The notes under the pieces are model-generated. The model was not told the DNA's origin, did no database searches, and saw only the letters and a program-made list of their open reading frames with translations. Shown in pieces: positions 1-64,000 of a DNA stretch of 64,000 nucleotides; the first letter of the stretch is position 1; each line of letters begins with the position of its first letter. The stretch comes from Acidobacteriota bacterium (lineage in GTDB: Bacteria; Acidobacteriota; Terriglobia; Acidiferrales; UBA7541): the NCBI GenBank assembly GCA_003223215.1, contig QHYH01000085.1, positions 1-64,000 of the forward strand, given 5' to 3'. A program made the position numbers and the translations under genes.

Positions 1-384
1 CTCGCAATCCTCGATCCTCTTCTCCGGTCCGTGTGGAGAAATTGTCTGCGGTGCTCCCGAGTTCGGAATGCCGAGTTGCTCTTGCCGAAAGAAACCACTC
101 CGTCTGCCTGGTTTCGGAGAATGCGTCAACACTACGTCAGTTTCTGTGTGCAAGAGAGTTCATCGCCCTCGAATAAATTTCGCCAGGGACCGCGACAGCC
201 GCATCGAAACTGGTGGTCGCATGAAATACTCGCGAGAGCGCCCAAAATACTGGGGGAGGGCAAGCTAACTCGAGGCTTGCGACAGCGAACCAGAACTGTC
301 ATCATTCGTGACTCTGGCATTTTTCCAGGGATATTTGTTTGGCTCCATGTGTTTCATTGAAGCTCGAGCCACAGAAGCAGGCGC
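1..384. other. No gene recognised at left edge
   Basis: Short open frames exist on both strands, but none has a recognisable domain, a good ribosome binding site or protein-like composition. The stretch probably holds the upstream region of the sensor kinase gene that starts at 385. I see no clear promoter or repeat in it. Confidence 0.4.
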
Positions 385-3162
385 ATGAGTACATCTCGCA
401 ATCCGCGAATTCTCGAGAGTACTCCCGAACACGAACCTCCTGGGTTTAGCTCGGTGCTCCGCCTAAGCTCTACCTATCAAACGATCCTTTTAGCTGGCTT
501 TGTGGGCGTGTTTTCCTATCTTGCCGCGAAGCTGGGCGGAGCATTGGTATTGCGGCCCCAGATGATCTGGCCTCTCTGGCCGGGATGCGCGTTTCTGGTT
601 GCAGTGTTATTGCAAGTCCAACGAAAAGCCATCTGGCCTGCGCTTCTTGCGGCTGGACTTGCGGGATTTGCACTATACGACTTACAGGCCGGTTTGACAT
701 TCCGCTCGATTGCCCTACTTCTTCTGGCAGATACGGTGGAAGTTCTTGCGGCCGCTCTCGCCGTAAGCTACGCATTCAATGGCACGCCCCGTTTGACGAG
801 CGTCAGGTCGCTGGCGAAGTATTCATTATTCGCGGGGATCATCGCCCCGATTGCCGCGGCTGTCATCGGTGCCCATGCTGTGAGCGCAGGCTACTTGGCT
901 CGGTGGAAGGTTGGGTTTCTCACCGAGAGCCTAGCTCTGTTGACTTTAACGCCCGCCATTCTGAGTTGGGCGGACATGGTCCTCAAGCCCGCTAAGAAGC
1001 CCGTAACTTACTACTTCGAAATCGTGTTGATGTTCGTTGGACTGGTGATCGTAGCGTATTTCGCTTTCGTGGCCCCAGGCGGGATTAGCCGCCCAGCTCT
1101 TCTTTATTCCCTGGTGCCATTCCTGCTGTGGTCTGCTTTGCGTTTCGGAATTGCGGGGATTACGAACTCGACGATAGTGATCGGCCTTTTCTCGATTTGG
1201 GGCATTATCCATGGGCGGGGCCCGTTCTCGGCTGGCGCTCCTGCCAGCAATGTGTTCTCCTTACAGCTTTTCTTTTTGTTCGCAGCGAGTCCTTTCATGT
1301 TCTTGGCAGCTCTGGTCGAAGAGCACAAAGAAGCCGAGCGAGAACTTCGACGTGGTCAAGAACGGTTTCGGCTGGCAGCTCAAACCGGAAAGATGTACGC
1401 ATACGAATGGGATGTCACTAGCGATATTATCATTCGATCAGAAGAAAGTGTGAGTGTCCTGGGTTTCACCGACAAAGAGAAGGCACTTACCCGCAAACAA
1501 TTGCTGAACAGGATTCACCCGGAAGACCGAGCACTGTTCAGCGCTTCCTTTGAGCGCGTTACTCCCGAAAACCCAAATAACAGAATGACTTACCGCCTGT
1601 TGCGGCCGGATGGGACGATTCTTTGGTTGGAGAAGAGTGCACGCGCCTTTTTTGATGACCAAGGCAAGATGCTGCGGATGATCGGTATGGTTGCAGATGT
1701 CACGGAAAGAAAAAAAGCGGAAGAAGCCGTACTTCAACGAGAGGCGGAGCTGTTACAGGCACAGCGAGTAGCGCAACTCGGGAGTTGGCAATGGGAGCCA
1801 GAAACGGATGAGGTGACTTGGTCCAGGGAACTCTACCGAATCGCGGGCCGCGATCCCAATTTGCCGCCTCCTAACTTTAGGGAACAATCACAATTGTACG
1901 GGCCTGAAAGTGCCGGACGCCTGAAGTGCGCCGTCACGGAGGCATTACGAACCGGGACACCTTACGAGCTCGATCTCCAGATGATTCGGCCGGATGGCAG
2001 CACAAGATGGATCATCGATCGAGGCGAAGTGTTGCGCGATGCTGCCGGTCAAATCGCGTTGCTTCGCGGGACGGCTCAGGACATCACCGAACGCAAGCAA
2101 GCCGAGGACGCGCTGCGAGCGAGCGAAGAGAAGTTCCGCAATGTGTTTCGGGATGCGGGAATAGGCATGGTGATCGTTTCTCTTGAGGGCCATTTTCTCG
2201 CCGTGAACGACGCCTTCTGCGAGTGTCTCGGCTATAAGGAACAGGAGCTGCTCCACAAGACCGTGCAGTCAGTTACCGCTGCGGAAGACTGGCCGTCTTT
2301 CTCCCAGAGGCTCCGTGAAACACTTGAGCGGGGGACGAGTTTCCAGAGAGTTGAGAAGCACTGCGTTCACAAGAGCGGGCGCATCGTGATCACGGAATGC
2401 AGCGCTTCATTAATTCGAGGTCCCAGCGGCGAGCCTCGATATTTTGTCGGGGAGGTTTTGGACATTACCAAGCGTAAACTGGCTGAGGAAGCCCTTTCGA
2501 GCGTAAGCCGCAGATTGATTGAAGCTCACGAAGAGGAACGTACGCGGATTGCCAGAGAATTGCACGACGACATCAATCAGCGCATGGCTTTGTTGGCGGC
2601 GAATCTCGAGAGAGCTAAGGAAGCTCTGTCTGCTTCGGAAGGTCGGGCGAGGACTCTTGTTGAACAGGCCAGTCAAAGCGTTGCAGACCTCGGGTCCGAT
2701 ATTCAATCGTTGTCGCACCGCTTGCATTCGTCAAAGCTGGAATACCTGGGGCTCGCTGCGGCGTGCGCTGTTTTCTGCCGGGAGATTTCAGAGCGACAGA
2801 ATGTCGAGATTGACTTTCAGTCGAACGCCGTCCCGAAGGCTCTTCCCAAAGAAATTTCACTGTGCTTGTTCCGTGTCTTGCAAGAAGCCCTCCTGAACGC
2901 GATCAAGCATAGCGGCGCACAGCGGTTTGAAGTGTCGCTCACCAATGTGTCGAATGGCATTGAGCTGAGAGTTCATGATTCAGGAATTGGCTTTGACCCG
3001 GAAAAGGCCATGGCCGGGCACGGACTTGGCCTCACCAGCATGCGGGAACGCCTGAAACTGGTAGATGGGCGGCTGTCAATCGAATCGAGGCTGCACGCCG
3101 GAACAACCATTCACGTTCGCGTGCCTCTCGCTCCCCAAGCGAGGTCTGCGGCGATCGGATAG
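385..3162 (+). CDS. MASE1 and PAS-domain sensor histidine kinase (NarX/LiaS-type HisKA_3)
   Basis: Predicted membrane sensor kinase of 925 residues. Residues about 30-310 are a run of hydrophobic helices with the look of a MASE1 integral-membrane sensor domain. Three PAS/PAC modules follow, each ending in a typical D-x-T-x-R-K-x-A-E linker (near residues 440, 566 and 693). The transmitter has the HisKA_3 signature around the phospho-acceptor His727 (RIARELHDDINQRM). The ATPase domain (about 815-915) contains the N-box region (LQEALLNAIKHS) and G-rich boxes (DSGIGFDP, GHGLGLTSMRERL). This class normally phosphorylates a LuxR/NarL-type response regulator, and none lies next to it. It would therefore be an orphan kinase or use a distant partner. 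The signal sensed cannot be read from the sequence. Confidence 0.9.
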   Translation: MSTSRNPRILESTPEHEPPGFSSVLRLSSTYQTILLAGFVGVFSYLAAKLGGALVLRPQMIWPLWPGCAFLVAVLLQVQRKAIWPALLAAGLAGFALYDLQAGLTFRSIALLLLADTVEVLAAALAVSYAFNGTPRLTSVRSLAKYSLFAGIIAPIAAAVIGAHAVSAGYLARWKVGFLTESLALLTLTPAILSWADMVLKPAKKPVTYYFEIVLMFVGLVIVAYFAFVAPGGISRPALLYSLVPFLLWSALRFGIAGITNSTIVIGLFSIWGIIHGRGPFSAGAPASNVFSLQLFFLFAASPFMFLAALVEEHKEAERELRRGQERFRLAAQTGKMYAYEWDVTSDIIIRSEESVSVLGFTDKEKALTRKQLLNRIHPEDRALFSASFERVTPENPNNRMTYRLLRPDGTILWLEKSARAFFDDQGKMLRMIGMVADVTERKKAEEAVLQREAELLQAQRVAQLGSWQWEPETDEVTWSRELYRIAGRDPNLPPPNFREQSQLYGPESAGRLKCAVTEALRTGTPYELDLQMIRPDGSTRWIIDRGEVLRDAAGQIALLRGTAQDITERKQAEDALRASEEKFRNVFRDAGIGMVIVSLEGHFLAVNDAFCECLGYKEQELLHKTVQSVTAAEDWPSFSQRLRETLERGTSFQRVEKHCVHKSGRIVITECSASLIRGPSGEPRYFVGEVLDITKRKLAEEALSSVSRRLIEAHEEERTRIARELHDDINQRMALLAANLERAKEALSASEGRARTLVEQASQSVADLGSDIQSLSHRLHSSKLEYLGLAAACAVFCREISERQNVEIDFQSNAVPKALPKEISLCLFRVLQEALLNAIKHSGAQRFEVSLTNVSNGIELRVHDSGIGFDPEKAMAGHGLGLTSMRERLKLVDGRLSIESRLHAGTTIHVRVPLAPQARSAAIG

Positions 3163-3266
3163 ACGCTGATAGGCAGAAACGGAGTTGTCCCCCGACTTTT
3201 TCCTCCCCTTTGAGACTCGCCAAGGAGCGTTGCATTGTCTCAAGCACTTCACATATCCTCGCGATC

Positions 3267-4536
3267 ATGGAACGGCTGCGGACTTGTTCCTTCGTGTTTG
3301 CTGTTCTCGGCTCTATTATTATTGCCCCGCAGGACCGGTCTACAACGAAAGCTGCCAGGATTGACGAACTAATTTCCCGTTATCAACAGTGCGGTTACTT
3401 CAATGGTTCGATCCTCGTGGCCGAGCACGGCAAGGTTATTTACGAGAAGGGCGTAGGCTACGCCAATATGCGAATGCACACCCCGAACACGCCTCAGACG
3501 AAATTCGGGATCGCTTCCATCTCCAAACAGTTTACGGCCGCATTGGTGCTGATGCAGGTCACTAATGGCAATCTTCGCTTGGACGCTACTGTTTCAGAGA
3601 TTCTGCCGTGGTATCGAAAAGACACAGGGTCGCGCATTACCATCGAGCAACTTTTGCGACACACTTCTGGCCTACCTCCGGATTATGACGCTCCGGAATT
3701 CGGCGACGGAGTGGCCGCCGCCCGGCACGCCGAGCCGGAAGCGTTTGCCCAAAGCGTATGTCAGCGGACACTCGTGTCGGAACCGGGCACACGGTGGAAT
3801 TACAGCAACTGCGGTTACATTCTTTTGGGAATCATCCTCGAGCAGATTACCGCAACGTCGTTCGATGAAATTCTGCAGTCGCAACTTCTCCGACCGCTAG
3901 AGATGAACGACACCGGAATGGACAACAACAGCTTGGTGCGTCTAGGTGGTGCTGTGGGCTATCAGCGCCGGCCCGGACCTCGGGTATGTACCCGGCCCGT
4001 ATATTGATCGCAGCCATATCTTTGCTGCCGGGTCGATGTATTCAAGCATCGAAGACCTGTACCGTTGGAATCAGGCTCTCACGCATAGCAACCTGTTTTC
4101 TGAAGAGCTGCGCAAGAAAATCTTCACTCCCGGACTCGGCGATTGGAGCTATGGGTGGTTCGTAACAAGAATTGCTCGCGGCCAGCCCGGCGAAGGCAGC
4201 ATGATGGCAGAAATGCGCGGTGACATGCCGGGAAACTTCTTCGCTTGGATTCTGCGCTATCCCGAACAGGACGATGTCATCATCGTCCTCCGCAATGGGT
4301 ACGGGTCTACCGAGCGTCTCGAGCAGAATCTCCAAGCGATATTATTTGACCGCGAACCGCATCTGCCTCGAAGAAGTCCGTTGGATATCGCCGCGCAAGT
4401 CGGTTGGGTGTCTGTGAACTGGATTGTCGCCCATCGCTTCTTGTCGAGTCTCATCGTGATCCTCATCGTCTTTTGGTCAGCTTGGGCCATAAGGAGGCGC
4501 ATGGGCTCTGAGACGCTCCTGACAAGGAAACCGTAG
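3267..4536 (+). pseudogene. Beta-lactamase-family serine hydrolase, frameshifted
   Basis: Class C beta-lactamase/penicillin-binding-protein-like serine hydrolase in two frames. The N-terminal part starts best at ATG 3267 (19 codons inside the longer frame), because this gives a hydrophobic signal segment. It contains the S-x-x-K motif (Ser84-I-S-Lys87) and a Y-S-N motif (WNYSNCGY). Near 3968-3985, in a GC-rich run, the homology moves to the next frame. That frame continues through the typical YIDRSHIFAAGSMYSS segment to a C-terminal transmembrane helix and stops at 4536. The two halves join without a gap if one base is removed (or two added), so the lesion is small. It is either a recent inactivating frameshift or a sequence error. 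Family members are DD-peptidases, esterases or amidases, and the substrate here is unknown. Confidence 0.8.
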
Positions 4537-4679
4537 CCGTAGCAGCGAGGTTAGTCACCCATTTGGGAGGTTAGGCTGTTTTTGCCATCCGCTAGCCGGC
4601 GGCGTTGCTAACTAACGTCAGGACTGGCGGGGATACGTCGCGACGCCAACCGGACTCTTACCGTCGAGCGCGGGAATCG

Positions 4680-5234
4680 CTAGATCGAATAATGAAGCCG
4701 CACCACACCGTCCGGATAGCACCGGGAGGAGAGCAATTTCAAGGGAACCGCGCGGTGATGGGCCTCGATGAGAGGAATTCCTTCCCCAATGAAAATGGGG
4801 ACGACGTGAATAACGAACTCATCGATTTCGTTCTCATCCAGAAACGAAGCGATGATCCCGCCTCCGCCCATCATCCAAATATCCTTGCCCGGCTGCAAAC
4901 GCAATCGTTGCGCAAAAGCCTTGATCGGCTCGCCGATGAACTCGACTCCCGGCTCCAACGACGGTTGCGGCTGGCGGGAAAACACGTAGTTTTTTATGCC
5001 CTTGCCAAATCCCGCCGCCTTGACTCCCTTTTCGACGCTCCTATCGTAGGTCTTGCGGCCCCACAAGATAGTGTCGATGGTTCTGAAAAACTCACCCATT
5101 CCGTAGTTGCCCTTTGGCCGCGGGCGGTCGAGCCAAGCTACGTCACCATCTGGCCGCGCGATGAAGCCATCGGCACTGGTTGCGATGTACACAACGATCT
5201 TGCGACGCTTCTTCACCGTAGGTTGTCTTCCCAA
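4680..5234 (-). CDS. Dihydrofolate reductase family protein (RibD C-terminal-like)
   Basis: A protein of 184 residues of the RibD-C/DHFR-like NADPH-dependent reductase family. Visible features are the N-terminal strand and loop KIVVYIATSADGFIARPDG, a central FFRTIDTILWGRKTYD segment with the conserved GR-x-T-Y, KDIWMMGGGGIIASFLDE (the glycine-rich nucleotide-binding turn), and a C-terminal DEFVIHVVPIFIGEGIPL strand. These match the YyaP/YwjB-type branch rather than folate-pathway FolA. Start is TTG at 5234, with GTG 5216 possible. It stands alone between convergent or unrelated genes. The large open frame on the opposite strand is a shadow. Substrate unknown. Confidence 0.85.
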   Translation of the reverse strand: MGRQPTVKKRRKIVVYIATSADGFIARPDGDVAWLDRPRPKGNYGMGEFFRTIDTILWGRKTYDRSVEKGVKAAGFGKGIKNYVFSRQPQPSLEPGVEFIGEPIKAFAQRLRLQPGKDIWMMGGGGIIASFLDENEIDEFVIHVVPIFIGEGIPLIEAHHRAVPLKLLSSRCYPDGVVRLHYSI

Positions 5235-5366
5235 ATGTCTCTCGCCGCTCCAGACCTCTCAAGGGCTCGCCCAAGAAATTGTACAGACACTACCGCAAAC
5301 TCCCGTGTCCGGTCACCCCGTATGAAAGCTCCCATCCGACCAGCCGCCTGCTCGAGTGATTTACGC

Positions 5367-7550
5367 TTAGTGTGCGAGCGGGTCGGGGCGCAGCTGGAAG
5401 TGCAAGACCTTGCTGGTCGTTCCTTTGCCGCCTTCGGCGTGAAAAGGCGTTCGGGTACCGTAGGTGGCCCACAGTCCCTTTCCTTTCCAGCCGCCTTTCG
5501 GATCATCGATCCGGCCGTCCATCCCTTTTGCGTAGAATCCCATCGGATAGGGCACGCGCAGGACAACGAATTTCCGGGTATCGGGCAAAAGGGCAAGCAG
5601 GGCATCATTCCCGTTGCCGGTGGCAATCGGCACATTCCTTCCCAACCCCAAGGTGTCGAACTGGTCCACCCAGTCGTAGTAACTGGCCTCGGCGCTTCCC
5701 GGGTCGGTGACTCCCTTCAACTGTGGCCCCGGGAGTTGATAGAGCGTCCAACCCTCCGGGCAGTGCTCTCCTGTCGCAGGCGGCCCGTTGAGCGGACCTT
5801 TACACTTCCGCCGGTCGAAGCTTGCCAGGTGTCCACTCGCAATGACCGTCCACACGACGCCATTGCGATCAATGTCGAGCCCACGCGGCGAGAACCCATG
5901 CACCGGCGCTCTTGGATCGTTCCATGGCAATTCGTAGATTTCGGCCAGGGTGGTAACCGGGGGATTCGAGCCAGGGCTTAGGCGAACGACCGCGCCAGGG
6001 AAGCCTAAGACCGTTCCCCAGATCGACCCATCCGCTGGACTAACGGTGACGCCGTAAAAGGCAGCGTTGATTCGTTTGTCCTTGGTGGGATCCGCGGGCT
6101 GATCAGGCTCCACATAATCATCACGTTTTCCGTTGCCGTTGGTGTCGAGGATAAGGGCCGTCCAACCCTGTGACTTCTGTTCGTCGTGGGTTTGGTCGAA
6201 CATCTTTGTGTTCAGCCAGCCCACTGCTCCTCCGCCTCCGCCGCTGCTCGTCCACAGCGTGCTGCTGGCATCCTCTGCAAACACCAGGTGATGGGTGCCA
6301 AAACAGGTGTCAATGAGCGTGAGCTGCTTGGTTCTTGGATCGTACATGGCGAGTTGCCGCCCGCTGCGCTTAAGGGGAAACAAGACCGCCGAAGGATGGG
6401 TCGACCCTTCCTGGCAGAAGGCTGGGTTGTCGCTTGGACGAATTCGGGAGGTGATCCACACTCTTCCTTTTTCATCGAACATTGGATTGTGCACGTTGGC
6501 GCGGCTATTCCAAATGGCTTCGTCTCCCCAATACGGCGAAGGCGCAGCCGGCTTGTCGTCTGCGCTCGATGGAGTCTTTGGATCGCGCACAGTCAATTTG
6601 ACTTGACTCGCCGCGGCCCCAACTGGATCCAGCACCGGCAGGTAATCCACGCTGAGTTCTGCGGCCCCATAGATTGGACCATTGGCATTCAGCGTAGGAT
6701 TGCGCTTGTCGGTTGCGATCTCGTCGTGAAGATACGCTTTCGCGTCGGCCCAGTCCCACTCAGTGATAACAACGTTCCGCTCCACACCTTGTGGTCGCGG
6801 CGGCGCCGGCGGCAATTCGCCGGCCGCGACCCCGTCAGACCAATTCGCGAACATCGGCAATGCGCGCTCTGGTCCAAGCTGCTCGAGGCCGTTGACCATG
6901 TTGTTGCCGGCTTGTCCGGAGAGCAAGCGTCGCGCCCAGGCTGCCGTTGAAGAATCGAAATGGCCCAGGTTTTTTGGAATTTCGCGCGTAGCCTTGTCGC
7001 CGATTTGATGGCAGGACCAGCAACTATCCGTCTTCAGCAAGTGAAGCCATTGGCCCTGGTTCTTCATATTTTCCGGAATGCCGTTGCCTTTGGGCCCCGT
7101 GCCGGGGAACTCGCTTTTGTCGGGCACGTGCAGGAGAGAAAACCAATAGATGGCCGGGTAGTATTCCGCGGCAGCGCGGGCGTTCGGCGCCAGAACGGCG
7201 GTCAAGTTAACGATTCTTCCGGGAGTCGTCTGGACTGGCTCGGAATCCACGAGCCCGTAGCCGCGCACCCATACTTTGTAGTTCGCCTTGGGAAGCTGCG
7301 GCACGAGGTAGCGGCCCCGATCGTCAGTAACCACAATCTTCACGAACTTGGTCGGAAAGTCGGTCGTTTCCGCAATGACCCAGACCCCACCCTCCGGACC
7401 CTTGGTGCTGTTGACCACACCGCCAATGTCGTCGTTTCCGATCGAGATCGCTTCGCCTGCAGTCTGGGCGTGCAGCCCGCTGACCAAAGCTAGGAGGACA
7501 GCACTTAATCCGATCGACCTCAGAGGACAGAAAACTCTCTTGCTCATCAT
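5367..7550 (-). CDS. Secreted haem-c protein with carboxypeptidase-regulatory domain and beta-propeller
   Basis: A protein of 727 residues with a clear Sec signal peptide (hydrophobic segment ending LHAQ). An N-terminal carboxypeptidase-regulatory/CnaB-like fold follows at about residues 35-125 (segments GGVWVIAETTD and DRGRYLVPQLPKANYKVWVRGYG). A single c-type haem site, CWSCH, lies near residue 177. The C-terminal two thirds resembles streptogramin-lyase/NHL-type propellers (repeated blocks such as VWITSRIR, GSIWGTVLGFPGAVVRLSPG and GVVWTVIASGHLASFDR). The combination suggests a periplasmic redox-active binding or oxidoreductase protein. The family is frequent in Acidobacteriota, but I know of no assigned reaction. 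It has no obvious operon partner. Confidence 0.8.
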   Translation of the reverse strand: MMSKRVFCPLRSIGLSAVLLALVSGLHAQTAGEAISIGNDDIGGVVNSTKGPEGGVWVIAETTDFPTKFVKIVVTDDRGRYLVPQLPKANYKVWVRGYGLVDSEPVQTTPGRIVNLTAVLAPNARAAAEYYPAIYWFSLLHVPDKSEFPGTGPKGNGIPENMKNQGQWLHLLKTDSCWSCHQIGDKATREIPKNLGHFDSSTAAWARRLLSGQAGNNMVNGLEQLGPERALPMFANWSDGVAAGELPPAPPRPQGVERNVVITEWDWADAKAYLHDEIATDKRNPTLNANGPIYGAAELSVDYLPVLDPVGAAASQVKLTVRDPKTPSSADDKPAAPSPYWGDEAIWNSRANVHNPMFDEKGRVWITSRIRPSDNPAFCQEGSTHPSAVLFPLKRSGRQLAMYDPRTKQLTLIDTCFGTHHLVFAEDASSTLWTSSGGGGGAVGWLNTKMFDQTHDEQKSQGWTALILDTNGNGKRDDYVEPDQPADPTKDKRINAAFYGVTVSPADGSIWGTVLGFPGAVVRLSPGSNPPVTTLAEIYELPWNDPRAPVHGFSPRGLDIDRNGVVWTVIASGHLASFDRRKCKGPLNGPPATGEHCPEGWTLYQLPGPQLKGVTDPGSAEASYYDWVDQFDTLGLGRNVPIATGNGNDALLALLPDTRKFVVLRVPYPMGFYAKGMDGRIDDPKGGWKGKGLWATYGTRTPFHAEGGKGTTSKVLHFQLRPDPLAH

Positions 7551-8051
7551 GTTGTAACCTCATGTGCGATCGATTGACGACGACATGATTCACCGATTGC
7601 GGATCGGGGCTCTGGCGGTCTAGAGAAATGGAACGCGCACGAAATCGTAAGCACATACCATTGCGTTGTCAATTTGATCTTATTTTGTCCAACGAAACGC
7701 ACAGAAGCCCGGGCTCCGGCCTTTCACGATCTGAAGGCCTCGCCACGGTTTTCCGATCTTCTGCGGCGCGTCTACCTGCCCGCTCCAGCCTTTTAAGCAG
7801 TAGTAAATCAGGCGCGCAGGTCCCAGGTAAGGTTGGTGTTACCGGATGCGCGTTCCTGCCCAGGTGTGAACGGGGCGGGGCGTTCTGCACGAATCCCCTT
7901 CTAAAGAGACTTGGTACGACAACGCTTCTGATGCCGTATACTTGCATGCGTTCCTATGCCACTTCACGGGAACATCGGTCGGACATCAATGGAAGCAGGC
8001 AGGGCCTGAGCTGTGAAGGAACCGGAGTTTAATCAAGCCTTCTAAAACGCT
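7551..8051. other. Intergenic region between divergent genes
   Basis: About 500 bases separate the minus-strand haem-c gene from murJ on the plus strand, so both promoters should lie here. Short open frames are present but look non-coding. A loose promoter-like pair (TTGGTA near 7910 and TATACT near 7938) has over-wide spacing and I do not rely on it. Confidence 0.4.
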
Positions 8052-9698
8052 TTGGATACTCGATTCCAGTCGCCAGTAACTCGCTCTGAACCGAACACCA
8101 CACATCGCGCGCCCACCGCTCGCTTCGCCTTTCTTGTAGCGGCGGGAATCTTCCTAAGCCGAATCTTCGGACTGGTTCGCGATCGTGTTTTTGCGCACTA
8201 CTTCGGCAATTCCGCTGCCGCGGACGCGTTCCGTGCCGCCCTCCGCATTCCTAATTTTCTGCAAAATCTATTTGGCGAAGGTGTTCTCTCGGCTTCTTTC
8301 ATTCCCGTTTACGCAAGCTTGGTTGCACAAAAAGACGATGCGGAAGCACGTCGTACGGCAGGCGCGGTAGCGGCACTGTTGGGATTAACCACTTCCTTTC
8401 TCGTCCTCATCGGTGTGCTGGCAACTCCTTTCCTAATCGCCGTCATCGCACCGGGTTTTTCTGGTGAAAAGCGTGAGTTGACGATTCGGATTGTGCGCAT
8501 TCTTTTCCCCAGCACGGGCTTATTGGTCTTCTCCGCCTGGTGCCTCGGCATTCTCAACAGCCATCGTCGCTTTTTTCTTCCCTACGTCGCGCCGGTGATC
8601 TGGAACACGGCCATGATCGTCACCTTGTGGGTGTTCGGGCGCAACCACACGCAGAACCAGCTGGCCGTCATCCTGGCCTGGGGATCAGTGGTGGGCAGCG
8701 CGCTGCAGGTAGGCGTGCAATTGCCCGTCGTACTGCGTCTCCTTCAAGGCCTGAATCTTTCACTCGCAGATCCTCGGGGAAACGTGGCAATCATAGTGCG
8801 AAATTTCCTTCCCGTTTTTATCGGACGCGGCGTCCTGCAAATCAGCGCCTACATTGACGCGCTTCTCGCAAGCCTTCTGCCCACCGGCGCCGTCGCAGCG
8901 CTTTCCTACGCCCAGACACTGTACACCCTTCCCGTGAGTTTGTTCGGGATGTCCATCTCCGCAGCGGAATTGCCGGTGATGTCAGGCACGGTTGGCGGAG
9001 AAAGTGTGGTCCGAGAGACGCTGCGCCGGCGGCTCAATTCCGGTTTGCGGCGGATTGCGTTCTTTGTCGTACCGTCGGTCGCCGCGTCTCTTGTCCTAGG
9101 CGACGTGGTCGTGGCCGCCATCTACCAATCCGGGCGATTCCAGCATGCTGACGCGATGTACGTTTGGGGCATTCTCGCGGGTGCTAGCGTCGGCCTGGTT
9201 GCCTCGACGTTTGGCCGTTTGTATGCCTCGACTTACTACGCCCTGCGCGATACCCAGACGCCGCTTCGGTATGCCGTCATGCGCGTCTTGCTGACCACAA
9301 TTCTCGGCTACCTTTTCGCTGTTCCACTGCCCCCTGCGCTGGGCATCGAAGCCCGCTGGGGAGTCGCCGGACTGACCATCTCAGCCGGGATCGCCTCCTG
9401 GCTGGAATTCGTTCTGCTTCGACGCACGCTGAACCGCAGGATCGGGCATTCAGGAGCACCGCCAGCCTACCTCGTCAGTCTCTGGGTGGCCGCCTTGCTC
9501 GCTGCTGCCGCAGGCTTGGGGATTCACCATTTCTTGACCGTTCGCTCGCCGATTCTTCGTGCGCTCTTTGTGCTTGGACCGTATGGGGTTCTTTATTTTG
9601 TCTTCACGATCGCTTTCGGCTTGACCGAAGCCCGCGAAGGTCTCGAGCGAGGCATACGCTTACTTCGCCGCTTAGCCTCAGGCCCTCCGGTTGGTTAG
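8052..9698 (+). CDS. murJ: Lipid II flippase MurJ (MviN)
   Basis: A polytopic membrane protein of 548 residues, the usual MurJ length, with about 14 hydrophobic helices. The N-terminus carries the MviN hallmark: a first helix followed by SRIFGLVRDRVFAHYFG and ADAFRAALRIPNFLQNLFGEGVLSASFIPVY. The family flips undecaprenyl-linked lipid II across the inner membrane in peptidoglycan synthesis. Start is TTG at 8052: an in-frame stop sits three codons upstream and no ATG precedes the family homology. There is a purine-rich GGAACCGGAG about 25 bases upstream, which is far for a ribosome binding site. Essential in most bacteria, and no lesion is seen. Confidence 0.93.
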   Translation: MDTRFQSPVTRSEPNTTHRAPTARFAFLVAAGIFLSRIFGLVRDRVFAHYFGNSAAADAFRAALRIPNFLQNLFGEGVLSASFIPVYASLVAQKDDAEARRTAGAVAALLGLTTSFLVLIGVLATPFLIAVIAPGFSGEKRELTIRIVRILFPSTGLLVFSAWCLGILNSHRRFFLPYVAPVIWNTAMIVTLWVFGRNHTQNQLAVILAWGSVVGSALQVGVQLPVVLRLLQGLNLSLADPRGNVAIIVRNFLPVFIGRGVLQISAYIDALLASLLPTGAVAALSYAQTLYTLPVSLFGMSISAAELPVMSGTVGGESVVRETLRRRLNSGLRRIAFFVVPSVAASLVLGDVVVAAIYQSGRFQHADAMYVWGILAGASVGLVASTFGRLYASTYYALRDTQTPLRYAVMRVLLTTILGYLFAVPLPPALGIEARWGVAGLTISAGIASWLEFVLLRRTLNRRIGHSGAPPAYLVSLWVAALLAAAAGLGIHHFLTVRSPILRALFVLGPYGVLYFVFTIAFGLTEAREGLERGIRLLRRLASGPPVG

Positions 9699-9800
9699 CG
9701 GGCCGAGCCGCATGAGCCCGACCGCCTGGTGAGCCTCATGCTTGACGAGAGCGTGCCACTCCTTCATCCGCTCCCGCAACGCCGGATTATCCCGGCGCAC

Positions 9801-12275
9801 CTACTCGTATCTCAATGCGACCAGGGGATCGAGGCGAGAGGCGCGACGCGCGGGGATGTAGCAGCCTAGCGTTGCCACGGTAGCGACTACAAGTACGACA
9901 GTCCCGAAAGTGAGAGGATCGTGCGCACTCACGCCAAAAAGAAGGCTGCTCATCAGCCGACCTGCGGACATCGCCGCGACGACGCCGGCCGCCAAGCCAA
10001 CAAGGACGGGAGTCAAGCCTTGACGAAGAACCATGCGGAGCAAATTTGCCGCCCCGGCGCCAAGCGCCATACGAATGCCGAATTCCTGGCTGCGTTGCTC
10101 GACGGAATATCCCACTACCCCGAAGATGCCCAGCGATGCCAGAACAAGAGAGAAAAGAGCGAACGACATGGAAATGAACATCGGAAACCGGCGCGCGTCC
10201 AAGGACTGCGAAACGATTTGGGTCATGTGGTGCAGAGACGTGATGGGCACGTCGGGGTCAATGCTGTGAATCAACCGACGAACCTCGCTTACGAAGGCGG
10301 CGGGCTCGGTGGCCGTGCGGAGAACGAACGAGGCCGACGAGGGAACGGAGATGGCGTTAAACCAGTAAGGCACGTAGACCATCATGAGAGGAGGTTCGTC
10401 GAGCTGCACCGTGCGAATATCACCGACCACGCCTATGACCTCGGCGGGCTGGTCTCCGGCCCAGCGGGTGATGCAGACTTGGCCGACGGGGTCCGTGCCG
10501 GGCCAGAATCGGTCCGCGACGCTTTGCGAAACAATGACGACCTTGCGATGGAGATCGGCCGACGCAAAAGTCCTGCCATGCAGCAACGGGATGCCCATCG
10601 CAGAAAAATAATCCGCGCTCACAGGACGATAGTTGGCGACGGGTGTTTCGGCGCTGGACTGCCGCTCGCCGGGAAGGCTAATTCCGGTGACACTTCCTTC
10701 GCCGCCCAGCGGAGGAATGCTGACCCAGCCGGCGGCGCGGACGGCAGGTAGCGATTGAACGGCGGCTAGCACACGATCGTAAAAGCGCAACCGAACGCCA
10801 GGTTGAGAATAGCTCTGCGGTGGAAGATCTACGCCGGCAACTAGGACATTCTGCACCGCAAAACCGGCGTGCTCTTGAAGGAGCCGGCTGAGGCTGGCGG
10901 TCAAAAGCCCTGCGAGGATCAGCAGGATTGTGGTCAGGGCCACTTCGAAGGCAACCAGGCCTTCGCGAAGGTGGCGGGTTCGGCGGCTTTCCGTGGTGGC
11001 CGAGGCGCCGGCCTTAAGAGTGTCGAAGGGCGCGAGACACGTGACGCGCCATGCAGGTAAAATGCCGAATAGACAGCCGGTAGCGATGGACGCGAGCAAA
11101 GCGAATGCTAAAACACGGGCATCCATTTGGACCTCGTCGAGACGCGGGATGCTTGCGGGGGCCAAGTGCACGAATCCCTTTACCGCGAAAGTCGCGACCC
11201 ATACGCCGAGCGCCCCACCGGCGAGGCTGAGCAGGAAAGTCTCAGTAAGCATCTGGCGAATGACGCGCGCCCGGGTTGCACCCAACGCAACACGAATCGC
11301 AGCTTCACGCATGCGGCCGGGAACCCGCATCAGGAGAAGGCTCGCGAGATTGCTGCAGACGATTAATAAGACCATACCGACCGCGCCAAGAAGAAAGATC
11401 AACCCGAGGCGGGCCGGTCCGACCACTTCGGCTTCGAGCGGCCGAAGCGCCGCCAGGAGATCCACGCCTTCATTTGCGTGCTTGGCGATTTGGGACTGGA
11501 CTAGGTTCAATTCAGCAAGCGTCTGCTCGGGCGTTACCCCGGGTCCGAGGCGCGCTACGGCAGCAAAATCGAACTCCCCGATCAGGTCCTGTTCATAAGA
11601 TTTGGGACCGTTCAACGGACTGAAAAAGGCGAGGCGAACCGTGTTGTTAGCGCCTCCCAGGGCTGCAGGGAAGCGAAATGACGAAGGAAGGATACCCACG
11701 ATTTGATGGGGGACGCCGTCGAGCACAATCGTTGCACCAAGCACCGCCGGATCGCCGTGGAAGCGTGCGCGCCAGAATGCGGCGGTAAGGATGACCACGT
11801 TACCGCGACCGGGATCGTCCTCCTCGGGTAGAAACGTTCTGCCGAGCGCAGGCTGGATGCCGAGGACCTGGAAGATATTTGCAGAGGCCCGAACGCCGCG
11901 GACGATCTCCGGCTCGCCGGCGCCGGTCAGGCCCGCGGTGGTGTATTCGGCAATGGCTACATCGGCAAACGAACGAACCTGCTTCTGCCAGATGCGAAAG
12001 TCGGGCAAGTTCGCGCCAAGAGTTGGGGCAAACTTTGCAAGCTGCGGCACAATCTCCCGCACGATGTAAAGCTGCCGGGGTTCACGATAGGTGAGAGGGC
12101 GAAGCAGCACGCTATTCACAACAGAGAAGATGGCGGTGTTCGCGCCTATGCCGAGGGCAAGGGTTAGGACGGCGGCCGCCGCAAACCCAGGGGACTTGCG
12201 AAGTTGGCGGAGAGCGAAACGGCAATCCGAGAAAAGCGAAAACAGCCAGCGGTCCATGCGCTCTTGGCGAGCCAT
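9801..12275 (-). CDS. ADOP-family ABC transporter permease (MacB/FtsX-like)
   Basis: A protein of 824 residues with the architecture of acidobacterial duplicated orphan permeases: two MacB periplasmic-core plus FtsX modules. It begins with the diagnostic FALRQLRKSPGFAAAAVLTLALGIGANTA-type segment (conserved LTLALGIG core) and ends in the typical LRYE. Transmembrane helices lie near residues 28-50, 290-315, 340-370 and 390-415, with a second set in the last 130 residues. The motif IRVALGATRARVIRQML and its second copy (GIRMALGAGAANLLRMVL) are the two FtsX-like coupling segments. The long domains between them are periplasmic. No ATPase gene adjoins, as is usual for this family. Function in export or envelope stress is inferred from MacB, and the substrate is unknown. 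Confidence 0.9.
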   Translation of the reverse strand: MARQERMDRWLFSLFSDCRFALRQLRKSPGFAAAAVLTLALGIGANTAIFSVVNSVLLRPLTYREPRQLYIVREIVPQLAKFAPTLGANLPDFRIWQKQVRSFADVAIAEYTTAGLTGAGEPEIVRGVRASANIFQVLGIQPALGRTFLPEEDDPGRGNVVILTAAFWRARFHGDPAVLGATIVLDGVPHQIVGILPSSFRFPAALGGANNTVRLAFFSPLNGPKSYEQDLIGEFDFAAVARLGPGVTPEQTLAELNLVQSQIAKHANEGVDLLAALRPLEAEVVGPARLGLIFLLGAVGMVLLIVCSNLASLLLMRVPGRMREAAIRVALGATRARVIRQMLTETFLLSLAGGALGVWVATFAVKGFVHLAPASIPRLDEVQMDARVLAFALLASIATGCLFGILPAWRVTCLAPFDTLKAGASATTESRRTRHLREGLVAFEVALTTILLILAGLLTASLSRLLQEHAGFAVQNVLVAGVDLPPQSYSQPGVRLRFYDRVLAAVQSLPAVRAAGWVSIPPLGGEGSVTGISLPGERQSSAETPVANYRPVSADYFSAMGIPLLHGRTFASADLHRKVVIVSQSVADRFWPGTDPVGQVCITRWAGDQPAEVIGVVGDIRTVQLDEPPLMMVYVPYWFNAISVPSSASFVLRTATEPAAFVSEVRRLIHSIDPDVPITSLHHMTQIVSQSLDARRFPMFISMSFALFSLVLASLGIFGVVGYSVEQRSQEFGIRMALGAGAANLLRMVLRQGLTPVLVGLAAGVVAAMSAGRLMSSLLFGVSAHDPLTFGTVVLVVATVATLGCYIPARRASRLDPLVALRYE

Positions 12276-12355
12276 CGGCAGATTCTAACTCCAAGTGGGA
12301 ACTAATTCCTATTTCCCTCTCGCAGCTTGTGCGCCTAATGGGAGAAGATACGACC

Positions 12356-13876
12356 GTGAGAGTGCCTGCTCTCGATCTGACCAAAACATCACTGGCCTGC
12401 GCCCTGGCGCTTGGCACACTGCTCGCCGGCGCGCAGACGAGCACCTACGACGAGGCTTATCGTCCTCAAGTGCATTTTTCTCCACGCGAACACTGGACAA
12501 ACGACCCGAATGGCCTCGTCTATTTCCATGGGGAATATCACCTCTTCTATCAGTTCAATCCCTTCGGCAATAAATGGGGGCACATGAGTTGGGGCCACGC
12601 TGTCAGCACGGACCTACTGCATTGGACCGAGCTTCATGTTGCAATCCCGGAAAAAAACGGCGAAATGGCCTTCACCGGAAGCGTTGTTGTGGACCGTGAC
12701 AACACAAGCGGTTTCTGCGCGGCTAAACAAGACTGCCTCGTAGCCATTTACACCGGTTATCGCGAAGGTACGGAGGGGGCACGACAGACCCAGAATCTCG
12801 CCTACAGTGTCGATCAGGGGCGCACCTGGACTCGCTACGCCGAAAACCCCGTGATCGATCTGCACTTGGCTGATTTTCGTGACCCAAGCGTATCTTGGGA
12901 CGAAAAGGAAGGCCACTGGTTGATGGCTGTTTCCTTGCCGGCACAGCACCAGGTCCGTTTCTACTCCTCATCCAACTTGAAGCAGTGGACACGACTGAGT
13001 GACTTTGGCCCCGCTGGTGATGTGGGGGGAGCCTGGGAATGTCCGGATCTCCTGCGCATCCCTGCCGAGCACGGAAAGGAAAAAATGTGGGCGCTCAAAA
13101 TAGGCCTCAACCCGGGCGCGCCACAAGGGGGATCGGGCGAACAATATTTCCTGGGTAAGTTCGACGGCACACGGTTTGTTGCTTCTGACGAACCCGGTTC
13201 ACACGGATGGACGAACTACGGAAAGGATGACTATTGTGCGATCAGTTTTAACGCGTTGCCGCCAGATGAAAAGCCGGTCCTGATTGGCTGGATGAACAAC
13301 TGGCAGTACGCGGCAAAACTTCCGACATCTCCATGGCGCGGACAAATGAGCATTCCACGCAGACTTTCTTTCGTTCGTGATCCGTCCGGATTGGCCCTCA
13401 AGCAGGAACCCGTCATCGCTCCTGTCCGTGGAGGGGGCACGGAGGTTTCGGCGCCGCCACGCGGCAATGCAGAGGGCAACGTTCTCGAGACAGCTTTTGA
13501 GTTGGATTTGCGGTTTAGCAGCGGCTCGGAACAGGTTTTTGGCGTGCGGCTCTTCACGGACGAACAGCACTGGACAGAGCTTGGTTTTGATCAACCCAAG
13601 GGCGAATTTTACATGGATCGAACAAAGGCCGGCGCCACCGTATCGCGGGACTTCCCGGCGAGCACCACGGCTCCGCTGCTTGCGAGCCGCACGTTCGACC
13701 TCAAACTCATTGTCGATCGCTGCTCGATGGAGGCTTTCGCGCAGAATGGCACAATCGCCATGACCAACCTGATTTTTCCTCCGTCGCAAAACAACAAACT
13801 TGCATTCTTCACGTCAACCGGAAAGCCGGTCTCTGTGACGGGCAAAATCTGGCCACTCCGCTCGATCTGGAAGTGA
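12356..13876 (+). CDS. Secreted glycoside hydrolase family 32 (levanase/invertase type)
   Basis: GH32 enzyme acting on beta-fructosides (sucrose, inulin or levan). All three catalytic motifs are present: WTNDPNG with nucleophile Asp50, FRDPSV with the transition-state Asp, and WECPDLL with the acid/base Glu. A five-bladed propeller is followed by a C-terminal beta-sandwich containing the usual RCSMEAFAQNG segment. A hydrophobic leader (LACALALGTLLAGAQT) indicates export. I prefer GTG 12356 because GGGAGAAG lies just upstream and it gives a compact signal peptide; GTG 12329 and ATG 12338 are also in frame. It is divergent from the ADOP permease gene. There is no fructose transporter or kinase nearby, so the products are probably taken up by systems elsewhere. 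Confidence 0.9.
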   Translation: MRVPALDLTKTSLACALALGTLLAGAQTSTYDEAYRPQVHFSPREHWTNDPNGLVYFHGEYHLFYQFNPFGNKWGHMSWGHAVSTDLLHWTELHVAIPEKNGEMAFTGSVVVDRDNTSGFCAAKQDCLVAIYTGYREGTEGARQTQNLAYSVDQGRTWTRYAENPVIDLHLADFRDPSVSWDEKEGHWLMAVSLPAQHQVRFYSSSNLKQWTRLSDFGPAGDVGGAWECPDLLRIPAEHGKEKMWALKIGLNPGAPQGGSGEQYFLGKFDGTRFVASDEPGSHGWTNYGKDDYCAISFNALPPDEKPVLIGWMNNWQYAAKLPTSPWRGQMSIPRRLSFVRDPSGLALKQEPVIAPVRGGGTEVSAPPRGNAEGNVLETAFELDLRFSSGSEQVFGVRLFTDEQHWTELGFDQPKGEFYMDRTKAGATVSRDFPASTTAPLLASRTFDLKLIVDRCSMEAFAQNGTIAMTNLIFPPSQNNKLAFFTSTGKPVSVTGKIWPLRSIWK

Positions 13877-14027
13877 GGCGCGTTTGTGCAAGGCCTGTCC
13901 GCTCGAATCGAAACCGCCCGGAACCTCGTTAAATCCGGGGCCGGGCCAGCTCCGCACCGGATTTCGGTACAGTTTCCTTCAGCACCAAGCTAGCATTCCT
14001 GGAATTTCGCGTGGTAAAGGAGGTCTG

Positions 14028-16439
14028 ATGAGGTGGATGACGCGCGTGTTCGCAGCTTGCGTACTCCTGGTCCCGATTGGACTCGCTGCGTGCCGCAAAT
14101 CCTCGGGCTTGAAGGCTGATCGTGAGCCTGAAACGCTGTTGCAACGCTTGGCGCAAACGGAAGGAACCATCAGAGTACTCGGCCTCAAGGACCAAGTAAG
14201 AGTAGTTCGAGACCACAGCGGTGTTCCACATATCTACGCAAAAAATGTGGACGACCTATTCCTAGCCCAAGGATTCGTCCAAGCCCAGGATCGCCTGTTC
14301 CAGATCGACTTGTGGCGGCGGTCCGCACAAGGACGCCTGGCGGAAATTCTTGGACCCGAGTTCGTCGAACGAGATCGCCTCGCGCGGCTCATGCATTACC
14401 GCGGCGATATCGAGGCCGAATGGACCAGCTATGCCCCTGATGCGAAGCCAATCGTCGAACAGTTTGTTAAGGGCATCAACGCGTGGGTCACAATTGCCGG
14501 GAAAAATCCCCCCATCGAGTTTGTCTATGCCGGATATGCACCGGAATTTTGGAAGCCTGAGGACCTCCTCAGCCGTGCGGAAGGATTCACCATGGGAGGC
14601 AATGCGCTAGGAGAAGTATTCCGCGCGCGGCTCACGGCGCTTGTCGGTCCGCAGCTGGCCGTCGAGTTACTCCCTCCCGAACCTGCGATTCCCGTGAAAG
14701 TGCCGCCTGGAGTAGACCTGGGTATCATCGACGAGCGTCTCGAAACGCAATTACTAACCATCGGCGCCGGGGCACGATTCAGCCAACTCGAGAAGCAAGC
14801 GGCCCTGACTGATGGACAGCTCAGCCGCCTCGAAGGCAGTAACAATTGGGTGGTCAGCGGTCGAAAGTCTGAAACCGGGAAGCCGTTGCTGGCCAATGAT
14901 CCTCATCGGCGTCTGGATCATCCTTCGCTTCGTTACTTGGTGCACCTGAATGCGCCCGGTTGGAATGTCATTGGCGCGGTGCAGCCATACCTGCCTGGCG
15001 TGTCTGTGGGCCACAACGAGCGCATTGCGTGGGGGCTCACGGTATTTCCGACCGATGCGCAGGATTTGTATATCGAAAAACTTAACCCAGATAACTCACG
15101 GCAATATCAATATCGCGGCAAATGGGTCGATCTGGAAACTCAAAAAGACCGCATCGCTGTGAAAGGCCGCGAAACGCCGGTTGACGTCGAGTATCAATAC
15201 TCGATTCACGGACCTGTTGTGACAACGGACTCCAAAAGGCACGAGGCCATCGTACTGCGCTGGACCGGTGCGGAGCCAGGAACGGTCGGCTATTTGGGCG
15301 ACTTATCCATCGATCGTGCACACAATTGGGAAGAGTTCCGCAAGGCGCTCGCGCGCCACAAGATGCCGGCGGAGAACTTCGTCTACGCGGACGTTGACGG
15401 CAACATCGGGTACCAAGCTGCCGGGTTGTCGCCGGTTCGACCAAACTGGTCCGGTCTCCTTCCGGTGCCAGGTTGGACTGGTGAATATGAGTGGAAGGGC
15501 TGGTTCTCCCTTGACGACTTGCCGCACGCATTGAACCCAGACAGCGGATTTCTTGCGACCGCGAACAATGATGTGCTGCCGCCCGGTGAGAAACGGCACA
15601 TTGGCTATGAGTGGTCCAATCCGGCGCGGATTAACCGCATCCGCGAGGTTCTTACGTCCCGTGAAAAGTTCGGTGTCAGCGATTTTGAGAAGCTACAGCA
15701 CGATGCGGTGGCCTGGAACGCCGAACAGCTGGTTTCGTTATTGACGCGCCTCAAATCGGACGATGCGGACGTTGAGCACGCGCGTACCGAGCTAGTTGCC
15801 TGGGATAAGGATATGCTGCGTTCCAGTCCAGCCGCAACGATCTACTTCGTTTGGGAGGAGAAGGCTCTCGAGTTGCTCGTCGGCGGTAAGATCGCTGTCC
15901 CGCTTGCCACAGAATACTCCAGGCATGGCGGCGACGTTCTTGTCCCGGCATTGACTTACCCGGGGCGTCCCTGGTTTGCACGAAACGCCGCGAAGGACCG
16001 GGACGCCCTTCTCCTTGCCGCACTGGCAGCCGCGGTGAAAGACCTTAAACAGAAGCGCGGGAATGACATTTCGCAATGGTCCTGGGGATTACTGCACAGC
16101 GCGACGTTCCAGCATCCTTTGGCAGTCAATGCCCAGCTGGCCTCGCTCCTCAATGTCGGCCCGATCTCACGGGATGGCTATGGCCTGACTCCGTTATCAA
16201 CCGGCGGCAAAGGGTTTTCGCAGACGGTAGGGGCCACTTTTCGGGAAGTGATAGACGTGAGCGACTGGGATCGCTCCGTGGCAACCAGCGCACCCGGCCA
16301 GTCCGGACAACCGGGCAGCCCGCACTTCTGCGATCTCGCCAAGCTGTGGGGCGACGAACGCTACTTCCCGCTGCCGTACGGCGATTCAGCAGTGAGCGCG
16401 AACACGGAAGCCACCTTGCTATTGATACCCGAGCAGTAG
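14028..16439 (+). CDS. Penicillin acylase family lipoprotein
   Basis: N-terminal-nucleophile hydrolase of the penicillin G acylase/acyl-homoserine-lactone acylase family, 803 residues. The start at ATG 14028 is fixed by an excellent AAAGGAGG seven bases upstream. It gives a lipoprotein signal with lipobox LAAC, so I reject the 48-codon upstream extension. The alpha chain begins VRVVRDHSGVPHIYAKN. The beta-chain nucleophile is Ser271 in GSNNWVVSGRKS, where autocatalytic cleavage after Gly270 is expected, followed by PLLANDPH. The tail contains the usual GQSGQPGSPHFCD. Likely substrates are amide-linked acyl compounds, including quorum signals or beta-lactams, but specificity cannot be read. 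The next gene follows after 18 bases and may be co-transcribed. Confidence 0.92.
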   Translation: MRWMTRVFAACVLLVPIGLAACRKSSGLKADREPETLLQRLAQTEGTIRVLGLKDQVRVVRDHSGVPHIYAKNVDDLFLAQGFVQAQDRLFQIDLWRRSAQGRLAEILGPEFVERDRLARLMHYRGDIEAEWTSYAPDAKPIVEQFVKGINAWVTIAGKNPPIEFVYAGYAPEFWKPEDLLSRAEGFTMGGNALGEVFRARLTALVGPQLAVELLPPEPAIPVKVPPGVDLGIIDERLETQLLTIGAGARFSQLEKQAALTDGQLSRLEGSNNWVVSGRKSETGKPLLANDPHRRLDHPSLRYLVHLNAPGWNVIGAVQPYLPGVSVGHNERIAWGLTVFPTDAQDLYIEKLNPDNSRQYQYRGKWVDLETQKDRIAVKGRETPVDVEYQYSIHGPVVTTDSKRHEAIVLRWTGAEPGTVGYLGDLSIDRAHNWEEFRKALARHKMPAENFVYADVDGNIGYQAAGLSPVRPNWSGLLPVPGWTGEYEWKGWFSLDDLPHALNPDSGFLATANNDVLPPGEKRHIGYEWSNPARINRIREVLTSREKFGVSDFEKLQHDAVAWNAEQLVSLLTRLKSDDADVEHARTELVAWDKDMLRSSPAATIYFVWEEKALELLVGGKIAVPLATEYSRHGGDVLVPALTYPGRPWFARNAAKDRDALLLAALAAAVKDLKQKRGNDISQWSWGLLHSATFQHPLAVNAQLASLLNVGPISRDGYGLTPLSTGGKGFSQTVGATFREVIDVSDWDRSVATSAPGQSGQPGSPHFCDLAKLWGDERYFPLPYGDSAVSANTEATLLLIPEQ

Positions 16440-16457
16440 CCAAAACAGGAGGGCACC

Positions 16458-17420
16458 ATGAAGAGGAAATCTTTGAGGACCATCCTTCTTGCTTTTATGT
16501 TCAGCATGCTGCCCATGCTGCTAGAAGCACAGCAAGAGAAGAGACCACAGCCGGGGACCAAGCTCACTGATGAGCAGATCAAACAGTGGGTTGCTCCGAT
16601 GCGCGCGGGACGAAAGCTAACGCCCAAGAGTTGGCCCAATGGAGCGAAGGTCGCGGTTTGCCTCAGTTGGGACATGGACAACGAAACCTTTGAGATCGCT
16701 GCGGGACACAGCGCGCCGGTACTCCTGTCGCAAGGGGAGTATGGCTTCACCGAAGGGCTACCCAGGATTATGGCGCTGTACGACAAGTACAATATCCCAG
16801 GTTCGTTCTACATCCCTGCGGTCACCGGCGTCCTTTATCCCGCAATGATTCAGGAGTTCAAAAGGCGGCCCCGCCATGAGATCGGCATACATGGGTGGAT
16901 TCACGAGAGGCTTACGGACCTCGACGACCAGGCGGAAGAAGAACGGCTCCTGAATAAGGCGATCGAGTTTTGGACGAACGGTATGGGCCAGAAGCCTGTG
17001 GGATATAGGGCTCCTTCATGGGCATTCAGCAAATACACCCTCGATCTCATTCGCAAGGCCGGATTTCAGTATGACAGCAGCGCCATGGCGATGGACGAGC
17101 CGTATGAGCTGCTTTCCAACGGCCGGCCAACCGGCATGGTCGAACTGCCGGTTGATTGGATTCTTGACGACTACCCGTACTTCGTTTCCAGCGGCTCACT
17201 CCCGTCGCCGGAACTCATTTTTAAGGTTTATCAGGATGAATTCGACGGCGCGTATCAGGAGGGCACAATGTTCATGTTAACGCTGCACCCGATGGTATCG
17301 GGACATCGCTCACGAATCGCGTATCTCGACAAGCTGATTGCTTACATGAAATCCAAACCAGGTGTTTGGTTCGCAACCGGTCGGCAGATTGCGGATTACG
17401 TGCGGCAGAACTTGAAGTGA
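16458..17420 (+). CDS. Secreted polysaccharide deacetylase-family hydrolase (PuuE/HpPgdA-like)
   Basis: A protein of 320 residues with a signal peptide (hydrophobic stretch ending LLEAQ) and a NodB-type fold. The metal-site regions are recognisable as LSWDMDNETF (motif 1 Asp), EIGIHGWIHERL (motif 2, His-x-x-x-His), and GYRAPSWAFSKYTLDLIRKAGFQYDSS (motif 3 Arg and following). The GIHGWIHE variant and the circularly arranged start resemble the allantoinase/PuuE and peptidoglycan-deacetylase branch rather than chitin deacetylases. Ribosome site CAGGAGGG precedes ATG 16458. It lies 18 bases after the penicillin-acylase gene, which suggests a short operon of secreted amidohydrolases. Exact substrate unknown. 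Confidence 0.88.
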   Translation: MKRKSLRTILLAFMFSMLPMLLEAQQEKRPQPGTKLTDEQIKQWVAPMRAGRKLTPKSWPNGAKVAVCLSWDMDNETFEIAAGHSAPVLLSQGEYGFTEGLPRIMALYDKYNIPGSFYIPAVTGVLYPAMIQEFKRRPRHEIGIHGWIHERLTDLDDQAEEERLLNKAIEFWTNGMGQKPVGYRAPSWAFSKYTLDLIRKAGFQYDSSAMAMDEPYELLSNGRPTGMVELPVDWILDDYPYFVSSGSLPSPELIFKVYQDEFDGAYQEGTMFMLTLHPMVSGHRSRIAYLDKLIAYMKSKPGVWFATGRQIADYVRQNLK

Positions 17421-18181
17421 GGAGGATACGACGGCGCGGTAGTGCGTAAGATGCCCAATAAGGTTCTTCTTTTGTCCGTTCTGCCGTGCTTCAGAATCTA
17501 GCCCTCGTTCTGGACGAGAGCGTGGCACCCGGTATCTGCTTTGAGCCTTTTGCGATACCCCAATTCGACAATTTCGCAGATTTCAAAATAGCGGCCTAAG
17601 TCCAGGCTCTGTGGCGCCTTAGTGCCTGCTTTGCCGGTAAAGCCGCCTCACCGGACATCTGCGCTCGGGCATTCCCGACCGAGGAGCGACCATTGCTACA
17701 GGACAACGACAGTGGTGGCGTAAGAAGCTAGTCTTCTAGTTGCATCGAACCGTTGCCACTACCTGCTCAGATGTAGCCGGTGGAGGAAGCTATGGAGTAT
17801 TCGGTCACGGTATGGCGCACACCGGTACGGGAGTCGAAAGAAGTTCTCTACCGCCTGACCTACCGCAGGGAATGGGTGCCCGAGCGAAACTGCTGGCGGG
17901 ACATGTTAGTGGGCCAACAGAGAGTGTGATTTGAGTCGCGACTAATCATCGTCCTTGGAAAACGCCGATAGTTCCCGCGTGGACAGCCCGCCAACACACC
18001 ACACCTTCGAACCCCACTTCCCGGCCCTCGCGCGTTAGTACTTGCGGCCGTTCCAACGGGCCCCGGCTGCACGCTCCAGCAACGAGCCTAACAAGGAATC
18101 TGAGGGCTGCGATCGTCGGAAGGATCGGCCCAGCGGTCGTTTGGAATCGTCGGCGTCCAGCAAGGCCGAAGCGGGTCGCGG
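17421..18181. other. Long intergenic region
   Basis: About 760 bases between two convergent genes. Apart from one possible 45-codon reading frame (listed separately) I see no gene, repeat or RNA that I can name. The length and lack of coding signal suggest remnants of lost genes. Confidence 0.4.
17792..17929 (+). CDS. Possible small protein of 45 residues
   Basis: An ATG at 17792 is preceded by GGAGG at 17782-17786 with good spacing, and is followed by 45 codons and TGA. The predicted peptide (MEYSVTVWRTPVRESKEVLY at its start) is basic and aromatic-rich, with no transmembrane segment and one cysteine. I recognise no family. It could be a real small protein, the start of a degraded gene, or chance. 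Confidence 0.25.
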   Translation: MEYSVTVWRTPVRESKEVLYRLTYRREWVPERNCWRDMLVGQQRV

Positions 18182-19349
18182 TCATAGGTGATAAGGACCC
18201 AGGCGGCGGTACATTTCGCCGTATTTCACCAGCTTCTCGCGGTCTACCCGGACTCCCAGGCCCGCGCCCGTGGGCACGCAAATCGCGCCGTCCTGGTAAT
18301 GGAATTTTCCACCTTCGATGATGTCGTCCACGAGTTCGTGATAGTGGGCATCGGCCGCCAAGGAAAGATTAGGTATGAGGGAAGCCATGTGCAGCATCGA
18401 TGCGAGCTGAATACCGAGCTCTCCCGAGGAATGGACTGAAACGCCTAACTGAAATGTGTCGCAAATCCCTGCGGCCTTAAGACAGGGCCGGATGCCGCCC
18501 CAGAACGTCGTATCAAGGAGTACCACGTCCACCGCGGGATCGCGAACGTTTGTCGCAAGTTGCTCGAAATTCACGACCGTCGTGTTTGTTGCCAAAGCCA
18601 TTCGGGATTTCTCGCGCACCTGGCGCATGCCATTCAGGCCAAAGACTGGGTCCTCAAGATAATCGTTGTTCAATCCTTCGATGGCCCGGGCAAATTGGAT
18701 GCCTTGCTCGGTGGACCAAGTGCAGTTGGGATCGAAACGCAAATGGTCGCCGGGAAACGCCTCGGCAATCGCCCGATAGCACTCAAGTTCATAGGGCGGC
18801 GGGAAGACACCGCCTTTTAGTTTGTGGGTTTTGAAACCGTGTTTGGATTTCAATTCTTGTGCGTGTGAGACAAGCTGATTGACGGTTCGGACCTCGCCCC
18901 CGCCATTCTTCGGATTTGAATAGCGAAAGAACAAGTAAGAGGCAAACTCGATGCGGTCCCTTAAACGCCCGCCCAGAATTTCCGAGACGGGAGCCCCCCA
19001 AGCCTGTCCGAGCAGATCCAAGCAGGCGAATTCGAGTGCTGCAAAGTATCTGAATATGATTGTTGTAAAGCGAGGCGGTGGGGTTGGCAATGCGGAACCT
19101 GAGTTCCTCCAATCGGCAGGGATCCCAACCAAGCAGAGCTGATTTGAGTGCGCGAAAGGTGTTTTCGCTCGACTGGCCCCCGCCGCCCATTTCCCCGAGG
19201 CTGACCAGCCCGTTGTCAGACTCGACCTCCACCACGGTGCGAACAAAGCGCCCCCAGTGACATCCATTGGCATGACGCAAAGGCGCTGCCAGCGGAACAC
19301 TTACGGTCGTGGCGCGGAGGTCTTTGATTTTCATACGGTCTTTTATCAT
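18182..19349 (-). pseudogene. Enolase-superfamily sugar-acid dehydratase, frameshifted
   Basis: Mandelate-racemase/glucarate-dehydratase-like protein in two frames. The N-terminal capping domain is read from 19349 (or ATG 19334, [20 protein letters not shown]) to about SLYNNHI. The barrel domain is read in another frame from about [19 protein letters not shown] to the stop at 18182. The break lies near 19045-19065. The barrel keeps the catalytic K-x-K (HKLKGG), the metal ligand Asp in FDPNC, Glu in LEDP and the histidine region VSVHSSGE. The protein would therefore be a competent dehydratase if the frame were restored. The family dehydrates aldaric or aldonic acids to 2-keto-3-deoxy acids. 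It lies 24-39 bases after the GH115 gene on the same strand, consistent with co-transcription and with use of released glucuronic-type acids. Confidence 0.8.
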
Positions 19350-19373
19350 CCCGAAGACTTTTGCCGGCGCGGA

Positions 19374-21653
19374 TCAGTTCACGTCCGCGGTGCGTTCTCC
19401 CTCGTAATGCATGATGTGGTAGTAGGCCTCCCAGCCCGTCCAGTAAACGGGCGGCGGCATGGGAGACCACGGATCCTCAAGCTGCTTCGCAAAGATTTGC
19501 ACGAGTTCGCGCGTTCTGCCAATCCCGGTCAGCCAATCACCGCGGTACCAGCCCTTCCATTTGCCGTACTCCGCCTTCGCTTCAGCCTTGGAGATCTCCT
19601 CCAAGGCCTCAAGCGCATGTTGCGCTTCTGCGCGAGCTTGCGTGGTCTCTCCCTTCTCGGCCCGCTGGATCGCCAGCGCTAGAGATTGAAGAGTGCGGTT
19701 GCTTTCTCTATCGATGGCAATCATAGCCAGCACGTGAGCGCGATAAAAGGGACGTCGCTCGGGCGAAACGAGCTGCTCGGTGGCAACGGCCTTCTCCCAC
19801 AAGGCGTCCCATCTCGGTTGAGCTTCACCACACCGCTGGATTTCTCCCTTCAAGGCTTCCGCCAAATCTTTGCCGGGTTCTGGAAAAACGCGCGGCGTTG
19901 TCCAAGTCGGTGCTTGTCCGGGAAGAAAATAGAGCGGAAAACCGACCATATATTCGAGCAGAAAACGGCGCGCTTCCGTGTGGTAGTACTGATCGCCGTA
20001 AGGGAGAGCAGGCTCCTCGCCGGGAAGGTGCGCAGGCGCGGCAAGATACTGTTTGTAGATTCCTGCAACCTGTGTGGCGGACTTCGCACCAAATTCCTCC
20101 GAAGACCATTGCAGGTAAAACTGATCGTTACTGGCAGCATCGCGAGGAACACCTTGCCATGCGACGTTCATCACCGCTTTCATGGTCATAGGAACCGGGC
20201 GAATGTCGCTGGTGTTTAGCAACAAATAGTGAGTCGCTCCGGCCTTGATGTAACGTTCGAGTTCGGAATAGATGCGCTCGACGGGAACCATTTCCGTGAG
20301 TTGATTAGCCCGGAAGTTCATCATCGCGACGTGGTAATACGCCCCCTGCCCCGCCGTCACCAAGCCCTTGTCCTGAAGGTAACCATAACCGGTGTCCGGC
20401 CACACCGTCGCGACCTCGGGAGGAATCTTGAGATACCCTTGCTGCATCAGTCGCGCCCCTTCCATCCACAAACTGGTAATGAATTGTGCGTCAGGTCGCA
20501 AGGAGCGCACGATTTGCATTTGATCGGAGATCGCTTTGGTGATCAATTCGCCCAGGGCTTTGTCGTTGCCGCGTACACTTGGATCAAACGCGGAGTAACT
20601 GACATCGGAGAGTCCACGCAGGCCCACCGTCCACAACACTTCCTGATCGGAGGGATAAGCAGCGGCGGCGTCCTTCCAGGCGCGCTCGAGAATCTCAGGG
20701 TGGCTGGTATAGGAGTAAGGGACATCCTTTGGCCAGCGCGCGACATTGAGGCCTAAAGGGATGGCATGGTGCTGAGTCAAGATCAAACCGCGCTTGCCCG
20801 CCAGTTTGATTTGGGGCTCATCAGGGAAAATCCATGTTCCCGGCGCCACCATGTTGCCCTTGAGCCTAAGGATGGTCTCGAAGATCTTGTTCCAAACTTC
20901 GAGAGAAATCCCGGTGTGGTCTTTGGCCTCGCCGGGCGCCCAGCCCGTCAACAAATCTTCGTCATTAATGAAGAGGCCGCGGTATTTGAAAACGGAGGCT
21001 GGAAATTGTTTGTTCAATGACGCCGGCAGCCCGAGCTGTGTGCGGCGCAGTGGCTGGCGATCGGTCCAGTAATAAAGAGGATCGACACCGAGATATTGTT
21101 CAGAAAACTGGTAGATGGCGTAGATGGTCCCGCGGATATCCGCGCCCGCCAAAAGAACGACTTTGCCCGGTTGCGACTTTTCCGCGGAACGAACCACGGA
21201 AATCGAGAAAGATTCCGGCTCTTCCAACCCTTGTGGACGCACATCTTCGGGAAGTTTGGATTTTTCGCCGATCCAAATCGTCACCCCGCTTGCGCCCTCG
21301 GAGCTGCGCACGATCCTGAGTTTTTTCCCAAGCACTTTAGCAAAATCACTTTGCAGGTCTTTGACCGCTTCCTGCACGGGCGTTGGCTCTTCCTGTCCCA
21401 ATAGAATGGTGGTGGCGGAATCGAGGACAACAATTGCGTTGCGAGTGTTCTTCGCAGATCGAATCTGAGACCCTGCCAATACAGGCATTTCGCCTCCAGC
21501 GACAAATGCCACCACCACAAACACTCCCCCGCATGCTTTGATAAGCCTCAGTGACCGCACGGCCACATTTTTCGGTAATTCCCCTTTGATACTAACGAGG
21601 CGACCGCCCGCTTGGGATTGCAGTTCCTCGGCACTTCCTGGCGTGTAAGGCAT
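19374..21653 (-). CDS. Glycoside hydrolase family 115 (xylan alpha-1,2-glucuronidase type)
   Basis: About 760 residues from ATG 21653 (a TTG at 21716 is also in frame). A signal segment (ACGGVFVVVAFVAG) is followed by the GH115 signature region KYRGLFINDEDLLTGWAPG, then KGNMVAPGTWIFPDEPQ, PDTGYGYLQ and GAYYHVAMMNFRANQLTEMVP. GH115 enzymes remove (4-O-methyl)glucuronic acid side chains from xylan. The C-terminal domain is shorter than in Bacteroides homologues that run beyond 800 residues. Upstream on the same strand lies the tail of a TonB-dependent receptor, and downstream is an enolase-superfamily dehydratase. Together they read as capture, cleavage and catabolism of a glucuronic-acid-substituted glycan. 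The receptor is interrupted, so expression of this gene may now depend on another promoter. Confidence 0.85.
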   Translation of the reverse strand: MPYTPGSAEELQSQAGGRLVSIKGELPKNVAVRSLRLIKACGGVFVVVAFVAGGEMPVLAGSQIRSAKNTRNAIVVLDSATTILLGQEEPTPVQEAVKDLQSDFAKVLGKKLRIVRSSEGASGVTIWIGEKSKLPEDVRPQGLEEPESFSISVVRSAEKSQPGKVVLLAGADIRGTIYAIYQFSEQYLGVDPLYYWTDRQPLRRTQLGLPASLNKQFPASVFKYRGLFINDEDLLTGWAPGEAKDHTGISLEVWNKIFETILRLKGNMVAPGTWIFPDEPQIKLAGKRGLILTQHHAIPLGLNVARWPKDVPYSYTSHPEILERAWKDAAAAYPSDQEVLWTVGLRGLSDVSYSAFDPSVRGNDKALGELITKAISDQMQIVRSLRPDAQFITSLWMEGARLMQQGYLKIPPEVATVWPDTGYGYLQDKGLVTAGQGAYYHVAMMNFRANQLTEMVPVERIYSELERYIKAGATHYLLLNTSDIRPVPMTMKAVMNVAWQGVPRDAASNDQFYLQWSSEEFGAKSATQVAGIYKQYLAAPAHLPGEEPALPYGDQYYHTEARRFLLEYMVGFPLYFLPGQAPTWTTPRVFPEPGKDLAEALKGEIQRCGEAQPRWDALWEKAVATEQLVSPERRPFYRAHVLAMIAIDRESNRTLQSLALAIQRAEKGETTQARAEAQHALEALEEISKAEAKAEYGKWKGWYRGDWLTGIGRTRELVQIFAKQLEDPWSPMPPPVYWTGWEAYYHIMHYEGERTADVN

Positions 21654-21877
21654 AAGGGGTCCTCTCGACCTCTCTCGCTCGACCGCGATCTCGACTCCCT
21701 GAGGTTGCGGGGGCAACGTGCTCGCGCAGATGGGAGACGTTCCTGATCAGAATATCAGGCGCGCCCCGAGCCAGAGAATGCGGTTGCCGGGATCGTTGCC
21801 GAAGAAACCCTGACCTGGCGGTTTGAGAGTGCTCGTAATCACGCCGAAGTTCGCTGCGCCTACCGTGGCGTTGGGGT

Positions 21878-21886
21878 TATTGAAAT
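21878..21886. repeat. Target site duplication, left copy
   Basis: TATTGAAAT lies immediately outside the left inverted repeat, and the identical nine bases occur immediately outside the right end. The intact duplication suggests a recent, unrearranged insertion. Confidence 0.9.
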
Positions 21887-21911
21887 GGGTGTGACTACTT
21901 TTCGACGACGC
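21887..21911 (+). repeat. Left terminal inverted repeat of the insertion sequence
   Basis: 25 bases beginning GGGTGTGACTACTTTTCGA, matching the reverse complement of 23945-23969 without mismatch. The transposase stop codon is at 21895-21897, inside the repeat. Confidence 0.95.
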
Positions 21912-23445
21912 TCCATCTGCCGGCCGGATGCAGGCGTTCCTGGTCTTTTTGGATGTGGAAGGGCCAATACTGATCGAAGTCGCCGCTGAGGTATATGGCC
22001 CTCAGCTTGACGATGGCCTCGGCCATCGCTTCGGTCCAGCGCATGCCCGATCGTTCCATGCGGTCCTTGATGAGGTTTTTGCAGGCGCCCTCCACAGAAC
22101 CACTGGCGATGGGCAGGCCACGTGCCAGATATTGGTCATAGTGCATGCGACTCCGGTTGCGGTAGAGATAGTTCGCCACGCTCGACAACATCTTGCCCTT
22201 GCTGCCACCGAGCGCAAGTTTGGTGACCATCTGGCGAATGCCCTGGACGACTTGGCTGACGTGTCCTTCTAAAATCTTCTCGGCACGGAGGCGAACCCAT
22301 TGCTCGGCTTCCGTGCTACCTTCGGCATGGAACACGTAGGCGGCTTTCCAGAGTTTTTCCAACACGTGGAGCAGATCGAGAATGAGGGTGACCTGAAGAT
22401 TCTTGCTGACGAGAATCTGCAGGGCGCGCTCTCCATCGGTGAGGGCCACGTGGATCTTGTGGCCTTGCGGATCGCGGCGTAGCACCTCGGCGGCCACCTC
22501 GCCAATCACGGCAGCCTTGCCTTTGATGAGGCTGGCCCACACCCGCTTGTGCTCCGGTCGTGGAGGCGGGCTCTCGCCAGCGCGAGTGGTTGGCTCCCTG
22601 CGGAAAAGGCTTTCCACCACCTGCTGGGGAGTGCGAATCCACGCTGCTCGTATGAACACCGCGGCCACCGTGGCCATCTTCTTGCGGTTGGCCTTCTGTC
22701 CCTTGGTCAGTCGTACCGCCCGTTGTCCCCCTTCGGGCTTGATCATGGGAATGCCCTTGCCGTCGACGGCCGCTACCAGAATCGAACCCGTACCGGTCGA
22801 CGTTGGGGGTGTGCGCTCGACATAGAAGGCGTCGAAGTCCTCGGCAGCTTGCTGAAGGACTTCTTCGATGCTGCGCACGGGAACCGGCGCACCGGTGATT
22901 TCCGCAATGCGCTCGCCGGTTTCCCGGAACGTTCCCTGCACCGCTGCCTTGACCATGCGCTTTTGCAACTCATAAGAGAACGAGCGTGCTGGCAATTGCA
23001 GAGTTTCATCCAGCGGATGGATGCTCGCGGTGCCCGCCCGGCAGTAGCCCATTCGCTGGATCTGGATGGGGCCAAAGATGGTCTTCAACACGCGAGTATG
23101 CAGGCGCCGGTGGGAATATAGAGTTGGCTTTTGGCCGTCTTGGTTCACGTATAGGGCGCGACCCACGTCCCCCGGTCCCCGCTGTTGGAGGTGCGCCTGA
23201 AGCAGTAAGCGCTGCAAGGCACGCCCCTTCTGCTCCTGCTGGCACTCGACTTGGTGCAGGGGCAGTTGCAAGGTGCGCGGGGCGGACAGCCAGGCCTGCA
23301 GAGAAGAGAACTCTTGCTGGGCAGGGGAGAGGGCCGTGGCTGCACGGGAATCCGCTGCGTCGAGGGGGAGCAGCGGCGCGAAGCAGGAAGAAGGGGGGAG
23401 GTTGGGCGGAAGCGCGAGCGGGGCCAGCGGTGTGGCGTTGATCAT
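21895..23445 (-). CDS. ISKra4-family transposase
   Basis: A protein of 516 residues recognised as the ISKra4 type. An N-terminal region (TIFGPIQIQRMGYCRAG, HPLDETLQLPARSFSYELQKRM) is followed by the catalytic core. The first acidic site is likely in ILVAAVDGKGIPM. The segment KGQKANRKKMATVAAV is family-typical, as are ALTDGERALQ with a second candidate Asp, DLLHVLEKLWKAAYVF, and a C-terminal GLPIASGSVEGACKNLIKDRMERSGMRW-type block with the third acidic residue. Start ATG 23445 lies only four bases from a palindrome containing TATAAT-like sequence, so the message may be leaderless or very short-leadered. Full length and uninterrupted. Confidence 0.9.
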   Translation of the reverse strand: MINATPLAPLALPPNLPPSSCFAPLLPLDAADSRAATALSPAQQEFSSLQAWLSAPRTLQLPLHQVECQQEQKGRALQRLLLQAHLQQRGPGDVGRALYVNQDGQKPTLYSHRRLHTRVLKTIFGPIQIQRMGYCRAGTASIHPLDETLQLPARSFSYELQKRMVKAAVQGTFRETGERIAEITGAPVPVRSIEEVLQQAAEDFDAFYVERTPPTSTGTGSILVAAVDGKGIPMIKPEGGQRAVRLTKGQKANRKKMATVAAVFIRAAWIRTPQQVVESLFRREPTTRAGESPPPRPEHKRVWASLIKGKAAVIGEVAAEVLRRDPQGHKIHVALTDGERALQILVSKNLQVTLILDLLHVLEKLWKAAYVFHAEGSTEAEQWVRLRAEKILEGHVSQVVQGIRQMVTKLALGGSKGKMLSSVANYLYRNRSRMHYDQYLARGLPIASGSVEGACKNLIKDRMERSGMRWTEAMAEAIVKLRAIYLSGDFDQYWPFHIQKDQERLHPAGRWSVVEK

Positions 23446-23449
23446 ATTT

Positions 23450-23470
23450 CTACGGTATAATATACCGTAG
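23450..23470. promoter_or_regulatory. 21-base palindrome between the two divergent IS genes
   Basis: Ten-base arms CTACGGTATA and TATACCGTAG flank a single central A. A TATAAT hexamer lies on the plus strand and a near match on the minus strand. The transposase starts 4 bases to the left and the small gene 7 bases to the right. The position suits a shared operator or a pair of overlapping divergent promoters, so binding by one protein would affect both genes. Confidence 0.55.
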
Positions 23471-23477
23471 GAAAGCT

Positions 23478-23852
23478 ATGAAAGCAATCGCCCAAACCAG
23501 ATTGGTCGCCATGATCCGTTCGGATGCCCAACGCTTTGAAGCTCTCAAACGGGAGATTGTTCACCTGGATTACTTCTGCAAGGGAACGGTGCTGAAGCGC
23601 ATGATGAAATGCGGCAACAAAAAGTGCGCCTGTCACCGCGATCCCGCCAAACGTCACGGGCCGTATTTTGAGTGCACCTACAAGGTGCAGAACAAGACGG
23701 TCAACCTAAAACTCTACCCTGAAATGACGCCTCTCTATCGAGACGCCATCCGCCAATATCGTAAGTTGAGGTTGCTTCTCGGGCGGATGGAACGACTGTC
23801 GAGATCTGCGCTTGCGCACTTGGCCCAACAGAAGTTGACAGGCGCCGATTGA
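23478..23852 (+). CDS. Small ISKra4-associated protein with Cys motif (DUF6788-like)
   Basis: A protein of 124 residues, highly basic, with a compact cysteine/histidine cluster CGNKKCACHRDP near residue 45 and the following GPYFECTYKVQNKT. Proteins of this type (I associate them with DUF6788) are often encoded next to ISKra4-type transposases. The cluster suggests metal binding and the charge suggests nucleic-acid binding. A role as a repressor or transposition accessory is my inference from the palindrome in front of it. Start ATG 23478 follows AGGAAAGCT. A hairpin resembling a terminator follows the stop. Confidence 0.75.
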   Translation: MKAIAQTRLVAMIRSDAQRFEALKREIVHLDYFCKGTVLKRMMKCGNKKCACHRDPAKRHGPYFECTYKVQNKTVNLKLYPEMTPLYRDAIRQYRKLRLLLGRMERLSRSALAHLAQQKLTGAD

Positions 23853-23860
23853 ACGAAAAC

Positions 23861-23883
23861 CCGGGGCTATTTTTATAGCCCGG
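23861..23883 (+). terminator. Probable terminator hairpin after the small IS gene
   Basis: Stem GGGCTAT (23864-23870) pairs with ATAGCCC (23875-23881) across a TTTT loop, with extra pairing possible outside, followed by a short T-containing tail. Situated 9 bases after the stop codon of the 124-residue gene. Confidence 0.5.
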
Positions 23884-23944
23884 CATTTTGAGGGACCTAC
23901 CGAGCCCACTGATCCCGCTATCCCACTGATTCCCAGCCACTTCG

Positions 23945-23969
23945 GCGTCGTCGAAAAGTAGTCACACCC
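23945..23969 (-). repeat. Right terminal inverted repeat of the insertion sequence
   Basis: Exact reverse complement of 21887-21911. Immediately followed by the right copy of the 9-base target duplication. Confidence 0.95.
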
Positions 23970-23978
23970 TATTGAAAT
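23970..23978. repeat. Target site duplication, right copy
   Basis: TATTGAAAT, identical to 21878-21886. Confidence 0.9.
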
Positions 23979-24135
23979 GAGGAGTGTTGGTGAAGCTCAT
24001 GGCGTCGGCCCGGAACTGAACACATTGCCGTCCGCTGGATTAAGCCACCGCAGGCCTTGGGCTTCAGGGTGAGTTTCGGAGTCACCTGCCGCTGGTCCAC
24101 AGGTCAGGTCGGTGGTGGAACGCGCGACGTTATAG

Positions 24136-25096
24136 GCAAGCCGCCTCGTCCGCTCGCGCAAAGACAGCAGCATCACCTTCCAGGACTCTGCGGGCAAAAC
24201 GCTATTCCAACAAACGGAAGTCACCATGCGTTTCCGGACTGCCCTATTGGACGACGGATATCGGCGGTTTTGTTTCCGGCAATCCTGGTGATCCCGGGTA
24301 TCGAGAGTTGTTCATTCGGTGGTTTCAGTTCGGGGTGTTCAATCCGATTCTTCGAGTGCACGGAACGCGTTCGACAAACCAGAACGAGTTATGGTCCTAT
24401 GGAACGGAAGCCCAGACGCTTCTGGCGAGTTACGATACGTGTCGCTATCGCTTGCTCCCGTACATTTACTCGTTGGCCTGGATGGCCACCAGCCAAGGCT
24501 ATACGCCAATGCGTGGATTAATCATGGATTTCCGCACCGATGAACACTCCGCGACCATAGGCGATCAGTTCATGTTTGGTCCGGCGTTTTTGGTGAACCC
24601 GGTAACCGATCCTGGAGTAGATTCACGGCGCGTTTATCTGCCCAAAGCGAAATGGCATGACTTCTGGAGTGGCAGTTCTATTAAGGGCCCGCGCATGGTC
24701 GAGGCTGCGGCTCCTATCGATAAGCTGCCGCTGTTTGTGCGCGCTGGTGCTATTGTGCCGATGGGACCGGAAAAACAGTGGTCTACCGAAAAGCCGGAAG
24801 ATCCCATCGAATTGCGCATCTATCGCGGAGCCGATGGCGATTTCACGCTCTACGAAGATGAAAACGATGGGTACAACTACGAAAAAGGAGTCTACGCGAC
24901 AATCCCGCTTCACTGGGACGACGCGAAACAGACCCTGACCATCGGTGAACGCAAGGGAACTTTTCCCGGAATGCTCATGGAGCGCCGCTTTCAGCTTGTT
25001 TTTGTGAGAGAGAACCACGGCGCCGGCATAACCGCGGAGAGCAAGCCAGACCAGGTGGTGACCTACTCGGGCAGGCAGACCAGTGTAACTCCCTAG
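24136..25096 (+). pseudogene. GH31 alpha-glycosidase (alpha-xylosidase type) with large internal deletion
   Basis: The first ~30 codons (24136 to about 24225, following a TAG) read ASRLVRSRKDSSITFQDSAG and KTLFQQTEV. This is typical of the N-terminal beta-sandwich of GH31 enzymes. In a different frame the sequence then jumps to CVSGLPYWTTDIGGFVSGNP, which lies late in the GH31 catalytic barrel. It continues through FIRWFQFGVFNPILRVHG, YRLLPYIYSLAWMATSQGY and the C-terminal sandwich (AGAIVPMGPEKQ, DFTLYEDENDGYNYEKG) to a normal stop at 25096. The middle of the protein, including the nucleophile region, is absent. The remaining C-terminal frame can be opened from ATG 24308 but could not be catalytic. 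Substrate preference toward alpha-xylosides is a guess from similarity. Confidence 0.85.
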
Positions 25097-25327
25097 AAAG
25101 CCTTCCAAAGAAAAGGCTGCCGGTATCCGGTGCCGGTCGGACCCCAATAGACCGGGATGCCCGGTTAACTCGCCTCCCGACCTGCGCTACCGGAACTTCT
25201 TCCGCGACCTCCGATTCGCTTGTAGGCCATCCCCATTCTATCTTTCGAGTTTTTCCTCAGGTTTCAAAAATTGTCATGAAAATTCTCTTGCAGTCTCGTT
25301 ACAATCAGGCGTCGCACGACCCAAAGA

Positions 25328-25981
25328 ATGCCCAAAACCATCATCGCGATCGGCAGCAAGCGCGGCCCGAAGATCAACGGTGTCAAGCAGGCGTTGGAAT
25401 TCCTTTCCCCATGCTTTCCTCCCGCTACGGAGTTCGAGCTGGTCGCGCTCGAAGTGGACTCAGGGGTCAGTCATACTCCGCTGTCGCACGAAGAACTTAT
25501 GCGCGGCGCCCGCCATCGTGCGGAGACGCTGGTCGAAATCGCGCAGAAGAACGGATTGCAGTGGCATTACTTCGTCGGCCTGGAAGGGGGCCTCGACGTA
25601 ATCGAGGAAACCCCTTCGCCTCTCCCCACAGGGTGGAATTCGGATTTGGCGCAAGGCTCGCGCCGCCGCGTGCTTCTCGAAAGTTGGGCTTACGTAACGG
25701 ATGGCGCGCGCGGTCACTACGGCCGTTCGGGCGGCATCGAACTCCCCGAGGCTCTCGCTCGCGAAGTTCTTGAGAATGGCACCGAGCTGGCCGCGGCCAT
25801 CGATAGGTTTGCCGGCATGGTGGGCATTCGCGACGCGCAGGGCGCCTGGGGCGTCCTTTCGGGCGATCTCATCAGTCGGCAGGAAGCGTTTCGCGTCGCC
25901 GTGATTGCTGCCTTTGCTCCGTTCTATAATGCGAGGATGTACCGTGCCGAAGCCGTGGGCGCCTCCGGTTTGCCTTCGTGA
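25328..25981 (+). CDS. Inosine/xanthosine triphosphatase-like protein (DUF84, YjjX)
   Basis: A protein of 217 residues of the DUF84 house-cleaning NTPase family, which hydrolyses non-canonical purine triphosphates such as ITP and XTP. Visible landmarks are IAIGSKRGPKINGVKQAL (substrate loop), FELVALEVDSGVSHTPLSHEELMRGA with the conserved SGV and P-x-S-x-x-E, HYFVGLEGGL (metal-site Glu) and AQGAWGVLSGDLISRQEAF. Slightly longer than E. coli YjjX. It is followed 80 bases later by thymidine kinase, so the two nucleotide-metabolism genes may share a transcript. Confidence 0.85.
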   Translation: MPKTIIAIGSKRGPKINGVKQALEFLSPCFPPATEFELVALEVDSGVSHTPLSHEELMRGARHRAETLVEIAQKNGLQWHYFVGLEGGLDVIEETPSPLPTGWNSDLAQGSRRRVLLESWAYVTDGARGHYGRSGGIELPEALAREVLENGTELAAAIDRFAGMVGIRDAQGAWGVLSGDLISRQEAFRVAVIAAFAPFYNARMYRAEAVGASGLPS

Positions 25982-26061
25982 GCGCATCTTGGAACCGGGG
26001 CGGCGATTTGTTTTCGGGTGAAAACTGACGAAAGGACGACTGAAACTAACAAGGAGCCACC

Positions 26062-26691
26062 GTGGACATTGTCAAAGGCAATATGGGCTGGATCGAAGTC
26101 ATCGTCGGTCCTATGTTTTCCGGCAAGAGCGAGGAACTGATTCGCCGCCTTCGCCGCGCGGAGATTGCGCGCCAGCGCTTGCAAATCTTCAAGCCCTCCA
26201 TCGATGAGCGCTACGCCGCCAACGAGATCGTCTCGCACTCCGGCCTGGGCATTCCGTCGGACAACATCGCCAAGGCCGCCGAAATCATGGACAAACTGTC
26301 TCCGCGCACGGAAGTCGTGGGCATCGACGAAGCGCAGTTTCTTGGCGATGAAGTGGTGGATGTTTGCACCAGGCTCGCCAATCTTGGTAAGCGCGTCATC
26401 GTCGCCGGTCTGGACACCGACTATCGCGGGCGCCCGTTCGAGCCCATGCCCCGTCTCCTGGCTATCGCAGAAGAAATCACCAAACTGTTGGCCATCTGCG
26501 TTCGCTGTGGCAATCCCGCCGTTCACACCCAGCGCCTGGTGGAAAGCGAGGAGCTCATCGTCGTCGGCGCTATGGGAGCTTATGAAGCCCGCTGCCGCCG
26601 CTGCTTTGAGCCCAACCCCGCGCTCGCTGTGAAAAAGCCCGACGGCCCGCAGCTCATCGCCCGTAACCGCGCCGCCTCGGCTGGCGGCTAG
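26062..26691 (+). CDS. tdk: Thymidine kinase
   Basis: Type II thymidine kinase of 209 residues that phosphorylates thymidine for salvage. The Walker [12 protein letters not shown], the Walker-B-like [10 protein letters not shown] with the catalytic Glu region, the lasso region [16 protein letters not shown] and a second C-x-x-C (CRRCFEPN) forming the structural zinc site are all present. Start is GTG at 26062 with AAGGAG at 26051-26056 spaced five bases away. Complete. Confidence 0.95.
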
Positions 26692-26834
26692 CCGCAACCG
26701 ACGATTCCTGGCTGTGCCCGCCGAGGCGGGCATTACCTTTCTGTGGACAGCGCTCCTTTCTTCCTTGAGCTTGCCACTGTGTTCCGTCAAACTACCTCGT
26801 CCGAAAAAATCCAAAATCAGGCTGACTCTTTCCT

Positions 26835-27839
26835 ATGATCATCGAATCCAAGGCGCCAACGCGTGTGGACTTCGCCGGTAGCACGCTCGACATCTGGCCG
26901 CTTTACCTATTTCATCCTGGCTCGGTCACCCTCAACGCCGCCATCTCCCTCTACGCTTCCTGCCGTATCGAAACCAACGGTGGCGAGTCCATCCGCCTGG
27001 TGTCGCGCGACATCCAGCGTGAAGAAAGTTTCCCCTGCTTCGCCGCGCTCATGAAGACCAAGCGCTATCGCCTTCCGCTCCTTGCCGAAATAACCAAGTT
27101 TTTCCGCCCACAAGGTGGATTCACGTTGATGACCGATTCGAAAGCCCCTGCCGGCGCCGGCATTGGCGGTTCCAGCGCCATGGCCGTGGCCATCTGCGCC
27201 GCGCTGGACCGCTTCACGGGGGCGGGGAAGAGCAAGGAGGACTGGATTCACATCAGCCGCGACGCCGAAGCCATTGTCATCAACGTTCCAACCGGTACGC
27301 AGGATCACTACCCGCCAGCTTTTGGCGGCGCTGCCGCCATCGAGCTGCCCCCCGGCGGCGAGCATCGCGTCGAGTTGCGCGTCAATCTCGATGAACTTGA
27401 ACGCCGCGTCGTGGTTTGCTATACGGGCAAGCCCCGCCAGCACGGCATCAACAACTGGGAAGTCTTCAAAGCCCAAATCGGCGGCAAAAGGGCCGTGCAA
27501 CAAAGCCTCGAACGGATTTCCGAGGTTGCCCAATGCATGCGCGTGGCCTTAGAGAAACCCGATTGGAAGGAAGCCGGGCGGCTTATGCGTGAGGAATGGT
27601 CCTTCCGCAGGCGCAACCTCCCTACGATTTCGACCAAGACCATCGATCGCGTCATTGAAAGCGCACGTCGCAACGGCGCTCTTGCCGGCAAAGTCTGCGG
27701 CGCAGGCGGAGGCGGCTGCGTGGTTCTCCTGATCGAGCCCGAGGCCCGCGACCGCGCCGAAAAGGCCGTCGCCGAAGCTGGCGGTGAAGTCCTGCACACG
27801 ACCATTGACCGCCAGGGCGTAAGTGTCGTCTTCCGCTAA
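26835..27839 (+). CDS. GHMP kinase (heptose/fucose-kinase-like)
   Basis: A protein of 334 residues with the three GHMP motifs. The N-terminal APTRVDFAGSTLDIWPLYL is followed by the phosphate-binding PAGAGIGGSSAMAVAICAALDR, and the C-terminal GKVCGAGGGGCVVLL comes late. The closest families I recognise are D-glycero-D-manno-heptose 7-phosphate kinase and L-fucose-type sugar kinases. No heptose-pathway genes adjoin, so the sugar is uncertain. The start ATG 26835 begins directly with family homology. Confidence 0.85.
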   Translation: MIIESKAPTRVDFAGSTLDIWPLYLFHPGSVTLNAAISLYASCRIETNGGESIRLVSRDIQREESFPCFAALMKTKRYRLPLLAEITKFFRPQGGFTLMTDSKAPAGAGIGGSSAMAVAICAALDRFTGAGKSKEDWIHISRDAEAIVINVPTGTQDHYPPAFGGAAAIELPPGGEHRVELRVNLDELERRVVVCYTGKPRQHGINNWEVFKAQIGGKRAVQQSLERISEVAQCMRVALEKPDWKEAGRLMREEWSFRRRNLPTISTKTIDRVIESARRNGALAGKVCGAGGGGCVVLLIEPEARDRAEKAVAEAGGEVLHTTIDRQGVSVVFR

Positions 27840-28132
27840 GCACCTTCAGCGGATCAAGCCTACCTAAAGTGCCGGTCGCCAAATAATGGCTTCTCCTTTG
27901 CTGAAGCCTGCAAATCCAAAGGGCTTTTGAAACTCGGGGTTCTCAAGTCGCCTACACTCGGGCCGAACTCCAGTCGACCGGCCCTTCGTACAGTTCGGGC
28001 TCGTCCAAGTACAGGTAGGCGAATCGCGGCTTTCCTCCGCCTTGGCCGCCTTGGCACCTGTTCAGCCACTTTCCCGCATCATAGGATAGAATAGGTAACG
28101 CGAGGTGCCCTCGAAGAGCGCCCGCGGAGTTT

Positions 28133-29044
28133 ATGCCGAACTGGTACGCCATTCCTCTGGCACTCGTGCTCCTGGGCGACGCGGATGTCCCCCGCGTCAA
28201 TAGCCTTCGTCCGCCCGAGAGGCCTTTGGTCAACTTTCCCTCGGATGAAGAGATTCCCATTTTCCCGAGCGCGGGAGACTCCACCGATGGCAGCCAGGCC
28301 CAGCCAAAGCCGGCCAGCACGCCGAACCAGCCGCTGCAGGAAAACTCCAAACTGACCCTGATCCGCTTTGTCTCCGGCGAATTTGCCAAGGCCGTCAAGT
28401 CTCTGCCTGCCGGTAAAGAGGGGTTCAACCTTATCGTCGGCAAACCGCTCGACACCCAGCTTTTGAATCGGGCTGTCGCCACGCATGGCGCTGCGGTCAA
28501 TTCCGGCGACAACGTGCAGATCACCGGCCTCGAATTCCGCGCGCACCAGATTGTCGTGGACTTAAATGGCGGCGGCCGCGGCAAGCATCACTGGCGCGAT
28601 CATCTGCAAATCGGCATCGGCGGCCCTTCTCCTACCATGCAATCAACTTCGACTCAGGAAACCGGCCCGCCTGGATTGCAGCCCGGCATGGGCAGCACTA
28701 TCTTCTTGGAGTGGAATAAATTCGTTCCGGACATGACCCCGGACGACTTGAAGAAAATCCTTTCTCCCTTCCTCAATTTTCAGAACGAGCGCTCCGCCTC
28801 CGTGCAGTGGATCGACACCTTGCCGCCGGAGATGAAGAAAGCTATTCAGGAGCGCCGGCCCCTTGTCGGCATGGACCGCGAAGAAGTCATCGCTGCCATG
28901 GGCAAGCCCGACCACAAAGTCCGCGAGCGTGACTCCGAAGGCAACGATATTGAGGATTGGATCTATGGCCAGCCGCCGTCCAAGACCGTCTTTGTCCGCT
29001 TCACCGGCGACCACGTCACGCGCATCGAGCAGTTCCCGCAGTAG
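28133..29044 (+). CDS. Conserved hypothetical protein with BamE/SmpA-like C-terminal domain
   Basis: A protein of 303 residues. A short hydrophobic start is followed by a Pro/Ser/Gln-rich linker (about 35-75), then a mid domain of unknown type rich in glycine (IVVDLNGGGRGKHHWRDHLQ). The last 65 residues read LVGMDREEVIAAMGKPDHKV and then EDWIYGQPPSKTVFVRF. This is the repeating pattern of small BamE/SmpA-type domains (GM-x-x-x-E-V-x-x-x-x-G-x-P, then W-x-Y). Function unknown. It ends 14 bases from the convergent lipase-maturation-factor gene. Confidence 0.7.
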   Translation: MPNWYAIPLALVLLGDADVPRVNSLRPPERPLVNFPSDEEIPIFPSAGDSTDGSQAQPKPASTPNQPLQENSKLTLIRFVSGEFAKAVKSLPAGKEGFNLIVGKPLDTQLLNRAVATHGAAVNSGDNVQITGLEFRAHQIVVDLNGGGRGKHHWRDHLQIGIGGPSPTMQSTSTQETGPPGLQPGMGSTIFLEWNKFVPDMTPDDLKKILSPFLNFQNERSASVQWIDTLPPEMKKAIQERRPLVGMDREEVIAAMGKPDHKVRERDSEGNDIEDWIYGQPPSKTVFVRFTGDHVTRIEQFPQ

Positions 29045-29058
29045 GGGGCCTTTCCCTC

Positions 29059-30759
29059 TCATTCCCGTGGTTCCACCATCTGCGGCCACTGCAACACTAC
29101 AATTCTTCCGTCCGCTTCCCGCTCGAGCGTTGGCGCATACAATCCCAACTGCTCGCGCCGCCACCACCTTCCCGTCGCGCGCTTTTCCTCCGGCTCGGCA
29201 AACCAGTACTGCCACAGCACCGCGCGCACTTGCCGCGGCGGCGCCTTCGGAAAGGGATTGCCCGCGAACAATTGCAGAACATCCCCCGACCCGCGTAGCA
29301 GGGCCTGCTCGGTTCGCGGCACAATCGGCTCTTCCCGCCAAGTGCTCAGCGACGCGAACCACAAGTTCCAATCGAATCTCGGTTGATAGGGCGCGTAAAT
29401 CCCCGGCGCCTTTGCTGGATCCTGCGGCTTGAACCGAAACGGATAAACCAGCCATTTCTGCCCATCGTCCGAGCCTTGGAATTCAATCTCGTACCGTCCG
29501 CGGGTCATGATGGCAAACAACCCATACCGGTTTGCAATACGAAATGGCTCCAGCGCCGATACCGGCGTCGTCGGCAACTCCAGCGGCTTCACCATCCATA
29601 TCATCTCGACTGCCGTCGCGTAGAAAATCCATGAGAGCATCACCGCCATCATCGCCAGGGTCAACGCCGCCCATTGCTTATGCAGCGCAGGTTGCCAATG
29701 CCTTTCCGAGCTTGCTTCGGGTTTCACTTCCTGAGCCCCAAGAAATTTCCTGTCCTGGAGCGTTTCCTGTAACGTGAGGTCAAGCCCTGCGGGTTGTTCT
29801 TTTGCTTGGCTGCCTTTTCCATCTGATGCCGCGCGACCCTCGCTCCTCTTCCAGCGCTCGGGAACGAATCGTTCCAGAAGTTTGTCGTCCAGGAGCAGAA
29901 AGCCCAGCGCCAGCACCAGATAATTCAAAAATGTGTAGTTCGCCGAAAGAATGATTCCAATCTGCCATGGCGTAACGATACAAAAGCAAACCATGCGAAA
30001 CGGCCGCGGCAGGAACATCATCCACACCAGCCCAAATTCCAGCGCCAGCGTGCCAAACGAGGTCGCCGCGTGGAACCAGTGCGGCCCATGCTGCATGTAC
30101 CATCCAATCCAGGTCGGCAGCGGCCCGTTTTGGTAGTACTCATCGAGCGCCGTGAAGTTCCGCCACTGGGGGTCGCCTCCCATGATTTTTGCCACACCCG
30201 ATTCGAAATAGATTCGGAAGCATTCCCACAACAGCAAGAACCAGCTCGCTCGCGAAGGCGGGCTTGGCTCGCCCAGCCGTGGCCGGAATCCTCCCGGCGC
30301 GAAAAACAAAGAAATAAATCCTGCCTCCAGCAGCATTCCGTCGGATTGGTACCCGGAAAAATCCTGCGCCGCGCTCACGAACGAAAGGAAACACGCAAAG
30401 CAAATCGCCAGCATTCCGCGCGGCCACAAATCCAACACCAGCAGCAGCGATGCGATCATCCCTACCCAGCAGATTGCTGTCAGCATGTGCCGGCCGCTTG
30501 AAAGCCATAGCAGGGTCGGCGCATACCAGTAGCCCACGCGGCCAAATTGCCCCGTCACCGCGTGCAGATATTCGCCCGCGGGAAGAATTCCTTGCGGCCC
30601 GATCAATCCTTTAATTTGAAAAACAAGTGAGAAAAACGCGGAGTAATAAATCAGTCCGAGTGCGCGCAGGAAAATCCAGCGCGGCAGCAGCCCGTTCGTC
30701 GCTCCAGGTTCGGAAGCAAACAGCCAGCGCACCGCCGACACCGGTGACCAGTCCTTCAT
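29059..30759 (-). CDS. Lipase maturation factor family membrane protein
   Basis: A protein of 566 residues with multiple transmembrane helices in the first 380 residues. The LMF family landmarks are RWIFLRALGLIYYSAFFSL, IGPQGILPAGEYL, LLLWECFRIYFESGVAKIMGGDPQW-type segment (E-S-G-V-x-K), and ALDEYYQNGPLPTWIGWYMQHGP. The C-terminal soluble part carries the conserved PRFDWNLWFASLSTW region. Eukaryotic LMF1 assists lipase folding in the ER. Bacterial homologues are common in Acidobacteriota but their role is not established. Complete, start ATG at 30759. Confidence 0.88.
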   Translation of the reverse strand: MKDWSPVSAVRWLFASEPGATNGLLPRWIFLRALGLIYYSAFFSLVFQIKGLIGPQGILPAGEYLHAVTGQFGRVGYWYAPTLLWLSSGRHMLTAICWVGMIASLLLVLDLWPRGMLAICFACFLSFVSAAQDFSGYQSDGMLLEAGFISLFFAPGGFRPRLGEPSPPSRASWFLLLWECFRIYFESGVAKIMGGDPQWRNFTALDEYYQNGPLPTWIGWYMQHGPHWFHAATSFGTLALEFGLVWMMFLPRPFRMVCFCIVTPWQIGIILSANYTFLNYLVLALGFLLLDDKLLERFVPERWKRSEGRAASDGKGSQAKEQPAGLDLTLQETLQDRKFLGAQEVKPEASSERHWQPALHKQWAALTLAMMAVMLSWIFYATAVEMIWMVKPLELPTTPVSALEPFRIANRYGLFAIMTRGRYEIEFQGSDDGQKWLVYPFRFKPQDPAKAPGIYAPYQPRFDWNLWFASLSTWREEPIVPRTEQALLRGSGDVLQLFAGNPFPKAPPRQVRAVLWQYWFAEPEEKRATGRWWRREQLGLYAPTLEREADGRIVVLQWPQMVEPRE

Positions 30760-31024
30760 CCCCCGCCATTATATCCTCGGCCCGCATTTCGATTGGTTAA
30801 CTCGACGGTCCCCGAGCGGTGGCCGCGCACTCGGCCTTGTAGCCGCCCCTCCCCCTCTTGCCGCAAGTGAAGAGTCATCGTCTTGTTATGGTAGGATCGC
30901 CTTTGCGTTAAGGACGCATCCGGTCCGCGGAAAGGGTAGAAGCCCACCTGTTTGAAATCAATTCTTGCGAACCTTCTTTCCAGCCCGAAATGCGGACAAC
31001 GGGCGTTGAACGAAAGGAGGTCGC

Positions 31025-32254
31025 GTGTCGACCGATGCCCCTAATCAGCGGCGTCCGCTTCCGGAGCGCCCCAACCTCCGCCAATTGAAGGATCAAGCCA
31101 AAGATCTTTTCATGTCTGGTGGCGCGGAATCTCTTACCGACGCGCAATTCAAAATCGCACGTCTCTACGGGTTTGCCAGTTGGCCGAAACTCAAGGCCCA
31201 CGTCGATTCCCTGGAGGAAATCGGCCAGCTCAAGCAGGCCATCGATAGCAACGATCTCGAGCGCGTCAAGTTCCTCATGACACGCAATCCAGCCCTGCAT
31301 CGTGCTCCGCTCGGCTACGGAAAAAATGGTCCGCTCACCTGGGTTGCCGAGTGTCGCGTACCGTGGGCGCCGCCAAGTGCCGAGAGACTCACCATGGCGG
31401 AATGGATGATCGATCATGGGTCGGATGTTCATCAAGGTGGTGAGGGTCCGTTGATGCGGGCTGCGCTCTTCGGCCATCGCATCCCGATGATGGAGCTTCT
31501 GGTGTCTCGCGGCGCGGACGTGAACGCCCTCTGGAACGGTTATTTTCCCATCATCTTCGCACCTTGCGAGACCGTGGAGCCGGCGGCCCTCAAGTGGCTC
31601 CTCGACCACGGAGCTGATCCGAACTGCCCCAGCCCGCGGCCCAAATACGCGGGCACGGCGCTCGACTATGTCATAGGCACTTACGGTCGTTCACCGGAGC
31701 TTGGCGCTTGCATGGATGCTCTGCTCGACGCTGGCGGCACGACCAAACACAACGTTCCGCTCGTTTTGGATTTGCTGCGAAGCCGGCTCGACCGCTTAGC
31801 CGAACAACTTGACGCTGACCCTGCGCTGCTCCACCAACCGTTCCCTGAACTTGATTTCGGCGTCACCGGGACGCGCCTCCTCACTCTTCGAAGTGCGACG
31901 CTCCTGCACGTGGCCGCCGAATACGGCAACGTCGACGCTGCAAGAATGCTTCTAGACCGCGGGGCCGACGTCAATGCGCGAGCGGCATTCGATCATTACG
32001 GCGTCGGTGGGCAAACTCCCGTCTTTCACGCCGTTACGCAGTTCCATGACGCGGGGTTGCCCGTGGCGCGTCTGTTGTTGGAACGCGGTGCGGACCTTTC
32101 CGTCCGTGCAAAGCTTCCGGGTTACTACGAGCGTCCGGGCGAGGTAGTGGAATGCACCCCGCTCGGCTATGCGCAGCGATTCCCCGGCCTTGCTCACCAC
32201 GCTCCCAACCCGAAGACCTGTGCTCTGCTACGCGCGTGCGGGGCACCGGAATGA
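31025..32254 (+). CDS. Ankyrin-repeat protein
   Basis: A protein of 409 residues starting at GTG 31025, preceded by an ideal AAAGGAGG. The N-terminus (LRQLKDQAKDLFMSG and ARLYGFASWPKLKAHVDSL) is a helical cap often seen in bacterial ankyrin proteins. At least five ankyrin repeats follow, for example GPLMRAALFGHRIPMMELLV, PAALKWLLDHGADPNCPS, TLLHVAAEYGNVDAARMLLD and GLPVARLLLERGADLS. No signal peptide, so it is predicted cytoplasmic and probably a protein-interaction module. No partner is obvious. Confidence 0.88.
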   Translation: MSTDAPNQRRPLPERPNLRQLKDQAKDLFMSGGAESLTDAQFKIARLYGFASWPKLKAHVDSLEEIGQLKQAIDSNDLERVKFLMTRNPALHRAPLGYGKNGPLTWVAECRVPWAPPSAERLTMAEWMIDHGSDVHQGGEGPLMRAALFGHRIPMMELLVSRGADVNALWNGYFPIIFAPCETVEPAALKWLLDHGADPNCPSPRPKYAGTALDYVIGTYGRSPELGACMDALLDAGGTTKHNVPLVLDLLRSRLDRLAEQLDADPALLHQPFPELDFGVTGTRLLTLRSATLLHVAAEYGNVDAARMLLDRGADVNARAAFDHYGVGGQTPVFHAVTQFHDAGLPVARLLLERGADLSVRAKLPGYYERPGEVVECTPLGYAQRFPGLAHHAPNPKTCALLRACGAPE

Positions 32255-32301
32255 CCATCACCGCCTGTTCTCAAATCGTCCTTGACGAAACTTGCTGGCG
32301 T

Positions 32302-32319
32302 ACTAAAATATCTTTTAGT
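32302..32319. repeat. AT-rich inverted repeat upstream of gap
   Basis: ACTAAAA (32302-32308) and TTTTAGT (32313-32319) are separated by four bases. No T-run follows, so an operator or weak hairpin is as likely as a terminator for the ankyrin gene. Confidence 0.35.
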
Positions 32320-32461
32320 GAGCAGGGCAAAAGAGTTTTGAGAACGGCTTGGCTGCCGGTCTTTTTCTTTACTTCTATTTGTGCTGTAAGGCCCCAGCGA
32401 CAGTGTGCGGCGTGATGAGCCCCGCGATGCTCGGTGACTTGGCGCTCTATATAACCCTCTG

Positions 32462-32500
32462 AGAATCAACACTTCGATGATGTCTCGAACTGTTGATTCT
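32462..32500 (+). promoter_or_regulatory. Large hairpin in the gap upstream region
   Basis: AGAATCAACA (32462-32471) pairs perfectly with TGTTGATTCT (32491-32500). Inside it TTCGA (32473-32477) pairs with TCGAA (32485-32489), leaving one C-C mismatch and a 7-base loop. It lies about 120 bases before the gap start codon in a 368-base gene-free region. It could be an operator or a leader-RNA structure. It lacks a U-tract. Confidence 0.45.
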
Positions 32501-32622
32501 AAGGCACTTACAGAGACCCTTAGGATCCGCATTTTACCAATAGAGGGGAAGGGCCTCTCCCGATTTGGCAAAGGATTTCAAGTTACCGCGCTGCGGTCAA
32601 CGACTCACCTTTGGAGGAATGT

Positions 32623-33627
32623 ATGCCCATCAAGGTCGGCATCAACGGCTTCGGCCGCATCGGACGCAACATCATGCGCACGGCGATCGACGATAAGGAA
32701 ATTCAATTCGTCGCGGTGAATGACGTTACGGACGCCAAGACGCTCGCGCACCTGCTGAAATACGATTCTGTGCTCGGCAATTTGCCGCACAAGGTGTCGC
32801 ACACCGACGACAGCATCGCGGTCGACGGATGGAACTTCAAGGTGTTCCGCGTCAAGGATCCCGCCGAACTCGATTGGGTGTCGGTTGGCGCGGAAATCGT
32901 TGTGGAATCCACCGGCCTGTTCACCAAAGGGCCCGATGCCAGAAAGCATCTCCGCGCTCCGGTGAAGAAGGTCATCATCTCCGCGCCCGCCGACGGACCC
33001 GACGCCACCTTTGTCCTTGGTGTGAACGATAAGTGCTACGATCCGGCAAAGCACCACGTCGTTTCCAATGCCTCCTGCACCACCAATTGTCTTGCGCCCG
33101 TAGCGAAGGTCATCCAAGACACTTTCGGCATCACTAGCGGCACCATGACCACGATCCATTCCTATACCAACGATCAGCGCCTGCTCGATCTGCCGCATAA
33201 AGATTTGCGCCGCGCTCGCGCGGCTGCTCTCAACATGATTCCGAGCTCCACCGGCGCGGCTAAAGCGTTGCATCTTGTCATTCCCGAGCTGAAAGGCAAA
33301 CTCGACGGGTACGCCATGCGCGTTCCCACGCCCAATGTCAGCGTCGTGGATCTCACCGTTTTCGTCGACAAGCCCGCGAGCAAAGATTCCGTGAACGCGG
33401 CTTTGAAAGCCGCCGCGAACGGCCCCATGAAGGGCATTCTTGGTTACACGGAGGAGCAGCTTGTCTCCGCCGACTTCAAAGGTAACTCGAATTCCTCCAT
33501 CGTCGATGCCGAGTACACCAAAGTGGTCGGGGATCGCTGCGTCAAGGTTTTGGCCTGGTACGACAACGAGTGGGGCTACTCCTGCCGTTGCCGCGACCTG
33601 ATCAAGCTCCTAGCATCTAAGTTCTGA
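32623..33627 (+). CDS. gap: Glyceraldehyde-3-phosphate dehydrogenase
   Basis: A protein of 334 residues. NAD-binding N-terminus [15 protein letters not shown], catalytic [13 protein letters not shown] with nucleophile Cys152, then [31 protein letters not shown] and the C-terminal WYDNEWGYS. Converts glyceraldehyde-3-phosphate to 1,3-bisphosphoglycerate. The start at ATG 32623 is chosen because TTTGGAGGAATGT supplies the ribosome binding site; the TTG 12 bases upstream lies inside it. First gene of the gap-pgk-tpiA-secG run. Confidence 0.97.
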
Positions 33628-33762
33628 TTCATAATTCTGGCATCCTTCGGCGATCCGATCCGAACCGGCAGAGGATCTTGAATCATTGCGTCATGGCGAC
33701 CAGCGCCCGTCGTCTCCAGCGCACTTCACAGGTCACAGAACACGGGCCACAGGTCACGACGA

Positions 33763-34959
33763 ATGACGAAGCTCACCATCAACGACCTCGACCTCAAAGG
33801 CAAACGCGTCTTCATCCGCGTCGACTTCAACGTTCCCCTCAAGGACGCGATCGTCACCGATGACACGCGCATCCGCGAAACCCTCCCCACGCTGCGCCTC
33901 GCTATCCAAAAGGGTGCGCGCCTCGTTCTCGCTTCGCATCTTGGCCGTCCCAAGGGTGGTCCCGATCCGAAATATTCTCTGCGGCCCGCCGCCAAGAAGC
34001 TGGAAGAACTCCTCGGCAAGCCCGTGGCTTTTGCCCTGGATTGCGTCGGTCCCGGCGCGGAAGGGCAGAGCAAAGCCCTGCGCGATGGCGAAGTGTTGGT
34101 GCTCGAAAACGTCCGCTTTCATCCCGAAGAAGAAAAAAACGATGAAGGTTTTTCCAAACAGCTTTCCTCTCTCTGTGACGGCGTGTTCGTTTGCGACGCT
34201 TTCGGCTCGGCGCATCGCGCGCACGCCTCCGTGGTCGGCATCACCCGCTTTGTCCAGCAGGCCGCCGCCGGGCTGCTCATGGAAAGAGAGCTGGCCTATC
34301 TCGGCAAAGCTGTCATGAATCCCACACGTCCCTTTGTCGCGATCTTGGGGGGCGCGAAAGTCAGTGACAAGATTGAAGTGGTCGAAAATCTCATGAAGAT
34401 TGCCGACGTTATGCTCATCGGTGGCGGCATGGCCTACACCTTCCTAAAAGCCGAGGGTCAGCCCATCGGCAAGTCCCTGGTGGAGGACGACAAGCTCGAT
34501 CTCGCCCGCCGGCTTCGTTCCGAAGCCCAGCAAAAGAAATTCGCGCTGCTTCTTCCCGTCGATCATGTGGTCGGCGCGGAATTGAAAGCCGATACGGCCA
34601 CAAAAATCGTTGCTCTTTCCGCCACACCTGATGGCTGGATGGGCTTGGACGTCGGACCGAAGACCATCGAAACGTATAAGCAGAAAATTGCCGGAGCCAA
34701 GACGATCGTGTGGAATGGCCCCATGGGTGTTTTCGAGATGCCCGCTTTTGCCAGGGGCACGCTCGAAATTGCCAAGGCCGTGGCCGACGCGACCAGCAGG
34801 GGCGCCACTTCCATCGTCGGCGGCGGCGATTCCGTCGCTGCCGTGCATCAATCGGGCGTGGCCAACAAAATTTCGCACATCTCCACCGGTGGAGGCGCAT
34901 CGCTCGAGTTTCTCGGCGGCCATAAGCTTCCCGGCGTCGAAGCCCTCACCAACAAATAA
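33763..34959 (+). CDS. pgk: Phosphoglycerate kinase
   Basis: A protein of 398 residues, the standard length. N-domain substrate residues appear in [12 protein letters not shown] and [20 protein letters not shown]. The family-specific [10 protein letters not shown] and [16 protein letters not shown] follow, then the nucleotide domain [19 protein letters not shown] and [16 protein letters not shown]. Makes ATP and 3-phosphoglycerate. It lies 135 bases after gap, with only a weak ribosome binding site, so expression may need a separate promoter or read-through from gap. Confidence 0.97.
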
Positions 34960-35149
34960 ATGAGCGCCATCCTTCTCTGCGAGTCCTCTGCGTGCTGTGC
35001 CTTTCCGCGTTCGCTTTGCCTTGAGGTTTGCATCCGCCTTCGCGCAATCGCCTCTCCCGTGCGTCATTCCGGAAAGTTCGGTGGTTTTTTGCAGGAACGA
35101 CGCGGAGTCAATGGATGCTTACTTTGAGTAGCTTGGGATGGAGAACGCC

Positions 35150-35908
35150 ATGACGCGTCGTCACGTGATTGCCGGCAACTGGAAAATGTTCAAGACGCAA
35201 GCGGAAACGCACGCGTTCTTCTCGGCGTTTCGACCGCTCGTCTCGAGCGCGAAGCATTGCGACATTGTCATCGCTCCGCCTTTCACAGCACTTCCCGCCG
35301 CTGTTGAAGCCGCCAAAAACACGAACATCGCCATCTCCGCGCAAGATGTCCACTGGGAAAAAGAGGGGGCCTTCACCGGCGAAATCTCCACCAATATGCT
35401 TGTCGAAGCCGGCTGCCGGTACGTCATCATCGGCCACTCCGAGCGCCGGCAATTTTTTGGCGAAACCGACGAGTCCGTGGCTAAGAAAACCAAAGCAGCT
35501 CTCACCGCGGGACTCATTCCCATCGTTTGTGTCGGCGAAACCTTGGTCGAGCGTGAATCCGGTCAAACTCATCAGGTTTGCAAGAGGCAATTCCTCGGCG
35601 GCCTGGGCGCGTTGACCCCGGAGGAGTTCTCTCGTATGCTGATAGCTTACGAGCCAGTATGGGCCATTGGGACGGGCCGCACCGCTACACCTGAAATGGC
35701 CGCCGATGTTCACCGATTTCTTCGCCAGTGCGCGGCGGAGAAATTCTCCGCCGCTCATGCCTCCGATTTGCGCATTCTCTACGGTGGCAGCGTGAAGCCG
35801 GACAATATTCGCGGACTGATGGCGCAGGAAGAACTGGACGGTGCGTTGGTGGGCGGAGCGAGTCTCGACGCAAAATCGCTTGCGACCATCGTCGAAGCTT
35901 CCCGGTAG
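35150..35908 (+). CDS. tpiA: Triosephosphate isomerase
   Basis: A protein of 252 residues. Landmarks are AGNWKMFKT with the catalytic Lys, IIGHSERRQFFGETDE with His96, the AYEPVWAIGTGRTAT block with catalytic Glu168 and flexible loop, and LYGGSVKPDN with the phosphate loop. Two starts are possible, ATG 35138 and ATG 35150. I prefer the second, which has GGAGA correctly spaced. Situated 190 bases after pgk. Confidence 0.95.
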   Translation: MTRRHVIAGNWKMFKTQAETHAFFSAFRPLVSSAKHCDIVIAPPFTALPAAVEAAKNTNIAISAQDVHWEKEGAFTGEISTNMLVEAGCRYVIIGHSERRQFFGETDESVAKKTKAALTAGLIPIVCVGETLVERESGQTHQVCKRQFLGGLGALTPEEFSRMLIAYEPVWAIGTGRTATPEMAADVHRFLRQCAAEKFSAAHASDLRILYGGSVKPDNIRGLMAQEELDGALVGGASLDAKSLATIVEASR

Positions 35909-35982
35909 CAGGCCACAAATTGGCGTCTGGAGAGATTCGAGCTGTCGGTCCCGAAATACTTGGGGTTCGTTAGGAGATAGAA

Positions 35983-36582
35983 ATGCCTTCTTGGATGAAA
36001 TGGGCCGTCGCGTTGGCCATCGGATTCGCGATCATCGGGATTGGCTTCCGCCTCTCCTGGGGCGGCACCTGGATCCTGAAACCCTTCTTTATTCTGAACT
36101 GCCTTGTTCTTGTGGTTGTGGTGCTGCTGCAGAGCGGCAAAGCCGCAGACCTTGCGGGCGCTTTTGGCGGCGCGGGCAGTCAAACGGCTTTCGGCCCGCG
36201 CGGTGCGGCAAACGTTCTCTCCAAAGCTACCACCTGGTGCGCGGTCATGTTCATGGTTTGCTCCTTCGCCATGGTGGTGCGCACGGACAAGGCGGTCGAG
36301 GAAGGCGGTTCGATCCTTCAGAAGGTTTCTCAGCCAGCGCCAAAACCGGCTCCGGTGACGACTCCGGTTACACCGCAGCCGAGTACGCATAACCCGTTGC
36401 CGACCGGTCAGCAAACTCAGCCGCCCGCCTCGCAAGCTCCGGCAAACCCGCAGCCTCCGGCGGCAACGTCCAAGCCGGCACAGACTCCGCCAGCTTCGTC
36501 TTCGGCACCAGCTAGTTCGAAGCCAGCCGAGCAAACTCCCACGAGTCCGCCGTCTGCCCCTGCGCCAACGAAAAAACCGTAG
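35983..36582 (+). CDS. secG: Preprotein translocase subunit SecG, extended at both ends
   Basis: The SecG core (residues about 32-105) is clear: LKPFFILNCLVLVVVVLLQSGKAADLAGAFGG followed by GSQTAFGPRGAANVLSKATTW and a second helix. SecG supports SecYEG-dependent export at the inner membrane. Two oddities are visible. There is an additional N-terminal hydrophobic segment (MKWAVALAIGFAIIGIGFRL) beginning at ATG 35983, which has a good AGGAGATAGAA site. There is also a C-terminal tail of about 90 residues rich in Pro, Ala, Ser, Thr and Gln. Typical SecG is 75-120 residues. The tpiA-secG adjacency is common in bacteria. Confidence 0.88.
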   Translation: MPSWMKWAVALAIGFAIIGIGFRLSWGGTWILKPFFILNCLVLVVVVLLQSGKAADLAGAFGGAGSQTAFGPRGAANVLSKATTWCAVMFMVCSFAMVVRTDKAVEEGGSILQKVSQPAPKPAPVTTPVTPQPSTHNPLPTGQQTQPPASQAPANPQPPAATSKPAQTPPASSSAPASSKPAEQTPTSPPSAPAPTKKP

Positions 36583-36722
36583 CGCTCGGTTTCCTGGTCA
36601 GGAACTTGTGTCGTGCTCTTCTTCGGCCTGAGGGCTGAAAGCGGAAGACTTAGAAACGACTTAGAAACGCTTGGCGGTTGCAGCGTTAACATTCGATAGC
36701 TAGAATGATACCAACCCACTGT

Positions 36723-36809
36723 GCGGTAGTGGCGGAACTGGCAGACGCACCAGCTTGAGGGGCTGGCGGTAGCAATACCGTGGAGGTTCGAGTCCTCTCT
36801 ACCGCACCA
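36723..36809 (+). tRNA. tRNA-Leu(GAG)
   Basis: An 87-base class II tRNA with encoded CCA. Acceptor stem GCGGTAG (36723-36729) pairs with CTACCGC (36799-36805). The anticodon stem CCAGC/GCTGG encloses loop TTGAGGG, giving anticodon GAG. A long variable arm is present, and the T arm contains GGTTCGAGTCC. It decodes CUC/CUU leucine codons. Confidence 0.96.
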
Positions 36810-37014
36810 TAACTTTTTGCAATCCCGCGTAAACACGCAGAAAACCCGCATAAACACTGGCGATTTCGCACTTTTTCAAAAAGTATAGCGAGGTAAATTA
36901 TGGTAGACCGTAGACCGAAAAGTGTGCCGCAAATGTGCCGCCAAAAGGGCGGGTCTAGCGGTCCGGCCTCTTCTTGAAATAGCAGGATACCGGCCAAAAC
37001 AGCGGGTTTCCGCG

Positions 37015-37415
37015 ATGTCATTGGGAGAGAATCGTGGCGATGTACGCGCGTCTGCACCGGTGCGCCGTGCTGCGGTGGCCGACCTAATTCATACTCTTGC
37101 CGTGGATGAAGACAGCGGAGTCCTCGAACAAACCTCCATGGCTTTGCAAATACTCGACGCGAAAGAGGCGATTCCCGTATTAAAAGCTAGACTAGGTCAG
37201 ACAATCCATCTCCGCAGACGCGCCTGTGGATAATTGAAGCTATAGAAGCACTTGGCTCAAAGGATGTGTCGTTCTTTGCGGCCTTCCTCTTCGATGGGAA
37301 CGAGCTTGTCGCGGCTTACGCCGCCAACGCCATAGAACGAATCACAAAGGAGGATTTCGGCTTTCCCCATTGCGGTGAGACTCGTGGTCCCTGCGCATTC
37401 GGCTCCGCCGTTTGA
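37015..37415 (+). pseudogene. HEAT-repeat protein, frameshifted
   Basis: From about ATG 37015 one frame reads helical HEAT-like repeats (VRRAAVADLIHTLAVDEDSG, QTSMALQILDAKEAIPVLKA). Near 37195-37205 the homology moves to another frame, DNPSPQTRLWIIEAIEALGS followed by FFAAFLFDGNELVAAYAANA, ending at TGA 37415. Together they make roughly three repeats. The break is a one- or two-base change. The gene sits about 205 bases downstream of a tRNA gene, a frequent integration site, but I see no integrase or attachment repeat. Confidence 0.7.
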
Positions 37416-37523
37416 CACCCGAATCTGCGCGCACTGTGCAAAACGGATTTGCCGTTATGACTTTCTTTTAGTCGCGGCACTCCAAAAGGAGCAGGTCACG
37501 TTCGTCGACCTATCAACTGCCTG

Positions 37524-38818
37524 CTAGTGCTCGTTAGGGGAACGCATGGCATGGGACAGGACATAGTCAGCCACAGCACGGCCGACCGCATTTCCTTGCA
37601 CGCAGGAGTTCCGGTAGTGGATTCCGCCGAAAACGCGCGCGTCGGCGATCTCCGCAGTAGCGGCGGAGAAGCTCGAGAATGATCGCGTACCCTGCCGAAC
37701 GTCGGACGTAACTGTGAATGGAGTGTTGTCTCCAAACGCGGCCTCGAGGATAAAGGCTGCGGCACCGCTGACCGTCGAATGGCCGGAGGGATATTCGGGA
37801 TGTGGTGGGGTTCCGGCCGGGAAAAAATCGAGCCAGGGCGTCCAAGCGGGGTCCACAGCGGTGGCGGCATTGCCGTCGATATCACCACTATGGCGGTGAT
37901 TGGGCGCCAGAAGACATAGCGGTATTTGGCATCCCAGCAAGCAATGGCGGCGTCCGCCATCGAGAGATTCAGCTGCGCGAACAGGTGAGCGTTCTCTGTG
38001 AGACTTAGATTTCGTGCCGTGGCAATTTGTGAAGCGATGCGATTCCAATAGAGAGCCGTGTTGCCGGCCCAAAAGAGCGCCAGTTCCGACTGGTCAGCAG
38101 TGCGCTGAGAACCCGCGAACACTCCCATAATCTTTATTTCGTTGTAATCCATGGTATAAGCAGCACTAGTCAACGCAGGCGGCGGAGCCGGGCGGAACTG
38201 CGAAGGTCGCCGCATCGTCCATGGCGTCATGGTGGCGAATTGTGGGCCAGCACCGGGTGCGTTGACGAGTGGAGTTGGCCGCCAAACGCCAATGGCGGAG
38301 GGCGACCCCACGATACCGAGCACACCGACAAACGGGGGAGCTGGTGGGTTGAACCCATCCGTGCTCCGCCAATCCCAAATGCTGTCTGCGACCTGTTGTC
38401 CCCAAGCGATTCCCGCCTGTACTGAGTGAGGGTTCCCTTCCGTGATCGCAGCAATGGAGGCATTGCGATGCATCGTCAGCGAATCTGACTGCGCGGGATA
38501 GAGCTTGAGCAACATGGCGTAGGCCGCCTGAACCGCAGCGGCACGCTCTGATGCGCACCGTGGCGCATCGGCCTCTACATGAATTGGTTGAAGCCGACCG
38601 TCGATGCCGTTGACGGCATCGAAGAGAGAAGCCGACACCAGCGCGACAACTCGCGACGTTACCAGCGGGTTGGTTCCCCCTGCAAGGACGGTGTCGTTCA
38701 TGATACCGATCCACTCAAGGACCGGGTCAGCAGTGGCCGCCAAAACCGACATGGGGCGCGCCAACACCAGCATTGCCAGGCCAAGCACCAATAGACAAGA
38801 CTTTTTCAGTAATTGCAT
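37524..38818 (-). pseudogene. Vanadium-dependent haloperoxidase/PAP2-family protein, frameshifted
   Basis: A signal peptide (CLLVLGLAMLVLARPMSVLA) is followed by DPVLEWIGIMNDTVLAGG and a long helical domain (ALFWAGNTALYWNRIASQIA, DAAIACWDAKYRYVFWRPIT). Near 37880-37895 the frame breaks. The catalytic C-terminal third, with PHPEYPSGHSTVSGAAA (phosphate/vanadate site) and ARVFGGIHYRNSCVQG, is read in another frame to 37524. In the first frame translation would instead run to 37496 with a nonsense tail and no active site. The family includes haloperoxidases and related secreted phosphatases. The lesion is a small insertion or deletion. Confidence 0.82.
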
Positions 38819-39203
38819 TCTTGGTGTCCTCTCTTTAGACGAGTTCCTAATAGGTGGGCCGAAGCAAATTAGGACAACGTAGCCGAGAACGGAGTCAGTG
38901 GCGCGTGACCGGACCTGGTATCGAACGAATCGCTCCGCACCTGGTCTCTCTGGCTGTTTACTCGGTGTATCGTACGCGCCGATTCGAACAAAGCATAGTT
39001 AATATTTGTAAAATATTATAAACTGGAATCCACACACCACCGTTACGTTGCAGAGGTCGTCATGCTAATGATTAACGTTAGTGCTTTATCGCAACGCGCA
39101 TCGTGGTGGACGAGTTAGGGCACGCAGGGATCTCCGGGCGCGTTCGATAAAGCCGTTTGAACGTGGCCGCCCGGCAGGCCTTCTTCCTCGGTCGACCTCT
39201 TTT
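38819..39203. other. Intergenic region with an AT-rich island
   Basis: About 385 bases without a recognisable gene. Around 38990-39035 it is locally AT-rich and contains AATATTT-GTA-AAATATT (39001-39017), a small inverted repeat that may belong to the promoter of the haloperoxidase-like gene. Confidence 0.4.
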
Positions 39204-40019
39204 TTAGAGATCGCGCTCGCAGAAATGGTGAATCGCTGTTGCGAATGCGATCATCAGATACGCCACTGCATATCCAATCATCGTGACGCTAGGCGCAGAA
39301 GCATTCGCAAACGGCGTGAATTGAAGCGTCCGTGCAAACGATGACTGCATTTCGAAGGATGCGCGATGCCACAACGCTTCACTTGGCATCAGCAAGCTCG
39401 ATATAATTCCGACCGTCGCTAGGTGAGGACTGTTTGTCAACGCCGCTATTTGTTCAATCCAACCTCCGATGAATGCGATCCCGTGGAGGCCAATCACAAT
39501 GACCCCATTCGTCAGCGTCGAAAACCACGTCCCGCACATAACTGTCATTGTCAGCGCGAGCAGACATTCGAGATAAACAAGCGCCCCACCAAGGAAAATG
39601 CGGGGCGTAACGATCCCTGTGACAACTCGGCCCACCATCCCGACTCCAGCAAACATCAGCGCAACATAGACTGCCACCATGCCCGCAAAACCAATCCATT
39701 TTCCAATTAGAATTTGCCACCGCGAGACCGGCTTCGTGGCAATCGCATGAATCGTGCCGGAAGCAATCTCTCCTGAGATCGTGTCCACCGAAGTCAAGAT
39801 GGCAAGCAGCACAGCGAGTACATCAGCAGCGTAGAAACCAACCTGGAGAATGGAGCTCTGCACCTGATACCGAATAAATGGCGGCACGTTGTAGCGCGCC
39901 AGGTCCTTCGCTTGAAAGTGCATTGCGGCAGCGAAGAGGGTTAAGAATGCGCCTCCCGCGAGCAGCGCAGCCCAAACAATCTTCCGCCGCGTGGCTTCAC
40001 GGAATGTAACGTCCGCCAT
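39204..40019 (-). CDS. ABC transporter permease (ABC-2/NosY-like)
   Basis: A protein of 271 residues with six predicted transmembrane helices, of the ABC-2 membrane type. Landmarks are the N-terminal MADVTFREATRRKIVWAALL, the first periplasmic segment after helix 1, SGEIASGTIHAIATKPVSRWQILIGKWIGF (the typical coupling segment), and late helices. ATG 40019 is preceded by GAGGGG at proper distance; the TTG at 40037 would only add six residues. It is the last gene of the sigma/anti-sigma/ATPase/permease operon, 14 bases after the ATPase stop. Substrate unknown. Confidence 0.85.
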   Translation of the reverse strand: MADVTFREATRRKIVWAALLAGGAFLTLFAAAMHFQAKDLARYNVPPFIRYQVQSSILQVGFYAADVLAVLLAILTSVDTISGEIASGTIHAIATKPVSRWQILIGKWIGFAGMVAVYVALMFAGVGMVGRVVTGIVTPRIFLGGALVYLECLLALTMTVMCGTWFSTLTNGVIVIGLHGIAFIGGWIEQIAALTNSPHLATVGIISSLLMPSEALWHRASFEMQSSFARTLQFTPFANASAPSVTMIGYAVAYLMIAFATAIHHFCERDL

Positions 40020-40033
40020 GATCCAGACACCCC

Positions 40034-41008
40034 TCAAAGTCCGCGGTCCTCGCCCATAATTTTTAGAAAAAGTTCCTCAAGGGATAGCCGCTCCGGAGTG
40101 AATGAAAAAATATCGGCCCCGGAGGCGGCCAAATACCGGTGAACCTCCGGGAGAACCTCTTTAGAATTCGTCGAAAACGTCAGCAGATCGTCCTCTTTTC
40201 GGATTGACGTACACCATCTGGTTAGCCCCGCTACAGTTTCGGCCGGGAGTTTCTGCGCTGAAACAACCACGCGGATTTCGCCGCCGGATTCTGTTCGAAG
40301 GTCGTGAGTCCCAACGATTTCGCCCTGCTTGATGAACGCAACTTGATCGCACGTAATTTCGACTTCGCTCAGCAAATGCGAGTTCAAAAACACAGTCGCC
40401 CCGCGCTCCCTTTGAGCACGGATCACGTCACGAACGAGCCGCCTGCCCATAGGATCGAGCCCCGATGTAGGCTCATCGAGAAAAATTAACTCCGGCTCGT
40501 GAATCAGCGCCTGTGCTAAACCAATCCGTTGCAGCATTCCTTTTGAGAATTCACGCAGGCGTTTTTCCCGATGGGGAGTGAGACCCAGCAATTCCAGAAG
40601 AGCAGGAACGCGCTCTGCGAGGGACAACGCGGACAATCCGCAAAGTTTCCCGTGCAATTTCAAGAGTTCGCTTGCGGTGAGCCAAGTATAGAATCGAAAG
40701 TCCTCAGGAAGAAAACCGATCTTGCGGCGTATCTCGACGCTTCCGGATGGCGCTCCAAGAACTAGGGCCTGCCCGTCCGTAGGCTTCACGAGCCCAAGCA
40801 ACATTTTTATGGAGGTGCTCTTCCCCGCGCCGTTCGGCCCGAGGAAGCCAAAGATTTCTCCGCACCGCACGCTCAGTGAAAGATTGCGGACGGCCACCTT
40901 TTTGCCATACACCTTGCGCAAATTCTGCGTCTCAATGGCAAAACCGTCCGCTTTGTGCAGTGGCGCCCCCGGGGCATTAGTCCAAAGAATTTGCCAGCGC
41001 AATGGCAT
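40034..41008 (-). CDS. ABC transporter ATP-binding protein
   Basis: ATPase of about 324 residues. Walker A GPNGAGKSTSIKML, signature LREFSKGMLQRIGLAQAL, Walker B ELIFLDEPTSGLDPMGRRL, and a switch His in TVFLNSHLLSEVE. A C-terminal domain of about 90 residues follows, as in CcmA/DrrA-type exporters. The start is uncertain: the frame is open to 41050, overlapping the anti-sigma gene by 74 bases. ATG 41008 leaves a 32-base overlap, and the overlap suggests translational coupling. Paired with the permease just downstream. Confidence 0.88.
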   Translation of the reverse strand: MPLRWQILWTNAPGAPLHKADGFAIETQNLRKVYGKKVAVRNLSLSVRCGEIFGFLGPNGAGKSTSIKMLLGLVKPTDGQALVLGAPSGSVEIRRKIGFLPEDFRFYTWLTASELLKLHGKLCGLSALSLAERVPALLELLGLTPHREKRLREFSKGMLQRIGLAQALIHEPELIFLDEPTSGLDPMGRRLVRDVIRAQRERGATVFLNSHLLSEVEITCDQVAFIKQGEIVGTHDLRTESGGEIRVVVSAQKLPAETVAGLTRWCTSIRKEDDLLTFSTNSKEVLPEVHRYLAASGADIFSFTPERLSLEELFLKIMGEDRGL

Positions 41009-42143
41009 CGCTGGACCCACCTGGACCAGCCAGGGAATAGATGATGCCATCTTTGACCCAAATCAGAACAGACCCCGGTCCTCGCCGATTCGCTGGGGTC
41101 ATGAGCGTTCCGTGCACGCCGTCCACGGTGACCGTCGCATACGATCGGACGAACCGCGTAATGGGCAAGACAAGAGTCGATTTCCAATCCACTGTCTGAC
41201 AAAACTCCCGTGCTTGCACCGCGCTCATACCCGCAAGTTGGAGCCCGGTTTCAGCGAGTTGCTCTAGATTCAGATCTGCCGGTACGTTGACTATCGGACT
41301 CGGCGCTTCAAGAAGAATTGTGCAGTTAAATGCTTGCGGAGAGTTGCCCACCTGGCCTTCACCCTCCGTAACGATCTTCGGGCACTCGCCGTATTGCACT
41401 CGAACTCCACGTGGCACCTGGAAGGAGATCGTTTCCCCATCGATCGTTGCGGGCAATAGAAGATCAGGTCGGCCGGATTGGTCGAGAATGTCTTGCAACC
41501 GGGCGCGATCAATCGTTGTTCTGAACGCGTGCCGGCCTTCAACATTGAATTGCGGTGCATCTGTCAAACCGTGAGGGACACGCACCTGAAATCCCGCAAG
41601 TCGGCTGGCCTCGGCAAGGGTTGAGGCTTTCTGTGATTTTTCATCAGTGATGACGACAACTTTGTCCGAAATCAATTGGCTCAGCATCCGCTGAAGGGGA
41701 CGATTCTCATCGAACGAAGTAGTATCGAAGCGCACGGGCTGAACTCTCTCCACGCGCAATGTAGCAAGGATTCGCTGGGCCAGTCCGCGGCCCAAAGGAA
41801 ATGCCAGACTAACCAGAAAAATGGCCCCAAGGGCGCCTGCTGCCCACGCAGGGCGCCAGCGGCGAGCAAAGAGCCGCGCCAAAATCGGCGTGTGCTCTTC
41901 ATCGTCGCCGCGTTGTGCCTGAAAGCGAGCTAGCGCGTCATGTGGCTCGACGGCCATTCCCGAGTCGGAAGTATCGAGCGACTTGAGCCGTCCTTGAACC
42001 CGCCGCGCCATTTCCGAGACCCTTTCAAGCTGCTCGCGGCATCGATCACAAGCCGACAGGTGGATTTCAGCCTCCGCTCGGCTGGCACCAGTCAATTCTC
42101 CATCGTGGTAAGCACGGAGCATGTTTTCCGTAAGGCAATTCAT
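40977..42143 (-). CDS. Zinc-finger anti-sigma factor with a transmembrane helix
   Basis: A protein of 388 residues. The N-terminus has the zf-HC2 anti-sigma motif: MLRAYHDGELTGASRAEAEI followed by HLSACDRCREQLERV (H-x3-C-x2-C). A single transmembrane segment (AGALGAIFLVSLAFPLGRGL) lies near residues 98-118. A periplasmic part of about 270 residues has no domain I recognise. It starts at ATG 42143 with GGGAGGAG, and its ATG overlaps the stop of the sigma factor gene by four bases, the arrangement expected for a sigma/anti-sigma pair. It should bind and hold the sigma factor at the membrane until a signal arrives. Confidence 0.88.
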   Translation of the reverse strand: MNCLTENMLRAYHDGELTGASRAEAEIHLSACDRCREQLERVSEMARRVQGRLKSLDTSDSGMAVEPHDALARFQAQRGDDEEHTPILARLFARRWRPAWAAGALGAIFLVSLAFPLGRGLAQRILATLRVERVQPVRFDTTSFDENRPLQRMLSQLISDKVVVITDEKSQKASTLAEASRLAGFQVRVPHGLTDAPQFNVEGRHAFRTTIDRARLQDILDQSGRPDLLLPATIDGETISFQVPRGVRVQYGECPKIVTEGEGQVGNSPQAFNCTILLEAPSPIVNVPADLNLEQLAETGLQLAGMSAVQAREFCQTVDWKSTLVLPITRFVRSYATVTVDGVHGTLMTPANRRGPGSVLIWVKDGIIYSLAGPGGSSDAIALANSLD

Positions 42144-42724
42144 AGTTTCTCCTCCCGGCCATACAGTTCGACATATCGCTCTTCGAATGCCGCCTCCGCG
42201 CGAACGAGGCGTGTCCCGATTGTCCCAATCTCCAGATCAAGCATTTCGGCGAGCTCCTTGTACGAATGACCAGACATACGCAGCAGTAGAAGCTGCGCCT
42301 GAACTGGCTGCAACTCCGCTAAGACAGCACGCACACGCTCTTGCGTTTCGAGCCTCAATGATTGGTCCAGAGCGCTTTCGGCGAAACTTTCTTTGATTTC
42401 CGTACGCGCTGCTGCCTTCTCATAGCGATATCGCCGCGCCGAAGCGCGTAGCGCATCAATGCCAAGATTCGTCGCTGTGCGGTAAAGCCAGCCCGGGACA
42501 TTCTCTATGGCGTCCGTCGGCATGGGTTGGCGATAGAGTCTTAGGAACACCTCGTTCGCTAAGTCCTCTGCCCGGGCGTGGTCGCCGACGATGCGGCGCA
42601 GAACGCTCACCACACGCGTGTAATTCGCAAGAAATACCTGTTCGAAGCGTTCGCGTGTGGGGTTCTTCCCGGTCACATTGCACTTGCTCGCATTCAACCT
42701 CGGTGCACAAACTTCTTCTATCAC
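42140..42724 (-). CDS. ECF RNA polymerase sigma factor
   Basis: Region 2 is clear (FEQVFLANYTRVVSVLRRIV, DHARAEDLANEVFLRLYR, VPGWLYRTATNLGIDALR). Region 4 reads ELQPVQAQLLLLRMSGHSYKE and LAEMLDLEIGTIGTRLVRAE. I use GTG 42724 as start (194 residues, normal for ECF factors). The frame is open to a GTG at 42823 but the extra residues look non-homologous. It is expected to direct its own operon (sigma, anti-sigma, ABC ATPase, permease), but I could not identify its promoter motif. Confidence 0.9.
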   Translation of the reverse strand: MIEEVCAPRLNASKCNVTGKNPTRERFEQVFLANYTRVVSVLRRIVGDHARAEDLANEVFLRLYRQPMPTDAIENVPGWLYRTATNLGIDALRASARRYRYEKAAARTEIKESFAESALDQSLRLETQERVRAVLAELQPVQAQLLLLRMSGHSYKELAEMLDLEIGTIGTRLVRAEAAFEERYVELYGREEKL

Positions 42725-43320
42725 ATTCTGAAGCAACGCCAGCCTCCGCGCTCCTATTCTATTAACGCCTGTGCACGAAGAAATGTGACAGCCTCGACTA
42801 GGCCAGCCAGCCGAATATGACACAAGATCTTGGTCAGTGCCCGACTAACACGGTTGTCTCAATGGGTCGACGCAACACGAGGCCGAAACCCCCTTGCAGG
42901 GCCTCAATAGCTAAGAGTCGTTCGCGGACGTTGATTCAAAACGGAACACCGTCCTGGCCAGGCCCTGATTGCGTACGGGCGAACACAGCGGTTCTCCATG
43001 GGGAAGTGCTGACGGAACAAGCGCAACGCGGGGAGCATGCGGAACAGGAACAAAAGGACGCGGCAGCTGGCGGGAGCAACCGTTTCCCGCTTCCGCGAGT
43101 TGGGGTAATCGATGCTGTATTCCTTGGCGTTCGCAGGCCACTGCTCACAGGTCCTGCCTCCGAGCGACGCGGCCAAACGCGGTAACCGGTAAAGTCCTGG
43201 AAATCAAGTTACCGGTAAGCCGACGCGGTAATCGCCGAAGTTCGTACTAGGAGCAAGATGTCCGGTTCCTCTCTACCAGCAGAGCCGTAGAGCCCCTGCC
43301 CTTGAGGCATGGGGATATAA
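42725..43320. other. Gene-free region upstream of a tnpB remnant
   Basis: No convincing gene. Short frames on both strands look non-coding. Around 43183-43220 the sequence GGTAACCGGTAA recurs as TTACCGGTAAG about 30 bases later, a small dispersed repeat. The promoter of the sigma-factor operon should be near 42730-42830. Confidence 0.4.
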
Positions 43321-43503
43321 GGCTCCGTTGACAAGGCAAAAGCGCGCGTCGTACGCTTTGCCCTAGCCGAGGGACGCTCGGCATCTGCCTGTGGAGGCAC
43401 GATAAGACCTAAGCGCAAGCTTAGGCGCGCCCGTGAAGCAGGAACCATCGTTGGAGACGAGCAAGCAATTGCTTGTAACGCCAAAGAATCCCCCGCCGTT
43501 TAG
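43321..43503 (+). pseudogene. tnpB: IS200/IS605-family TnpB C-terminal remnant with right-end structure
   Basis: The last ~55 codons read KARVVRFALAEGRSASACGG and TIRPKRKLRRAREAGTIVGD, ending AKESPAV and TAG at 43501. This is the low-complexity tail typical of IS200/IS605 TnpB genes, where coding sequence overlaps the element's right end. The phrase GAAGCAGGAACC and the final AGAATCCCCCGCC hairpin are characteristic. No upstream RuvC domain or TnpA is present (TAA at 43318-43320 closes the frame), so the nuclease is gone and only the 3' end remains. Confidence 0.7.
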
Positions 43504-43520
43504 GCGAGGGAAGTCTCAAC
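43490..43520 (+). repeat. IS200/IS605 right-end hairpin
   Basis: CCCCCGCC (43490-43497) pairs with GGCGAGGG (43503-43510) with one mismatch, followed by AAGTCTCAAC. This matches the usual subterminal hairpin and cleavage-site context at the right end of such elements. It would be the 3' end of a TnpB guide RNA if one is still transcribed. Confidence 0.6.
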
Positions 43521-43554
43521 GCGCCATGATTTTCAAAGAGAATTTTCCTTCAAG

Positions 43555-43950
43555 CTAGCGCTTTTCTCTCTTCGGCAGAGGCTCCCATAGCTCGATGCGG
43601 TTGCCATCGGGGTCCACGATCCAGCCAAACTTTCCGTAGTCGTATTCTTCGACTTTCGGATCTACCCAGACGCCCTCTTCTCTCAAGGCCTCCAGCACGG
43701 CGTCGAGGTGGTCCACAACATAATTCACCATTAAGTCTGACCGGCTATCTCCAAAATACGTCGTGGAAGCGGGGAAAATGCACCAAGCGGTGAAGTTGTC
43801 TTTCGCGGGGCTGTCAGCTTGATGCCAGCGAAATCCGGTGCCTTGATCCCCCTCGCTCACAATCCCGAGGTGTTTGGCGTACCACGCGCGCAATGCCTCC
43901 GGATTCTTTGATTTGAAGAAGATTCCGCCGTCCCCGCGCACGCGTGCCAT
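43555..43950 (-). CDS. VOC-family (glyoxalase-like) protein
   Basis: A protein of 131 residues from ATG 43950, which starts directly at the domain (GGIFFKSKNPEALRAWYAKH). Landmarks are a beta-alpha-beta-beta-beta fold with NYVVDHLDAVLEALREEGV and a C-terminal GKFGWIVDPDGNRIELWEPL containing the conserved metal-site Glu. Members are lyases, dioxygenases or resistance proteins, and specificity cannot be told. Divergent from the nucleoside hydrolase gene. Confidence 0.85.
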   Translation of the reverse strand: MARVRGDGGIFFKSKNPEALRAWYAKHLGIVSEGDQGTGFRWHQADSPAKDNFTAWCIFPASTTYFGDSRSDLMVNYVVDHLDAVLEALREEGVWVDPKVEEYDYGKFGWIVDPDGNRIELWEPLPKREKR

Positions 43951-44068
43951 TGCCCGCGCATCATACGGTTTAGCCCGGCAAGGAACAAGCGAAGCCCGTG
44001 ATAAACTGACTTGTCTTTCGGGTCGTAGCATTCCCTAAGGAGTGCCCCGCAAGACGAGGCAAGCGAAC

Positions 44069-45061
44069 ATGGCCAAACCGCGCGGAATCTTCGTATTTCT
44101 ACTGACCTGCATGATGTTCGCGGTTTCTGCCCGTTGCTTCGCGCAGCACTCCCGCTCGGCAATGCTTCAGCAAGCTTCCAAGGAAAGGGTCATCATTGAT
44201 ACGGACATTGGCGACGACATTGACGATGCTTTTGCCGTAGCTCTGGCCCTGCGCAGCACGGAACTGCAGATCCTCGGCATCACCACTACCTTTGGCGATA
44301 CGGAAATGCGAGCCAAGCTCCTCGACCGCTTGCTCGAAGAAGCGGCGCGCGCGGATATTCCCGTTGCCGCAGGCCCGCCTACACAGCCTAAGACCGCGTT
44401 TACGCAGCTGAAGTATGCCAAGGGCGGGCACTCCGCAAAACCATCGCATCCGGACGCGGTCAGTTTTTTACTCGATCAAGTTCGGCGCAACCCGGGGGAA
44501 ATCACGCTTGTCGCCATTGGACCGCTCGTGAATGTGGGCGCTGCCATCGAAAAAGACCCGGACACCTTCAGGAAGCTCAAGCGCGTCGTGCTGATGGGTG
44601 GGTCGATCTATCGGGGATACGGCGACACTGGCACCGGTCCGCCCCGTGGTCCCGAGCCCGAATGGAACATCAAGAATGACATTCCTTCCGCGCAGAAACT
44701 GTTTGCCGCTGGCCTAGCGCTGTTTGTCATGCCGCTGGATTCCACGCAATTGAAGATGGATGCGGCGAACCGCGATATCCTGTTCCGCCAGGGCACGCCG
44801 ATTACCGACGCGCTCAGTTTGCTCTATCACGAGTGGGGCAAGGAAACTCCGACGCTATTCGATCCCATGACCATTGCTTATATCGTGGACCCAAGTCTCT
44901 GCCCTGTTCAGGCCATGCACCTTCGCGTGGACGAGAAGGGCTTCACTCGCCCTGACCCTGGGCCTTCCAACGCACCGAATTCGCCCAACGCACAGGTATG
45001 CCTCGCTTCGAATCCCGACGCCTTCTTCCACTTCATCATGCCTCGCCTCGCCACGCCATAG
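44069..45061 (+). CDS. Secreted inosine-uridine-preferring nucleoside hydrolase
   Basis: A protein of 330 residues. Signal peptide (GIFVFLLTCMMFAVSARCFA) from ATG 44069, an in-frame ATG 27 bases upstream being less suitable. The calcium-binding aspartate cluster VIIDTDIGDDIDDAFAVALAL is diagnostic. LVAIGPLVNVGAAIEKDP, RVVLMGGSIYRGYG and LFDPMTIAYIVDPSL are also present. The enzyme splits ribonucleosides into base and ribose, here probably in the periplasm for nucleoside scavenging. Confidence 0.92.
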   Translation: MAKPRGIFVFLLTCMMFAVSARCFAQHSRSAMLQQASKERVIIDTDIGDDIDDAFAVALALRSTELQILGITTTFGDTEMRAKLLDRLLEEAARADIPVAAGPPTQPKTAFTQLKYAKGGHSAKPSHPDAVSFLLDQVRRNPGEITLVAIGPLVNVGAAIEKDPDTFRKLKRVVLMGGSIYRGYGDTGTGPPRGPEPEWNIKNDIPSAQKLFAAGLALFVMPLDSTQLKMDAANRDILFRQGTPITDALSLLYHEWGKETPTLFDPMTIAYIVDPSLCPVQAMHLRVDEKGFTRPDPGPSNAPNSPNAQVCLASNPDAFFHFIMPRLATP

Positions 45062-45072
45062 ATCCGGTCACA

Positions 45073-45429
45073 TCACCGGGACGTGGCCGGCACCGCGGCG
45101 CCGCACGAACTGCAAAAGCGGGCTCCCGCCTCGCAAGACTTTCCGCAAGCGCTGCAGAAAAACCCTGTTCCAGAGATGGCTTGCGGAGGGGCAGCAGGTT
45201 GTGCCGTGACCGCGACCTGGCGTTGCTGCCCCGAAGAGAGCGCCCAAACCAACGCGATAATCCACCCGATAAAGGTCCAACCGGCAAGCAGATTCAAGGC
45301 CAAGATAGCGGTGAAGTCCGACCTTTTGCGCGCCAGAAAAGCGGGCAGAAAATAGAGAAACAGAGAAACGATCATGAAAATAGGGTGGAAATGGAAAAAG
45401 GGTATGAAACACAACGAAGAGATCAACAT
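45073..45429 (-). CDS. Small membrane protein: superinfection-immunity-like domain plus zinc ribbon
   Basis: 118 residues from ATG 45429, although the frame is open to 45561. Two hydrophobic helices read FLYFLPAFLARKRSDFTAIL and LNLLAGWTFIGWIIALVWAL. They match the pattern of the phage-T4-Imm-like superinfection immunity family (FLP-x-x-x-A and GWT-x-IGW-x-x-ALIWA). After a Pro/Ala linker the C-terminus is a zinc ribbon, FFCSACGKSCEAGARFCSSC. In bacterial chromosomes this membrane domain is widespread and not necessarily antiviral. Convergent with the nucleoside hydrolase and divergent from the oxidase-like gene. Confidence 0.75.
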   Translation of the reverse strand: MLISSLCFIPFFHFHPIFMIVSLFLYFLPAFLARKRSDFTAILALNLLAGWTFIGWIIALVWALSSGQQRQVAVTAQPAAPPQAISGTGFFCSACGKSCEAGARFCSSCGAAVPATSR

Positions 45430-45746
45430 GGAACACGCTCCGCCAGGACGCATGATGTGTTTTACCACGGATTGACGCAATTTGAGCGGGGCAGTCGGCG
45501 GGAAGGGAAGGCCCATTCCGCAAGGGCCAACGCCCGGTTTAATACTGCCGGCATTTGCCATCGGACCTTCAAATTCGACCGCCGTCGAGACACAGACTCA
45601 CGAACGAGACCGCCCCGCGACGGGCGTCCCGGCGTCTCCGCCGGCACTCACTGGCTGGCAGCCGAGCACGCCTCTTGTGTTTTTCCATCCGATGTATTCT
45701 ATTGTCTGCGCGGAAGGGACCGAGGTTTGCGTCTCTTACGACAACC

Positions 45747-47435
45747 ATGGTCATCCACGACAGCGGCGGAAATCACCCGGAAAAGCCGCGGGAGAGCTTC
45801 ATCTCCCGCTACCTCTTTAGCACCGATCACAAGACCATTGGCTTGCAGTACCTTTGGCTGGCGCTCTTGAGCGTTTTTGTGGGCATGGCCATGTCGCTGG
45901 TCATGCGCATCCATTTGGCCTGGCCCGAGATGCACATCCCTTTTCTTTCCGCTCTTGGCAGCTCGCCGGAACGCTACGCCACGCTGCCGGTGCTGCACGG
46001 GTCGCTGATGGTTTTCCTGGTCCTGACGGCGGCGCCGCAGTTGGGGTTCGGGAATTATTTTCTTCCACTGCAGATCGGCGCGCGCGAAATGGCCTTTCCC
46101 GGGCTTAATCTTTTTTCCTTGTGGACCACGGTGGTCTCGCTGTTCGGCATAACCAGCGCGTTTTTGATTGCCCCGCAGGCGGGAATCACTCTCTGGATCG
46201 TCAGCGTGTCTGTTTTTTGTGCCGCGACTCTCTCGAGCGCCCTCAATTTTACCGTCACGACCATCGACCTGCGCGCGAAGGGAATGACGCTTCCACGTCT
46301 GCCCCTGACCGTGTGGGCTTGGTTTATCAACGCCATCCTGGGCATGCTCGTTTTCAGCATTCTTCTTGCTGCGTGCCTGTGCCTGCTTTCGGATCGCTTT
46401 TTCAGCACCCATTTCTTCTCCGCCGTAGATTTCCCAGCCTCGCCACCGGCGAACGTCGCGCCCGGTGCGTCGCCGGTGCTTTGGCAACGCTTGTTTTGGT
46501 TCTTTGCTCAGGCGGAAGTCTACATTGCGATGCTCCCGTGCTTCGGCATCGTTTCCCACCTAATCGCCACATTTTCTCGTAGGCCGGTTTGGAGAGAGCG
46601 CCTTGTCGTGCTTGCGCTTTGCGGGGTGGGCCTGGTGGGGTTCTGCGTTTGGGGCCAGCACATGTTTTCGAGCGGCCTGAATCCTTTCTCGCCACTGGTG
46701 TTCTCGGTCCTTGCCGCCTCTCTGGGGTTGCCGGCGACGATCCTGCTAGTCAGCTGGTTTGCCGCGCTTTGGAACGCGCGCTTCCAATTGAACACTTCTT
46801 TGCTGTTTGCTCTCGGCTTTGTTTCGCTCTTTCTCTCCGGCGGGATTTCCGGGCTATTTCTCGCACGGCACGATTTCACTTCCGCTTCCGTCACGGAAGA
46901 TTTTGTGACCGGGCATTTTCATCTGGTCATGGGTGTGGCCGCGACGTTTGCCATTCTCGCGGCGCTGTTTTTCTGGTTTCCGAAACTGTTCGGGCGCCGG
47001 CTGAACGAGCCCTTAGGCAAGCTGCATTTCTGGCTGACGTTCGCGGGCGTCTACGCCGTCTTCATGCCCATGCACTGGCTGGGGTTGGGCTCGCATGTGG
47101 CCAACAATCCTGGCGCGAACCTCGCCGCGATTCGCTCGTGGATTGGTCCCGCGCGCTCGTTTATCACTGCCGGCATCGTCATCACGGTTTTTGCGCAGGC
47201 GGTCTTTTTGTTCAATTTTCTCTGGAGCTTGTTTTTCGGTGACAGAGTCGAAGAGCACAACCCTTGGCGAGCTACCACACTTGAATGGAGCATGGCATCA
47301 CCGCCGCCCCGGCACGATTTTGGCGCACCTGGGCCAGTGGTTTATCGCGGAGCTTACGCGTTTGCTGTGCCAGGGGTAGCGCAAGATTATATTCCCCAGC
47401 ACGTTGCCCCGGATCGCGTGGTCAAGGCAAACTAG
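45747..47435 (+). CDS. Divergent haem-copper oxidase subunit I lacking CuB ligands
   Basis: 562 residues from ATG 45747 (no strong ribosome site; the frame is open from 45555). Overall similarity to cytochrome c oxidase subunit I is strong: STDHKTIGLQYLWLALLSVF, NYFLPLQIGAREMAFPGLN, FGIVSHLIATFSRRPVW and the C-terminal NPWRATTLEW. The haem ligands are present: His84 in VLHGSLM, and His390 and His392 in VTGHFHLVM. The CuB site is not. Canonical H-P-E-V-Y is Q-A-E-V-Y (Gln255), and canonical W-x-H-H-M-F is VWGQHMF (Gln304, with His305 kept). The K-channel PTGIK is PATIL, and the M-P-R-R propionate pair reads SHVANN. The loop with WTxYPP is shortened. Twelve membrane helices seem intact. I doubt that it reduces oxygen in the normal way. 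Confidence 0.88.
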   Translation: MVIHDSGGNHPEKPRESFISRYLFSTDHKTIGLQYLWLALLSVFVGMAMSLVMRIHLAWPEMHIPFLSALGSSPERYATLPVLHGSLMVFLVLTAAPQLGFGNYFLPLQIGAREMAFPGLNLFSLWTTVVSLFGITSAFLIAPQAGITLWIVSVSVFCAATLSSALNFTVTTIDLRAKGMTLPRLPLTVWAWFINAILGMLVFSILLAACLCLLSDRFFSTHFFSAVDFPASPPANVAPGASPVLWQRLFWFFAQAEVYIAMLPCFGIVSHLIATFSRRPVWRERLVVLALCGVGLVGFCVWGQHMFSSGLNPFSPLVFSVLAASLGLPATILLVSWFAALWNARFQLNTSLLFALGFVSLFLSGGISGLFLARHDFTSASVTEDFVTGHFHLVMGVAATFAILAALFFWFPKLFGRRLNEPLGKLHFWLTFAGVYAVFMPMHWLGLGSHVANNPGANLAAIRSWIGPARSFITAGIVITVFAQAVFLFNFLWSLFFGDRVEEHNPWRATTLEWSMASPPPRHDFGAPGPVVYRGAYAFAVPGVAQDYIPQHVAPDRVVKAN

Positions 47436-47467
47436 AGAAGAGAAGGGAAGCCGACAGAGGAAGCAGC

Positions 47468-48148
47468 ATGCCGGGTGCGACGGCAACTCCGGACGTTGAA
47501 GTCATCGTCGAAGATGCCCGCGGGGGCGGTGGCGGCGGGGGAAGACCGCCGGACGGCGGTGATGGCGGTGACGATGGCGATTACGGCAAGGGCTGGCAGA
47601 GGGAGCCACCTTCGCCGCGGCGATTCTCGACGGGAATCGCTATTGCCATGGTCTCTATCCTGATGTTTTTCATGGCGCTGGCGAGCGCTTTTCTTCTTCT
47701 TCACCACAGCAGCCGCGTGTGGGTCGCAGTGCACCTGCCACGGATCCTCTGGGCGAACACCGCCGTCCTCATGGGAAGCGGCTTCGTTCTCGAGCGATCG
47801 CGGTTACGGCTGTCAAATGGAGATGCGCGCGGCTTTCGCAAGCTGTGGTTAGTGGCCACGGTAATGGGGCTCCTTTTTGTAGCCGGACAACTTGTTGCCT
47901 GGCGCCAGCTTGTGGCCGAGGGTGTGTACATTGCGAGCGACCAGGCCAGCAGCTTCTTCTACATTTTCACCGGCGCGCATGGCGTGCATTTGCTCGGTGG
48001 CGTGGCGGCGCTGCTGTTTGTTTTGCTGCGCAATTTTGAAAAGTCGCAAATCTCGATGTCACTGGCGGCGGAAATCACTTCCTACTATTGGCATTTCATG
48101 GATGGTTTGTGGATTTTCCTGTTCGCGCTTTTGTATCTTGGCAGATAG
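47468..48148 (+). CDS. Cytochrome c oxidase subunit III-like protein
   Basis: 226 residues from ATG 47468. The N-terminal 55 residues are a hydrophilic, Gly/Asp-rich arm (GGGGGGGRPPDGGDGG), and five membrane helices follow. Subunit III landmarks are LASAFLLLHHSSRVW, PRILWANTAVLMGSGFVLER, FFYIFTGAHGVHLLGGVAAL and EITSYYWHFMDGLWIFLFAL. The late His and Asp positions of the family are kept. It lies 32 bases after the subunit I-like gene and is almost certainly co-transcribed. No subunit II (CuA) or assembly gene follows; the next gene is on the other strand. Confidence 0.87.
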   Translation: MPGATATPDVEVIVEDARGGGGGGGRPPDGGDGGDDGDYGKGWQREPPSPRRFSTGIAIAMVSILMFFMALASAFLLLHHSSRVWVAVHLPRILWANTAVLMGSGFVLERSRLRLSNGDARGFRKLWLVATVMGLLFVAGQLVAWRQLVAEGVYIASDQASSFFYIFTGAHGVHLLGGVAALLFVLLRNFEKSQISMSLAAEITSYYWHFMDGLWIFLFALLYLGR

Positions 48149-48181
48149 CTACGAATTCAGGGAGCGCGGTCAAGAGCCACT

Positions 48182-49321
48182 TTAGCATTTCACAAATGCA
48201 GCGATGGCATCCACCACGCGCGCGATCTGATCCTTTCGCAACTCCGCATACATGGGCAGGGAGAGAACTTCTTGCGCAGCTCGTTCCGCGTGCGGGAAGT
48301 CGCCGAGCGTGTGCCCCAGCGGCGCGTACAGCGGCTGCAGATGCAGTGGATGCGGATAGTAGACAGCACTGGCAATCTTTCGCGCAGCCAAGTGCTGCTG
48401 CAGCGCGTCGCGTTGCTCGCTTCGAATGGTGTATTGGTGGTAGACGTGTTCGAAGCCCTGTGGCTCGAGAGGCGTCATGATGCCGGGAATTTGCTGCAAG
48501 AGACGCGTGTATTCGGCGGCATTTGAACGGCGGGCGTGCTGCCATCCGGCAAGGTGGCGCAGTTTGACCCGCAGTATGGCGGCTTGAAGCTCGTCGAGGC
48601 GGCTGTTCCAGCCCGGCTCGCTGCTGCGATATTTGGCGGTTTGGCCGTGATTCCGAAGTATGCGAACACGGGCGGCGATTTCCGGTGAATTGCAGACCAC
48701 CATGCCTGCATCGCCGTACGCACCAAGGTTTTTTGTGGGGTAAAAACTGAGGCAGGCCGCGTCGCCGAAAGAACCGACGCGGCTTCCTTTATAAAGGGCG
48801 CCAATGGCCTGCGCGCAATCTTCGATGAGCGGCAGCTTGCGCGACTTAGCGAAAGCCGCGATGGGATCCATGTCCGCGGCGAGACCATAGAGATGCACGG
48901 CAATGATGGCGCGGGTGCGCGACGTCACACGGCGCTCGAGTTCCGAAGGATCGAGGTTGTAAGTTTCCGGGCGAATGTCGGCAAAAACCGGCTTTGCTCC
49001 CAATGCGCTTACGGCGCTGCCTGTGGCGACAAACGTAGATGTGGGCAAGAGTACTTCGTCGCCTGCCTCGACACCACAAGCGCGCAAGGCGAGAATGAGC
49101 GCGTCGGTGCCGGAAGCGACTCCCGCGCCGTGAGCCACGCCACAGAGCAGGGCAATTTCTCCCTCGAGCGCCGCGCCTTCGCGTCCGAGCACAAACTGCT
49201 GGGAAGACAGCACGCGTTCGATGGCGGTGCGAATCTCTGCGCCAATCGTCGCATATTGGACGGACAAATCAAATTGCGGAATGGGCTCGGGCGCAGCATT
49301 GGCTTGCGGGTGCGTGCTCAT
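48182..49321 (-). CDS. DegT/DnrJ/EryC1/StrS-family sugar aminotransferase
   Basis: 379 residues from ATG 49321 (the longer open frame to 49777 adds non-homologous sequence). PLP-enzyme motifs are [69 protein letters not shown], and [17 protein letters not shown] with the Schiff-base Lys. The family aminates keto-sugar nucleotides for O-antigen, capsule or antibiotic sugars. No other sugar-nucleotide gene adjoins. Divergent from the class I aminotransferase gene. Confidence 0.9.
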
Positions 49322-49491
49322 CGGTTCATTCGCGCGCCCTTTAGTATACGCGAGCGCGAGGCGCTGCGGCTTTGCAGCTTGGGTGGATATAATGCCTGCC
49401 GAAGATAGGCCAGCGGCACGAACGTGGCGAGCGACCGCCCCGAAGCGCTGGGCATAGGAGTGGGGAGACAGAGAAAGAGGGCTAGACGAAC

Positions 49492-50649
49492 GTGTTTGCC
49501 GAGCGAACAAAGTGGAATTTGGCGCCGAACCACTTGAGCCAGACCTTGGCGCGCCATCGCGCAGCAGGGAAGCCGCTTGTGGATTTGACCGTATCAAATC
49601 CGACGGAGTGTGGCTTCGAGTATGACCAGCGCACGATTCTGGACGCGCTGCGCAATCCCGCTGCGCTGAAATATGAACCGGCGCCGCGCGGGCTTGTCTC
49701 GGCGCGCCAGGCAGTCCGCGAATATTACGCAGAGCGCGGCGCCGCAATTGACATTGACGACATTTTTCTAACCACAAGCACGAGCGAGGCCTACTCGTTC
49801 GTGTTTCAGCTGCTGTGCAATCCGGGCGACGAAATCCTCATTCCCGCACCGAGCTATCCGCTGTTCGATTTTCTTGCGGACATTCAGGACGTGAAGCTCG
49901 CTCGTTATCCGCTGGTTTACGACCATGGCTGGCAGATTGATTTCCACGCGGTGGAGCAAGCAATCACACCACGAGCGCGGGCGCTGATCGTGGTGCATCC
50001 CAATAATCCGACTGGACATTTTACGAAACGGGCGGAAATGGAGAAATTGAACGCCATCTGTTCGGCACGGCGTCTAGCGCTGATTGTTGACGAGGTTTTT
50101 CTGGATTTTCACCTCGATGGGCGGCCCGCGAGCTTTGCGGGCAATCGCGACGCGCTTACGTTCACGCTGAGCGGCATATCAAAAATTTGCGGCTTGCCGC
50201 AGATGAAAGCGGCGTGGGTGGCAGTCAGCGGTCCGCAAGAATCGAAAAGGGAAGCGCTCGCGCGGCTCGAAGTGATTGCTGATACCTATCTTTCGATGAG
50301 CGCGCCGGTGCAACTGGCCCTGCCAACGTTTCTCTCGGACCGTGCAGCGTTTCAGCGGCAATTGATGGCGCGCGTCCGCGGGAATTTGGCGGAACTTGAC
50401 GGCCAGCTCGTTTTGCGGAGCGTTTTAAGTCGCCTCGAACTCGAAGGCGGCTGGTATGCGGTCCTGCGAGTCCCCGCAACGCGCTCGGACGAGGAGCTCA
50501 CCCTTGTTTTACTCGACGAGAAGGGCGTTTACGTGCATCCCGGCCACTATTACGATTTTTCGTCGGACGGATACCTGGTGGTAAGCCTGATTTGCGAGGA
50601 GAGGGAGTTCAAAACGGGACTGGAAAGGCTACTCATGCAATTCCGCTAA
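49492..50649 (+). CDS. Class I/II PLP-dependent aminotransferase
   Basis: 385 residues, GTG start at 49492. Motifs are [65 protein letters not shown], and [19 protein letters not shown] with the PLP-binding Lys. An aspartate/aromatic-type aminotransferase of unknown amino acid. Its C-terminal segment ([20 protein letters not shown] to [12 protein letters not shown]) recurs as a decayed fragment at 56.65-56.84 kb. Confidence 0.9.
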
Positions 50650-50749
50650 ATGGATTGTGATGAACGAATTGGAAGCAAGTAGAAATGGCTACGCGATATG
50701 GGAAATAGATACAAATTCCGGTATAAAGGTCAAAAAAAGATGCGCTTCT

Positions 50750-50761
50750 GGTACTAAAACC
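50750..50761 (+). promoter_or_regulatory. Possible operator GGTACTAAAACC, copy 1
   Basis: A 12-base sequence about 120 bases upstream of the intact TonB-dependent receptor. The same 12 bases occur in reverse orientation at 56993-57004, upstream of the decayed receptor. In both places an AGAAAC follows within 25 bases. Perhaps a shared regulator site, perhaps ancestral duplication. Confidence 0.35.
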
Positions 50762-50881
50762 TTACTAGAAACAAAGCAGTTAGCTCACTTTCTGTAAAAA
50801 CCAATATAAACTGCGGAGTGGAAAGGACATTGCTAGTGTCTAAAGAGCCGCTGGTGCGGGTTAGCCACCTCAAGACTATTT

Positions 50882-53800
50882 ATGAATGGTGAAGTTATGG
50901 GGGTTTCTGCTATGAAATCTATCCTAAAGACGGGCCGGTTTGCGCCTCTCGTGTTTTCGATCATGGGGATTGTGACGCTGTTTGTCGCCTGTGCACCCGC
51001 AACTTATGCAGACGTTGAGGGAACCATACGCGGTACCGTTGTGGATCCCTCGGGAGCGGCCGTGGCTGGGGCCGCTGTCAAAATAGTGAACGTGGCGACG
51101 AACCTTGAGCGCGATGTGACGTCAACGGGGGACGGTTCGTTTATCGCGCCCAACCTTCCGGCAGGGAACTATGCCGTCACCGTCTCGAAAGCCGGCTTCC
51201 GGACGTACAAGCAGACGGGCATCCGGCTAGAATCGGCCGCGACCTTTGTGGTTTCAGCAACGCTTGAAGTCGGTGAAATGTCTGCCACTGTCGAAGTGAC
51301 CGCGGCGAAGCTGCAGGCGGATACCACTACAATCCAGTTGGGTGGTGAACTTGCGGCAGCGGAGCTCAAGGATTTCCCGTTGTTGAACCGCGCGTGGATC
51401 AACCTGCAGACCACCCTGCCCGGCGTTGTGGCTTCAAACGATCGCTTCACCAACAACTTCTCGACCAACGGCAGCCGGACCCAGTCCAACAACTATACTG
51501 TCAATGGCACAGACTCGAACGACCTGCCATTGAACACACCGATTGCCAATGCGATCAACCCGGATGCGATTCAGGAAGTCAAAGTAGTGGATAGTACTCT
51601 CAATCCTGAATATGGGAGAAACTCCGGCGGAACTTTGATGGTGACCACGAAGTCGGGGACCAATCAATTCCATGGTAGCGCGTTCGAGTTCTATCGCGAT
51701 ACGTTCATGAACGCCAAGAACTTCTTTTCAACGACGGTGCCCCCCTTTCATCAGAACCAGTTCGGCGGAACCCTAGGTGGTCCCATTGTCAGGAACAAGC
51801 TCTTCGGCTTCTTCTCTTACCAAGGGACGCGTCAATTCCAGGGAGTCGCGCAGAACTCACAGGTTTTCACTCCGGCGCAGCGGGGGGGTGATTTTACTGG
51901 CGCCGGGGCTTTGACTGGAACATCGCCATTTCCCTTGACGGGGGAGGATGGGGTTGTGCATCCACAGGGAACGCCTTATGCAACGCTCTTTCCCACAAAC
52001 CACATTCCCACCGTTGATTTTTCTGCGCCTTCGGCAAATTTGCTGAACAAGTACATCCCTTCGCCGAACCCGGTTGGCGGGACTGCATACCAGTATTCCG
52101 AGCTCATTACCACCAATCCCAATCAATATCTTGGGCGCGTCGATTACAACCTCAGCTCAAAGGACAACTTATTCTTTTACTTGTTTCTCCAAAGGGCTGC
52201 GACACTTGATACGTTGCCCTTCCTCCCGGGGACGACAACACCACTGCCGGGATTTGGACAGTTTTCGAAAACAAAGATCTATCAATATACAGTCAGCGAA
52301 ACGCACATCTTTAACGAGCACATGCTCAACGAGCTGAAGGTCGGGTACAACAGATTCAACTTCGATGCTGTTGAGCCTTCCAATGTTGTTGCACCTTCGA
52401 GCTTAGGATTTACAGGGATCGTCCCTCAGATCACCAAGTCTCAGAGTGCACCGCGAATCGACGTTACGGGACTCTTTACGCTGGGCTTTTCCGACAACGG
52501 TCCGCAGCCCCGGATTGATGATACAGGCCAGCTTCTCGACAATGTTTCCTACACCACGGGCAAGCACGCTTACAAATGGGGCGTGGACATTCGCCGGGGC
52601 CACGTTGCGAATCCCTTCGGCTTCGAAAACAACGGTGCGTTTGGGTTTTCGGGGAGCGGCCCATTCTCCACTGGCAATCCAGGCTCGGACTTCTTGCTTG
52701 GCATTCCAGACACCTATGGTCAATCGAGCGGCAGCTTCATTGATGCAAGCGCCTGGGAGTATTACTCCTTCATTCAGGATCAATGGAGACTGCGTCCCAA
52801 CCTGACGTTCACTTATGGGATTGGTTGGCAAATCGACACGCCGCTGACGGACCACTTCAATCATGGCGTGGCGATCAACGCCTTCCGACTGAATCAGCAG
52901 TCAACAGTCTTCCCTACGGCCCCGACGGGACTGGTCTTCCCGGGCGACCAAGGGATCACTTCGGCGGGCTATAGAACGCACTACAACAATTTTGCTCCGC
53001 GCATTGGGTTTGCATGGAACCCCACGAGGAGGTTGACGGTTCGGACTGGCTGGGGCATCTATTACAACAACGCTGAGGAAGAACAGACGCTCCAGAACTT
53101 GCTTGCTCCGCCGTTTGCACTAGCCGATCTAGGGGCCGGTGACTTTCCGGTTTTCGGCAGTCCCGGTTTTGCCACTCCGTTTTGTACAGTCAACGGCGCA
53201 GGCTGCGTAACACAGAAATATCCGTACACGCCGCCTGCGGCTGGCACACCGGTGGATTTCGCCAACTTCTTTGAGCCCATGTCTCTCAATATCGTGGACC
53301 CGGCGTTTAACGTTCAGTACGCAATGAATACCCAACTGTCTCTACAATATCAGGTCTCGCCTTCCATCTTGGCTACGGTTGGCTACGTGGGGGCTCAAGG
53401 ACGACGTCTGGAGGGTCGGCACGAACAAAACCCCTACAACGCAACCGTCTGCCTGGCGACTCCTGGTTGCCAGGCAGGCCGCGCCGGAGAATTCGGCTTC
53501 CCGGGTGTAGGCACGCTTGCCGATGCATCAATTTTTGCCTCTCTGGGTGCACAGTCCACTTTCTTGAGTTCGAACTACAATTCTCTTCAAGCGACTGTAG
53601 AAAAGTCGCTTTCGCATGGCCTTAGTGTACGTGCGGCCTACACTTACTCTCATGGTCTGGACAATGGCTCGAGTCTCGAGGGTGGCGGAACGAATGGACT
53701 GATTGTTCCAAGCAACTTTAAGTTAACCTACGGCAATTCGGCTTTCGATGCTCGGCACCGCTTGGCGGCAGAATACTTGTACCAGATCCCCGACTGGGGC

Positions 53801-54331
53801 TTTCACCACCTGCCAAGCAGCGTCACGAAGGGATGGACGTTTGCGGGTGTGACCTCACTGCAGGCCGGCTTCCCAATAGGCTTGACCGACTCTTCTTTCC
53901 GGTCGCTGCAATGCACGCCGTTCGCCAGCTTTTTTGGGTGCTGGGATCGTCCGGACTTTGTGAAAACCGCGACGATCTTCTCGAACCCACGAAACGTCGG
54001 GAACCTACCCAACGCGGCGGGAGTGAACCACGCCGGGAACTACTACTTTGATCCGGCTAGCTATAAGCACAACGCGTTTGGTACAGTAGGGACAGCTGGC
54101 CGCAATGTGTTCCACGGGCCTGGAATCAACAATACCGACCTATCCTTCTACAAAGACACCAACATCACCGAAAAAATGAAGCTCCAACTTCGCGTGGATC
54201 TGTTCAATGCATTCAACCATGCGCAGTTCAGCAATCCTTCTGGCAATGTCAACAGCTCGCTCTTTGGCCGTGTGACTACAACCCGAATTCCGGCGCGCAT
54301 CACGCAGCTGAGCGCAAGCTTCAACTTTTGA
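50882..54331 (+). CDS. Oar-like TonB-dependent receptor with carboxypeptidase-regulatory domain
   Basis: 1,149 residues. Signal sequence (LVFSIMGIVTLFVACAPATYA), then a CnaB/carboxypeptidase-regulatory domain (about 45-130: GTIRGTVVDPSGAAVAGAAV, GDGSFIAPNLPAGNYAVTVS). A plug domain (about 140-260) reads TNNFSTNGSRTQSNNYTVNG and NPEYGRNSGGTLMVTTKSGT. A large beta-barrel ends in ARITQLSASFNF, a proper outer-membrane signal. Such receptors import or bind oligosaccharides or peptides in Acidobacteriota. Starts at 50882, 50897 and 50912 are all in frame. The TPR gene 142 bases downstream is a probable partner. Confidence 0.92.
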   Translation: MNGEVMGVSAMKSILKTGRFAPLVFSIMGIVTLFVACAPATYADVEGTIRGTVVDPSGAAVAGAAVKIVNVATNLERDVTSTGDGSFIAPNLPAGNYAVTVSKAGFRTYKQTGIRLESAATFVVSATLEVGEMSATVEVTAAKLQADTTTIQLGGELAAAELKDFPLLNRAWINLQTTLPGVVASNDRFTNNFSTNGSRTQSNNYTVNGTDSNDLPLNTPIANAINPDAIQEVKVVDSTLNPEYGRNSGGTLMVTTKSGTNQFHGSAFEFYRDTFMNAKNFFSTTVPPFHQNQFGGTLGGPIVRNKLFGFFSYQGTRQFQGVAQNSQVFTPAQRGGDFTGAGALTGTSPFPLTGEDGVVHPQGTPYATLFPTNHIPTVDFSAPSANLLNKYIPSPNPVGGTAYQYSELITTNPNQYLGRVDYNLSSKDNLFFYLFLQRAATLDTLPFLPGTTTPLPGFGQFSKTKIYQYTVSETHIFNEHMLNELKVGYNRFNFDAVEPSNVVAPSSLGFTGIVPQITKSQSAPRIDVTGLFTLGFSDNGPQPRIDDTGQLLDNVSYTTGKHAYKWGVDIRRGHVANPFGFENNGAFGFSGSGPFSTGNPGSDFLLGIPDTYGQSSGSFIDASAWEYYSFIQDQWRLRPNLTFTYGIGWQIDTPLTDHFNHGVAINAFRLNQQSTVFPTAPTGLVFPGDQGITSAGYRTHYNNFAPRIGFAWNPTRRLTVRTGWGIYYNNAEEEQTLQNLLAPPFALADLGAGDFPVFGSPGFATPFCTVNGAGCVTQKYPYTPPAAGTPVDFANFFEPMSLNIVDPAFNVQYAMNTQLSLQYQVSPSILATVGYVGAQGRRLEGRHEQNPYNATVCLATPGCQAGRAGEFGFPGVGTLADASIFASLGAQSTFLSSNYNSLQATVEKSLSHGLSVRAAYTYSHGLDNGSSLEGGGTNGLIVPSNFKLTYGNSAFDARHRLAAEYLYQIPDWGFHHLPSSVTKGWTFAGVTSLQAGFPIGLTDSSFRSLQCTPFASFFGCWDRPDFVKTATIFSNPRNVGNLPNAAGVNHAGNYYFDPASYKHNAFGTVGTAGRNVFHGPGINNTDLSFYKDTNITEKMKLQLRVDLFNAFNHAQFSNPSGNVNSSLFGRVTTTRIPARITQLSASFNF

Positions 54332-54472
54332 TTAGCGTAAGCTAATGGAATAGAAAGACATTTCCCAGGAGCGCTATAAAAGCCTAGAGTGTTCCTGAAG
54401 ACTTCGCGTGCAGGGTAGCCTTCCTCTTAAGAATCTGAAGGGTTTGTCATTAGTCGAGGGAGTTGCAACTTC

Positions 54473-56368
54473 ATGATCACGCGAACGTGCAAATACACAA
54501 TATTTACAAAGCTTACTCGCGTTTCCCTGAGCTTTTCGACGTTGGTCATAGGTACCCTTGCGCAGACGCCCACACCAGAGATGGGTGGCAGGCTGGGTCA
54601 GAGCACGTTCGTTAGCGCAAATTTTATCTTGAACTTAGACGTTCAGGTGCTTGGCCCTGACGGCGCGCCGCTAAAGTCCGCCGCCGTGGTGACGCTATAC
54701 GCTTCGTCTGGACTGCCGATATCAACTGCTACGACGAAGGGCACGCGGGCCCTCTTTACCCAGCTTGCGCCCGGGCAGTATTACATTGAAGTGGAAGCGT
54801 CGGGCTTCTGGAAGACAAGAGAGGACACAATAATCGATCCCTCGGTGGGGGACAATGTTGTCAATGTCTCCATGGTGCCTGCAGCTGCTGGAAGCGCCCC
54901 GATTATCTACTACCATACTCCGCTGCTCGCGCCGGAGGTGCAAAAAGAGCTCGACAAAGGCATTGCGGCTCTGAAGGCAAACCGGTTGGATGCTGCCCAG
55001 AAAGCTCTTAAGCTCGTACTAAAAAAGTCGCCGAATCATCCAGCGGCGCTGTACGTGATGGGTCTAGCCGCTGAAAAAAAAGGTAATCCCCAGGAGGCCC
55101 GGCAATACTGGGAAAAGGCGCTTTCGTTTGACCCGACGCAGCAGGTTGCTGTTTATGCCTTGGGCCAGTCGAATCTCCTGAAGGGCAATTACACCGAAGC
55201 CGATGAGTTGGGGAGGCAGCTCTTGCAACTCAACCCAAATTCATGGAAGGCCCACAGCTTAGTAGCGTCAGCAGCGTTCCGGCTGGGGAAGTACGCAGAA
55301 GCTGTATCTCACGCCGAACGGGCCTGGGAGTTGGGGGGAGAAGGCGCGGGCAGCATCTCGATTGTGTTAGCACAGGCCCTTGCAGTGCAGGATCGCAGGG
55401 CAGAGGCAGTGGAAGCTTTGAAGAGATACCTTGCAGCGAAACTGGATCAAAGCCACGCAGAGACAGCCCGGAAACTCTTGGGCCAGATAGAAAGCAAGGC
55501 AGATCGTTTCGCGATTGCTGGAAGCGACTTTGAAAAGGCGGCGAGTGACTTGGCACCGCCTGACATCAGCCCGGTTGTGGAACACTGGGTACCACCCAAC
55601 GTGGACGACACACCTGCTCCTGTCGAACCAGGGGCCTCTTGTGACCTGAATGACGTTCTGGAGAAAGCCGGTCACGAACTGCAACTTTTGCCTTACACTT
55701 TAGACCGTTTTTCAGCGGACGAAACGATCGAACATCAGAGCGTCAACGAAAGAGGAGTCGCCTTGCGAGCATCCAAGGTGACGTTCGCATATGTCGTATC
55801 AATTCGTGAAACGCGCTATGGCTTCTTAAATGTGGAGGAGTACCGTAACGGGACAGAAGATCCTAACGTTTTTCCCGATCACCTTGCAACAAAGGGGCTA
55901 CCCTCGCAAGTCTTCTTGTTTCATCCGTACTATCAAAACGATTTTGAAATGCAATGCGAAGGGCTGGCGCGCCAGGGGCCAGGGTTCGCCTGGCAGATTC
56001 ACTTCCAGCAAAAGAGAGATGTTGCAAGCCGCATGCAGGTTCACTATCTGAACGGGAAACGCTTTCCGGTTCCTTTGAAAGGAAGAGCGTGGATTGACGC
56101 TACAAACTATGAGGTGGTTCGTTTACAAACTGATATTCGGGAGCCATTGAAAGAAGCTGGTCTCTACGCGCAGCATACGGATATTGAGTACGGCCCGGTT
56201 AGATTTCAAAAGAACAGCTTGGATCTCTGGCTGCCCATCCGGGCAGAGATTTATATGCAAACGAAAGGGCATAGGATCCATAGGCGACACGACTTCAACA
56301 AGTATCTATTGTTTTCAATCGAGCACAACGAAACTATCAGCAACCCGAAAGAACATCCAAAACCCTAA
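54473..56368 (+). CDS. Exported TPR protein with carboxypeptidase-regulatory-like domain
   Basis: 631 residues. A weak signal segment (LTRVSLSFSTLVIGTLAQ) is followed by a CnaB-like domain (about 55-140). TPR repeats cover about 155-340 (AALKANRLDAAQKALKLVLK, AALYVMGLAAEKKGNPQEAR, QVAVYALGQSNLLKGNYTEA, SLVASAAFRLGKYAEAVSHA). The C-terminal domain of about 250 residues (FLNVEEYRNGTEDPNVFPDH, GRAWIDATNYEVVRLQTDIR) looks like the beta-sheet fold seen in outer-membrane-associated acidobacterial proteins. Located just after a TonB-dependent receptor in the same direction. I infer a periplasmic helper for that receptor; biochemical role unknown. Confidence 0.82.
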   Translation: MITRTCKYTIFTKLTRVSLSFSTLVIGTLAQTPTPEMGGRLGQSTFVSANFILNLDVQVLGPDGAPLKSAAVVTLYASSGLPISTATTKGTRALFTQLAPGQYYIEVEASGFWKTREDTIIDPSVGDNVVNVSMVPAAAGSAPIIYYHTPLLAPEVQKELDKGIAALKANRLDAAQKALKLVLKKSPNHPAALYVMGLAAEKKGNPQEARQYWEKALSFDPTQQVAVYALGQSNLLKGNYTEADELGRQLLQLNPNSWKAHSLVASAAFRLGKYAEAVSHAERAWELGGEGAGSISIVLAQALAVQDRRAEAVEALKRYLAAKLDQSHAETARKLLGQIESKADRFAIAGSDFEKAASDLAPPDISPVVEHWVPPNVDDTPAPVEPGASCDLNDVLEKAGHELQLLPYTLDRFSADETIEHQSVNERGVALRASKVTFAYVVSIRETRYGFLNVEEYRNGTEDPNVFPDHLATKGLPSQVFLFHPYYQNDFEMQCEGLARQGPGFAWQIHFQQKRDVASRMQVHYLNGKRFPVPLKGRAWIDATNYEVVRLQTDIREPLKEAGLYAQHTDIEYGPVRFQKNSLDLWLPIRAEIYMQTKGHRIHRRHDFNKYLLFSIEHNETISNPKEHPKP

Positions 56369-56410
56369 GTGGCCGTGGGATGTGCGGACGGAGAGTCACT
56401 TATCGTAAGC

Positions 56411-56640
56411 GGCCGAGGGGATCGGCGGGGGCAGGCATGGGGGCGGACCTACTGTTTCGCGGCGCATTTGTCGAGCCTTTGGCGGGAGCAGGATTCCGCG
56501 GGCCGATGCCCGCGTTGAGCCCAAGATGATCCCTCCTGTTATGCCGCAATAGCCTTTGTCTTCCTGCGTCGTCGCGCAGCCGTTTCTTCATCGCGCAAGC
56601 TGGCCAGTTCGTAGCAGCCGCAGATGGTATCGTAGTAGCC
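56411..56640 (-). repeat. Degenerate duplicate of the 58.4-kb zinc-ribbon gene region
   Basis: About 225 bases closely similar, in the same orientation, to 58396-58613, with scattered substitutions and small indels by eye. It corresponds to most of the small cysteine-protein gene, but the frame is broken (CGCYELASLRDE is readable, the CPACG part is not) and the start region is replaced by an aminotransferase fragment. Confidence 0.75.
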
Positions 56641-56645
56641 TCGCA

Positions 56646-56836
56646 AAACGTTTCTCTCTAGCCGTGTGGAGCTGGAAGGCGGCTGGTACGCCGTTGCTGT
56701 GCGTGCCCGCGACGCATTCCGATGAGGATCTTGCGCTGACCTTGCTCGAGGAACAGGACGCCTACGTTCACCGGGCCTTTCCATGATTTTTCCTCGGAAG
56801 GATATTTGGTTGTGAGTTTGCTTGTCGGGAAGTTCC
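56646..56836 (+). pseudogene. Aminotransferase C-terminal fragment
   Basis: Readable in three successive frames: [16 protein letters not shown], then VPATHSDEDLALTLLEEQDAYVH, then GPFHDFSSEGYLVVSLLVG. These correspond in order to the C-terminal part of the intact aminotransferase at 49492-50649 ([40 protein letters not shown]). At least two frameshifts make it non-functional. It is probably the tail of a lost paralogue. Confidence 0.75.
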
Positions 56837-56992
56837 GTTTGCACAAGGTCGGGCTTCCAGCGTAGGACTTTTCCATCAGGCGGCAGCCTCGAAGCGAGCT
56901 CGAGATTGGTCTGCTAATCTTTTTACCTTTGGTTCGCGATACGGAATTTAGATACGCTTTATGGAATCACATGTTTCTAAAAATATAAACAC

Positions 56993-57004
56993 GGTTTTAG
57001 TACC
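56993..57004 (-). promoter_or_regulatory. Possible operator GGTACTAAAACC, copy 2 (reverse)
   Basis: Plus strand reads GGTTTTAGTACC, the exact reverse complement of 50750-50761. Lies about 230 bases before the decayed TonB-dependent receptor. Confidence 0.35.
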
Positions 57005-57230
57005 GCCGACGGAATCAGCAGGTTAGCGAAGGTTTTGTTTCGAATCGTGACAAGTGCGCCTGGAAGGTAACTTGCATGTCGCCGCATGGAGATTCTCCGG
57101 CTCGTGGGCGTTTGAGGAAGCAAGTCGTCTCATTTGGGCTCGCTCGCTTTACTTGTCCCAAGGTCGGGGGGCAGGAGGGGTCAGTGAAGAGCAAGCATTT
57201 GATCATTTTCCATGGGTTGTGTTTAATTTA

Positions 57231-58132
57231 ATGATTCTCGTCCTTAGTTGCATTCTGGTTAGGGAGGGAGACGCGCAGGTTATCAGCGGAGACTTGGTGG
57301 GGACGGTGCTCGATAAGTCGGGCGCGGCGGTTCAGGGCGCCTCGATCGAGGCGGTGAACGTCGAAACCGGCGTCAAGTACGCGACGAAAGGCAATGACAC
57401 CGGCGAATACCGCTTCACCAACCTGCCCGTAGGGGCTTACAACGTTTCTGCTTCGGCTACGAACTTCGCCACCACAACCATTAACGGACTCCGAGTTGAG
57501 CTGAACAAGACCGTCACCCTGCCCATTACTCTTGAGGTAAAAAGCGTAGCCAACACCATCGAGGTTTCCGGCGCCGCGCAGCCTTTTGGATACCACCACG
57601 GCTCAGGTAACCAATGACTTTACCTCGCAACAAGTTGAGGATTTACCTTCCGCAACCATTGGAAGCGGCGTTCTGAATCTCTCCCTGCTCGATTCGGGGT
57701 TGCAACGAGCGGTGGCGTGGGGGTGGGAAGCGGGCCTTCGGTCGGCGGCCAGCGTCCGCGAAAATAACAACTTCACGATCGAAGGCGTGGACAACAACGA
57801 CACGAGCGTCACCGGGACTCTGGTCACCGTGCCCAACGACGCCGTCGCCGAGTTTTCCGTGCTGCAGAACCAGTTCTCACCGGAATTCGGCCACTCCTCG
57901 GGCGGGCAATTCAATACCATCGTCCAGAGCGGTACAAATGAATTTCACGGGCTCGCTTATGTCTATAACCAGAACCGAAATTATAACGCCCTCGATACTT
58001 TGCAGAAACTGAGCGGCCTTACCACCGTGCCGAGATTTGATGACAACCGTTTTGGCGGCAACTTTGGGGGCCCAATATTCAAGCAACAAGCTTTTTTTCT
58101 TCGGCGACTTTGAATATGAGCCGCTAGCCTAG
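57231..58132 (+). pseudogene. Truncated, frameshifted TonB-dependent receptor
   Basis: From ATG 57231: a signal segment, then a carboxypeptidase-regulatory domain (DLVGTVLDKSGAAVQGASIE, EYRFTNLPVGAYNVSASATN). The first frameshift is in a T-run near 57583-57586 (AAQPF, then LDTTTAQVTNDFTSQQVEDL). The plug continues (NNFTIEGVDNNDTSVTG, FSPEFGHSSGGQFNTIVQSG) to FGGNFGGPI. A second shift near 58083 is followed by KLFFFGDFEYEPLA and a stop. The beta-barrel is missing and a transposase remnant begins immediately after, which suggests truncation by an insertion. Confidence 0.85.
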
Positions 58133-58143
58133 AGTTTTCCATT

Positions 58144-58365
58144 TTATGCGACCACTTTCGCCCATTCCACAAGGGGTTTCAGGATTTTTCGCGTAGGCGC
58201 ATCCAAGGCAGGGTCTTCAAAAATCCTTTCTCGCCAAGTAGCGGTTCGCAAAGATCGCAGAAGGTCCTCGAACGACGTGGAGCATTTTTGTGTGTACCAA
58301 AGCCGGTGCAGAGTGAACTGAGGAGCCAGTTTGTACCCCGATTGCGCGTACCACAGGATTACCAA
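58144..58365 (-). pseudogene. Transposase C-terminal remnant (IS701/DDE type likely)
   Basis: About 73 codons reading ILWYAQSGYKLAPQFTLHRL followed by WYTQKCSTSFEDLLRSLRTA. This resembles the C-terminal W-Y-T-x-K-x-x-x-S-F-x-D-x-L-x-x-L-R block of DDE transposases of the IS701-like type. No catalytic core is present. No terminal repeat could be identified. Placed between the truncated receptor and the zinc-ribbon gene. Confidence 0.55.
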
Positions 58366-58388
58366 ATCGTAGAGATCAGAGGGGCGGC

Positions 58389-58646
58389 TCAGCGCAAGCG
58401 GCCGGGGGGATCGGCGGGGGCCGGCATGCGGGCGGACCTACTGTTTCCCGGCGCATTTGCCGAGACTTTGGCGGGAGCGGGATTCGGCAGGCCAATGCCC
58501 GTGTTGAGCCCAAGATGATCCTTCCCGCACGCGGGGCAATAGCCCTTGCCCGTGTCTTCATCGCGCAGGCTGGCCAGTTCGTAGCAGCCGCAGATGCAAT
58601 CGCAATAGCCGGTTTCCGAAGCAGTTTTGATGGGAACGAGAGCCAT
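58389..58646 (-). CDS. Small cysteine-rich (zinc-ribbon-like) protein
   Basis: 85 residues from ATG 58646, with a strong AGAAGGAG site seven bases upstream. The N-terminal half has six cysteines: YCDCICGCYELASLRDEDTG then YCPACGKDHLG. These suit one structural zinc. The C-terminal half is a Pro/Ala/Arg-rich tail. I do not recognise a named family. A decayed copy lies 2 kb away, so the locus has been duplicated. Confidence 0.6.
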   Translation of the reverse strand: MALVPIKTASETGYCDCICGCYELASLRDEDTGKGYCPACGKDHLGLNTGIGLPNPAPAKVSANAPGNSRSARMPAPADPPGRLR

Positions 58647-58738
58647 GAAGCTCCTTCTAGGGCCAGATAGTACGATGCCCCCGGATTCGATGCAAGCCGG
58701 GGCAGATGAGCATTCGGATTTTTTTGCTGCTCCCGGCG

Positions 58739-59839
58739 CTATAGGTTCCGGAGGTGTGCCAACCGGAACGGGGAACCAAGGTGTTCGCGCAATTCAATCC
58801 AATGCTGCTCCGGGATGGACAGGAAAACTTTCACTACCTCCGGATCGAACTGGCTGCCGGAGCATCGCCTGATTTCCTCCCGGGCGTGTGGCATCGGGAG
58901 TGCCCGCCGATACGGCCGGTCGCTGATCATGGCATCGAGCGAGTCGGCGATGGTGAAGATACGCGCCCCCAGCGGAATCTGATCACCTCGCAGGCCCCTG
59001 GGATAGCCAGAGCCGTCAAAAAACTCCTGGTGCGCGAGCACAATTTCCGCGGCATCGCGAAGAAATGGGATGCGAATCAGCATGTTGTAGCCGATTTCGC
59101 AGTGTGTGCGCATGATTTTTTTTTCCTCGTCGGTAAGCGGGCCGGGCTTTCGCAGGATGCCATCGGGAATGGCCATCTTGCCGATATCGTGGAGAAACGC
59201 GGCACGGGCCAGAATCGGCAAATAGGTATCCGGAACCGGCATGGTCTTTGCAACGGAGATGCAGAACGCGGTAACACGCTGGCAATGGCCCTCGGTTTCC
59301 GCGTCCTTCAAGTCCAGCGCGCTGCCAAGGGCCTCCAAAGTGTCGTCGTAAGACTGTTCGAGCTGGTCGAGAGCCTCTTGGAGCCGCGCGGTGCGATCTT
59401 CCACCTGCTGCTCGAGATCGCGTTGATATTTTCGGTTTTCGTTGACGAGCCGACGATGCTGCAGCGCGCGGCCCACGCCCAGGAAAAGCTGGTCCTTTTC
59501 AAAAGGCTTCAAGATGTAGTCGTAGGCGCCGCGACGGATGGCTTCGAGCGCCGTGGAGATGTCGTGGATCGCCGTGACCATAATGACGGGCACGTCGGGG
59601 TCAAACTCACGCACCCATTCCAGAAGCTTGATGCCATCCATCTCCGGCATGATCATGTCGCTCAAAATCAGGTCGGGAGTGGTGCGTTTGATGTGTTCTT
59701 GCGCAACGCGGCCGTTGTGCGCCACCGTGCAGCGGTAGCCTTTGGATTCGAGCATCGTCGAAACGACTTCTCGAATCGCTTCTTCGTCGTCCACGACAAG
59801 TATGTTCTCAGTGTCCAACCCGGTCAGCTCCAAGCACAC
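58739..59839 (-). CDS. Response regulator with HD-GYP phosphodiesterase domain
   Basis: 366 residues from GTG 59839 (the open frame to 60061 adds unrelated sequence). Receiver domain at 10-125: ILVVDDEEAIREV, phospho-acceptor Asp in DLILSDMIMPEMDG, VTA and KPF. A coiled-coil linker (LEQQVEDRTARLQEALDQLE) follows, then HD-GYP with AAFLHDIGKMAIPDGILRKP, HCEIGYNML, AHQEFFDGSGYPRGL and FTIADSLDAMISDRPYR. The metal and substrate residues appear intact, so hydrolysis of cyclic di-GMP is plausible. Divergent from the hybrid kinase gene, which is the natural candidate for its cognate kinase. Confidence 0.92.
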   Translation of the reverse strand: MCLELTGLDTENILVVDDEEAIREVVSTMLESKGYRCTVAHNGRVAQEHIKRTTPDLILSDMIMPEMDGIKLLEWVREFDPDVPVIMVTAIHDISTALEAIRRGAYDYILKPFEKDQLFLGVGRALQHRRLVNENRKYQRDLEQQVEDRTARLQEALDQLEQSYDDTLEALGSALDLKDAETEGHCQRVTAFCISVAKTMPVPDTYLPILARAAFLHDIGKMAIPDGILRKPGPLTDEEKKIMRTHCEIGYNMLIRIPFLRDAAEIVLAHQEFFDGSGYPRGLRGDQIPLGARIFTIADSLDAMISDRPYRRALPMPHAREEIRRCSGSQFDPEVVKVFLSIPEQHWIELREHLGSPFRLAHLRNL

Positions 59840-59972
59840 ATTATAAGTGACGGCACACCTTGCTGTCCGGCTGCTTGCCCTGTCGGGAAATAGCATGTTA
59901 GCGTCAAACAGGCCGTCCATCCAAAGTTTCTCGCCGTCCGCCCATGATTCGGGCACCTTGAGCACCTTAGTG

Positions 59973-62900
59973 ATGGCACGTCCAGCCGGAAGGCGGCGCA
60001 TCGTGTTGGAGAACCAAGGCCTGCTCGGGATCGCTTTCTTCGAAGCCAGTGCCTTCGTCATTCTTCTGGTACTTTTTCCGCTTTTCCGCCGCGAACAGCC
60101 TGGAGGTTATTTCCGCTTCTGGCATGCCGGGTGGTTCTGCTTCACGTTTTCGGCGGTCTTTGAAGTGATTTTCCTTGCGCGGCCGCTGGCTGGATTACAT
60201 CTAGCTTGTCTGGTGACTCACACCGCCGCGGTACTGCTTTTCTTGGTGGCCGCAGTAAATCGTGTGGCCAGTCCCGACCGGCGGTATTTGGCGCTCCCGG
60301 TTATCACTTTCGTTCTGGCAGTGGTTTATTACGTGGAAAGAAGCGGACCCCAGCGATTTGCCTCCGTGCACTGGGGAACCGCTATTGTGGAAAGCATCGT
60401 TTGCCTGGCCGCCGGTTTCCTGCTTTTGCGATCCCCGTCCACACGGAGAGGGCACGGTTTGCAGCTTCTTGCGGGTGCGTTTCTCCTCCTTGGTCTGCAT
60501 GGCCTCGATCGGCCGCACTGGCCGCAGCATCCCTACTTTTTGTTGCGCATCTCCTTCGATCACATTCTGGGAGTAGCCCTGGGCATTGCTATGGTGGTTG
60601 TGGTTCTCGAGAGTGAGCGGACACGAAGTGAAGAGTTAAACGATAAGATGCGCCGGTTGTCGCTCCTGACCGCGGCTACCACGCAGACTCTTTCCGTGCA
60701 GGACGTAATCGACCAGGTGCTGACGCAGTTGGTGGGAAGTTTAGACGCCACCCACGGCATCGTTTGCCTCAAGGAGGGAGAGGGCAAGGATGCGCAACTG
60801 GTAGCCCGCTCTTCGGTGGGCTACGAACCGCAGTTTCTTGCGAAGTACAGCAAGGTTTCCGCCTCGGAACCTTGGGCCCAGCGTGTATTGAAAGAAGAAT
60901 GTCAATTCCTGGAATCGCAAGATGAGTGGGATCCGGCTGCGCAAAAACGGCTGGACGAAGCAGGGTTGAAGTCGCTGGTGACGCTTGCGCTTCCCGGGGA
61001 AAATGGGGCTTTGGGTATCATTGCCATCGGCGCTACCGAACGCCGGCGCTTCGCTCCCGGCGAACTTTCCTATCTCGTGAATATGGCCAACCTGCTCGGG
61101 ATGACGCTGGAAAATGTTCGTTTGTTTGAGGAGGTTGCCACCGTGCGCCGCCAGTGGGAATACACGTTCGACTCTATCGGTGACCCCATCCTGGTTCACG
61201 ATGCCCAGGGGCGCATCTTGCGGAGCAACCAGCGACTGCGTCAATTGCTGGGCCGCGAACGCGAGGCTATGGTCGGTTGGAGTGTTGCTGAGCTTCTTCC
61301 TGTCAAAAACGCGGCCTACAAGGTTTGCGCGTATTGCGAGGGAGTTGCCGGCGAGGGAGACAATCCAGACCCGTGGCTTCCCGGATATTTTCTCGCGTCC
61401 AACTCGAGTTTCGCCGATCCCAGCGGACGGGTCCTTGGCACCGTCCATGTCCTGAAAGACATTACCGAGCGAAAGCGCGCAGAAGAGAAATATCGAACGC
61501 TCGTCTCCAACGTACAGGAAGGCGTGTTCATTTCCACGCCACAAGGCCGGTTTCTTGACTTTAACGACGCTTTGTTGCGGATGTCGGGCTATGAGAGCCG
61601 CGACGAGTTAATGGCCATCGACATTCCGGGGGCGTTCTATAAAAATCCTGCCGACCGGGAGCGACTCAAGCGACTCCTAAACGAGCACGGCGCGGTGGCG
61701 GACTTCGAATTTGAAATGCGGCGCAAAGACGGCGAAGTGCGCACCATGCTGGAGTCCTCCATCACCGTGCGGGACGCCGGCGGAAACGTCACTGCTTACC
61801 AGGGATTCCTTCAGGACATCACCGAACGCAAGCAGGCGGAACTGGAAATCCGCAGGCGCAACCGCGAGCTCATGGTGCTGAATTCCATCGCCCAAACACT
61901 TACGGAATCGCTGGATCTTACCGATTCGTTGCACCGCACGCTACGCCAGATGGCCGAGCTTTTCAGCCTCGACGCCACCTCGCTTTACCTCTTTGATGCG
62001 AGCGGCACAAATTTGCGGCGCGTGGCGGCCGCCGGCCATCGCTCCGAATACTCGCGCCATTTTCCCGCGGTTTCCGTGAAGCCGGAGTTGCTGCAGCATA
62101 TCAAGGACGCGCATGCAACCTTTATCTCCGCTCAGGGCCTCCCGCTGCCGGCGGTTTTTCGCGATGCGCAAATCAAAGAAGGAATTGCCACCGCTTACAT
62201 TGTGATTCTCTGGTCCAAGGACCGCGTGATCGGCGGTCTCGTCGTGGGAACGCGCACTCCGCGCGAGTTTTCCCCAGCCGACGTGAACTTGCTCATTGCC
62301 GTCGGCAGTCAGATTTCCAGTGCGATCGATCGTTCTATCCTCTACGAAGAAACTCGCCAGGCTTACGAAAACCTCCGCCGGACACAGGAACAATTGCTTC
62401 ACAGCGAAAGACTTGCCGCGGTGGGTCAGCTCATCTCGGGTGTCGCCCATGAGCTGAACAATCCGCTTACCGCCATTCTTGGATATAGCCAGCTGCTGAC
62501 CTCCAGCGGGCAATTGGGGCCGCAAGGCGTCGAATATTCGGAAAAACTGTACAAGCAAGCGCAACGTACCCACCGCATCGTGCAAAATCTCCTGAGCTTC
62601 GCCCGCCAGCACAAGCCCGAGCGAATTCCCGTGAAGATGAATCAGACTCTTGAGGAAACTCTCGCGCTGCGGGATTACGATTTGCGCATGAACAATATTC
62701 GTGTTCACCTGGATCTGGCGAGCGATCTCCCGGTGACGGCGGCCGACCCTCATCAGTTGCAGCAGGTCTTTCTAAACATGGTGAACAACGCCGCTGACGC
62801 CATCTTGGAGCGCTCGACAGAAGGTGATCTTTGGGTTCGCACCGCAATGGAGGGCGAGCGGCTGATCATCGAATTCACCGACAGCGGCCCCGGAGTGAAG

Positions 62901-63518
62901 GACCCCTCTCGTGTTTTTGATCCGTTCTACACGACAAAGCCAGTTGGAAAAGGAACCGGCCTCGGCTTGAGCATCTGTTACGGGATTGTTACGGAGCACG
63001 GAGGAACGATTCGTGTGCGGAACGGGCCCGCGGGAGGGGCTTGCTTCACTATCGAACTGCCGTGTCAGTCTGTCGCGCCATCGGGTTCTCAATTGGACTC
63101 GCCCAATCCCGATCCTGGAAGGAGCGCGCACATCCTCTTGCTGGATCACGACGAGTCCGTTCTGGAAGCCGTGAGTACCTTCTTGCGCGGCCGCGATCAT
63201 CACGTCCACGCGGCCAGGAACCTGGAGGAGGCGCGCGCTGTGCTCGAACGGCAGGACCTTGACTTGATTGTTGCCGACTTTCAGCTAGCGGACTCTTCCA
63301 ATGGGGGTGGTCTGGAGAGTTGGCTGGCTCAGCATAAGCCCGTTCTTTCTCGAAAGTTGATCTGGATGTGTGCGGTTGCGCCTGCGGGTGAGGCCGCGGA
63401 AAGAATCGGCCAAAGCAGTACGCGGATTCTGCAGAAACCCTTCAAAGTGAGCGAACTGCTGGCCGCGGTGGATGAACTGCTTCTAAATAGGATCGATGCG
63501 GCGCCGATCGGGCGATGA
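59973..63518 (+). CDS. Large multi-sensor hybrid histidine kinase
   Basis: 1,181 residues from ATG 59973; the frame is open to 59847, which would almost abut the divergent gene. Order: about six or seven membrane helices (20-215), GAF (about 240-390), PAS (400-500), PAS (505-620), GAF (635-800) and HisKA. His826 is in SGVAHELNNPLTAILGYSQL. The ATPase domain has QVFLNMVNNAADAI, DSGPGVKD and GTGLGLSICYGIV. A terminal receiver-like domain (ILLLDHDESVLEAV, DLIVADFQ, LQKPF) has Asp-His-Asp in its acidic pocket. It may feed the HD-GYP regulator encoded divergently. Signal unknown; the GAF domains suggest small-molecule or redox input. Confidence 0.9.
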   Translation: MARPAGRRRIVLENQGLLGIAFFEASAFVILLVLFPLFRREQPGGYFRFWHAGWFCFTFSAVFEVIFLARPLAGLHLACLVTHTAAVLLFLVAAVNRVASPDRRYLALPVITFVLAVVYYVERSGPQRFASVHWGTAIVESIVCLAAGFLLLRSPSTRRGHGLQLLAGAFLLLGLHGLDRPHWPQHPYFLLRISFDHILGVALGIAMVVVVLESERTRSEELNDKMRRLSLLTAATTQTLSVQDVIDQVLTQLVGSLDATHGIVCLKEGEGKDAQLVARSSVGYEPQFLAKYSKVSASEPWAQRVLKEECQFLESQDEWDPAAQKRLDEAGLKSLVTLALPGENGALGIIAIGATERRRFAPGELSYLVNMANLLGMTLENVRLFEEVATVRRQWEYTFDSIGDPILVHDAQGRILRSNQRLRQLLGREREAMVGWSVAELLPVKNAAYKVCAYCEGVAGEGDNPDPWLPGYFLASNSSFADPSGRVLGTVHVLKDITERKRAEEKYRTLVSNVQEGVFISTPQGRFLDFNDALLRMSGYESRDELMAIDIPGAFYKNPADRERLKRLLNEHGAVADFEFEMRRKDGEVRTMLESSITVRDAGGNVTAYQGFLQDITERKQAELEIRRRNRELMVLNSIAQTLTESLDLTDSLHRTLRQMAELFSLDATSLYLFDASGTNLRRVAAAGHRSEYSRHFPAVSVKPELLQHIKDAHATFISAQGLPLPAVFRDAQIKEGIATAYIVILWSKDRVIGGLVVGTRTPREFSPADVNLLIAVGSQISSAIDRSILYEETRQAYENLRRTQEQLLHSERLAAVGQLISGVAHELNNPLTAILGYSQLLTSSGQLGPQGVEYSEKLYKQAQRTHRIVQNLLSFARQHKPERIPVKMNQTLEETLALRDYDLRMNNIRVHLDLASDLPVTAADPHQLQQVFLNMVNNAADAILERSTEGDLWVRTAMEGERLIIEFTDSGPGVKDPSRVFDPFYTTKPVGKGTGLGLSICYGIVTEHGGTIRVRNGPAGGACFTIELPCQSVAPSGSQLDSPNPDPGRSAHILLLDHDESVLEAVSTFLRGRDHHVHAARNLEEARAVLERQDLDLIVADFQLADSSNGGGLESWLAQHKPVLSRKLIWMCAVAPAGEAAERIGQSSTRILQKPFKVSELLAAVDELLLNRIDAAPIGR

Positions 63519-64000
63519 GACCATTTCCGCTACCATCGCGGCGCGCTCGGCCAGCTTTCTCATGGTTTCTTCCAAGCGAACACTGTAGCCGCTGAGCAAA
63601 TCGCTGAGATCACTGATTTGCGGGAGTGGTGTGAAACCGGCCCACACGCTTAGGCGAATCACCCGATATCGCCACAGGAAGTTCCACGTCAAAACTACTC
63701 TTTCCAGTTCTTGCCCGCCGGCGACTGCCGGGGAGAGCGCCGCGACAATTCTCGCGGTGCGCAGAAGCCTTTGGAGTTCCGCCTGCAAAGCAGAAAGGTA
63801 AGCCAGGGCGACGTTCCGGCGCTCTCTCTGCATTCGCCGCAACGCCTCCCGAGGGATTCTTTTCGAAGCAAACTCCAAGTCCGCAGGCGCCAGCGCTCGC
63901 CGGATCTGCGGCAAGTGCGTGACATGGCTCCCCTGAAGGTCTTGGGGAATCGCGGAGGATGGGGAAGGGACGGTATGGCCCTTTGGGTTTCGCAGCGACC
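63483..64000 (-). CDS. Hypothetical protein, 5' end beyond the window
   Basis: The frame is open from the stop at 63483 to the window edge at 64000 without interruption. A TTG at 63914 is one possible start (143 residues), but the codons upstream (PSPSSAIPQDLQGSHVTHLP) continue the frame, so the protein is probably longer. It is Arg/Leu-rich and mostly helical (REALRRMQRERRNVALAYLS, ALQAELQRLLRTARIVAALS). I recognise no domain. The gene is convergent with the hybrid kinase and their 3' ends overlap by 36 bases. Confidence 0.55.
   Translation of the reverse strand, partial: SLRNPKGHTVPSPSSAIPQDLQGSHVTHLPQIRRALAPADLEFASKRIPREALRRMQRERRNVALAYLSALQAELQRLLRTARIVAALSPAVAGGQELERVVLTWNFLWRYRVIRLSVWAGFTPLPQISDLSDLLSGYSVRLEETMRKLAERAAMVAEMVSSPDRRRIDPI

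What the first reader, a model, noticed from the sequence alone, without database searches (positions are those of the whole stretch)
45747..47435. Haem-copper oxidase subunit I in which two CuB histidines are glutamine
Seen: the segment corresponding to H-P-E-V-Y reads Q-A-E-V-Y (codon 46509-46511) and that corresponding to W-x-H-H-M-F reads W-G-Q-H-M-F (codon 46656-46658). The three haem-ligand histidines remain. The K-channel lysine motif, the M-P-R-R propionate pair and the WTxYPP loop are also gone. Established: in A-type oxidases all three CuB histidines are needed for oxygen reduction, and some NO-reductase-like branches have altered metal-site ligands. Inference: this is a di-haem membrane protein with another role, such as electron transfer, NO chemistry or haem sensing. 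The full-length frame, intact helices and conserved flanking residues argue against simple decay.
Basis: partly seen in the sequence, partly recalled or inferred. Interest (0 to 1): 0.8.

Follow-up and report, generated by a model that had tools for sequence, protein, structure and literature searches.

The report
Oxidase subunit without its copper site
Soil bacteria of one Acidobacteria group have kept a former oxygen-breathing enzyme subunit that lost two of the three copper-holding histidines and its usual electron-input partner but still keeps its haem-holding residues, so it probably does something other than breathe oxygen.

Summary
Window 45747-47435 encodes an A-type haem-copper oxidase subunit I with Gln at two CuB positions. 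One CuB His (H309) and the three haem-ligand His remain. A subunit III gene follows (47468-48148); no subunit II gene lies nearby. Homologues occur in 27 of 36 genomes of the same genus (Acidobacteria gp2 / Candidatus Acidiferrum). First position: Gln 26, Leu 1. Second: Gln 18, Glu 4, Tyr 4, Leu 1. They form one clade; normal-motif relatives are at most about 50% identical. dN/dS is 0.09-0.15, against 0.00-0.05 for the ordinary oxidase.

New here: the pair lies between pgk-tpi-secG and a DegT gene, where sister genera carry a full coxII-I-IIIa-IIIb operon with intact CuB motifs. It looks like an ancestral oxidase dismantled in place. Five genus genomes retain only subunit III. Losses include CuB ligands, the K channel and outer loops that face subunit II. 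Haem ligands, the Glu286/Tyr288 equivalents and most D-channel positions stay.

Best reading: a non-respiratory haem protein (I+III), probably gas-binding or accessory. Haem content and function are inferred. Slow decay is the main rival.

The parts
45747..47435 (+). CuB-less haem-copper oxidase subunit I (562 aa; 12 long helical segments in the model, by my grouping)
   Evidence: (Pfam COX1 323 bits)
45996..45998 (+). H88, low-spin haem ligand, kept
46086..46088 (+). E118 at the D-channel entrance Asp position (Glu 25, Asp 1 of 26 readable copies)
46509..46511 (+). Q259, replaces the CuB His of HPEVY
46515..46523 (+). E261-V-Y263, Glu and cross-link Tyr of HPEVY, kept
46656..46658 (+). Q308, replaces the first His of the CuB His pair
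46659..46661 (+). H309, second His of the CuB pair, kept
46743..46745 (+). L337, replaces the K-channel Lys
46914..46922 (+). H394-F-H396, high-spin and low-spin haem ligands, kept
47103..47108 (+). positions 457-458, haem-propionate / docking region (Arg and Tyr in canonical), lost
47468..48148 (+). subunit III (COX3) partner gene, co-conserved
33763..36429 (+). pgk, tpi and secG matches, upstream synteny landmark only (9.3 kb of other genes lie between secG and subunit I in this window)
48182..49333 (-). DegT-type aminotransferase, downstream synteny landmark only

Best explanation
The pair is a former A-type cytochrome c oxidase converted in place into a non-respiratory haem protein. Shown: sister genera carry a full coxII-I-IIIa-IIIb operon at the pgk-tpi-secG / DegT locus, where this genus has only I and III. 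Subunit I has lost two CuB His, the K-channel Lys and much of its outer-loop identity, while the haem-ligand His, Glu261, Tyr263, His309 and most D-channel positions stayed under purifying selection. Inferred: it still binds a low-spin and a high-spin haem but no CuB, and gets no electrons through CuA, so it cannot reduce O2 to water. Inferred, weakly: the high-spin haem, facing Q259/H309/Y263 and reached through the subunit I-III interface, binds a small gas (O2 or NO), and the I-III complex works as an accessory, buffer or sensor beside the genome's ordinary oxidases.
For: 27 of 36 genus genomes have it; Gln at the first site in 26 of 27 and His309 in 27 of 27. One clade, SH-aLRT 100, 25 rows. 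dN/dS 0.09-0.15 in 13 pairs. Subunit III directly downstream in 25 of 26 public loci, the exception ending at a contig edge. Only three subunit II matches in the 97.65% complete genome, all elsewhere. Sister genera carry the intact operon at the same place. Mean retention of canonical-invariant residues is 0.39 in outer loops (17 columns) and 0.83 in inner loops (18 columns) (Mann-Whitney p 0.003, chosen after seeing the data). AF2 model pLDDT 82.1; best Foldseek match R. sphaeroides aa3 subunit I, TM 0.78/0.82. Subunit III lies on a proposed O2 path to haem a3 in bovine enzyme (start of the abstract of PMC12275195, seen in the listings).
Against: No direct evidence of haem content, expression or function. 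Position 308 varies (Gln, Glu, Tyr, Leu), so the distal pocket is not fixed. Subunit I is missing in five genomes that keep subunit III, on two to three separate branches, and four further genus genomes showed neither, so it is dispensable. Its dN is 3-5 times that of the ordinary oxidase in eight of ten paired comparisons and more in the other two. One homologue (G012) has an in-frame stop. Over whole inner and outer halves the losses do not differ (Fisher p 0.45).
Confidence: 0.5

Rival explanations
1. A slowly decaying relic: after another oxidase took over, the old operon is being dismantled gene by gene and has no present role.
For: Subunit I missing in G002, G007, G010, G021 and G033 while subunit III stays; four further genus genomes with neither gene found, three of them under 90% complete; in-frame stop in the G012 copy; faster evolution than the ordinary oxidase.
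Against: dN/dS about 0.1 in 13 pairs with dS from 0.26 to 1.22; H394, H396, Tyr263 and His309 in 27 of 27, H88 in 26 of 26 readable, Glu261 in 26 of 27; full-length frames outside G012 and the gapped G029 copy; new residues fixed in 25 of 25 rows (E288, R252, A258, A327).
Confidence: 0.27
2. Catalytic without outside electrons: a lone-haem gas chemistry such as NO or peroxide dismutation, parallel to the putative NO dismutase, which arose from quinol NO reductase by losing one metal His and the electron entry.
For: Same pattern of losses, metal ligand plus electron entry (PMC3413370, passages read). A distal His and Gln beside a free high-spin haem could suit such chemistry (inference).
Against: The putative NO dismutase keeps all but one His and is thought to keep a metal; here two of three metal His are lost. 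Position 308 is variable.
Confidence: 0.1
3. A still catalytic oxidase in which other residues hold a metal at the B site (H309 with Q259, Q/E/Y308 or the clade's Cys 296/304).
For: C296 is present in 27 of 27 and C304 in 26 of 27, on the same helix as Q308/H309.
Against: No subunit II gene beside it, no K-channel Lys, Leu at 259 or 308 in single homologues; no precedent in the paper searches listed in Tried and rejected.
Confidence: 0.08
4. Subunit III is the functional part and subunit I only a scaffold or leftover; subunit III serves another oxidase.
For: Five genomes keep an orphan subunit III; dN/dS 0.15 and 0.11 in the two orphan pairs tested. Subunit III dN/dS (0.07-0.28, 13 pairs) overlaps that of canonical IIIa (0.05-0.14, 10 pairs), unlike subunit I.
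Against: Where both are present, subunit I has the lower dN/dS in 8 of 13 pairs.
Confidence: 0.05

Closest known systems
A-type cytochrome c oxidase subunit I of the same family (coxII-I-IIIa-IIIb, e.g. G036, G162, G137, G077)
   Same: Fold, about 50% identity (G036), gene position, haem ligands, Glu and Tyr of HPEVY, subunit IIIa partner
   Different: Here two CuB His, K-channel Lys, Mg-site His/Asp, Arg pair, WTxYPP loop, subunit II and IIIb are missing
Putative NO dismutase (NOD, qNOR branch, Candidatus Methylomirabilis oxyfera)
   Same: Superfamily member that lost a metal-ligand His and its electron-entry site but is conserved (PMC3413370, passages)
   Different: Other branch, one His lost not two, different replacing residue; its activity was a proposal in the passages read
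eNOR and other NO reductases of the superfamily
   Same: Altered active-site residues in a haem-copper fold
   Different: Their diagnostic change is at the Tyr position, which is Tyr here; their second subunit has no counterpart gene here (PMC8756737, passages)
Nitrospina fused cbb3-like oxidase
   Same: Unusual substitutions near CuB (PMC3578206, passages)
   Different: The change reported there is at the Trp near CuB; no loss of a CuB His is reported in the passages read

Membership tests
Haem-copper oxidase superfamily fold (Pfam COX1) | COX1 profile and fold | tested here: met
   323 bits against cut-off 34.8; Foldseek TM 0.78/0.82 to R. sphaeroides subunit I
Haem-copper oxidase, functional | Histidine sextet (three metal-B, three haem His; stated in PMC3413370) | tested here: not met
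   Four of six; two CuB His are Gln
A-type O2 reductase | K-channel Lys | tested here: not met
   Leu in 27 of 27; some CuB-intact relatives (L065-L070, L184) also lack it
A-type O2 reductase | D-channel Asp/Asn and Glu286 equivalents | tested here: inconclusive
   Asp position is Glu in 25 of 26 readable; N107 in 25 of 26, N125 in 24 of 26, E261 in 26 of 27; proton conduction untested
A-type O2 reductase | Subunit II with CuA encoded with it | tested here: not met
   No PF00116 match on this contig; three elsewhere in the genome. Sharing a subunit II in trans is not excluded
A-type O2 reductase | TIGR02891 CtaD curated cut-off | tested here: inconclusive
   418.8 against 670.75; all 25 members of A1 match below E 0.001; but two intact relatives also fall below the cut-off (615 and 616.7)
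NO reductases (cNOR, qNOR, eNOR, sNOR, gNOR) | Non-Tyr residue at the active-site position | tested here: not met
   Tyr263 in 27 of 27; table read
NO dismutase | One metal His to Asn, qNOR ancestry | tested here: not met
   Two His replaced, mostly by Gln; closest to A-type oxidases; no NOD sequence was aligned, comparison from the passages
Any haem protein | Bound haem | not testable with these tools
   Only ligand conservation is seen

The most novel reading that the evidence does not exclude
A haem-copper oxidase remade as a copper-free, electron-donor-free gas-handling haem complex (I+III): either a membrane O2/NO sensor or buffer, or a lone-haem dismutase, with genomes of one family preserving the steps from full oxidase to I+III to III alone.
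Probability: 0.2. Interest if true: 0.85.

Novelty: new variant of a known kind. Interest (0 to 1): 0.62.

Why it matters
The histidine sextet is described as the signature of the whole superfamily (PMC3413370). A conserved branch that drops two of its CuB ligands but keeps the haem ligands and part of the D channel is a natural test of which parts serve chemistry and which serve proton or gas movement. It also warns that counts of coxI as evidence of aerobic respiration in soil metagenomes can include copies that probably do not respire: profile searches match this protein to the ordinary COX1 and CtaD families.

Tried and rejected
Sequencing or assembly error: rejected, 27 genomes from several studies. 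One record of the clade (L055) is titled Betaproteobacteria; its genome is placed in the same genus here (G006), and I took the title as a mislabel.

Spread beyond the genus: a degenerate FAQx(E/D)VY pattern in 399 genomes of the class matched 57 genomes. In 25 of the genus genomes the match lies in this gene. Of the other matches, eight loci from six genomes outside the genus were fetched and read; none is a subunit I. The rest were not read. G028 (Leu) and G029 (gap) are missed by the pattern. The one genome-contig scan used two short motifs, so a distant CuB-less family elsewhere would be missed. The viral collection, the phage, plasmid and E. coli records and the metagenomes were not searched.

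First AF2 model with 25 rows: poor (pLDDT 57.6), not used.

Exact place of the clade in the subunit I tree: not settled. In one search four constrained groupings were not rejected (p-AU 0.11-0.30). In one search it joins G137 and G077 with SH-aLRT 81; a clade of it with all 11 rows that I had labelled sister was rejected (p-AU 0.005), since those rows are scattered. Synteny and the subunit III tree carry the argument. The trees were quick searches without bootstrap.

Idea that losses are on the outer half only: not supported as such (Fisher p 0.45). The outer loops stand out (p 0.003), but that contrast was chosen after seeing the data, columns are not independent and helix ends come from the model.

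Rows dropped: L022/L049 (G012, truncated and with a stop) and L073 (taken to be G029 from matching coordinates, with unread letters) were left out and the subunit I trees, but are in the counts. The 21 intact rows include two records of one G042 gene (L036 and L177).

Paper searches showed no report of such a protein in their listings; the library lacks most subscription papers.

Full report
What is there. The window belongs to an 8.8 Mb draft genome; its closest named relatives are Acidobacteria gp2 and Candidatus Acidiferrum assemblies. ATG 45747 to TAG 47435 encodes a COX1 protein. Gln replaces His at codons 46509-46511 and 46656-46658, seen directly against solved COX1 sequences. Residue numbers are those of P0001 (first codon 45735). 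H309, the second His of the pair, and the haem ligands H88, H394 and H396 are kept. A subunit III gene starts at 47468, 32 bases after the stop codon.

Conservation. A search of 61 genomes found orthologues in 27 of the 36 genomes of the genus, own genome and one gapped copy (G029) included. Site 259 is Gln in 26 of 27 and Leu in G028. Site 308 is Gln 18, Glu 4, Tyr 4, Leu 1 of 27. H309, H394, H396 and Tyr263 are present in 27 of 27, H88 in the 26 copies readable there, Glu261 in 26 of 27 with Asp in G029. The scan of the GTDB contig collection gave 65 loci: 26 of this group and 39 others. Of the 39, all keep both His of the pair, 38 keep the first CuB His and one is unreadable there. The 25 full rows form one clade with SH-aLRT 100 and a stem of 0.97 changes per column.

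Selection. In 13 pairs the subunit I dN/dS was 0.09-0.15. For ten of these the ordinary oxidase of the same genomes was measured too: 0.00-0.05. Subunit III gave 0.07-0.28 in 13 pairs, against 0.05-0.14 for canonical IIIa in ten. So subunit I is under clear but weaker constraint than the ordinary oxidase. These are rough Nei-Gojobori values and synonymous change is high in many pairs (dS 0.26-1.22).

What was lost and kept. Against 21 intact rows (20 genes), 202 columns are invariant; 185 of these fall in the span that was scored by membrane side. Those changed in at least 90% of the 25 CuB-less rows include both CuB His, the Pro beside the first, K337 and its neighbours S334, T338, F339 and N340 (K channel), D382 and H386 (propionate/Mg region) and R457/Y458. 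Retention averages 0.39 in the outer loops (17 columns) and 0.83 in the inner loops (18 columns; p 0.003, post hoc), with no significant difference between outer and inner halves as a whole. The WTxYPP loop is deleted. From established knowledge these parts serve CuB, the K channel and the face towards subunit II. The genome has three subunit II matches, none on this contig. Cys occur at 296 (27 of 27), 304 and 269 (26 of 27 each).

Origin. In G036, G162, G117, G070 and G091, other genera of the family, a coxII-I-IIIa-IIIb operon with normal HPEVY/HHMF lies downstream of secG (with tpi or pgk in four), and in G036, G162, G137 and G077 the DegT gene lies on its other side; 7 of 12 examined operons of the family and order show at least one of the two flanks, five show neither within the stretch fetched. 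In the window pgk, tpi and secG lie at 33763-36429, 9.3 kb upstream, and DegT lies directly downstream. Among the 26 public loci secG lies upstream in 17 and DegT downstream in 19 (inverted in one); several of the rest end at contig edges. In L059-L061 secG is within 0.5 kb of subunit I. So the CuB-less pair occupies the place of the full operon. The subunit III tree agrees: the group joins canonical IIIa of G036, G040, G042 and L062, SH-aLRT 93. A subunit I tree with sister operons places the clade with G137 and G077, SH-aLRT 81. An earlier tree without most of them left the place open.

Further dismantling. In G010, G033 and G021 the same place reads pgk-tpi-secG-III-DegT without subunit I. 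G002 and G007 also carry the orthologous subunit III without a recognisable subunit I beside it, though in G002 only about 0.2 kb of contig lies upstream. G005, G009, G015 and G025 showed neither; three of these are under 90% complete. On the tree the five orphans fall in three places, two of them well supported, so subunit I was lost two or three times if it was ancestral. The G012 copy carries an in-frame stop near residue 430.

Structure. With 53 rows AF2 gave pLDDT 82.1 and pTM 0.86. The best match is R. sphaeroides aa3 subunit I. Cofactors are not modelled, so this shows the fold, not the haems.

Mechanism. Shown: replacement of two CuB ligands, absence of the coded electron-entry subunit at the locus, loss of the K-channel Lys, with haem ligands retained under selection. 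Inferred with good support: no O2 reduction to water. Inferred with moderate support: two haems are bound. Inferred weakly: gas binding in an accessory, buffering or sensing role. Retention of subunit III, which an abstract places on a proposed O2 path to haem a3 (PMC12275195, listings), and of Glu261 fits gas access or proton movement but proves neither. The nearest conceptual parallel is the putative NO dismutase, which also lost a metal His and its electron entry (PMC3413370, passages read).

Literature. PMC3578206 (passages) states that in all members copper is held by three His. PMC8756737 (passages) gives the active-site residue by family. PMC8239418 and PMC5900883 (passages) cover haem A oxidases and acidobacterial oxidases, and the passages I saw mention no such protein. 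The listings of the searches named in Tried and rejected showed no report of this branch.

Verdict. Observation confirmed; interpretation partly supported; a new variant of a known kind with a well documented origin and an untested function.

Noticed in passing
L152 8291-8971, L153 9070-9861, L154 1657-2316: Orphan subunit III genes at the same locus without any subunit I beside them; dN/dS 0.15 and 0.11 in the two orphan pairs tested. Partner unknown.
   Followed up: partly
window P0001 residues 269, 296, 304: Cysteines conserved in the CuB-less clade, two of them on the helix of the former His pair; could be a new metal or redox site or only packing.
   Followed up: no
L065-L070, L184 subunit I: Acidobacterial oxidases with normal CuB motifs but no Lys at the usual K-channel place, and mostly an altered Asp in the HDTYF motif.
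   Followed up: no
L171, L172, L173: Oxidase subunit I of other genera in the family with HHQF instead of HHMF and an altered K-channel segment, with a subunit II match before it and two subunit III-like matches after it.
   Followed up: no
L022 / L049 (G012): In-frame stop inside the CuB-less subunit I near residue 430, at a contig edge; perhaps ongoing loss or an error.
   Followed up: no
L004/L006, G000:C166:15596-16887: Own-genome A-type subunit I whose profile match is split over two frames, so possibly a frameshifted copy.
   Followed up: no
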